NCBI GenBank assembly: GCA_012965075.1
Contig: DTSY01000062.1
Location: 1-34,933 of the forward strand
Origin: Gammaproteobacteria bacterium
GTDB lineage: Bacteria > Pseudomonadota > Gammaproteobacteria > Magnimaribacterales > Magnimaribacteraceae
DNA length: 34,933 nt
Direction: 5' to 3'
Positions 1-34,933 of this stretch are shown here, in pieces (the first letter of the stretch is position 1; each line of letters begins with the position of its first letter). The notes beneath the pieces were generated by a model that did not search any database, had not been told where the DNA came from, and worked only from the letters and a program-made list of their open reading frames with translations. Both the position numbers and the translations under genes were made by a program.

Positions 1-1511
1 CTCAATATAGCAATATAAATATCTCTGCTAGAGGCAATTTCTCCGTAGATGAGGTACTGGCTTTGACTCTGGATGTTGAAAAAGAAGTGCTGCAAGTCGA
101 AGATATTGAAACTTCTTATACTAGAACTGGTTCGGGCAGAAGTAGGTTTGGCAGAGGTTCGTCTCCTGATCGTATAGCTTCCATAACAACCGATTATTAC
201 GATAAAGATGAAAGAGCAACAGGCAAAGATGGTTACGCTATATTAAATGAAATTAGGGAGCTGACAAAAGACCATTCTGGAATCCTAGTCCAAGTTGAAT
301 CTGAGAAGCATGGCCCGCCAATTGGTCGAGCCATAGATATTAATGTTCTTGGAGAAAATCCCAGGACTCTTATGGCAGCCACTCAAAAAATTACTAGGTT
401 TATTGAAACTGAGATTGATGGACTTATAGATGTTGAAAATGATCTACCGAAAAGAGGCCTTGAATGGAAACTGGATATAGATAAAACAAAAGCTGCACAA
501 TTAGGTGCAAGCTTAAACGATGTGGGTGCTGCAGTTCAGATGATCACCGGTGGTATCAAAGTAGGAGAATACAGGCCTTTAGATGCTGACAGAGAATTAG
601 ATATCAGGGTTAGATTTCCCAAAGCAGAAAGAAATATTGACCAACTTGAAAAGCTTACAGTGAAAACTAATAAAGGGCTTGTTTCTGTTAGTAGTTTTCT
701 AGAATCAAAGGCTGTGCCTGAAACCACCAAAATAAATAGATTGAATGGAAAAAGGGTCTATAAAATTTCCGCTGAAAAAGAAAAAGGGGTAATCGTTTCG
801 GAAAAGATGCGTCAAATCAAAGAATGGATGTCCACCGCTGATTTGGGTCCAGGAATTTCTATTAGTTATGGTGGATTTGAAAAATACAACGCTGAAGCAA
901 CGAACTATTTATACAATGCTTTTCTATTAACATTATTTTTAATGATGATAATGATGGTAGCCCAATTCAATAGTTTCTATCAGGCTATAGTTATCCTTTC
1001 TGCAATAGTTCTCTCATTTGGAGGAGTTTTCCTTTCTCTATTAATTTTTAATAGGCCCATAAGTACCATGCAAACTGGTATAGCTTTTATTGCTCTGACT
1101 GGAATTATTGTTAATAACAACATTGTTTTAGTGGATACCTTTAATGTGCTAAGAAAAAACTATCCTGAAGCAACCGTAAAATCTGTAGCCCTTAGAACGG
1201 CTGTTTTAAGATTACGTCCCGTCTTCCTTACCTCATTTACCACTATTGCTGGTCTCCTTCCAATAGCCCTAGGTTACAGTGTCGACCTAATAGGTAGGAC
1301 TCTTAAGGCAGGGTCATTTATATCTAGTTATTGGGAACAGATGGCAGGGGCACTGGCAGTAGGTTTAGCTGTAGGCACAGTACTTACTCTAGTTGTAACA
1401 CCTTGTGCATTAGTAGTTCCTGAAGCTTTTAGAGATATTTTCTCCAAAATAAAGAGTTCCTTGACCAGGATTGAAAGAAGGATTTTCGGTAAAGAATCTA
1501 CACTAAGTTAA
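1..1511 (+). CDS. RND efflux transporter permease subunit, C-terminal half (5' end outside window)
   Basis: Inner-membrane, proton-driven RND (AcrB/MexF-type) pump permease. The frame is open from base 3, so the gene begins before the window; the TTG at 63 is internal. About 502 residues are visible of a family norm near 1,030. They hold the second periplasmic porter/docking region (roughly residues 85-285), then the last transmembrane block starting near 1-based base 905. That block includes a loop GIIVNNNIVLVDTFN, close to the family's usual GIVVNNAIVLVD, and a closing helix ending in TPCALVVPE. The partner membrane-fusion protein, if adjacent, would lie upstream. The end is followed by a weak hairpin with a T-rich tail. 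The substrate cannot be told from this part. Family is certain; specificity is unknown. Confidence 0.9.
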   Translation, partial: QYSNINISARGNFSVDEVLALTLDVEKEVLQVEDIETSYTRTGSGRSRFGRGSSPDRIASITTDYYDKDERATGKDGYAILNEIRELTKDHSGILVQVESEKHGPPIGRAIDINVLGENPRTLMAATQKITRFIETEIDGLIDVENDLPKRGLEWKLDIDKTKAAQLGASLNDVGAAVQMITGGIKVGEYRPLDADRELDIRVRFPKAERNIDQLEKLTVKTNKGLVSVSSFLESKAVPETTKINRLNGKRVYKISAEKEKGVIVSEKMRQIKEWMSTADLGPGISISYGGFEKYNAEATNYLYNAFLLTLFLMMIMMVAQFNSFYQAIVILSAIVLSFGGVFLSLLIFNRPISTMQTGIAFIALTGIIVNNNIVLVDTFNVLRKNYPEATVKSVALRTAVLRLRPVFLTSFTTIAGLLPIALGYSVDLIGRTLKAGSFISSYWEQMAGALAVGLAVGTVLTLVVTPCALVVPEAFRDIFSKIKSSLTRIERRIFGKESTLS

Positions 1512-1517
1512 AACTAT

Positions 1518-1558
1518 ATTAAAATTCTCTAATCAAACTAGAGTCTTTTAATTTTAAT
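1518..1558 (+). terminator. Putative hairpin terminator after the RND gene
   Basis: A 5-bp stem CTCTA/TAGAG (1527-1531 with 1539-1543) has a 7-base loop and is followed by TCTTTT. An outer AT-only pairing, 1518-1526 with 1550-1558, could extend it around a 6-base bulge. It lies directly after the RND stop codon. The stem is weak, so this may be a partial or inefficient terminator. Confidence 0.35.
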
Positions 1559-1590
1559 AACATCAATATTGAGAATTGGAGTACTTACCT

Positions 1591-3645
1591 GTGTTAAAGA
1601 GGAAAAGGAATATACCTTATCTCCTAATTTTATTATTTTCTTTTTCACTTACAGCGGAAGTTGAAGAAGAGATAATTGTAGAAGCTAAAAAGATAGACAG
1701 TATTTCGGATTGGAAAGCAGATGTTTCTTCCACAAGCCTAAATTCTGAAGAGATTACTTTAATAGATGCGCAACACCCTAAACAGGTGTTCACTAGAGTT
1801 CCCGGGGTGTGGGTAAGCAGAGGATCAGGACAAGAACACCTAACTTCCATCAGATCTCCTGTACTTACAGGACCAGGAGCTTGCGGTTCTTTCCTGATAC
1901 TAGAGGATGGTATTCCAGTTAGGCCAAACGGGTTTTGTAATGTTAATGGACTTTTTGAAACTCAGACTGAAATTGCTTCGAGTATTGAAGTGATTAGGGG
2001 TCCTGCAAGTGCTAGATATGGAAGCAATGCCATGCACGGAGTAATTAATGTTGTCTCAAAACCTATAGAAGACATAAATACAATTTCTTCAAATATAGGC
2101 CCTAATGGATATACAAATTTTAAGTCATCAATTGGAAATTCTGATGACTGGAGAATTAACTCTTTCTTTTCTACAGATGATGGATTTAGAGAAGAATCTG
2201 GGTACCATCAACAAAAATTGCAAATAAAAAATAGGTTTAATCTATATAACTCAGATGCAATCTTTAACTTAAGACTAACTAATCTTAATCAAGAGACAGC
2301 TGGATATATATCAGGAAAAGATGTTTACAAAGACAGAAGACAAAGTAAGGAAAATCTTAATCCTGAAGCTTATAGGGATGCTTTCTCTTTAAAATCTAGT
2401 CTAAAATTCTCTTTGGGCCCTAAGGATAAGATCGTTTCTTTTATACCTTATTTTAGAAAAACCAAAATGGAATTTCTTCAGCACTATCTTCCTGGAACAC
2501 CTGTAGAAAAAAACTCTCATTCAAGTCTTGGGTTTATAGGATTGCACTCAGGTATATCAAAAAATATTGAAATAACTTCTGGTATTCAGGTTGAAATAGC
2601 TAAAGTTGAATTAGAAGAATTACAAGAATTCGCTTTAACTACTAGTTCAGCTTTTAACAATGCAGTTAGACCGCAAGGGTTTCACTACTTCTATGAAGTC
2701 GATTCAAGATTAATAGCATTATTTGTTGGGTTTAATGATTTCTCTCTTACAGAAAATTCGTTTCTCTTTGGAGATTTGAGACTAGAGCACAATGAGTACT
2801 CCTATAAGAATAAAATGTTGAGTGGAAATACCAGAGATGATGGCACCGTTTGCGGATTTGGTGGATGTTATTACTCGAGACCTGAAGATAGAGAAGATAA
2901 TTTTGAAGAAGTAAGTTTTAGACTAGGAATAGAAAGAGAATTAGATTTTTTAACTTTATTTTCTCAGGTAAGTATGGGGTTTCGACCCCCCCAAATGACT
3001 GAATTATATAGGTTGCAGAAAAAACAGATTGTTGGGGATATAGATTCTGAGAAATTAGTGATGTTGGAAATCGGAAGTAGATTTTCAGCAGAATATTTTG
3101 AAGGCTCATTGAGCTTATATTCAGGTAAAAAAAGGGATTCCATATTTAGGGATGCAGAGAATTTTATTCAAGATCATGGGAAAACAAACCATAAAGGCTT
3201 AGAGCTATTCGTGAGATTAGAAATCAATGAAACAAATTCTCTTTTCTTAGCTGGAACTTTTCAAAACCATAAATACGATTTCTCTTCTGAGACCTCTATG
3301 AAAGAGAAGATAAACTCAGGTAATTATGTTGATACTTCACCTAGAACTTCCTTTAACCTTAGATGGGTTAATTTATTCTCAGATAATATGAAGTACGAAA
3401 TTGAGGTTGAACGCATGGGTTCATACTATACGGATGCAGCGAATTTACATAAGTATGAAGGCCACACCTTAATACATTCAAGATTTGTTTATTTTTATCG
3501 AGACAAACTCACTCAATTTATCAGGGTTCATAATCTATTAGATGAGGATTATGCAGAACGTGCTGACTTTAATGCTTTTGGAGGAGATAGATATTTTCCT
3601 GGACTTCCTAGGCAAGTTTACTTTGGTTTGGAATACACCTTTTAA
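1591..3645 (+). CDS. TonB-dependent outer-membrane receptor
   Basis: Outer-membrane beta-barrel receptor that imports a scarce substrate using TonB/ExbBD energy. I chose GTG at 1591 (684 aa) over TTG at 1576: it has GGAG nine bases upstream and gives a clean signal peptide (MLKRKRN, hydrophobic stretch, Ala near residue 22). After cleavage comes EEEIIVEA, which fits a TonB box. The plug domain (about residues 35-160) carries VFTRVPGVWV, a two-cysteine segment around GACGSF and GFCNVN, then IEVIRGPASARYGSNAMHGVINV. The remainder is barrel strands ending in the aromatic terminus YFGLEYTF. Both neighbours are on the same strand, but nothing ties it to the RND pump or xseB. Substrate unknown; siderophore-type receptors are the nearest pattern. 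Confidence 0.9.
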   Translation: MLKRKRNIPYLLILLFSFSLTAEVEEEIIVEAKKIDSISDWKADVSSTSLNSEEITLIDAQHPKQVFTRVPGVWVSRGSGQEHLTSIRSPVLTGPGACGSFLILEDGIPVRPNGFCNVNGLFETQTEIASSIEVIRGPASARYGSNAMHGVINVVSKPIEDINTISSNIGPNGYTNFKSSIGNSDDWRINSFFSTDDGFREESGYHQQKLQIKNRFNLYNSDAIFNLRLTNLNQETAGYISGKDVYKDRRQSKENLNPEAYRDAFSLKSSLKFSLGPKDKIVSFIPYFRKTKMEFLQHYLPGTPVEKNSHSSLGFIGLHSGISKNIEITSGIQVEIAKVELEELQEFALTTSSAFNNAVRPQGFHYFYEVDSRLIALFVGFNDFSLTENSFLFGDLRLEHNEYSYKNKMLSGNTRDDGTVCGFGGCYYSRPEDREDNFEEVSFRLGIERELDFLTLFSQVSMGFRPPQMTELYRLQKKQIVGDIDSEKLVMLEIGSRFSAEYFEGSLSLYSGKKRDSIFRDAENFIQDHGKTNHKGLELFVRLEINETNSLFLAGTFQNHKYDFSSETSMKEKINSGNYVDTSPRTSFNLRWVNLFSDNMKYEIEVERMGSYYTDAANLHKYEGHTLIHSRFVYFYRDKLTQFIRVHNLLDEDYAERADFNAFGGDRYFPGLPRQVYFGLEYTF

Positions 3646-3691
3646 AATAAACATAAAACTTTATTAGAAAATTAGATAAACTCTAGTTCTT

Positions 3692-3925
3692 ATGGCTGAA
3701 AAGAAAGTTGCAGTAAATTTTGAGAAAGCAATAAAAGACTTAGAAAAAATTGTAGAAGACTTAGAGTCTGGTGACTTAAGCTTAGAAGAATCTCTCAAGG
3801 CTTTTGAAAAAGGCATTAAGTTAACTCGCCAATGCCAAGGAGAACTTGAAAAAGCCGAACTCAAGGTACAAAAGTTAGTTGAAGAAAATGGAGAGCTTAA
3901 AACTACGCCTCTAAATAATGACTAA
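3692..3925 (+). CDS. xseB: Exodeoxyribonuclease VII small subunit
   Basis: Small subunit of exonuclease VII, which together with XseA degrades single-stranded DNA to oligonucleotides. The protein is 77 aa, normal for the family. It shows the family pattern: FEKAIKDLEKIVEDLESGDLSLEESLKAFEKG, broken here as FEKAIKDLEKIVEDLE then SGDLSLEESLKAFEKG, forming a two-helix coiled coil. It overlaps ispA by 8 bases and starts the xseB-ispA-dxs order familiar from E. coli. xseA is not in the window. The ATG has no strong Shine-Dalgarno sequence. Confidence 0.94.
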   Translation: MAEKKVAVNFEKAIKDLEKIVEDLESGDLSLEESLKAFEKGIKLTRQCQGELEKAELKVQKLVEENGELKTTPLNND

Positions 3926-4790
3926 TTCAGGAAGCTGGATAGTTCCTTACAAAGAAAGAATAAATTCCGCTCTGGAATCTTTGCTTCCTGATGATGACAG
4001 TATTCTTACTAAAGCTATACGTTATTCCGTTTTAAACGGAGGAAAAAGATTAAGACCTCTCTTAGTTTATTTATCTTCTGAATTAGGCAATTCCACTAGC
4101 GAAGCTCAGGATTTGGTGAGTAGCGCTGTTGAACTAATTCATTGCTATTCACTGATTCATGATGATCTCCCTTCAATGGATGATGATTCACTAAGAAGAG
4201 GCTTACCAACCTGTCATAAAAAGTTTGGAGAGGCTATAGCCATACTGGCAGGAGATGCTCTTCAGCCTATGGCATATTCTTTATTGACCCATTCGAATGA
4301 AATAGAAGATAAATTAAAAGTTAATTTAATTGCTTTGTTGAGTGAAGCTTGTGGTCAGAATGGAATGGTTGAGGGGCAAATATTGGATATTTCGGACCAT
4401 AAGTCTCTTTCCCTTGAAGAACTAGACTATATGCACAATAAAAAAACCGGAAGTTTGATAAGAACTTGCCTTGAGATGGGTGGTTTGATCTCTTATTTAC
4501 AAGAAAATGAGATAGATCTCCTTAAAGAATATGGAGAAAAGATAGGCCTTGCTTTTCAGATTCGTGATGACATTATTGATCTTGAATCTCCTTCTGAAGT
4601 GAGTGGTAAAAATCAAGGTACTGATGTATTAAAACAAAAGGTAACTTATCCGAAGGTGATTGGAATGGAGGCTTCTAAGGAAAAGGCAATTGAGCTATGC
4701 AAAGAAGCACAAGAAATAGTAACAAACTTATCTGGAAATCCTGTCAAATTGATTAAACTTTCGAACTTTATATCAAACAGGCACTATTAA
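3918..4790 (+). CDS. ispA: Farnesyl diphosphate synthase (polyprenyl synthetase)
   Basis: Condenses dimethylallyl/geranyl diphosphate with isopentenyl diphosphate to make farnesyl diphosphate, precursor of quinone side chains and undecaprenyl carriers; cytosolic. 290 aa, typical length. The first aspartate-rich motif is DDLPSMDDD (from D82), with the bacterial two-residue insertion, followed by LRRGLPT. The second is the DDIID near residue 216. GGKRLRP near residue 41 binds diphosphate. The start overlaps xseB and the stop lies two bases before dxs, so the three are probably translated from one message. Confidence 0.95.
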   Translation: MTNSGSWIVPYKERINSALESLLPDDDSILTKAIRYSVLNGGKRLRPLLVYLSSELGNSTSEAQDLVSSAVELIHCYSLIHDDLPSMDDDSLRRGLPTCHKKFGEAIAILAGDALQPMAYSLLTHSNEIEDKLKVNLIALLSEACGQNGMVEGQILDISDHKSLSLEELDYMHNKKTGSLIRTCLEMGGLISYLQENEIDLLKEYGEKIGLAFQIRDDIIDLESPSEVSGKNQGTDVLKQKVTYPKVIGMEASKEKAIELCKEAQEIVTNLSGNPVKLIKLSNFISNRHY

Positions 4791-4792
4791 TT

Positions 4793-6691
4793 TTGAAGAT
4801 TTTTGAAGAAATACCAATTAAAGAACCTTCTGGGGAATTATTAGGGACGGTTAACTTTCCTTCAGACTTGAGAGAGTTGGACTTGAAAGATCTTCCAAAA
4901 TTTTCAGATGAATTAAGAGAGTATCTTCTCTATAGCGTTGGTCAAACAGGAGGTCATTTCGGAGCAGGTCTAGGAGTAGTAGAACTGACAACTGCTCTTC
5001 ATTATGTTTTTGATACACCTAAAGACAGAATTGTCTGGGATGTTGGTCATCAGGCCTATCCACACAAGCTAATTACTGGCAGGAAAGAGGCCATGGATAC
5101 AATTAGACAAACCAATGGGCTAGCACCCTTCCCTTCTAGATCAGAAAGTGAGTACGATACTTATGGAGTTGGCCATTCAAGCACTTCGATAAGTGCTGCT
5201 CTAGGTATGGCAGCTGCTGCCAGATTAAAAGAAGAGGATAAACAAGTTGTAGCTGTTATTGGTGATGGGGCTATGACAGCCGGTATGGCTTATGAAGCTC
5301 TTTCGCACGCTGGTTCCATTGATGAGAATATTCTCGTTGTACTTAACGATAACCAGATGTCTATCTCCGAAAACGTGGGAGGTCTTAAAAATTATTTGGC
5401 TAAGGTTTGGGCAAGTCCTCTTTATAACCAAATAAGAAAAGGAGGAAAAACCGTTCTTCGCTTTATACCAGCTGCAACCAGGATAGCCAGAAAAGCCGAG
5501 ATTCAAGCTAAAGGCCTGCTTACACCTGGAACATTGTTTGAAGAACTCGGACTATCTTATATTGGGCCTGTTAATGGTCATGATCCAGTTGCTATGGTAA
5601 AGATATTAAATGAACTGAAAAGTATGGAAGGGCCAAGACTTCTGCATGTCATTACTCAAAAAGGTAAAGGATTTCTACCTGCAGAACTAGATCCCATTGG
5701 CTATCATGCTATTAACAAAATAAAACCCCTAAAAAGACAAGAGGAGGAGGAGGAGGAGGGACAAAAACTTCCAACCTACTCTCAAATATTTGGTGAGTGG
5801 TTATGTTATAAGGCAGAAAAAGATAGTCTTCTGACAGTTATAACTCCAGCGATGAGAGAAGGATCTGGCTTGATTGAATTCTCAACAAAATACCCGGATA
5901 GATACTTCGATGTTGCTATAGCAGAACAACATAGCGTTTCCTTGGCGGCAGGAATGGCATGCGAAGGACTCAAACCAGTAGTAGCTATCTACAGTACTTT
6001 CCTACAGAGAGCTTACGACCAACTTATACATGATGTTGCCTTACAGAACCTTAATGTGCTGTTCGCAATTGATAGAGCTGGCTTAGTTGGCGCAGATGGC
6101 CCAACACATCAAGGAGTATTTGATATTTCCTATCTACGTTGCATTCCAAACATAATAGTCATGACACCCTCTGATGAAAGCAATGCCTGGAAGATGTTAA
6201 ATACCGGATTTGATTATCAGGGACCAGTAGCCATCAGATACCCTAGGGGTTCAGGGCCTGGAGCTAAAGTAGAAAAAAATGATTCAACTATTGAACTAGG
6301 CAAGAGTTCATTAATTAAAAATTCTCAGGGTAAGAAAATTGCAATTATGAATTTTGGCTCTACTTTAGATTTAGCAGCTGAATTAGCTGAAGATTTCAAT
6401 TCCTGTCTAATCGATATGAATTTTGTTAAGCCTTTAGATCATAAAAGAATTAAAGAATTAGCTGAAGAATATAAACTCCTTATAACCATCGAAGAAAATG
6501 CCATTAAAGGAGGTGCAGGATCGGCTGTGTCTGAATTCTTAGCTGATAACAATCTAAATGTTTCTCTTTTAAATTTTGGTATTTCTGATGAGTTCGTCCA
6601 GCATGGGAGTCCAGATAGTCAGAAAGTGAGTTCTGGGTTAGGCAAAGAAGAGATAACAGAAAAGATCAGTAAGAGACTTGGAGAGTTATGA
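4793..6691 (+). CDS. dxs: 1-deoxy-D-xylulose-5-phosphate synthase
   Basis: First enzyme of the MEP isoprenoid pathway: a thiamine-pyrophosphate enzyme joining pyruvate and glyceraldehyde 3-phosphate; cytosolic. 632 aa against about 620 in E. coli. The start is TTG, two bases after the ispA stop; no ATG is available at the N-terminus. Visible motifs are VGQTGGHFGAGLGVVELT, DVGHQAYPHKLITGR, the TPP/Mg motif GDGAMTAG...LNDNQMSI and the transketolase-like IAEQHSVSLAAGMA. Odd point: the linker between the TPP and pyrimidine domains has six glutamates (E317-E322) written as six GAG codons in a row, a microsatellite. The 3' end overlaps pgpA by six bases on the other strand. Confidence 0.97.
   Translation: MKIFEEIPIKEPSGELLGTVNFPSDLRELDLKDLPKFSDELREYLLYSVGQTGGHFGAGLGVVELTTALHYVFDTPKDRIVWDVGHQAYPHKLITGRKEAMDTIRQTNGLAPFPSRSESEYDTYGVGHSSTSISAALGMAAAARLKEEDKQVVAVIGDGAMTAGMAYEALSHAGSIDENILVVLNDNQMSISENVGGLKNYLAKVWASPLYNQIRKGGKTVLRFIPAATRIARKAEIQAKGLLTPGTLFEELGLSYIGPVNGHDPVAMVKILNELKSMEGPRLLHVITQKGKGFLPAELDPIGYHAINKIKPLKRQEEEEEEGQKLPTYSQIFGEWLCYKAEKDSLLTVITPAMREGSGLIEFSTKYPDRYFDVAIAEQHSVSLAAGMACEGLKPVVAIYSTFLQRAYDQLIHDVALQNLNVLFAIDRAGLVGADGPTHQGVFDISYLRCIPNIIVMTPSDESNAWKMLNTGFDYQGPVAIRYPRGSGPGAKVEKNDSTIELGKSSLIKNSQGKKIAIMNFGSTLDLAAELAEDFNSCLIDMNFVKPLDHKRIKELAEEYKLLITIEENAIKGGAGSAVSEFLADNNLNVSLLNFGISDEFVQHGSPDSQKVSSGLGKEEITEKISKRLGEL
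5741..5758 (+). repeat. In-frame (GAG)6 microsatellite inside dxs
   Basis: Six perfect GAG triplets in frame encode six consecutive glutamates in the inter-domain linker of Dxs. Loss or gain of a whole triplet would only alter linker length. The run is unusually pure for AT-rich DNA in which GAA is also common. Confidence 0.9.
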
Positions 6692-7174
6692 CAATATAAT
6701 CGCCGAGAGAGCAAAAGCGGAAATTAATCCAGCTAGAACATCATCCATCATCACTCCGTAAGAACTCTCTAGGCGGTCAAAATAACTTATAGGAAAAGGT
6801 TTCCAAATATCAAAAACACGAAATAAAACAAAAGACAAAACAATCCAAGGCCATGGAGATTGAGAAATAATTAATGGGAAACAAGCTATCCACATTCCAA
6901 CAAACTCATCCCATACAAAGATTCGTGCGTCCTTTTCTTCTCCCATTGTTTTCTCATATATAAACAAGCCAAAAAAGAAGCCCGAAATAAGTAAAAATAA
7001 ATAAAAAATGACAGTATAAATAAAGGCAAAAGGCTCAAGAAAAGGAACTATTAAAAAATAAAATAATAAACCAGCCATCAAAGTACCGAAAGTTCCTGGG
7101 GCCCATGGAGAAAGACCTGAACCAAAACCAACCGCAAACCAAGTTAAAGGGTTCTTATAATTCACTAATCGCAT
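6686..7174 (-). CDS. pgpA: Phosphatidylglycerophosphatase A
   Basis: Removes phosphate from phosphatidylglycerophosphate to give phosphatidylglycerol, in the inner membrane. 162 aa, the usual length. The family signature GFGSGLSPWAPGTFGTL lies near residues 17-33. Several hydrophobic helices follow, then the acidic segment WDEFVGMW and the terminal block SYGVMMDDVLAGLISA. It starts 7 bases after the thiL stop, so the two are co-transcribed. In E. coli nusB-thiL-pgpA are contiguous; here nusB is 12 kb away. The 3' end overlaps dxs by six bases. Confidence 0.95.
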   Translation of the reverse strand: MRLVNYKNPLTWFAVGFGSGLSPWAPGTFGTLMAGLLFYFLIVPFLEPFAFIYTVIFYLFLLISGFFFGLFIYEKTMGEEKDARIFVWDEFVGMWIACFPLIISQSPWPWIVLSFVLFRVFDIWKPFPISYFDRLESSYGVMMDDVLAGLISAFALSAIILS

Positions 7175-7181
7175 TTCTATT

Positions 7182-8132
7182 TTAAAAGTGCTGGTAACCC
7201 GAAGAAGCCTTTAAGAAAACTCCATCTGGGGAAAAAATATCTACTTCATCGCCTTCATTAATTGAACCGATTTCACAAATAGGGATATTTTCTTCTTTGG
7301 CGATCCTTTTAATTTTCTCTCTTTTTGATTTATCTGAAGTAAAAAGAATCTCGTAATCATCTCCTCTATTAATCTCATCTATTGTTAAGGAGTTAGATAA
7401 GAAAGTTGGAATTTTTTCGAGGCAAATTACTGCGCCAACTTTACTTGCTTTACAGATATGATCTAGATCTTGAAACAGACCATCAGAGATATCTATAGCC
7501 GAGGAGGCTATATCCAATAGTTTAGAACTCACCTCGAAACGTATTTTTGGTCTTAGATACCTATTTTTATCGAGTCTTGTTAAATTACCACCCCTTAAGT
7601 TATCAAGAGCAGAAGAAGCGGCACCAATGCATCCGGTGACATAAATCACATCACCAATTCTGGCACCTTCTCTAGTTAAAGCCTTTCCTGCTTCTACATA
7701 TCCTCCGACTTGAACAGTGATAGATAAATTACCTTTAGTGGTATCACCTCCTATTAAAGGAATCTTTAGTTCCGCTGAAATGTCTTCTAAGCCTTTTTTA
7801 AAATCTGATAGCCATTTAGGATCATACTTCTTAAGAGAAAGGGCTAAAGTAAACCAGGCAGGAGTAGCCCCACATGCAGCTAAGTCACTTAGAGCTACTG
7901 AAACAGATCTATAAGCAATGTCAGAGGCATGCATAGATTCTAAAAAGTGCACCCCACCTATAGAGGTATCTACTGAAATTACACTTTCTTTTCCTTTTGG
8001 AGAAGAAATAACAGCTGCATCGTCACCAATAGGAACTCTGATTCCCTGTTCTACTAAAAAAGCAGAACCAATTTCAGAAAAATATTCCTGTATTAATTGG
8101 TGTTCGTTTAAAGTTTTAACACCTTTAACCAA
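7182..8132 (-). CDS. thiL: Thiamine-monophosphate kinase
   Basis: Phosphorylates thiamine monophosphate to thiamine pyrophosphate, the cofactor Dxs needs; cytosolic. The homologous part begins at NEHQLIQEYF. Further motifs are IGDDAAVI, the segment SVDTSIGGVHF, VALSDLAACGATPAWFTLAL, GGDTTKG and AIDISDGLFQDL. Start choice: the longest frame begins at GTG 8192 but would run inside the end of the thiolase gene and add residues unlike the family. The TTG at 8132, seven bases past the thiolase stop, gives 316 aa (E. coli 325) and is preferred, although its Shine-Dalgarno is weak (GAGTAAG region). It is followed closely by pgpA. Identity is sure; the start is moderately sure. Confidence 0.93.
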   Translation of the reverse strand: MVKGVKTLNEHQLIQEYFSEIGSAFLVEQGIRVPIGDDAAVISSPKGKESVISVDTSIGGVHFLESMHASDIAYRSVSVALSDLAACGATPAWFTLALSLKKYDPKWLSDFKKGLEDISAELKIPLIGGDTTKGNLSITVQVGGYVEAGKALTREGARIGDVIYVTGCIGAASSALDNLRGGNLTRLDKNRYLRPKIRFEVSSKLLDIASSAIDISDGLFQDLDHICKASKVGAVICLEKIPTFLSNSLTIDEINRGDDYEILFTSDKSKREKIKRIAKEENIPICEIGSINEGDEVDIFSPDGVFLKASSGYQHF

Positions 8133-8139
8133 ATTGAAC

Positions 8140-9333
8140 TTACTCAGGTATAGATTCGAATAAACCGGTAGCTCCCATGCCTCCACCAACACACATAGTT
8201 ACTATTCCGTATTTACCGCCTCTTCTTCTAAGCTCCCTGGTTAGATGCCCTACTTGCCTAGATCCAGTCATTCCAAAAGGATGTCCTATTGCAATAGAGC
8301 CTCCGTTAACATTTAGTTTTTCAGTTGACAGGCCAAGTTGATCTCTGATGTAGACTACTTGAGAAGCAAAGGCTTCGTTAAGTTCCCAAAGATCAATATC
8401 ATCTACAGTCAGGTTAGCCGACTTCAATAGTTTAGGTATTGAATAGAGGGGACCTATTCCCATTTCATCAGGCTGACACCCAACCACTGTAAATCCTCTA
8501 AAATAAGCTAGTGGTTTAACTCCTAGCTCATTTGCCTTTTCTTCACTCATAACCATAGTTACAGAGGCGCCATCTGATAATTGAGAAGAATTACCAGCTG
8601 TAACTGAACCTTCTTCAGGGTCAAAAACTGGATTAAGACTTGCTAGCCCTTCTAGTGTAGTCTCCGGTCTGTTGCAGTTATCTTTATCCACAACCGCATC
8701 AACTTCCTTTTCTGCACCTGTTTCTTTATTCACCAAAAGCATTTTAGTTTCCATGGGAATAATCTCATCATCAAAAAGACCTTGGTCCTGACCTTTAGCA
8801 CACCTTTCTTGGCTTGACAGAGCGTACTCATCTTGTGATTCCCTGGAAACACCATATCTTTTTGCCACTGTTTCAGCTGTAGTACCCATGGCGTGGTATA
8901 TTCCTGGAGCTTCTTCTGCCAGTTTTTCATTCACATACATGTGCATATTACCTTTTCCTTGAGTTGTACTAATTGACTCTACTCCACCAGCAATGATGCA
9001 ATCTGCAAAACCACTCTGTACCTGAGTAGCTGCCATAGCAATGGTTTGAAGACCTGAGGAGCAGTATCTGTTTACTGTTGTCCCTCCAACCTCAATTGGA
9101 AGTTTTGATAGCACTGCCACATTTCTTGCTATGTTGTGACCCTGTGCTCCTTCGGGAGCGCCACAACCTAAAATCATATCTTCCACCGTTGAAGGATCTA
9201 CTTCGGGATTCCTGTCCATTAAGGCATCAACAATATAGGCTGTCATGTTGTCTGCTCTGGTTTGATTAAAACCACCTCTGAAAGACTTTGCCAGACCAGT
9301 TCTGACACTATCTACTATTACTGCTTCAGCCAT
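8140..9333 (-). CDS. Thiolase (acetyl-CoA C-acyltransferase, beta-oxidation type)
   Basis: Catalyses thiolytic cleavage of 3-ketoacyl-CoA, or the reverse condensation; cytosolic. 397 aa, normal for the family. All catalytic elements are visible: nucleophile C91 in NRYCSSGLQ, H351 in GHPFGMTGSR and C381 in MCVGGGMGA. The start ATG has AGGAGA at good spacing, and a sigma-70-like promoter lies upstream. No beta-oxidation dehydrogenase or hydratase is adjacent; it is followed seven bases on by thiL. Whether it is degradative (FadA/FadI-like) or biosynthetic is not decided by sequence alone; degradative looks likelier. Confidence 0.93.
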   Translation of the reverse strand: MAEAVIVDSVRTGLAKSFRGGFNQTRADNMTAYIVDALMDRNPEVDPSTVEDMILGCGAPEGAQGHNIARNVAVLSKLPIEVGGTTVNRYCSSGLQTIAMAATQVQSGFADCIIAGGVESISTTQGKGNMHMYVNEKLAEEAPGIYHAMGTTAETVAKRYGVSRESQDEYALSSQERCAKGQDQGLFDDEIIPMETKMLLVNKETGAEKEVDAVVDKDNCNRPETTLEGLASLNPVFDPEEGSVTAGNSSQLSDGASVTMVMSEEKANELGVKPLAYFRGFTVVGCQPDEMGIGPLYSIPKLLKSANLTVDDIDLWELNEAFASQVVYIRDQLGLSTEKLNVNGGSIAIGHPFGMTGSRQVGHLTRELRRRGGKYGIVTMCVGGGMGATGLFESIPE

Positions 9334-9374
9334 AATTTCTCCTAAAAAACTTTTTTATTAATATCGGGCGGCTG

Positions 9375-9403
9375 ATGTTAGGTTAGAGCGCAAGAATTGG
9401 CAA
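9375..9403 (-). promoter_or_regulatory. Sigma-70-like promoter for the thiolase gene
   Basis: On the minus strand TTGCCA (9398-9403) is separated by exactly 17 bases from TAACAT (9375-9380), about 40 bases before the thiolase start. Five of six and four of six positions match consensus. Predicted by eye only. Confidence 0.42.
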
Positions 9404-9427
9404 GAAAATAACATATCTTCATAAGCA

Positions 9428-9724
9428 TTATTTGTTTAGAGAGTCTTTAAACCAATCCGGAACAATATCAATGTCATACTTTCTTGCTAATTTGGCAACC
9501 AAAGGAATGGTAATAGGAGAAAAAGGTAACATAGTAAGAGCCCCAAAACCCAGCTCCTTTAGCACTATATTTAGCTGCTTGTTGGCCTTTTCTAAATCTT
9601 CTTTTGTAATATTTCCTTGAGTAAAAGAATAATAAGTCTTCAGCATTTCTCTAGAGCTCTCAGTGTCATGTTTTAGGGTAGCTTTAAGTAAAGCTAAAGC
9701 CCTTCTTATATTCCTGCCTAACAT
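9428..9724 (-). CDS. Small protein with LETM1-like C-terminal segment
   Basis: 98 aa, ATG start, no signal peptide. The N-terminal two thirds is predicted helical and charged. The last third, ALTMLPFSPITIPLVAKLARK followed by YDIDIVPDWF, resembles the short LETM1-type signature (LPF...P...LP...KL...GI.LLP) seen in small bacterial proteins. The role of these bacterial proteins is not established; in mitochondria the domain belongs to an ion-exchange protein. It is transcribed away from the PQQ dehydrogenase and toward the thiolase, with a 94-base gap after it. I am fairly sure it is a real gene, less sure of the family. Confidence 0.62.
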   Translation of the reverse strand: MLGRNIRRALALLKATLKHDTESSREMLKTYYSFTQGNITKEDLEKANKQLNIVLKELGFGALTMLPFSPITIPLVAKLARKYDIDIVPDWFKDSLNK

Positions 9725-9747
9725 TATCTTATTAAGTTTTTAGTCTC

Positions 9748-9776
9748 TTGTTTTTTATAAATATTCATTAGATACT
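9748..9776 (+). promoter_or_regulatory. Possible promoter for the PQQ dehydrogenase
   Basis: TTGTTT (9748-9753), a 17-base spacer and GATACT (9771-9776) lie in the 97-base divergent gap before the dehydrogenase. Matches are moderate in AT-rich DNA, so this is weak evidence. A GGAG lies a few bases before the ATG at 9822. Confidence 0.28.
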
Positions 9777-9821
9777 AACAAAGAACACAAAGTATTAACA
9801 AAAACATTCGGAGCCGTAAAA

Positions 9822-12053
9822 ATGAATAAATCTTTCCCAATATTTACCGTGGGTGCAATTGTAGTTGCAGTGCTAATTTACTTCTTTTATAACAGTAAAG
9901 AGTCTCAAGGAGGTGTTATTGAGGATGAAATCAGCTCTCCAATAACTTCTTCTTCATCTGTAGGGCTTATAGATGATAAAAGAATCATTGAAGCTGAAGG
10001 TGAACCTGAGAATTGGATTGCTCACGGAAGAACATATGAAGAGCAAAGATTTTCTCCCTTAACAAAAATCAATAAAGAAAGTGTCTCTGACTTAGGACTT
10101 GCCTGGTATAAGGATATGGGAACTAACAGAGCTCTAGAAGCTACACCAATAGTTGTAGATGGAATTATGTTCTTCACAAGTACTTGGAGTCGAGTCTATG
10201 CGGTAGAAGCAAAAACAGGTAAGACACTATGGTCTTTTGATCCTGAAGTCCCTGGAGAATGGGCAAGAAAAGCCTGTTGCGACATAGTCAACAGGGGTGT
10301 GGCTGTTTATCAAGGGAAAGTATTCTTTGCGAGCTTAGATGGAAGATTGTTTTCACTCAACGCTGAAACAGGGGAAAAGATATGGGAAGTAGATACCATA
10401 ACTGATCGTACAAGAGCCTACACAATTACAGGGGCACCAAGGGTAGCAAAAGGAAAGGTCTATATAGGCAATGGCGGTGCAGAGTACGGTGTTAGAGGAT
10501 ACGTCACTGCCTATGACACAGAGACTGGTGAACAAGTATGGAGATTTTTTACTGTTCCGGGAGATCCGTCATTGGGATTTGAAGATCCGGCCATGGAAAT
10601 GGCTGCTAAAACTTGGAAAGGTACGAATTGGTGGGAATTTGGTGGAGGAGGAACTGTTTGGAACTCAATTGTCTACGACCCAGACTTTAATAATATCTAT
10701 TTAGGAGTTGGCAATGGATCTCCTTGGACAAGGGAAATCCGATCTCCAGGTGGAGGAGATAACCTATTCCTTGCTTCGATAGTTGCTGTCGATGCAGATA
10801 CAGGTAAGTACAAATGGCATTATCAGACGACTCCTGAAGACAATTGGGATTACACGGCCGTTCAAGACATGGCTTTAGCTGATATGGAAGTTGATGGAGA
10901 AAAGAAGAAAGTTCTCCTACAAGCTCCAAAAAATGGATTTTTCTACGTTATTGATAGATCTAACGGTAAAGTACTAAGAGCCCATCCATTTGCTGCGGTT
11001 ACTTGGGCTACTCATGTTGACTTAGAAACAGGAAGACCGGTTGAAAATCCTGAAGTAGATTATTCTGAGAATGGATCTTTTGTTCTACCGGGACCTTTAG
11101 GAGCTCATAATTGGCAAGCAATGTCAGTGGACTTAGATGCGGGCCTTGTATATATACCTGCCCAAGAAAATGCCTTCTTTTATGCGATTGATGAGAACTA
11201 TAAGAAAACAGGTATATACAAAAGAAACCCAGGCAGATGGAATATGGGGATAGAAATGAGTTCTTTAGCCCAAAATGTACTTTCTAACCTAGAATCAATG
11301 CCCGAACCAGGGGGTTTTCTTAAAGCTTTTGACCCTTTAACTGGTGAAACTAAATGGTCTGTGCCTATTCCGCATTACTGGAATGGAGGAGTTCTAGGCA
11401 CGGCTGGAGGACTGGTTTTTCAAGGAGATGCTCTTGGTATATTCTCAGCTTACGATAAGGAAACGGGCGAAAGGTTATGGGAATTTAATACTTATACTTC
11501 TATGCTTGCGCCCCCAATTTCTTTTGAAATAGATGGAGAGCAGTACGTTTCAATCCTAACAGGATCTGGTGGGGGAGATCTGTTTGGAGGAGAACCTCTA
11601 CCGCCGATAGAAATACAAGCCTCTCTTACCTACAACAATTTTGGAAGATTGCTAGTTTTTAAATTGGGCGGCCAAAAGGAGTTACCTATACCGGATGTAA
11701 GAGATAAAACTATCCCCGAACAGGTCCTAGCAGATGCCAGTAACGATCAAATCCGTAATGGAGAAAGTAATTACAATCAATACTGTGCCGTATGTCATGG
11801 CTTTGTAGTCAAGTCTGCTGGAGGACTACCAGATTTAAGAAAGATGACTACAGACACCCATGATCTATTTAACAAAATAGTGCTGGAGGGTATCTTAGGA
11901 AGTAATGGTATGGCAGGTTTTGCAGATGTCCTTTCCGAAGACGACGTAGATAATATACATCATTACGTTAGGGCCAGAGCTCATGAAGATAGGGAGGTTT
12001 CCTTAGGAAATATGGAAGCACCTCAATTCACTTGGTATGGGGTAGAAGACTAA
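9822..12053 (+). CDS. PQQ-dependent alcohol dehydrogenase with C-terminal cytochrome c domain
   Basis: Quinohemoprotein of the methanol/ethanol dehydrogenase family: oxidises an alcohol in the periplasm and passes electrons through a covalently bound heme. 743 aa. Residues 6-23 form an uncleaved-looking membrane anchor (no AxA site). The eight-bladed propeller follows, with the adjacent-cysteine disulfide C152-C153 (RKACCD), repeated GxxxW blade motifs (for example TGEKIWEVD, TGETKWSVP), and the active-site segment DNWDYT, where D343 matches the catalytic/metal aspartate. The residue two after it is Thr345, not the extra Asp of lanthanide-dependent XoxF/PedH enzymes, so calcium is predicted. 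The heme motif CAVCH is at residues 655-659. PQQ synthesis genes are not in the window. Substrate unknown. Confidence 0.93.
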   Translation: MNKSFPIFTVGAIVVAVLIYFFYNSKESQGGVIEDEISSPITSSSSVGLIDDKRIIEAEGEPENWIAHGRTYEEQRFSPLTKINKESVSDLGLAWYKDMGTNRALEATPIVVDGIMFFTSTWSRVYAVEAKTGKTLWSFDPEVPGEWARKACCDIVNRGVAVYQGKVFFASLDGRLFSLNAETGEKIWEVDTITDRTRAYTITGAPRVAKGKVYIGNGGAEYGVRGYVTAYDTETGEQVWRFFTVPGDPSLGFEDPAMEMAAKTWKGTNWWEFGGGGTVWNSIVYDPDFNNIYLGVGNGSPWTREIRSPGGGDNLFLASIVAVDADTGKYKWHYQTTPEDNWDYTAVQDMALADMEVDGEKKKVLLQAPKNGFFYVIDRSNGKVLRAHPFAAVTWATHVDLETGRPVENPEVDYSENGSFVLPGPLGAHNWQAMSVDLDAGLVYIPAQENAFFYAIDENYKKTGIYKRNPGRWNMGIEMSSLAQNVLSNLESMPEPGGFLKAFDPLTGETKWSVPIPHYWNGGVLGTAGGLVFQGDALGIFSAYDKETGERLWEFNTYTSMLAPPISFEIDGEQYVSILTGSGGGDLFGGEPLPPIEIQASLTYNNFGRLLVFKLGGQKELPIPDVRDKTIPEQVLADASNDQIRNGESNYNQYCAVCHGFVVKSAGGLPDLRKMTTDTHDLFNKIVLEGILGSNGMAGFADVLSEDDVDNIHHYVRARAHEDREVSLGNMEAPQFTWYGVED

Positions 12054-12057
12054 TAGA

Positions 12058-12618
12058 TTAATTTTCGAACTTAGTCTTGGGAGGTAAACTCGGAGGAGCT
12101 ACCTCTTGAAATTCAAAAGAAGGATTTCCTTCCACGTTGTTATTTGAAACAGATTCTTCGTATGGATTTGCCATTTCATCAAACTTATCTGCATCTAAAA
12201 CTCCATAAGTTTTTCTACCGTTAAGCTGTGTTCCGTCTTTAAGCTTCAGTAAAGCCGATTGGGCAATCTTATGATTTTTTTCATTCCAAACTAGGCTATA
12301 AGCTCTAGGTTTTCCAAATGGAATGCCCGCCTTATCCATATACCTAATCCAAAAATAAATTTTTCCTTCTCTTTTATTAAACTTATCGGGCTCGTCTATA
12401 GAAACCCAAATAAGTCTGAATTCCTCTGGTATTTCTTGTGTTGAAGGCCATCCTAATACCTGCTTGTATCCAATCCAGGTGAAGACATAAAAAGAAGCCA
12501 TTACTACGACTACTACTGTTTTTAATTTATTTGAGAACTTGGAATAAAGGCAGAAGATTAAGAGTAAGGCCGTTATGGCTACGTAAGCAGAAACTAATAA
12601 AATCCTTTCTTCAATCAC
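12058..12618 (-). CDS. Unknown membrane protein, third gene of the channel cassette
   Basis: 186 aa, not recognised. Two hydrophobic helices (about residues 6-24 and 33-50) are followed by an extracytoplasmic domain of about 130 residues with EEFRLIWVSIDEPDK, YFWIRYMD, RAYSLVWNEK and a Pro-rich acidic tail (EVAPPSLPPK). The GTG start overlaps the previous gene's stop (GTGATTGA, 8 bases shared), a sign of translational coupling. The stop lies four bases from the end of the convergent PQQ dehydrogenase. It probably works with the two channel proteins upstream; no function can be assigned. Confidence 0.8.
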   Translation of the reverse strand: MIEERILLVSAYVAITALLLIFCLYSKFSNKLKTVVVVVMASFYVFTWIGYKQVLGWPSTQEIPEEFRLIWVSIDEPDKFNKREGKIYFWIRYMDKAGIPFGKPRAYSLVWNEKNHKIAQSALLKLKDGTQLNGRKTYGVLDADKFDEMANPYEESVSNNNVEGNPSFEFQEVAPPSLPPKTKFEN

Positions 12619-13249
12619 TTTTATTTTCTATTAAAGGAGATCTACCCAATGCTTTGGTAAGTAACCTTTTTTGTATTTGATTTACATTAGAAATATTTTT
12701 TTTAGCATCAACTGAGAATCTAACTGCAGTTTTTTCATCACCAACTCCTTCCAATTCATGACTTCCATAGTAAATAAGCTCGACTTCTGGATTGAGTTTT
12801 TCAACCTTAACGTTAACAGTTAAAGGTTCATCATAATTAGCCTGATAGTGTAGGAGGTTAACCACATATTCCCCCGATTGAAGCGCTCTAATGGTGACTG
12901 TTTCTTGATTAATAGGATTTGAAATCATCGCTCCATCAACATTCATCTTGTCCGCAAAGATTCCTCTATCGTCTCTATCCAAATGCATTAGTCCAGTATC
13001 TCGGTTGTGATACCAAACTAATTCCCCTTGAGGACTTTCTACTATGGCATCTACATCATCAGGGTGCTGGTCTGGCCATCTAACCGAAATAAGAATTTCT
13101 GCTTTCGAATCTATCTTACCTCCCTCACTTGGATCAGATATCAGCATGAATGCGATTGCAAACATGAAAGCAAAACCTAAAAGAGAATTGAAGAGCAAAT
13201 CAGTAAAAGCATCTTGGCCTTCGCCATTACCAAGAATTCTATGTTTCAT
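12611..13249 (-). CDS. ExbD/MotB-like single-span protein with periplasmic beta-rich domain
   Basis: 212 aa. A short cytoplasmic N-terminus leads into one helix, DAFTDLLFNSLLGFAFMFA, with D17 at its mouth, the position of the proton-carrying Asp of MotB and ExbD (compare MotB YADFMTAMM). The rest (about residues 45-200) is extracytoplasmic and is not a normal ExbD or OmpA-like domain. Residues 50-97 read VRWPDQHPDDVDAIVESP...LDRDDRG, then SGEYVVNLLHYQ near 125-136, which recalls acidic DUF2135/YfaP-like beta-sandwiches; that is my inference. It lies nine bases after the MotA/ExbB-like gene and overlaps the next gene, so the three form one operon. Probable stator half of an ion-driven complex. 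Confidence 0.75.
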   Translation of the reverse strand: MKHRILGNGEGQDAFTDLLFNSLLGFAFMFAIAFMLISDPSEGGKIDSKAEILISVRWPDQHPDDVDAIVESPQGELVWYHNRDTGLMHLDRDDRGIFADKMNVDGAMISNPINQETVTIRALQSGEYVVNLLHYQANYDEPLTVNVKVEKLNPEVELIYYGSHELEGVGDEKTAVRFSVDAKKNISNVNQIQKRLLTKALGRSPLIENKSD

Positions 13250-13258
13250 TTGAATCCT

Positions 13259-13858
13259 TTAATCAAGATCTTTTGAAGTAAGGCTATTTATTAACTTACT
13301 GAGTGATGAATCAAGCAAGAAGTATTGGAATTTGAGAATAGTACTAGTAACCAAGCCCGAAAGAGTTGTGTATAAAGCCACTGCCATACCTCCGGTCATA
13401 GCAGAGAGTAAAGGCTGTATTTTTTCTGGATCAAAATCTTTCATTTCGCCAATAGGCAAAAGCATTAGGATAAATCCTACAACCGTCCCGGTTAAGCCAA
13501 GTTTTAATAAAATATCAGAAATCATGTGACCCAGGGCATGCCTATTTGATAATTCATCTTCAAGTATCTTTAAAAGATTTTGTCTTCCAACTGGTGTCTT
13601 TGACTCTGCTGTCTTTAAGAAATCAGAAACCTTACCCGCTCCTTTCATTTCAGAATCTAAATTTCTGGCTATGTAGATCCAGTGCAGAGTGGCAACCAGA
13701 TAAATTGCCAGGATGAGAAATGAAATCTTACTTTTATCTGATACCAAGATCAGATTTAAAAAATTGAGATCATAGAGGAGATAAAAAGCAAAAATAATTA
13801 CAGTCAGCAAGACAATTGATCTTTGTAAAAGATATTGAGGTTTTTCTTCTTTTAACAC
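13259..13858 (-). CDS. MotA/TolQ/ExbB family proton-channel protein
   Basis: 199 aa, GTG start. Four hydrophobic segments: residues about 13-37, 45-65, 118-136 and 148-176. Between the second and third is a short cytoplasmic stretch of about 50 residues. The last two carry the family signature KLGLTGTVVGFILMLLPIG and AMTGGMAVALYTTLSGLV, with the small/Thr residues lining the ion path in ExbB, TolQ and MotA. The cytoplasmic loop is far shorter than MotA's, arguing against a flagellar role, and no flagellar genes are near. The next gene supplies the matching single-span partner. Cytoplasmic-membrane ion channel; what it drives is unknown. Confidence 0.85.
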   Translation of the reverse strand: MLKEEKPQYLLQRSIVLLTVIIFAFYLLYDLNFLNLILVSDKSKISFLILAIYLVATLHWIYIARNLDSEMKGAGKVSDFLKTAESKTPVGRQNLLKILEDELSNRHALGHMISDILLKLGLTGTVVGFILMLLPIGEMKDFDPEKIQPLLSAMTGGMAVALYTTLSGLVTSTILKFQYFLLDSSLSKLINSLTSKDLD

Positions 13859-13944
13859 TAAATGTAGTTACTAATAGTAAGTAAATAAAATGGATTTGCT
13901 TTTAGTAGAATAACTAATTATTGGTAAATATAACAGTTTCATAA

Positions 13945-14604
13945 ATGAATAAAACCGAAAGAGCACTGGTGATATCAGAGTCTTTGGATGTACTGTATCC
14001 TGACCCCCCTATTCCACTGAATCATAAATCGATTTTTACTCTGCTGATAGCAGTTATCCTTTCAGCTCAATGCACTGACATCAGAGTTAATAAGATAACT
14101 CCTTTATTGTTCAAAAAGGCTAACGATCCACAGAGGATGATCAAACTCGGTACCGAAGAGATAAAGAAGATAATCAAACCATGCGGGTTATCCCCTCAAA
14201 AATCTAAATCTATTTTTGAACTATCAAAAATTCTAGTCAAACAACATCAAGGTAAAGTACCCAAATCTTTTGTAGAGCTTGAAGCTTTGCCCGGAGTTGG
14301 TCATAAGACAGCCTCAGTGGTTATGAGTCAGGGTTTTGGCTATCCTGCTTTTCCTGTTGACACCCACGTTCATCGCTTAGCCCAAAGGTGGAAATTAACT
14401 AATGGAAAAAATGTCCAGCAGACAGAGAAGGACCTCAAAAGAATTTTTCCAGAATCTGAATGGAATAGGTTACATATTCAAATTATTTTGTATGGAAGAG
14501 AGTTTTGTACCGCCAGAGGCTGTAACGGAACCTCTTGCAAAGAAAAGCCTTGCTCAATTTTAAACTCAAACAGAAAGCGACCCATTAAAACCAAGAAGCC
14601 TTAA
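13945..14604 (+). CDS. nth: Endonuclease III
   Basis: DNA glycosylase/AP lyase for oxidised pyrimidines in base-excision repair. 219 aa (E. coli 211). The helix-hairpin-helix LPGVGHKTASVV has catalytic K121, and VDTHVHRLAQR has catalytic D139, equal to E. coli K120 and D138. The iron-sulfur region has four cysteines, C188, C193, C198 and C203, each separated by four residues (CTARGCNGTSCKEKPC). The usual spacing is C-X6-C-X2-C-X5-C, so cluster geometry may differ. The tail is short and basic. It is divergent from the channel cassette across an 86-base gap; glyA follows 57 bases on. Confidence 0.94.
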   Translation: MNKTERALVISESLDVLYPDPPIPLNHKSIFTLLIAVILSAQCTDIRVNKITPLLFKKANDPQRMIKLGTEEIKKIIKPCGLSPQKSKSIFELSKILVKQHQGKVPKSFVELEALPGVGHKTASVVMSQGFGYPAFPVDTHVHRLAQRWKLTNGKNVQQTEKDLKRIFPESEWNRLHIQIILYGREFCTARGCNGTSCKEKPCSILNSNRKRPIKTKKP

Positions 14605-14612
14605 ATTAAGTA

Positions 14613-14641
14613 CTGAGATGCTGTGTGCCGTTAGGTATAAT
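14613..14641 (+). promoter_or_regulatory. Sigma-70-like promoter for the glyA-nrdR-rib-nusB operon
   Basis: CTGAGA (14613-14618), a 17-base spacer and a perfect TATAAT (14636-14641) lie 20 bases before the glyA ATG. A start about seven bases after the -10 box would leave a leader of only about 14 bases with no Shine-Dalgarno sequence. Confidence 0.5.
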
Positions 14642-14661
14642 TAGACTTCTTAAAAAAAATT

Positions 14662-15924
14662 ATGGTCTCAAATAATCAATCTATACAAGATTACGATCCT
14701 GATCTATGGAAGGCTCTTAAAGGAGAGTTAGACCGACAAGAAGATCACGTAGAGCTTATAGCCTCAGAAAACTATGCCTCTGTGAGTGTTCTTGAAGCGC
14801 AAGGCTCAGTTTTAACCAACAAGTATGCAGAAGGTTACCCAGGGAAAAGGTATTACGGTGGATGTGAATTTGTAGATGTTGCAGAAAGTCTTGCCATTGA
14901 ACGAGCAAAAGAACTTTTTGAAGCTGACTTCGCTAATGTTCAACCCCATTCCGGATCTAGTGCAAATCTAGCTGTTTATTTGGCTTTGTGTGAACCGGGC
15001 GATGCGATACTCGGGATGAGTCTTGACCATGGAGGTCATTTAAGCCATGGAACAAGCGTAAATTATTCCGGCAAAATTTATAAGGCTTTTCAATATGGAT
15101 TAGACGAAGAAACTGGAGATATAGATTATAAACAAGTTGAATCCTTAGCTAAAAAGCATAAACCTAAACTTATTATTGCTGGCTTTTCCGCTTTTTCAGG
15201 AATAGTTGATTGGAAAAAATTCAGATTAATTGCTGATGAAGTTGGAGCTTATTTACTGGTAGATATGGCACATATAGCTGGGCTAGTAGCCGTGAACCTT
15301 TACCCTACACCCATTCCATTTGCCGATGTAGTAACAACCACTACACATAAAACCTTAAGGGGTCCGAGAGGAGGCCTTATCCTAGCCAAGCATAATGAAG
15401 AAATACAAAAGAAAATAAATTCTTCGGTAATTCCGGGGTCTCAAGGAGGCCCTTTGATGCATGTTATAGCTGCAAAAGCAGTTTGCTTTAAGGAAGCAAT
15501 GGAGCCTGAATTCAAATCATATCAGGCTCAAATATTAAAAAATGCTAATACCATGTGCCAAGTTTTTCAGGAAAGAGGGGTTGAGATAGTCTCAAAAGGT
15601 ACTAAAAATCATATGTTCCTTGTGGATCTAATTAATAAAAGTATCACGGGGAAAGATGTAGAAGAAACATTGGGTAGAGCTAATATAACTTTGAATAAGA
15701 ATGCCGTTCCTAATGACCCTCAATCGCGTTTTGTTACTAGCGGACTAAGAATCGGAACACCTGCAGTAACCACCAGAGGATTTAAGGAAGACGAAGTTTC
15801 TATAGTAGCTTCATGGATTTGTGACATTCTTAAAGATTTAGAAAATGAAGCTGAAATTAATAGAGTAAAATCTGAAGTTAAAAATCTTTGTGCACAGTTT
15901 CCAGTGTATTCTTTTAAAAACTAA
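14662..15924 (+). CDS. glyA: Serine hydroxymethyltransferase
   Basis: PLP enzyme converting serine and tetrahydrofolate to glycine and methylene-tetrahydrofolate; cytosolic. 420 aa, standard length. Visible are [47 protein letters not shown], the substrate-binding [10 protein letters not shown] and the PLP lysine K230 in [14 protein letters not shown]. It heads a same-strand run (glyA-nrdR-ribD-ribBX-ribH-nusB) with a two-base gap to nrdR. No glycine riboswitch or long leader is present. Confidence 0.98.
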
Positions 15925-15926
15925 TT

Positions 15927-16382
15927 ATGCATTGCCCTTTCTGTAGCCATACCGATACCAAAGTCATAGATTCCAGATTGATTGCTGAAGGATCACAAAC
16001 TCGAAGAAGAAGAGAATGCCCTGCGTGCGGTGAGAGATTTACTACCTTTGAGTCTGCTGAATTATTGATGCCAAAAGTAATCAAGTCTAGGAATAATATG
16101 CGAGAACCTTTTAATGAACAAAAGTTAAGAGAAGGTCTGTATCGAGCATTGGAAAAAAGACCGGTAGGAGAAGAAGAGGTAGAGACCTTAATAGAAGACA
16201 TCAAAAAGGATATTAGATCATCTGGAGAAAGAGAGGTTAGATCCAGATTAATAGGCGAAGTAATTATGAAACGCTTAAGGCGTGTAGATGAAGTTGCCTT
16301 TATACGTTTTGCCTCTGTGTATAGAAGGTTTGAAGACATAACTGAATTTAGTGAAGAAGTTGATAAGCTAGCTAAAGATTAG
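15927..16382 (+). CDS. nrdR: Transcriptional repressor NrdR
   Basis: Nucleotide-sensing repressor of ribonucleotide reductase genes. 151 aa, normal. The N-terminal zinc ribbon has two cysteine pairs, CPFC (residues 3-6) and CPAC, with [17 protein letters not shown] between and after. An ATP-cone domain follows ([19 protein letters not shown] to [13 protein letters not shown]). The stop TAG shares its G with the GTG start of ribD, so coupling is likely. No ribonucleotide reductase gene lies in the window. Confidence 0.97.
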
Positions 16383-17491
16383 TGAAGGATTTTCACCGTG
16401 AGCATATGCTGAGTGCTCTATCAGTAGCTGAAAAGGCAAGATACTTAGCCTCACCAAATCCCATGGTAGGTGCTGTCATAGTTAAAGATAACAAAATTAT
16501 TGGAACCGGCTTCACGCATAAACCTGGAAAAGATCATGCTGAAATAGACGCCATCAAGAATGTCTATACCAAATTTAAAGACAAAGCTGCAAACAGGCTA
16601 AAAAATAGCTCTATTTATGTAACCTTAGAACCCTGTAGTAAACAAGGAAGAACTCCTGCTTGTACCAAATCCATAATTGAAGAAGGCATAAAAGAAGTTT
16701 ATATAGGGTGTCAAGATCCTTCTCAGAAAGGAGTTGAAAAGCTAAAGAAAGCTGGGCTTAAAGTTAAATCTGGTTTACTAGAAAACGAGTCCTTAGAACT
16801 AAACCGAGGTTTCTTCTCAAGAATTAATCGTAAGCGCCCTTTTGTTACATGCAAGATAGCCTGCTCATTAGATGGGGGTATTGGGCTTAAAAATGGAGGG
16901 AGTAAATGGATAACTTCAAAGGAATCAAGAGCAGATGTGCACAAATTAAGAGCATACTCAGACGCAATTTTGACTGGTATTGGGACAGTTCTAACAGATA
17001 ATCCAAAACTGACAGTTAGAAACAAAGAATTTAAAAGGCTGGGTAAGGGGATCCACCCCAAAAGATATGTCTTAGATAGCAAATTAAGATTAAAGGGTGA
17101 CGAGAATCTGTTAACAGATGGATTAGAAACCACTATTTTTTGTCATAAATTGAGGAAGGTTGACTACCAAAATTCTCACGTAAAGATAGTTGAAGCTGGA
17201 GGAAAATCTAAACGAGTTTCATTAAAAAAAGTAATGGATTATCTTAATAAAGAGGAATGTAATTATCTTATGGTTGAAGCAGGCTCAAAAATAAACACCA
17301 GTTTTATAACTTCAAAATTAATAGATGAACTAATATTTTATGTTGCGCCTACAACACTAGGAAAGAACAAAATAAATTTCTCGGAATTCGAAAGTTCTTT
17401 TTCAAACATAGGTACAATCCGTCTGGAACTAAAGGAAATCAACGAAATAGGACCTGATTTTAAACTTATTACTAAACCAATATATTCGTAA
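16382..17491 (+). CDS. ribD: Bifunctional riboflavin deaminase/reductase RibD
   Basis: Performs the deamination and side-chain reduction steps that turn the GTP cyclohydrolase II product into 5-amino-6-ribitylamino-uracil phosphate. 369 aa. Deaminase domain (1-145) has zinc ligands in DHAEIDA and LEPCSKQGRTPAC. Reductase domain (about 150-369) begins FVTCKIACSLDGGIGL, with ITSKESRADVHKLRAYSDAI, GIGTVLTDNPKLTVR and, near the end, NYLMVEAGSKINTSF. The GTG start overlaps the nrdR stop by one base; ribBX starts three bases after its stop. Confidence 0.96.
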   Translation: MKDFHREHMLSALSVAEKARYLASPNPMVGAVIVKDNKIIGTGFTHKPGKDHAEIDAIKNVYTKFKDKAANRLKNSSIYVTLEPCSKQGRTPACTKSIIEEGIKEVYIGCQDPSQKGVEKLKKAGLKVKSGLLENESLELNRGFFSRINRKRPFVTCKIACSLDGGIGLKNGGSKWITSKESRADVHKLRAYSDAILTGIGTVLTDNPKLTVRNKEFKRLGKGIHPKRYVLDSKLRLKGDENLLTDGLETTIFCHKLRKVDYQNSHVKIVEAGGKSKRVSLKKVMDYLNKEECNYLMVEAGSKINTSFITSKLIDELIFYVAPTTLGKNKINFSEFESSFSNIGTIRLELKEINEIGPDFKLITKPIYS

Positions 17492-17493
17492 AG

Positions 17494-18585
17494 ATGGAAC
17501 TTAATAAAATCCAAGAATTAATTTCAGACCTTTCTGAGGGAAAGATGATTATTCTCATGGACGATGAAGAAAGAGAGAACGAAGGAGATTTGATTCTTGC
17601 TGCTGAAAAAGTAACAGCTGTAGCCATAAATTTTATGGCTACACATGCTAGAGGATTAATTTGCTTGGCTTTAAGTCAAAAAAGATGTGAACAACTTAAC
17701 CTCGAGCCAATGGTCAAAGATAATAGAACTCAGCAAGGAACCGCTTTCACAGTTTCCATCGAAGCAGCAAAGGGTGTAACAACAGGTATATCCGCTGCAG
17801 ATAGAGCAACAACTATCTTAGCTGCAGTGAAAAAAAACGCTTCTCCAAAAGACATAGTTCAACCAGGACACGTGTTCCCTTTAAGATCGTCTGATGGTGG
17901 TGTCTTAACTAGAGCAGGTCATACAGAGGCGGGACTGGATTTAACCAAATTAGCTGGACTTGAAGAAGCTGCTGTAATAGTTGAAATCATGAATGAAGAT
18001 GGAAGTATGGCAAGAAGAAAAGATTTGGAGAAGTTTGCGAAGAAACATGATCTTAAGATTGGAACTATTGCAGACCTAATTCATTACAGGAATATTAATG
18101 AAAAAAGTATTGAAAAGATTGAATCAACAAAGGTTAAAAATGAATATGGAGAATTTGTTCTGATAGCTTATCAAGATACGATCTTTAACCAGATTCATTT
18201 GGCTTTAGTAAAAGGAAAAGTATCTGCAAATAAAGATACCTTAGTAAGAGTACAAACTCTTAATACTCTTCAAGATGTCATGGGCATAAATGAGTTTGGT
18301 AGCAGATTTTCGTATTCTCAATCTCTAGAGAAAATACAAGGGGAGGAAGCTGGTATTCTTCTTTTATTATCTGAAAGAGAAACTCCTCAAGAAATCCTTA
18401 AAAACATGAAATTTTTAAAAGGTGAGCGTAAGCATACGAGAACTGAGACTGTGGATAACAGGATAATTGGAATAGGTTCACAAATTCTAAGGGATTTAGG
18501 TGTAAAAAAGATGAAACTACTTGGCTCAGAAGTAAAATACCCACTGGCTGGATTTGATTTAGAAATAACGGAATTTATAAATTAA
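17494..18585 (+). CDS. ribBX: RibBX: DHBP synthase with degenerate GTP cyclohydrolase II domain
   Basis: The N-terminal domain (1-200) is 3,4-dihydroxy-2-butanone-4-phosphate synthase, making the four-carbon unit of riboflavin from ribulose 5-phosphate. Its motifs MDDEERENEGDLI, FMATHARGLICLAL and RAGHTEAGLDL are intact. The C-terminal domain (about 205-363) has GTP cyclohydrolase II shape but lacks the zinc cysteines: where active RibA has a CLTGDVFGSLRCDC-type motif, this reads LNTLQDVMGINEFGSRF. It therefore matches the RibBX hybrids described in Proteobacteria, not a working RibBA. A separate ribA is expected elsewhere. 363 aa; seven bases before ribH. Confidence 0.92.
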   Translation: MELNKIQELISDLSEGKMIILMDDEERENEGDLILAAEKVTAVAINFMATHARGLICLALSQKRCEQLNLEPMVKDNRTQQGTAFTVSIEAAKGVTTGISAADRATTILAAVKKNASPKDIVQPGHVFPLRSSDGGVLTRAGHTEAGLDLTKLAGLEEAAVIVEIMNEDGSMARRKDLEKFAKKHDLKIGTIADLIHYRNINEKSIEKIESTKVKNEYGEFVLIAYQDTIFNQIHLALVKGKVSANKDTLVRVQTLNTLQDVMGINEFGSRFSYSQSLEKIQGEEAGILLLLSERETPQEILKNMKFLKGERKHTRTETVDNRIIGIGSQILRDLGVKKMKLLGSEVKYPLAGFDLEITEFIN

Positions 18586-18592
18586 GAAAACT

Positions 18593-19066
18593 ATGACTCC
18601 AAAAGGAAAAAAAGAATTTAAAGCGTCGAATGCTTCCATTAATGCCAAATATGGATTGCTCTCTACTCAGTGGAATAAGTTTGTTGTGGATGTAATGTTA
18701 GAAAGTGCTGAAAAAGAGCTGACTTCTCAAGGCGTGGAACCAAACAATATTGTGAAAATTGAAGTACCAGGAGCCTATGAGTTGCCTTTAGCGGCAAAAA
18801 GGATGCTCGAAAATGATATCGACGCAGTCATTGCTCTGGGTGCCGTCATTAAGGGGGAAACACCTCACTTTGATTTTGTTTCAAGTAGCTGTGCAAATGG
18901 ATTAACCAGAGTCTCATTGGATGCAAATAAACCAGTTCTCTTTGGAGTTCTAACAACAGAGACCGAAGAGCAGGCCATTCAAAGAGCAGATCCAAAAGAA
19001 GGCAATAAAGGGGCAGAAGTAGCTCAAAGTGCTATGGAGTTACTTGAGCAATTAGCATCTCTATGA
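18593..19066 (+). CDS. ribH: 6,7-dimethyl-8-ribityllumazine synthase
   Basis: Penultimate step of riboflavin synthesis: joins the four-carbon unit to the pyrimidine; assembles as a cytosolic multimer. 157 aa. Motifs NAKYGLLSTQWN, VPGAYELPLAAKRML, ALGAVIKGETPHFDFV (general-base histidine in the last) and FGVLTTETEEQAIQRAD are the family hallmarks. The stop overlaps the nusB start as ATGA. The riboflavin synthase gene ribE, often between ribD and ribBX, is absent here. Confidence 0.96.
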   Translation: MTPKGKKEFKASNASINAKYGLLSTQWNKFVVDVMLESAEKELTSQGVEPNNIVKIEVPGAYELPLAAKRMLENDIDAVIALGAVIKGETPHFDFVSSSCANGLTRVSLDANKPVLFGVLTTETEEQAIQRADPKEGNKGAEVAQSAMELLEQLASL

Positions 19067-19461
19067 CTAAGTCATCTAAGACTCATTCTCCAACAAGGTC
19101 AAGAGACAAGGTTCTGCAAACTTTATACGAATTAGAGTTGAGCGGAGAAGATTTAAAAGATGTACTCAAAAATCACCCTTCAGAGAAATCTAATGCATTT
19201 TATAACGATATGCTAAAAGGAGTTTTAGACAACCAAGAGAATATTGACGAAATAATCCAAAATAATCTTGACCGACCTTTTCAACAACTTGACGTTATAG
19301 AAAAGAATGCGATCAGGATTGGATTATTTGAACTAATGAACAAAGAGCTAGACGCCGCAATAGTTATCAATGAATCTATCAGAATGACCAAGAAATATGG
19401 TTCGGTTGAAGGATATAAGCTGGTTAATGCAGTCTTAGATAAAATTATTAAAGCGAGCTAG
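19063..19461 (+). CDS. nusB: Transcription antitermination factor NusB
   Basis: Works with NusE (S10) at boxA to prevent early termination of rRNA transcription. 132 aa, all helical as expected. Recognised by RDKVLQTLYELELSG at the start, LDRPFQQLDVIEKNAIRIGLFEL in the middle (given here in part), and AAIVINESIRMTKKYGSVEG with VNAVLDKI at the end. Overlaps ribH by four bases. Normally thiL-pgpA follow; here the operon stops and the 3' end overlaps the convergent DUF3604 gene by 14 bases, with no visible terminator. Confidence 0.95.
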   Translation: MTKSSKTHSPTRSRDKVLQTLYELELSGEDLKDVLKNHPSEKSNAFYNDMLKGVLDNQENIDEIIQNNLDRPFQQLDVIEKNAIRIGLFELMNKELDAAIVINESIRMTKKYGSVEGYKLVNAVLDKIIKAS

Positions 19462-21715
19462 AGCTAAACTTTACAAATATTGGTGAAGACCAGGCTCTTT
19501 CTTCAGTTAAAGATAAGCAATCTCCTGTGCCTTTGCCCTTGGGATCTCCACAAAGATTAACTTTTATACATCTACCATTTTGATCTAACTCACAATCCAA
19601 GCCACTGGCATTAATGGCTTCAGTTGGTTCTTGCACTGCTCTGACGTAATAGACTATTTCTCTGCTGCTGCCTTCAAATTGTTCATCAATAAACTCAACC
19701 TGACAACCCTCTTGTGATGGCTCGCATTCAAATGTTCTCCATGGATCTTCTATCAATGCATTGATGGGTTCACCTTCATAAACTTGAGGCCTTATTCTTA
19801 TTACTTCAATCCTAGAGATATTCTTTCTTTCATCAGAGGGATTGAAACATTCTCCCCTGCATAACCTCTCTAACACCTCAGAACCTAGATTGTCGTTATC
19901 CAAGGGGCTGCATCCAGGTAATTGTTTCTGTGCCCCCAGTGCTTTCACCTGGAATTTTGGAGAAGCAGACATTTCAGTTTCAGCACCCATGGGAATAGAT
20001 AATCCACCAGGGTGATTTACTAAATCAAACCAGAGTAAGATTCTTTCTCCACTGGTTGCGTAAACCTCACGGTTACTTAAAGCCCCCCAAATCTCTTCCC
20101 TGTTCCTTGACTCGACATGCGCAGCCACCAATCCTCCTGTATAGAGAAAAGAAGAAGCTCTTTCAGACTGAAGAGGTAGGGTTACCTTGGAACACTGGAT
20201 GCCATAGCACTCCAGTTTGGAGTCAGGATCAAGATCTAATTTTTGTGCTAAAGGCAATTTAGGATCAGATAATCTTGGATTCATAAAGTTTCTACCTGTT
20301 TCGCTTTCCATATCAACACGAGATTCAGTATTTAATTTCCTTTTACTTTCTTTATAGCCTGTCCCCGGTCTGGCCTGGTGGTTATCACTAGAACCTATAA
20401 AACCATATCTGAATCTTAAGGGCTCTTCAGTTGAAAAATCCGTTAGTGCTAAAGCGTATTGAGCTGACATTTTAGGTCGATAATCAAAAGCTGGTAAAAA
20501 GCAATCTTTGCATTGTCCTGAGTCTTTCCACTCCATAGGATCGTATCCCGGTACAGTCAGCAACCCTAATGGATTGGAACTCACAAATATTTGCCTAGCT
20601 TCTATTGCTCTTTTATTACATTCTTCATCAGATCCTGCAGATACTCTACATCTCTCCCTGATAATTTCTCCAGCTTGGAAGCAATCTGGTACATAACTTT
20701 GACTGGGTTGATTACACAACAAGGTCTCGTCATTTTGAACCTCCATTGGAGCCCAAGGTCTATATTCCTCAGAATTTCCATGCCCTGAATAAATTTCTAA
20801 AAGTTTATTAAAGGAAGCATTGTGTGCATTCGGGTTCAGTTGCAAGTCCCAAGAAGTCAAAGGAGGAGTTACATTTCCCCATGCACTTCCGTGTGGGATG
20901 ACTAATGTATCTAAATTTAACTGTTCAAGTTTTCTGAATAGCTCTGCAGAGGTTTCTGCTTTTTCATAACAATCAGAATTGGGGTTGAGTGCTTCTCCTT
21001 GCTTGCAATCTTTAGAAGCTTTTGCAACTAAGGATTTGAATCTCCAGTCCAAGTAATTTTTTCTATTAGGAAAATCTAACAGTACCGCAGCGGCAGTTAC
21101 CAGAGTAGTACTACCAAAAGCAAAGCTATTAAAAGCTCCTGAAGTAGTTGAAATAGGCATCGAAGGCACTTCTTCTTTATCTATACCCCTAATAATTATG
21201 TTCTTATGTCCATAATGAGTATCTTTATTCACACTGGCTTGAGTCCACTCCCAACCTAAGAAAGGCACTAAAGGTGGCTCGTCTAAATCGTCAGAAACTT
21301 GCACACAGTTTTGAATTGAGTCTAGGCTATCTTTCCATTCTCTTTTAGTTAACCACTCAGCATGATCAGTAACTGCAAAGAAATCTAGATTTGAACAAAA
21401 TCGAGCAAAGTTACATGCGTCAGCTACCGGATGAGTTCCCTCTCCATTTGCGATAGGGAGATTTAACAACAATGCATCAAACGAGAAAGTTGTATGAACA
21501 TGCAAATCACCAAAGAGTATCTTTTTAGCTGTGGGCTTCTCAGTAAACGCGTCTTCCTTTATAAGGGTAGAGCTAATTTTATTAAGTTCAATAACCTCTC
21601 CAGGCCCTTGATAAACCCCGAACCAATTAAAGAATATCCCTATCAACAGAAATAAAATTGCTGAAAGGATGGAAGCTAAGGCATACAGTAGCCACTTCCT
21701 TAACTGTTTAGCCAT
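19448..21715 (-). CDS. DUF3604 family protein, membrane-anchored, predicted metal-dependent hydrolase
   Basis: 755 aa. An N-terminal helix (about residues 8-30) anchors it with the bulk outside the cytoplasm. LFGDLHVHTTFSFDA puts H72 and H74 in a PHP-like metal site, followed by the nearby TDHAEW (D117, H118); later HGSAWGN and GSSDNHQARPG supply further histidines. These are hallmarks of DUF3604, a family with no firmly known reaction, common in marine Gammaproteobacteria. Many cysteines in closely spaced pairs (CKDC, CRGEC, DCELDQNGRC) suggest disulfides, as expected for a periplasmic protein. It follows a small exported protein by seven bases. Phosphoester hydrolysis is a guess from the fold. 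Confidence 0.85.
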   Translation of the reverse strand: MAKQLRKWLLYALASILSAILFLLIGIFFNWFGVYQGPGEVIELNKISSTLIKEDAFTEKPTAKKILFGDLHVHTTFSFDALLLNLPIANGEGTHPVADACNFARFCSNLDFFAVTDHAEWLTKREWKDSLDSIQNCVQVSDDLDEPPLVPFLGWEWTQASVNKDTHYGHKNIIIRGIDKEEVPSMPISTTSGAFNSFAFGSTTLVTAAAVLLDFPNRKNYLDWRFKSLVAKASKDCKQGEALNPNSDCYEKAETSAELFRKLEQLNLDTLVIPHGSAWGNVTPPLTSWDLQLNPNAHNASFNKLLEIYSGHGNSEEYRPWAPMEVQNDETLLCNQPSQSYVPDCFQAGEIIRERCRVSAGSDEECNKRAIEARQIFVSSNPLGLLTVPGYDPMEWKDSGQCKDCFLPAFDYRPKMSAQYALALTDFSTEEPLRFRYGFIGSSDNHQARPGTGYKESKRKLNTESRVDMESETGRNFMNPRLSDPKLPLAQKLDLDPDSKLECYGIQCSKVTLPLQSERASSFLYTGGLVAAHVESRNREEIWGALSNREVYATSGERILLWFDLVNHPGGLSIPMGAETEMSASPKFQVKALGAQKQLPGCSPLDNDNLGSEVLERLCRGECFNPSDERKNISRIEVIRIRPQVYEGEPINALIEDPWRTFECEPSQEGCQVEFIDEQFEGSSREIVYYVRAVQEPTEAINASGLDCELDQNGRCIKVNLCGDPKGKGTGDCLSLTEERAWSSPIFVKFSSSSL

Positions 21716-21722
21716 TTGCAGC

Positions 21723-22100
21723 CTAGCCAGAGGAGGTTTCAGGTTGTATTAATAAGTAATTTTTTAAGCTCTCAAGCTCAACGAAGTAATAATCTCTCTT
21801 GGGCTGCTCCTCTAGGAGTTCAACCTTAAAAATTCTTCCATCTCTAAAACTTTCAAGTAGTTTTATCTTTTCACCTTTTTTAACTCTATACAGATCTCTT
21901 GCATCAATAAATAACCTGTAAGGAGAGTCTAAGAAATCTCTATTTAGACTCAGCTCAATGGCATCGTGCTTGTAGTGATACAAGACCTGTGAGTTGTCTC
22001 TTTTTAGTTTAAGTTCATTGCCTATTTCATAAGCTATGGTCTCATTGGCGAATACAGCCAGTGAGAGAGCTGAAAGGATTGATATCAACAAGTATTTCAT
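21723..22100 (-). CDS. Small exported protein of unknown function
   Basis: 125 aa. A signal peptide is clear: MKYLLISILSALSLAVFA, with cleavage expected before NETIAY. The mature part, about 107 residues, is charged and strand-rich (YRVKKGEKIKLLESFRDGRI, FKVELLEEQPKRDYYFVEL), loosely like an SH3-type fold; no cysteines in the mature part. It sits two bases after purA and seven before the DUF3604 gene, so it is likely co-transcribed with both. Family not recognised. Confidence 0.8.
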   Translation of the reverse strand: MKYLLISILSALSLAVFANETIAYEIGNELKLKRDNSQVLYHYKHDAIELSLNRDFLDSPYRLFIDARDLYRVKKGEKIKLLESFRDGRIFKVELLEEQPKRDYYFVELESLKNYLLIQPETSSG

Positions 22101-22102
22101 TT

Positions 22103-23386
22103 CTATAGAGGGTATTTTCGGATAATTGCATCCTCACGTCTAGGGCCCGTTGAAATCATGACTATGGGGGCCCCACAAAGTTCTTCGACTTTGGCTATGA
22201 AATCAATTGCTTTGTCATTCAAATCTTCAAATCTTTGAACGCCTGCTGTGGGTTCTTGCCAACCCTCCAGTTCGATGTACTGAGGCTCAATATCATTCAG
22301 AGCCAAGGATTCTAAAATATCCTCTCTTGATAACGAACTAGAATAATCTGAACATATCTTTATTTTCTCTAAACCATCTAGTACGTCTATCTTTGTTAAG
22401 CAGATTCCATTAATACCATTCAAATAAACTGTGTGAGACAGTAATACTGCATCTAACCAACCGCACCTTCTAGGCCTTCCGGTCGTGGCACCTACTTCCC
22501 CTCCTTTTTCAGCAAGATAACTGCCTATTTCATCATTTAATTCAGTTGGAAAGGGTCCTTCTCCCACTCGGGTTGTATACGCTTTACATATACCTAAAGA
22601 ATAATCAATGCTGGTTGCACTGACGCCTGCACCAGAAGCTATTCCTCCTAAAGAAGAGTTACTCGAAGTTACAAAAGGATAAGTTCCTAGGCTGTAATCT
22701 AAAAGAGCACCTTGTGCCCCTTCAAAAAGAATTGTTTTGTTGCTTTCTTGAAATGCTTTTAATTCTGCGATCACATTTCCCACAAAAGGTTTCAATCTTT
22801 CTGCCTGCTTAAGATTTTCATCCAGAAGCTCATTTAAATCTTCTTGTTGATCTTCGTCATGTCTTTTGATCAAGAAGTTGTAGATATCAAGAGCTTCTTC
22901 CAATTTTACTTTCAGTGCGTTGGGATCATATAAATCTGCTACCCTTATAGATCTTCGGCCTACCCTATCTTCATAGGCTGGCCCTATTCCTCTTCCTGTT
23001 GTTCCAATTTTTGTTCCACTTCTTGATCTTTCTCTAAGTTGATCAATTTTTTTATGATAGGGCTGAATAAGACACGCAGCGTTACTCACTACCAACCTAT
23101 CCTTTAGATCCCCTATAAACTCAAAAGCATCATCTATTTCAGAAAAAAGTGCTTCGAGACTGATGACAACACCCCTTCCCAAAAAACACTTAATATTCTT
23201 ATGACATATAGACGAAGGCAGTAAATGAAAAACCACTTCTTTTCCATCAATGATCAGGGTATGCCCAGCATTATGACCGCCTTGATATCTAACAGCGGCA
23301 TCGATGTCCTTTGACAGAAGATCGACTACCTTACCCTTGCCTTCATCTCCCCATTGCAAACCTAAGAGAGAAATCGAGTTACTCAT
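22103..23386 (-). CDS. purA: Adenylosuccinate synthetase
   Basis: Couples GTP hydrolysis to joining IMP and aspartate, the first committed step to AMP; cytosolic. 427 aa (E. coli 432). Motifs: LGLQWGDEGKGKVVD at the N-terminus, YQGGHNAGHTLI, GTTGRGIGPAYEDRVGR, the catalytic segment FEGAQGALLDYSLGTYPFVTSS and GATTGRPRRCGWLDAV. It follows hflC by 49 bases, matching the conserved hflX-hflK-hflC-purA neighbourhood. No clear Shine-Dalgarno. Confidence 0.97.
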   Translation of the reverse strand: MSNSISLLGLQWGDEGKGKVVDLLSKDIDAAVRYQGGHNAGHTLIIDGKEVVFHLLPSSICHKNIKCFLGRGVVISLEALFSEIDDAFEFIGDLKDRLVVSNAACLIQPYHKKIDQLRERSRSGTKIGTTGRGIGPAYEDRVGRRSIRVADLYDPNALKVKLEEALDIYNFLIKRHDEDQQEDLNELLDENLKQAERLKPFVGNVIAELKAFQESNKTILFEGAQGALLDYSLGTYPFVTSSNSSLGGIASGAGVSATSIDYSLGICKAYTTRVGEGPFPTELNDEIGSYLAEKGGEVGATTGRPRRCGWLDAVLLSHTVYLNGINGICLTKIDVLDGLEKIKICSDYSSSLSREDILESLALNDIEPQYIELEGWQEPTAGVQRFEDLNDKAIDFIAKVEELCGAPIVMISTGPRREDAIIRKYPL

Positions 23387-23435
23387 TAACAGCGCCTACT
23401 GAAAATATATCTGAAACGGCATTTAAGTTAGATTC

Positions 23436-24308
23436 TTAATCTATCTTAGAATTATCTAGATACTTGAAAAAATCACTATCAGGGTCAATTATTAAAATAT
23501 CTCCTTTTGATTGAAAGGTCGCTTGATAGGCTTTAAGACTTCGGGTGAAATCATAAAATTCTGGGTCTTTGGTGTAAGCCTCAGCATAAGTAGCTGTCGC
23601 CTTTGCATCTCCGCTGCCTCTTGTTTCCTCTGCTTCCCTATAGGCGTCTGCCAGAATGATGGTTTTGTCTTTATCAGCTGTAGCTCTTATTTTCTCAGCT
23701 ACTTCATTGCCTTGAGCTCTTAATTCCCTTGCAAGCCTTTCTCTTTCTGTACGCATTCTGTTGTAAACGGAGTCGCTTACTTCAAAGGGTAAGTCGATTT
23801 TTTTGACCCTAAGGTCTATAACCTCTACACCTAGTTCTTGCTGGGCTATTTTATCTAATGAAGTGGCTAAGGAATTCATCAACTGATCTCTTTCTCCTGA
23901 AACAACTTCTTTAACTGTTCTGATACCAAACTCATTTCTTAAACCGGTATCAACCCTTTGACTCAGAAGACGCTTAGCTCTTTCTTCATCTCCTCCTGTT
24001 GTGGTGAAATATTTGGCTACATCTTTGATCCGCCATTTGATAAATGAATCAACCATCAGGGCTTTCTTTTCTGAAGTTAAATACCTCTGTGGTACAGCAT
24101 CCAAAGTTAATATTCTTCCATCAAAATATTTGATTGAATTAACGATCGGCCACTTAAAGTGCAATCCCGGTTGAACATCAAACTCAACAATCTCTCCAAA
24201 TCTCAGCTTCACAGCCCTTTCAATCTCACTAACAACATATATAGACTGTGAAATAATTATGACCGCAATAAGACTTAAAGCCGAAATAATAATACTAGAT
24301 CTTTTCAT
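23436..24308 (-). CDS. hflC: HflC, FtsH protease regulator (SPFH/band 7)
   Basis: Inner-membrane SPFH protein that, with HflK, forms a large cage around the FtsH protease and tunes degradation of membrane proteins. 290 aa. One N-terminal helix (about 7-25), then ERAVKLRFGEIVEF, PGLHFKWPIVNSI, and a long helical stretch around NRMRTERERLARELRAQG ending in FYDFTRSLKAYQATF. Starts 14 bases after hflK with a good GGAGG Shine-Dalgarno. Confidence 0.96.
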   Translation of the reverse strand: MKRSSIIISALSLIAVIIISQSIYVVSEIERAVKLRFGEIVEFDVQPGLHFKWPIVNSIKYFDGRILTLDAVPQRYLTSEKKALMVDSFIKWRIKDVAKYFTTTGGDEERAKRLLSQRVDTGLRNEFGIRTVKEVVSGERDQLMNSLATSLDKIAQQELGVEVIDLRVKKIDLPFEVSDSVYNRMRTERERLARELRAQGNEVAEKIRATADKDKTIILADAYREAEETRGSGDAKATATYAEAYTKDPEFYDFTRSLKAYQATFQSKGDILIIDPDSDFFKYLDNSKID

Positions 24309-24322
24309 TTAACATTCCTCCC

Positions 24323-25441
24323 TTATTGCCTATTTCTTTTTCTGATCTCTTCAATCACTCGATCAGTTAATTCTCTAATGGATGAAGTGCTACCAGTACC
24401 GGAGCTTGAAGGTTGTACCGATACAATTTCTTCACTTTGCCTAACAATTTTATCCAGTGGCAAATAGAGAATGTTGTTACCGCCTTCCACATCTATCATA
24501 ACTTTTGTACTGTTAGTCATTACGTTTTGTACTGCTTCCAAATAAAGTCTATTTCTTGTTACATCTGGAGCTTTCTGGTACTCAGAAAGTAGCTGAGTGA
24601 ATCTGGAAGCATCACCTTGAGCTTCAGCAATGACTTGAGCTTGGTAAGCTTCTGCATCTTGGATCATTCTTTGGGCTTGACCTCTGGCTTCCGGAACCAG
24701 TCCATTCGCATAAGTTTCAGCTTCATTTCTTACCCGGACTTCGTCTTCCCTAGCTTTTATCACGTCATCAAAAGCAGCTTGCACTTGATCTGGAGGAGAA
24801 GAGTCTTCTATGTTTACGATGACTACCTCCAATCCAGTATGATACCTATCAAGATATTCCTGCAATCTGGCCTTAGTTAATTGCGCTATTTCCTCCCTTC
24901 CTGTAGTTAAAGCATCATCCATAATCGAACTACCAACAACATGTCTCAAGGCACTCTCAGTTGCTTGGGCTAAGCTATTATCAGGTTCTCTAATATCTAA
25001 AACGTATTTTTCTGGATTAGTGATCTGATACTGCACTGAAATAGTTACATCTACAATATTTTCATCTTTTGTCAGCATAAGAGCATCGTGCCTATGCGGC
25101 CTTACTCTAACAACATCAACTATTGTCCAATTATCAATCATCGGGGGATTCCATCGTAAGCCCGGGCCTTTTGTTTCCATGTACTCACCCAGTCTCAAGA
25201 CTACTGATCGCTCCGCTTGTTCCACCTGGTAAATACCCAATCCAGTCCAAATAAGAATAACCAGAATAAAACCAAACAGAATATTTTTTTTGGAAACCCC
25301 AGGTCCAGATCCGCCTGAAGATCCTCCTAGAATACTTCTTATTTTTTCTTTGAATTTATTTATGGCCTCATCTATATCAGGAGGACCATCCTTTCTCCCC
25401 CAAGGGTCTTTATTGTCATTATTATTTCCATTCCAAGACAT
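24323..25441 (-). CDS. hflK: HflK, FtsH protease regulator (SPFH/band 7)
   Basis: Partner of HflC in the FtsH-regulating membrane complex. 372 aa. Gly/Asn-rich cytoplasmic N-terminus (NGNNNDNKDPWG), transmembrane helix about residues 53-72, then the SPFH domain (VEQAERSVVLRLGEYMET, GPGLRWNPPMID), a helical arm with EARGQAQRMIQDAEAY and a Ser-rich tail. Its ATG overlaps the hflX stop by one base (TGATG), so translation is probably coupled. Confidence 0.96.
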   Translation of the reverse strand: MSWNGNNNDNKDPWGRKDGPPDIDEAINKFKEKIRSILGGSSGGSGPGVSKKNILFGFILVILIWTGLGIYQVEQAERSVVLRLGEYMETKGPGLRWNPPMIDNWTIVDVVRVRPHRHDALMLTKDENIVDVTISVQYQITNPEKYVLDIREPDNSLAQATESALRHVVGSSIMDDALTTGREEIAQLTKARLQEYLDRYHTGLEVVIVNIEDSSPPDQVQAAFDDVIKAREDEVRVRNEAETYANGLVPEARGQAQRMIQDAEAYQAQVIAEAQGDASRFTQLLSEYQKAPDVTRNRLYLEAVQNVMTNSTKVMIDVEGGNNILYLPLDKIVRQSEEIVSVQPSSSGTGSTSSIRELTDRVIEEIRKRNRQ

Positions 25442-26736
25442 CAGATTGCTTCCTTAATTTTATTATTCTTTAAGTCTATACCTTTGTTAGAAATTAGACT
25501 GTTTAGTTCATTTTTATCTATTTCCAACTGCAATTGTATCAGACCTCTCTCACTTGTTGTCTCTTCTAAGACCCTGCCTAGAGAATAAAGTTTAGATCTA
25601 ATTTTTCCTTGGTTGGGTTGTAATTCTATCCACTCTTTAATCATGAATTTTTTTCTGTTGAATTGAATAGAATTTACAAGGTTTTCCATGCCTGTGTTCT
25701 TGAGAGCTGATACCCAGACTTCATTATTGTTATTAGAAGTCCCTTCAGAAATTTCATCTATATCTACTTTGTCAGATTTATTGTTTACCCGAATACAAGG
25801 AATGTTTGATATTCCTAATTCCTTCAAAATCAATAAGACTTGCTCAGTTTTATAAATGAAATCAGGATCTGAAATATCAACCACATGAACTAAAATATCT
25901 GCTGATTTCAGTTCATCTAAAGTGGCTTTGAAAGATTCTATTAGTTCTGTAGGTAAATCGGATATAAACCCAACAGTGTCTGAAAAAAGAACATCCTCTA
26001 AACCTGAAACAGAATTTTTTCTAGTGACCGAATCAAGGGTAGCAAAAAGCTTGTTGGCTACATAAAGCTGACTTTCCGTTAATAAGTTAAACAAAGTTGT
26101 CTTACCAGCATTTGTATAACCGACTAAAGCAACTAGGGTTTTATTACTTTTTTTTCGTGAATACCGATTGATCTCCCTTTGCTTGTGAGACTTACTTAAC
26201 TTATTTTTTATATTCTTAATTCTTTGATTAATGAGCCTCCTGTCAGTTTCTAACTGAGTTTCCCCTGGACCCCTCAAACCGATACCTCCTTTTTGCCTTT
26301 CTAAATGACTCCATCCTCTGACGAGCCGAGTAGAAAGATGAGACAACTGTGCAAGCTCTACTTGAAGTTTACCTATATGGCTAGAAGCTCTTACTGCAAA
26401 TATATCTAAAATTAAGCCAGTCCTATCAAGCACTCGAGCTTCAAAAATATTTTCTAGATTTCTTTCTTGTGAAGGGGTCAAATCGTGATTAAAAATAACT
26501 AACTCTGATTCTGTTTGTTCTAAGGAATCCTTTATTCTTTCAGCCTTTCCTTTAGTTATAAATAGACCCGAAGTAGGTTTAACCTGTTTAGAGAAATCTT
26601 CATCAGAAATCTCTGCTCCAGATGAAAGTACCAATTCTCTAAACTCATCAAAAGCTTTTAATGAGGAAGACCTCTCTCTTCTCTTGGGGAACTCAACCTG
26701 AACTATTACAGCCTTCTGATAAACAGATTCAACCAT
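25441..26736 (-). CDS. hflX: HflX, ribosome-rescue GTPase
   Basis: GTPase that splits stalled or stress-damaged 70S ribosomes. 431 aa. The N-terminal HflX domain contains the usual NHDLTPSQERNLE and RVLDRTGLILDIFA, then RGPGETQLETDRRL. The G domain shows G1 VGYTNAGKTTLFN, G3 DTVGFISDLP and G4 NKSD. Begins directly after the miaA stop with no hfq between, unlike the usual miaA-hfq-hflX order. Confidence 0.96.
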   Translation of the reverse strand: MVESVYQKAVIVQVEFPKRRERSSSLKAFDEFRELVLSSGAEISDEDFSKQVKPTSGLFITKGKAERIKDSLEQTESELVIFNHDLTPSQERNLENIFEARVLDRTGLILDIFAVRASSHIGKLQVELAQLSHLSTRLVRGWSHLERQKGGIGLRGPGETQLETDRRLINQRIKNIKNKLSKSHKQREINRYSRKKSNKTLVALVGYTNAGKTTLFNLLTESQLYVANKLFATLDSVTRKNSVSGLEDVLFSDTVGFISDLPTELIESFKATLDELKSADILVHVVDISDPDFIYKTEQVLLILKELGISNIPCIRVNNKSDKVDIDEISEGTSNNNNEVWVSALKNTGMENLVNSIQFNRKKFMIKEWIELQPNQGKIRSKLYSLGRVLEETTSERGLIQLQLEIDKNELNSLISNKGIDLKNNKIKEAI

Positions 26737-27675
26737 TTATTTTTTTAGTCTCAACTTCTTTTCTATTAACTTAACAGAAGCGTTAATGTTTTGACTCAAC
26801 AGACACAAATTCTTCCATCCTCTTAACCAAGTCATTTGACGCTTGGCTAATTGTCTTGTTGCATTCACGGCTTTAACTATCATTTCTTCGTAGGTAGTCT
26901 TCCCTTCTAAATGGTCACATATTTGTCTGTATCCTACACTCTTCATAGAACTTTTCTTAGAATCCATTTGTTTAGAGTCCAGTAACCTTTCCACTTCTTG
27001 CACTAGACCCGCTTCCAGCATTAATAAGAACCTTTTCTTAACGTCTTGTCTCAAAGACTCCCTGCTTTCTGGTTCAACAGCAAATTGCATAACCTCCCTA
27101 GATTTTAAAAGTTGACTACCTTGATCTCTTTGCCGCCATTCAGTCATAGTTTTAGAACTGACTAGATAAACCTCTAAAGCTCTTTGTATACGCTGCGAAT
27201 CATTCGGATGAATTCTTGAAGCAGATTCAGGATCAATTTCAGCAAGTTTTGTATGAAGAGATTCCCATCCATGTTTTTTTGCTTCATAAGATAATTCGTT
27301 CCTAACATTTTGATCAGCTTTTGGCATTCTTGAAATACCGCTTAGTAAAGACCTGAAATAAAGCATAGTTCCACCTACTAGAAGTGGAACTTTTTTTGAT
27401 TTATCACATAAATCTAGTTCTCTTGTAGCATCATTAATAAAAAGAGCTGTTGAATAAGATTTCCAGGGATCTATAAAACTAAGTAATTTATGTGGATGCT
27501 TGTCCAGAATCTCCTTTGGGGGCTTACCAGTTCCAATATCCATCCCTTTATAAACTTGTACTGAATCCACGCTGATAATCTCTAATGAAACAGCCTTAGA
27601 CAAAGAGATAGCCAAATCCGTTTTCCCAACTCCAGTCGGGCCCATAATTGTCACAAGAGGTAATCGTTCTTCCAT
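26737..27675 (-). CDS. miaA: tRNA dimethylallyltransferase
   Basis: Adds the dimethylallyl group to A37 of tRNAs reading UNN codons, using dimethylallyl diphosphate from the MEP pathway. 312 aa. P-loop GPTGVGKTDLA (residues 12-22), SVDSVQVYKGMDIGTGKP, LVGGTMLYFRSLLSG, HPNDSQRIQRALEVY and SVGYRQ are family signatures. The ATG directly abuts the TAG of the FAD oxidoreductase gene. mutL, its common upstream neighbour, is not here. Confidence 0.97.
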   Translation of the reverse strand: MEERLPLVTIMGPTGVGKTDLAISLSKAVSLEIISVDSVQVYKGMDIGTGKPPKEILDKHPHKLLSFIDPWKSYSTALFINDATRELDLCDKSKKVPLLVGGTMLYFRSLLSGISRMPKADQNVRNELSYEAKKHGWESLHTKLAEIDPESASRIHPNDSQRIQRALEVYLVSSKTMTEWRQRDQGSQLLKSREVMQFAVEPESRESLRQDVKKRFLLMLEAGLVQEVERLLDSKQMDSKKSSMKSVGYRQICDHLEGKTTYEEMIVKAVNATRQLAKRQMTWLRGWKNLCLLSQNINASVKLIEKKLRLKK

Positions 27676-28782
27676 CTAAAACAATAGATTAGCTACTTTC
27701 TTAGCCAAAGGCAGTGAACAAGTTAGTCCGGGGCTTTCTATTCCAAACAAGTTTACCAATCCTTTTATTTTGTGTTGTTTTGAAGTCTGTATAACAAAAT
27801 CAGCTGGCTCTTCCGTAGGACCATAAATCTTTGGCCTAATACCCGTGTAATCTGGAAATAATTTATCAGGGTTTAGGTCAGGCCAGTAAGTTTTTATTGC
27901 AGAAACAAAATCATCTTTCCGAGATTCATTGAAGCTGTAATCTATACCCTCTATCCAGAATACATCAGGACCGAATTTAACTTTACCACTCATATCAAAA
28001 CTTAAATGCACACCAAGACTGTCTTTTGTAGGGAGCGGGTAAACTAGATGTTTTTTAAAAGGATGATTGCCGCTAAGTTGAAAGTAATGTCCTTTTGCGA
28101 AATAGCTTTTAGGAAGAATGCCTTCCGGTATCCCTTTAATTTTCCTAGCTAAGTCGACTGCATGCAGTCCAGCAGAATTAATTACATTATCCGCTTCTAT
28201 AGTGAAGCTTTCCTCTGCTCTTACATGCAAAGTAATACCGGTGGAATCTGAAACTTCTATCTCTTCAACTTCTGAGTTATAACTAGTTATTATGTCCTTC
28301 TGCTGTACTTCTGTTTCAAGACTTAAGATTAATTCTGCTGCATCTATTATCCCTGAACTGGGGCAGTAAAGAGCAGATTCTGCAAGAATTTCAGGTTGAA
28401 ATCTATGGATCCTTTTTTTTGAGATAAGCTCAAGATCTTCTACATTATTCCTCTTACCATTTTCCACAAGAGATTCCAATTTACCTTCTTCTTCCGACGT
28501 TGAAGCAATTACTAATTTCCCAGTATTCCTATGCCAGATGTTTCTTCCCTTTGCGTATTCATAAAGGAGCCTATTTCCTTCAACACATAATGTCGCTTTA
28601 TTAGAGCCTGTAGGGTAGTAAATACCTGAATGGATAACTCCTGAATTTCTGGAAGAAGTTTCTTCACCTGCCCTAGAATTTTGTTCAAGAATAATTACTT
28701 CATGACCTTTTCTAGAGATTTCTTTAGCCACGGCAAGACCGACAATTCCAGCCCCAATAACAACAGTATCAGTTTTTAAAAT
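27676..28782 (-). CDS. FAD-dependent oxidoreductase (LhgO/DAO family), apparent ATT start
   Basis: 368 aa if started at ATT 28782. D-amino-acid-oxidase-type flavoprotein, closest in pattern to L-2-hydroxyglutarate oxidase LhgO. The FAD-binding motif VVIGAGIVGLAVAKE sits at the very N-terminus, then EETSSRNSGVIHSGIYY, INSAGLHAVDLAR and the closing GIESPGLTCSLPLAKKVA. A start at GTG 28731 would delete GAGIVGLA and cannot be right. Between that motif and the upstream in-frame TGA (28801-28803) no ATG, GTG, TTG or CTG exists in frame, but ATT at 28782 has AAAGGA six bases before it. Precise substrate is not certain. Co-directional and abutting with miaA. Confidence 0.82.
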   Translation of the reverse strand: MLKTDTVVIGAGIVGLAVAKEISRKGHEVIILEQNSRAGEETSSRNSGVIHSGIYYPTGSNKATLCVEGNRLLYEYAKGRNIWHRNTGKLVIASTSEEEGKLESLVENGKRNNVEDLELISKKRIHRFQPEILAESALYCPSSGIIDAAELILSLETEVQQKDIITSYNSEVEEIEVSDSTGITLHVRAEESFTIEADNVINSAGLHAVDLARKIKGIPEGILPKSYFAKGHYFQLSGNHPFKKHLVYPLPTKDSLGVHLSFDMSGKVKFGPDVFWIEGIDYSFNESRKDDFVSAIKTYWPDLNPDKLFPDYTGIRPKIYGPTEEPADFVIQTSKQHKIKGLVNLFGIESPGLTCSLPLAKKVANLLF

Positions 28783-28794
28783 CTTATTTCCTTT
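28782..28794 (-). promoter_or_regulatory. Shine-Dalgarno sequence and rare ATT start codon
   Basis: On the minus strand AAAGGA (28794-28789), six bases AATAAG, then ATT. Together with the open frame and the intact FAD motif just downstream, this marks the ATT as the most likely start of the oxidoreductase gene. A base-calling error (ATG read as ATT) would also explain it. Confidence 0.6.
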
Positions 28795-28845
28795 TAAATT
28801 TCAATAATATCTTCCTAATATTAAATCAACTAAACCGAATGCAAA

Positions 28846-28863
28846 AGGCAAAAAAACTTGCCT
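28846..28863 (-). terminator. Small hairpin, possible second terminator behind amt
   Basis: A perfect 6-bp stem AGGCAA/TTGCCT with a 6-base loop; on the minus strand it is followed by TTTGC. Short and with a poor U-tract, so only a weak candidate. Confidence 0.3.
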
Positions 28864-28889
28864 GTGGAAGGGATTTGAACCTGCTAACA

Positions 28890-28933
28890 AAGAAAACCGA
28901 CCACAAATTAACTTATTTGCAGCCGGTTTTTTT
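28890..28933 (-). terminator. Bidirectional hairpin terminator after amt
   Basis: AAAACCG (28893-28899) pairs with CGGTTTT (28924-28930), and an inner CAAAT/ATTTG pairing closes a 6-base loop. On the minus strand it is followed by CTTTG after the TTTT of the stem, on the plus strand by TTT. It begins 11 bases after the amt stop, so it most likely ends the glnK-amt transcript. Confidence 0.6.
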
Positions 28934-28943
28934 AGGATGAAAA

Positions 28944-30227
28944 TTAACTTAAATCGTAACTTCTTTCTTCGTGTTCCGTTACATCTAATCCTTCATTCTC
29001 AGATTCTTCTGAAACTCTTAAGTCAGTTACTAAACCAACGAGTTTTAAAATTACCCAAGTAGCTACAGCGGTCCAAAGGAATATAACTCCTATACCTTTA
29101 AGTTGAATAACTAATTGAACTAAAGGTCCCCCATCGGCTACACCACTAGCGCCTGAGCCAAGGAAGCCTCCCTGAGTTCCAACAAAACTTAACATGATAA
29201 TTCCAAGCATTCCCCCCACTCCGTGAACTGGGAATACATCAAGGGAATCATCGATGTTAAAGACTCCTTTAATGGCTTGAGTTGCGTAGTAACACACTAG
29301 TCCAGCCAATAATCCAATAAGAAGTGCGCCTTCAGGGCCTACGGTGCCTGCAGCAGGAGTAATGGTGGCCAATCCCGCAACCATGCCCGTGGCTATGCCA
29401 ACTACCGTTGGCTTACCCTGTTTGATCCACTCAAGAGCCATCCAAGTGAAGGCTGCTACAGCAGCGCTGATGTGGGTAACCAGCATGGCCATGCCAGCAT
29501 CTGTACTAGCTGCTACAGCACTTCCAGCATTAAATCCAAACCAGCCTACCCAAAGCATAGCAGCTCCCATGACCACTAAACTTCTGTTGTGAGGTGGCAT
29601 GGCAGAACCGGGAAAGCCTTTTCTTTTACCCAAAACCAAGGCAGCCACTAAAGCTCCTACTCCACAAGTCAGGTGAACAACTAATCCGCCAGCAAAATCT
29701 ATTACCCCCCATTGAGCTAGCAAACCTCCACCCCAAACCATATGGCAAGCTGGTAGATAGACAAAGGTTAGCCACAAAACTGTAAAAAGGCACATGGCAG
29801 AGAACTTCATTCTTTCAGCAAAAGCACCAACTACCAGAGCAGGTGTAATAATGGCAAAGGTCATTTGGAACATTACAAACACTGTCTCTGGAATAGTTCC
29901 AGAAAGAGTATCTCTACCTATACCTGAAAGGAAAGCAGCGCTTAGATCGCCTACAAAAGCACCATCTCCTCTGAAGGCCAAGCTGTATCCGTAAACAACC
30001 CAAACGATTGAAGCAATGCACGCTATGGTAAAACACTGCATTAAAACTGAAACGGCGTTCTTACTCCTGACTAAACCCGCATAAAATAAAGCCAAACCAG
30101 GCAAAGTCATAAAAAGCACTAATGCCGTGGAAGTTAACATCCAGGCGGTATCTCCAGTATCTAGGCCTTCAGCAGATGCCGATAAGGAAAACAGACCTAT
30201 AGTTATTAATAATAATTTCTTAAACAT
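28944..30227 (-). CDS. amt: Ammonium transporter
   Basis: Inner-membrane channel for ammonium/ammonia uptake. 427 aa with a cleavable signal (MFKKLLLITIGLFSLSASA) followed by eleven predicted helices. Recognised by GDTAWMLTSTALVLFMTLPG at the mature start, FAGGLVVHLTCGVGALV and VFPVHGVGGMLG, whose histidines match the paired pore histidines of AmtB. The C-terminal cytoplasmic tail is short and acidic. It lies 21 bases after glnK, the classic pairing: GlnK plugs the channel when nitrogen is plentiful. Same sigma-54 control. Confidence 0.97.
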   Translation of the reverse strand: MFKKLLLITIGLFSLSASAEGLDTGDTAWMLTSTALVLFMTLPGLALFYAGLVRSKNAVSVLMQCFTIACIASIVWVVYGYSLAFRGDGAFVGDLSAAFLSGIGRDTLSGTIPETVFVMFQMTFAIITPALVVGAFAERMKFSAMCLFTVLWLTFVYLPACHMVWGGGLLAQWGVIDFAGGLVVHLTCGVGALVAALVLGKRKGFPGSAMPPHNRSLVVMGAAMLWVGWFGFNAGSAVAASTDAGMAMLVTHISAAVAAFTWMALEWIKQGKPTVVGIATGMVAGLATITPAAGTVGPEGALLIGLLAGLVCYYATQAIKGVFNIDDSLDVFPVHGVGGMLGIIMLSFVGTQGGFLGSGASGVADGGPLVQLVIQLKGIGVIFLWTAVATWVILKLVGLVTDLRVSEESENEGLDVTEHEERSYDLS

Positions 30228-30248
30228 AATTACCTCTCTAAATTAAAT

Positions 30249-30674
<426 letters not shown>

Positions 30675-30713
30675 TTAGAACTTGGGGTAAAAGCTTGTAG
30701 TTAAGACTGAATT

Positions 30714-30760
30714 AGTACTTAAGAAGTGCAAAATAACCTAATCTGCACCAACTTAAGGCA
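30714..30760 (-). promoter_or_regulatory. Two NtrC-like activator sites upstream of glnK
   Basis: TGCACCAACTTAAGGCA (30744-30760, plus strand) has one perfect TGCACCA half-site and a partial second half. A second site ending in GTGCA (30714-30730) has a TGCACTT half when read on the minus strand. Their centres are about 30 bp apart, at roughly -75 and -105 from the predicted start, a usual enhancer distance for sigma-54 promoters. Confidence 0.5.
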
Positions 30761-30772
30761 GAAACAATTTTA

Positions 30773-32059
30773 TTAAGTTAGAAATTGAGATAAATGCTTA
30801 TCCAATGATTTATTTATCTTGATCAAAACCCCTCTGTTTTTCTCAAAAACTTCTAATGAGGCCCTTCCTATCTTTTCTTTTTTCTTTGGATCAGAGACGA
30901 CCTCTATAAAATAGCCGGTAAGATCTTTTCTTTTTCCAATCAAGATAAGAGAGTTATTTTTTTGGAGTTCATCAGCTATTTCTTGGAAGTTTCTTAAACT
31001 TTTTCCAGAACACAAAGGTAGACCTAGAGAAGCCGGTTCTAGTAAGTTCTGTCCGCCATGGTCCACAATACTGCCACCTACAAATGCTACGTCTGATACC
31101 GAATAAAGAAAATTTAATTCCCCCATGGTGTCTCCCAAAAGAACTTGGATTTCTGGGGTAACGTCTTCTTTTTTTGAACGTCTAGCAACAGTAAGGTTTC
31201 TATTCTGAATGTACTCGTAAACTGTCTCAAACCTTTCTGGATGTCTTGGAACTATAATCAACAAAGCTTCATTAAGTTTGGAAAGTATTTCAAGAAAGGA
31301 GTCCAGAACAAACTCCTCCTCTGTTTCATGAGTACTCGCAGCAATCAAGGTAGGTCTTTCTCCACCATTAGCCCAGGATTCTCGAATAGAAGTAGAGATT
31401 GATTGCATTTCTTCTGGAATCTCCTGGTCGAATTTCAAATTGCCACAAACGTGAATTTCCAGAGAATTATTTATTTCTTTAAATCTCTTGGCATCTGAAT
31501 CATATTGAGCAATGAGCAGATCTAAATTACCCAAAGCTTCTGAAGCTAGAAGTTTAATGTTGTTGTAATTATCTTTAGATTTTTCAGATAGTCTTGCATT
31601 AACTAAGGCTGTAAAAATGCCTCTTTTTTGGCATACAGCAAGAATATTTGGCCAAATTTCAGTTTCCAACACGATAAAAGCTTTGGGGTTCCATCTATCT
31701 AGAAACCTATTTAGGCAAGAAGGTAAGTCTAAAGGTACATATTGGTGTTTTACTCTCGCACCCAACTTATCTAATAGAATTTTTGACCCGGTTGGAGTAC
31801 TAGTCGTAACTAGTATTTCCGAACTGGGGTATGTATCTAGAAGACTTCTTACCAATGGTATTGAAGCATTAACTTCCCCTACTGAGACAGCATGAATCCA
31901 CAAGACATTTTTTCCTTCTGAAGGTGAATTAGATCCAAATCCTAATCTCTCATTCCATCGTTTTAAGTAATCTGGATTCTGGATACCTCTTATTACTAAC
32001 CTGACAAAATATAGTGGAATAGCTAAATAAAAGATGGCTGTATAGATAAGTCTCAGCAT
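30773..32059 (-). CDS. waaA: 3-deoxy-D-manno-octulosonic acid (Kdo) transferase
   Basis: Membrane-associated glycosyltransferase (GT30) that adds Kdo to lipid IVA, starting the LPS core. 428 aa. An N-terminal membrane helix (about 3-24), RWNERLGFG, then WIHAVSVGEVNAS with E62 matching the catalytic glutamate of WaaA. Further on are TSTPTGSKI, ETEIWPNIL, AASTHETEEE, VPRHPERF and the donor-binding GGSIVDHGGQNLLEPASLGLP. Divergent from hldD across 44 bases; its 3' end faces the glnK regulatory region and no terminator is seen. Confidence 0.95.
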   Translation of the reverse strand: MLRLIYTAIFYLAIPLYFVRLVIRGIQNPDYLKRWNERLGFGSNSPSEGKNVLWIHAVSVGEVNASIPLVRSLLDTYPSSEILVTTSTPTGSKILLDKLGARVKHQYVPLDLPSCLNRFLDRWNPKAFIVLETEIWPNILAVCQKRGIFTALVNARLSEKSKDNYNNIKLLASEALGNLDLLIAQYDSDAKRFKEINNSLEIHVCGNLKFDQEIPEEMQSISTSIRESWANGGERPTLIAASTHETEEEFVLDSFLEILSKLNEALLIIVPRHPERFETVYEYIQNRNLTVARRSKKEDVTPEIQVLLGDTMGELNFLYSVSDVAFVGGSIVDHGGQNLLEPASLGLPLCSGKSLRNFQEIADELQKNNSLILIGKRKDLTGYFIEVVSDPKKKEKIGRASLEVFEKNRGVLIKINKSLDKHLSQFLT

Positions 32060-32103
32060 CAGTCTATGCTAACATACGAAACCTTGAGTAAACGACCTAT
32101 CCC

Positions 32104-33066
32104 ATGATCATAGTAACTGGATGCAACGGTTTTATAGGTTCTAATTTAGTTGCAAAACTTAATGAACTTGGCGTTAAAGACATTATTGGAGTTGACGATC
32201 TCTCTAAGAAAGACAATCTTATCAATATCGCACACTGCGAACTTCAAGAACTTTTAGATATCAAAGACTTTGAAAATACTTATTTGCAAGAGAATCAGAA
32301 CCAAGAACATATAACTCATATTTTTCATCAGGGCGCCTGCTCTGATACCTTGGAGTGGGATGCTGAATATATGATGAAAAACAATTATTCTTTTTCCCAA
32401 AGGCTACTGGAATTTGCAGAAAAAAATTCTATTGCCTTTATTTATGCCTCTTCCGCAGCGGTGTATGGAGATGCCAAAAAATTTGAAGAGATCAGGGAAA
32501 ATGAGAACCCCATAAACCTTTATGCTTTCTCTAAATACCTCTTTGATCAGTTGATAAGGCAAAAAATTAATAACAGCAACATTCAGATAGTTGGATTGAG
32601 ATATTTTAATGTGTACGGTCCAAATGAATCCCACAAAGGTCACATGGCAAGTGTGGCCTATCATCTCCATAAACAGTTAAAAAAGGGAGAGGAAGTTAAG
32701 CTTTTTAAAGGATCCGATGGATATGAAGCGGGAGAACAAAGGCGCGATTTTGTCTACGTAGATGACGTGGTTAAGGTTAATCTTTGGTTCAAGGAAAATC
32801 CAGAAGTCTCAGGTATCTTCAACGTAGGCACTGGAAAGAGCCAGACTTTTAATGAAGTGGCTAATTCCGTTATCAATTTCCACGGAAAAGGATCAATTAA
32901 ATACATTCCCTTCCCAAAAGAACTGATTGGTTCTTATCAAAGTTTTACAGAGGCCAACATTGATAAATTAAGAGCAGTGGGTTACCTGGAAAACTTTTTA
33001 GACGTTCAATCCGGGGTTAAGCTTTACTTAGAAAAACTTCAAAACTGGCCCCAGAATGAAAGATAG
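32104..33066 (+). CDS. hldD: ADP-L-glycero-D-manno-heptose 6-epimerase
   Basis: Last step of ADP-heptose synthesis for the LPS inner core; cytosolic short-chain dehydrogenase fold. 320 aa. NADP-binding GCNGFIG has G6, G9 and G12. The catalytic pair is Y140 and K144 in NLYAFSKYLFD, the same numbers as E. coli HldD. Also YASSAAVYG, RYFNVYGPNE, HMASVAYHL and RRDFVYVDDVV. Overlaps the next gene by 11 bases, indicating co-translation. Presence implies a heptose-containing LPS. Confidence 0.97.
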   Translation: MIIVTGCNGFIGSNLVAKLNELGVKDIIGVDDLSKKDNLINIAHCELQELLDIKDFENTYLQENQNQEHITHIFHQGACSDTLEWDAEYMMKNNYSFSQRLLEFAEKNSIAFIYASSAAVYGDAKKFEEIRENENPINLYAFSKYLFDQLIRQKINNSNIQIVGLRYFNVYGPNESHKGHMASVAYHLHKQLKKGEEVKLFKGSDGYEAGEQRRDFVYVDDVVKVNLWFKENPEVSGIFNVGTGKSQTFNEVANSVINFHGKGSIKYIPFPKELIGSYQSFTEANIDKLRAVGYLENFLDVQSGVKLYLEKLQNWPQNER

Positions 33067-34042
33067 TAAAAATGAACCGCATAATAATGAAGTAAAGCTT
33101 GAGCTTTCCATGTTCTCTCCAAGTTATCTTTTAACCTGGTTGGGGACGGGGTTCCTTTATGTACTAACTCTGTTGCCTATCCAGATCCAATTATTCTTAG
33201 GGGGTCAACTTGGATCAATTCTTCTTTTTATTAGTCCTCAAAGAAAAAATATTACACAAATAAATCTTCAACTTTGTTTTCCAAACAAGACTCAAATTGA
33301 ACTAGAAAAAATGGTTAAGGAAGTCTTTAAGGACATTGGTAAAGGACTAATAGAAACAGGAATAACCTGGTGGAAATCAGACCGATTTATAGACAAACTC
33401 ATAAACAAAAAATCAAATTTTGAACAATTAGATAGCAATAACGAAGGTTGTCTAATTTTGCTAAAACATTCAACGCATGCAGAGTTAGATATACGAATCA
33501 TATCTAGAATTCTCAGGGTAGGAGGAATGTATAAAACCCAAACAAATAAAGTTATGAACTACCTGATGATTAAAGCCAGGAACAAGTATTTAATTGGTAC
33601 CGTTACTAATCGACAGACTAGAAGAGGACTAAAATGGCTTCGTAATGGGCTTAAATTTCTCTATGCGGCTGATCAAGATTATGGGGGGAAGGGATCAGAG
33701 TTTGTGCCTTTTTTTGGGATACAAGCAGCTACAATTTCACTGCCTTCAGATCTATTTAAAAAAGGTACTAGGGTTTATTTTTTTAATGTTATCAGAGTCA
33801 ATTCCAGTTACGAGATTACCTTAGATGAATTTAGCCAGCAGACAGATAAAGATGGTTTTTTAAATGAAATGAATAATTTTTATCAGAAAGCTATTTTAGA
33901 AGCCCCCACGCAATACTTCTGGATGCACAGAAGGTTTAAGACCAGACCAGAAGGGGAAGAAGGGTTATATCCTCATTGGAAAAGAAGAGAAGCCAGAAGA
34001 GAAAGAGAAAGAAATAAAAAAGTTAAGAGTCTAAATCCTTAA
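33056..34042 (+). CDS. Lipid A biosynthesis acyltransferase (LpxL/LpxM family)
   Basis: Adds a secondary acyl chain to Kdo2-lipid IVA at the inner membrane. 328 aa. One hydrophobic segment (about 22-58), then KHSTHAELDIR, holding the catalytic HX4E motif, and ADQDYGGKGSEFVPFFG, the counterpart of the conserved D-DYG...FVPFFG block. Near the end is YFWMHRRFKTRPEG, another family landmark. The tail is rich in Arg, Lys and Glu. LpxL against LpxM or LpxP cannot be separated here. Follows hldD with an overlap; 3' end overlaps the convergent hldE by 20 bases. Confidence 0.92.
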   Translation: MKDSKNEPHNNEVKLELSMFSPSYLLTWLGTGFLYVLTLLPIQIQLFLGGQLGSILLFISPQRKNITQINLQLCFPNKTQIELEKMVKEVFKDIGKGLIETGITWWKSDRFIDKLINKKSNFEQLDSNNEGCLILLKHSTHAELDIRIISRILRVGGMYKTQTNKVMNYLMIKARNKYLIGTVTNRQTRRGLKWLRNGLKFLYAADQDYGGKGSEFVPFFGIQAATISLPSDLFKKGTRVYFFNVIRVNSSYEITLDEFSQQTDKDGFLNEMNNFYQKAILEAPTQYFWMHRRFKTRPEGEEGLYPHWKRREARRERERNKKVKSLNP

Positions 34043-34933
34043 TTTTCTTTATTAAGTTAGAAGTTGAAAAGCCTTTAACCAGCTTGATCGTTTTTACCTG
34101 TCCTCCCTTTGAGAGTACTTCTTTGGAGCCGACAATATCTTTGACTTTATAGTCTTGACCCTTAACTAGTACATCGGGTTCTAACTCTTTAATTAACTTT
34201 AGTGGAGTGTCTTGTGAAAATGAGGTAACCCAATCTACGCTGTCTAATGCGGCCACCTGAAGTGCTCTGTGTCTTAAGCTATTGATGGGTCTTTTATTGC
34301 CTTTCAGTCTTTTCACTGAGCGGTCTGTATTCAAAGCGACTATCAATCTATCGCCTAATTTCTTAGCTTCACTGAGATAAGTTATGTGGCCAGGATGAAG
34401 TAGATCAAAACACCCATTGGTGAAAACAATTTTTTTAGAATCTTTCTTAGCTGCTTTCACCAGATCTTTAATCTCACTATTAGAAATAAGCGAATCACCT
34501 GAATTCAAACTCTGGCTTAGTTCAACTAACGAAGGAGAAGCGGTTCCGGATTTACTCACTACTATGCCTGCTGCCACATTAGCTAACTTGACTGAATCTT
34601 CTAAACTCATACCGCTGGACTGAGCTGTTGCCAAACTAGCAATCACGGTATCTCCAGCACCCGACACATCGAAAACATCCTTTGCTTCAGTAGGGAAGTC
34701 AGATCTATTTATTTTCCCTTTATCTTTTTTGAACAGGGTCATCCCTTCTTGCCCCCTGGTAACCAGAAGTGCCTGCAGGGCTAACTTTTTAATTAGTTTA
34801 TTAGCTTTATTTGTAAAATCAGACTCGGAAGAGATCCCTCCAACTTCGGTAGAAAATTCCAAGAAATTCGGAGTGATAATGTAAGCACCTTTGTACTTGT
34901 TGAAGTTATTGCCTTTGGGATCAATAAAGACGG
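34023..34933 (-). CDS. hldE: Bifunctional heptose kinase/ADP-heptose synthase (5' end outside window)
   Basis: Phosphorylates D-glycero-beta-D-manno-heptose 7-phosphate and then adenylylates it, feeding HldD next door. The frame runs open to the right edge: the first visible codons give VFIDPKGNNFNKYKGA then ITPNFLEF, typical of the kinase domain, so the TTG at 34862 is internal. The kinase ATP-binding DVSGAGDTVIA is visible. The cytidylyltransferase-like domain follows with FTNGCFDLLHPGHITYL and the closing LVKGFSTSNLIKKI. About 302 residues are present of about 475 expected. 3' overlap of 20 bases with the lipid A acyltransferase. Confidence 0.96.
   Translation of the reverse strand, partial: VFIDPKGNNFNKYKGAYIITPNFLEFSTEVGGISSESDFTNKANKLIKKLALQALLVTRGQEGMTLFKKDKGKINRSDFPTEAKDVFDVSGAGDTVIASLATAQSSGMSLEDSVKLANVAAGIVVSKSGTASPSLVELSQSLNSGDSLISNSEIKDLVKAAKKDSKKIVFTNGCFDLLHPGHITYLSEAKKLGDRLIVALNTDRSVKRLKGNKRPINSLRHRALQVAALDSVDWVTSFSQDTPLKLIKELEPDVLVKGQDYKVKDIVGSKEVLSKGGQVKTIKLVKGFSTSNLIKKIKDLDS

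Follow-up and report, generated by a model that had tools for sequence, protein, structure and literature searches.

Protein B, encoded at positions 12,611 to 13,249 of the window, is the middle gene of a conserved three-gene operon that holds its own MotA-type partner (protein A) and a third protein (protein C), and that is also carried by phages. The window is the whole 34,933-nucleotide stretch of a gammaproteobacterial contig analysed here, and the genome is of SAR86 type, its closest named relatives being SAR86 MAGs (91–93% identity). The operon, A-B-C, is about 1.8 kb long. Together, the three proteins resemble a membrane motor powered by protons and bearing an immunoglobulin-like domain on the outside, which would make them a new form of a familiar type of machine. 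This conserved module is common to proteobacteria, among them many marine bacteria, and to phages, among them large ones, and is undescribed in Pfam, NCBIfam, PADLOC, PHROGs and the papers searched; literature searches on DUF2135 with ExbD, phage ExbB, and PQQ with MotA returned nothing relevant. The operon and its neighbour comprise the following features:

13259–13858, minus strand: protein A, 199 aa, MotA/TolQ/ExbB-family channel subunit (Pfam PF01618, E 8e-9)
12611–13249, minus strand: protein B, 212 aa, ATG start, helix 11–37 with Asp17, then a DUF2135-like all-beta domain (about 52–190), predicted periplasmic
12611–12618, minus strand: overlap between the end of protein B and the start of protein C, 8 bases, from ORF coordinates
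12058–12618, minus strand: protein C, 186 aa, two membrane helices (2–25 and 30–54) with a Lys-rich loop between them
9822–12053, plus strand: PQQ-dependent alcohol dehydrogenase (methanol/ethanol family) with a C-terminal cytochrome c region (TIGR03075, E 3.8e-189)

We scored 186 loci with profiles of proteins A, B and C for gene order on one strand. Some of these loci are the same genome reached twice, and the figures count loci rather than independent lineages. The order A-B-C was found in all 20 SAR86 relatives, 79 of 80 GTDB loci (the exception lies at a contig end), 77 of 80 IMG/VR viral contigs (exceptions also at contig ends) and five of six GenBank phage loci; in the sixth, from a Serratia phage, a long protein carries the domain on its own. 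Homologues of protein C were present in all but one of the 186 loci. The median spacing between B and C was -4 bases across the GTDB and IMG/VR loci, and the 8-base overlap in the window suggests that translation of these two proteins is coupled. Bacterial and phage versions of protein B share only 30–40% identity, yet the gene order is conserved. In three loci on contigs labelled Deltaproteobacteria, Spirochaeta and Myxococcota (L090, L095 and L096), protein B is 60–62% identical to a SAR86 protein, which may reflect transfer or mis-binning.

The sequence-only reading of this ORF had proposed an ExbD/MotB-type membrane helix with an Asp, fused to an acidic beta-sandwich-like domain that resembles DUF2135/YfaP domains and neither the small domain of ExbD nor the OmpA-like one of MotB. 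The strings it quoted (DDVDAIVESPQGE, LDRDDRG and SGEYVVNLLHY) all occur in protein B, and D17 indeed lies inside the sole hydrophobic helix (predicted helix 11–37). When 54 members, filtered to about 72% identity, were aligned, 15 positions were invariant (D17, W58, D65, D67, L90, D91, D93, D94, G96, D100, N114, E116, R121, G126 and P154). A larger, redundant set of 185 sequences retains W58, D65, D67, D93, D94, G96, E116, R121 and G126 in all members and D17 in 184, with one gap. This residue pattern is far beyond chance. The window's own protein B had no match in Pfam or NCBIfam, and it falls below the Pfam gathering cut-off for DUF2135 (PF09906).

The AlphaFold model of protein B, built from the 54-member alignment (mean pLDDT 89), consists of helix 11–37 followed over 52–190 by strands only, except for a short terminal helix. 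Alignment of the domain by hhalign to a profile of twelve DUF2135 sequences from other genomes gave a probability of 97.3 and an E-value of 2.8e-11 over 116 columns, whereas all controls (reversed, column-shuffled, and the alignments of proteins A and C) had E-values of 0.04 or higher. The match was recovered with phage-only members (E 2.5e-11) as well as bacteria-only members (E 1.4e-6). In single-sequence Pfam scans of the 54 members, DUF2135 was the commonest family, with weak hits in nine members (best E 0.0039). Against a same-order ExbD, hhalign gave a probability below 1% over the domain, which also had no Pfam match, and Foldseek against the PDB returned no ExbD, TolR or OmpA fold, nor any other significant match. 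Likewise, the OmpA-like peptidoglycan-binding domain had no Pfam match in protein B and was not among the families listed for the 54 members. As the model is all-beta, the profile matches DUF2135 and the ExbD, TolR and OmpA folds are missing from the PDB matches, the proposed fold stands, and the evidence supports reading protein B as an ExbD/MotB-type helix followed by a DUF2135-like domain. Foldseek against predicted viral proteins gave five matches at E <=0.001, none with a known function shown. No solved structure related to protein B or C was found; a match to Anoctamin-10 (E 0.31) is due to chance.

Protein A has predicted membrane helices at about 10–28, 45–63 and 116–134, and a fourth at about 150–180 by alignment. 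A profile built from its family hits solved MotA, TolQ, PomA and ExbB chains. Residues G121, G124, T125, G128, T165 and G168 are invariant, and the pore-helix motif A..TTl.G is conserved from SAR86 through phages. The PF01618 domain and pore motifs in protein A and the Asp helix in protein B are thus all present, as in MotA/TolQ/ExbB-type complexes. In protein C, the two helices are followed by an alpha/beta domain (66–137), a flexible linker, a conserved C-terminal strand and an LPPxxLPxK-like tail, with conserved residues G56, P104, R105 and K181. The model of protein C (pLDDT 88.8) had no fold match in the PDB, and its sequence none in Pfam or NCBIfam. Charges and hydropathy place the domains of proteins B and C outside, and that of protein C is predicted to be periplasmic.

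Rhizobium and Sinorhizobium phages, among them Pootjesviridae and phage 16-3, account for 27 GenBank records with a homologue of protein B, at about 28–40% identity, and homologues of proteins A and C adjoin it in the five Rhizobium-phage loci examined. Complete A-B-C sets are held by viral contigs of up to 527 kb. As 12 of 24 viral contigs checked encode a T4-type capsid protein or large terminase above the family cut-off (one further contig had a weak terminase match), many of these contigs are genuine phages. The phage copies of A-B-C have no PHROGs family. In a tree of 85 protein B sequences, the main bacterial group formed one clade of 35 (support 98/91), whereas phage sequences fell on several separate deep branches; another small group united 16-3-type phages with alphaproteobacterial, probably prophage, copies. 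As this tree is unrooted, it leaves the direction of transfer unset. Divergent copies of protein B lie beside C, and in one case A, in alphaproteobacterial genomes (L267–L269, families f134 and f145), and at least two of these loci resemble prophage regions. A trypsin-like, probably periplasmic protease gene is located just upstream of A in 16-3-type rhizobial phages (L022:2181-3080 and L026:2577-3224) and in a related alphaproteobacterial, possibly prophage, locus (L269:9989-10633). Serratia phage 2050H1 (Ackermannviridae) encodes a 669-aa protein, annotated as hypothetical, with a DUF2135-like domain and no channel partner (L024:2768-4777), which matches phrog_1735. Apparent neighbour families that resembled antisense reading frames in phage and high-GC loci were left out.

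In the window, the PQQ alcohol dehydrogenase gene converges on C, with 4 bases between them. A dehydrogenase of this type is convergent on C, in constant orientation, in 71 of 80 GTDB loci (one marine clade), is absent from that position in the other nine, some of which may be contig ends, and is present at all 20 SAR86-relative loci. In our sample of the SAR86 order, the identical 29 genomes have the operon and a close dehydrogenase (70% identity or more). As this is one syntenic block, the linkage in that order is not independent functional evidence, and it could be inherited synteny. In one gammaproteobacterium of another family, A-B-C comes after a run of genes on its own strand that encode a PQQ dehydrogenase, cytochrome c, a solute-binding protein, SoxYZ, a metallohydrolase and a rhodanese. 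In the stretches read from four large genomes of an alphaproteobacterial family (f131), the surrounding 9 kb or so contained no dehydrogenase of this kind, and phage copies do not have the convergent link. A 98-aa ORF elsewhere in the window (9428–9724, minus strand) has only a sub-threshold match to an E3-binding Pfam family.

Based on these observations, A-B-C is probably a proton-driven inner-membrane motor of the ExbBD/MotAB/TolQR class, in which the load domain is DUF2135-like and a third subunit faces the periplasm. Proteins A, B and C would assemble as one inner-membrane complex, in which several copies of protein A may ring the helix of protein B. Protons passing Asp17 of B and Thr165 of A would move B relative to A. 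In the periplasm, the acidic sandwich of B would stand where ExbD has its small domain and MotB its OmpA-like anchor, and together with the periplasm-facing protein C it would act on a client. Protein B may be the force-transmitting, load-side adaptor that the sequence-only reading envisaged. In marine proteobacteria, the client would probably be tied to periplasmic PQQ-dependent alcohol oxidation; in phages, it would probably be a host envelope component. More tentatively, A-B-C may be an undescribed family of proton-driven envelope motors of which large T4-like and rhizobial phages encode complete sets that act mechanically on the host envelope; phages would then be the main reservoir, and a single bacterial lineage would have adopted the motor for periplasmic quinoprotein metabolism. 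Few ion-driven inner-membrane motors are known, namely flagellar stators, the Ton, Tol, gliding and secretion motors, and Zorya. If the motor reading is true, A-B-C adds a distinct design, set apart by its load domain and by a conserved third subunit. That isolated phages and T4-like viral contigs encode it prompts one to ask why a virus should supply a proton-powered envelope machine of its own. As the operon is small, this is directly testable.

Not every A-B-C member need conduct protons, as about a dozen copies of protein B from alphaproteobacteria have another residue in place of D17. All f131 sequences listed (L244–L255) have V at this position, another Asp four residues earlier and K at the position of N21, while the sandwich is conserved. 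Protein A of this family retains Thr165, and A and C adjoin B in the stretches read. This group either does not conduct protons or uses the earlier Asp instead. In one f131 locus (L260:5246-7431), C is followed on its strand by genes for a metallophosphoesterase and for a Ser/Thr kinase that has a universal-stress domain. These neighbours, the missing drive Asp and the clustered invariant acids of protein B (D65, D67, D91, D93, D94 and E116) would also suit a regulated ion channel or sensor, in which a ligand or calcium bound to the acidic sandwich controls the entry of protons through A and reports on the state of the periplasm. We consider this unlikely, as solved members of the protein A family belong to ion-driven motors (PMC9389320).

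The motor reading can be compared with known systems. Like ExbB-ExbD and TolQ-TolR, A-B-C pairs a PF01618 protein that matches solved TolQ and ExbB with a protein that has a single N-terminal membrane helix bearing an Asp. The envelope topology is compatible with a novel ExbBD branch for TonB-dependent uptake, and protein C, a helix-anchored domain with a Pro-rich tail, could stand in TonB's place. Such a branch is nevertheless very improbable: the sandwich of B is DUF2135-like and lacks the ExbD/TolR fold, C is unlike TonB or TolA (it has two membrane helices, and the PDB search gave no TonB-like fold), the genome already has two ExbD-family genes, and the operon is also found in phages. It is equally improbable that A-B-C is a relative of Zorya (ZorAB) that serves its phage and bacterial carriers in defence or counter-defence by blocking other phages, since, despite its spread across both and a weak match of A to ZorA (PADLOC E 7e-5), B and C have no PADLOC match, C occupies the place of ZorC or ZorD, and the chromosomal copies form one clade, most of them fixed beside a metabolic gene instead of in varied islands. 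With MotA-MotB and PomA-PomB, the operon shares the protein A family, probably four membrane helices in A and the Asp in the helix of B, whereas protein A is shorter and its cytoplasmic loop is small, and the OmpA-like anchor was not found in B. Finally, protein B has W, DxD, PxG, D-rich, E and G-Y positions in common with DUF2135 (PF09906; E. coli YfaP and similar proteins). Unlike in that family, however, the domain in protein B is joined to a membrane helix that carries an Asp, and it has a channel subunit as its partner.
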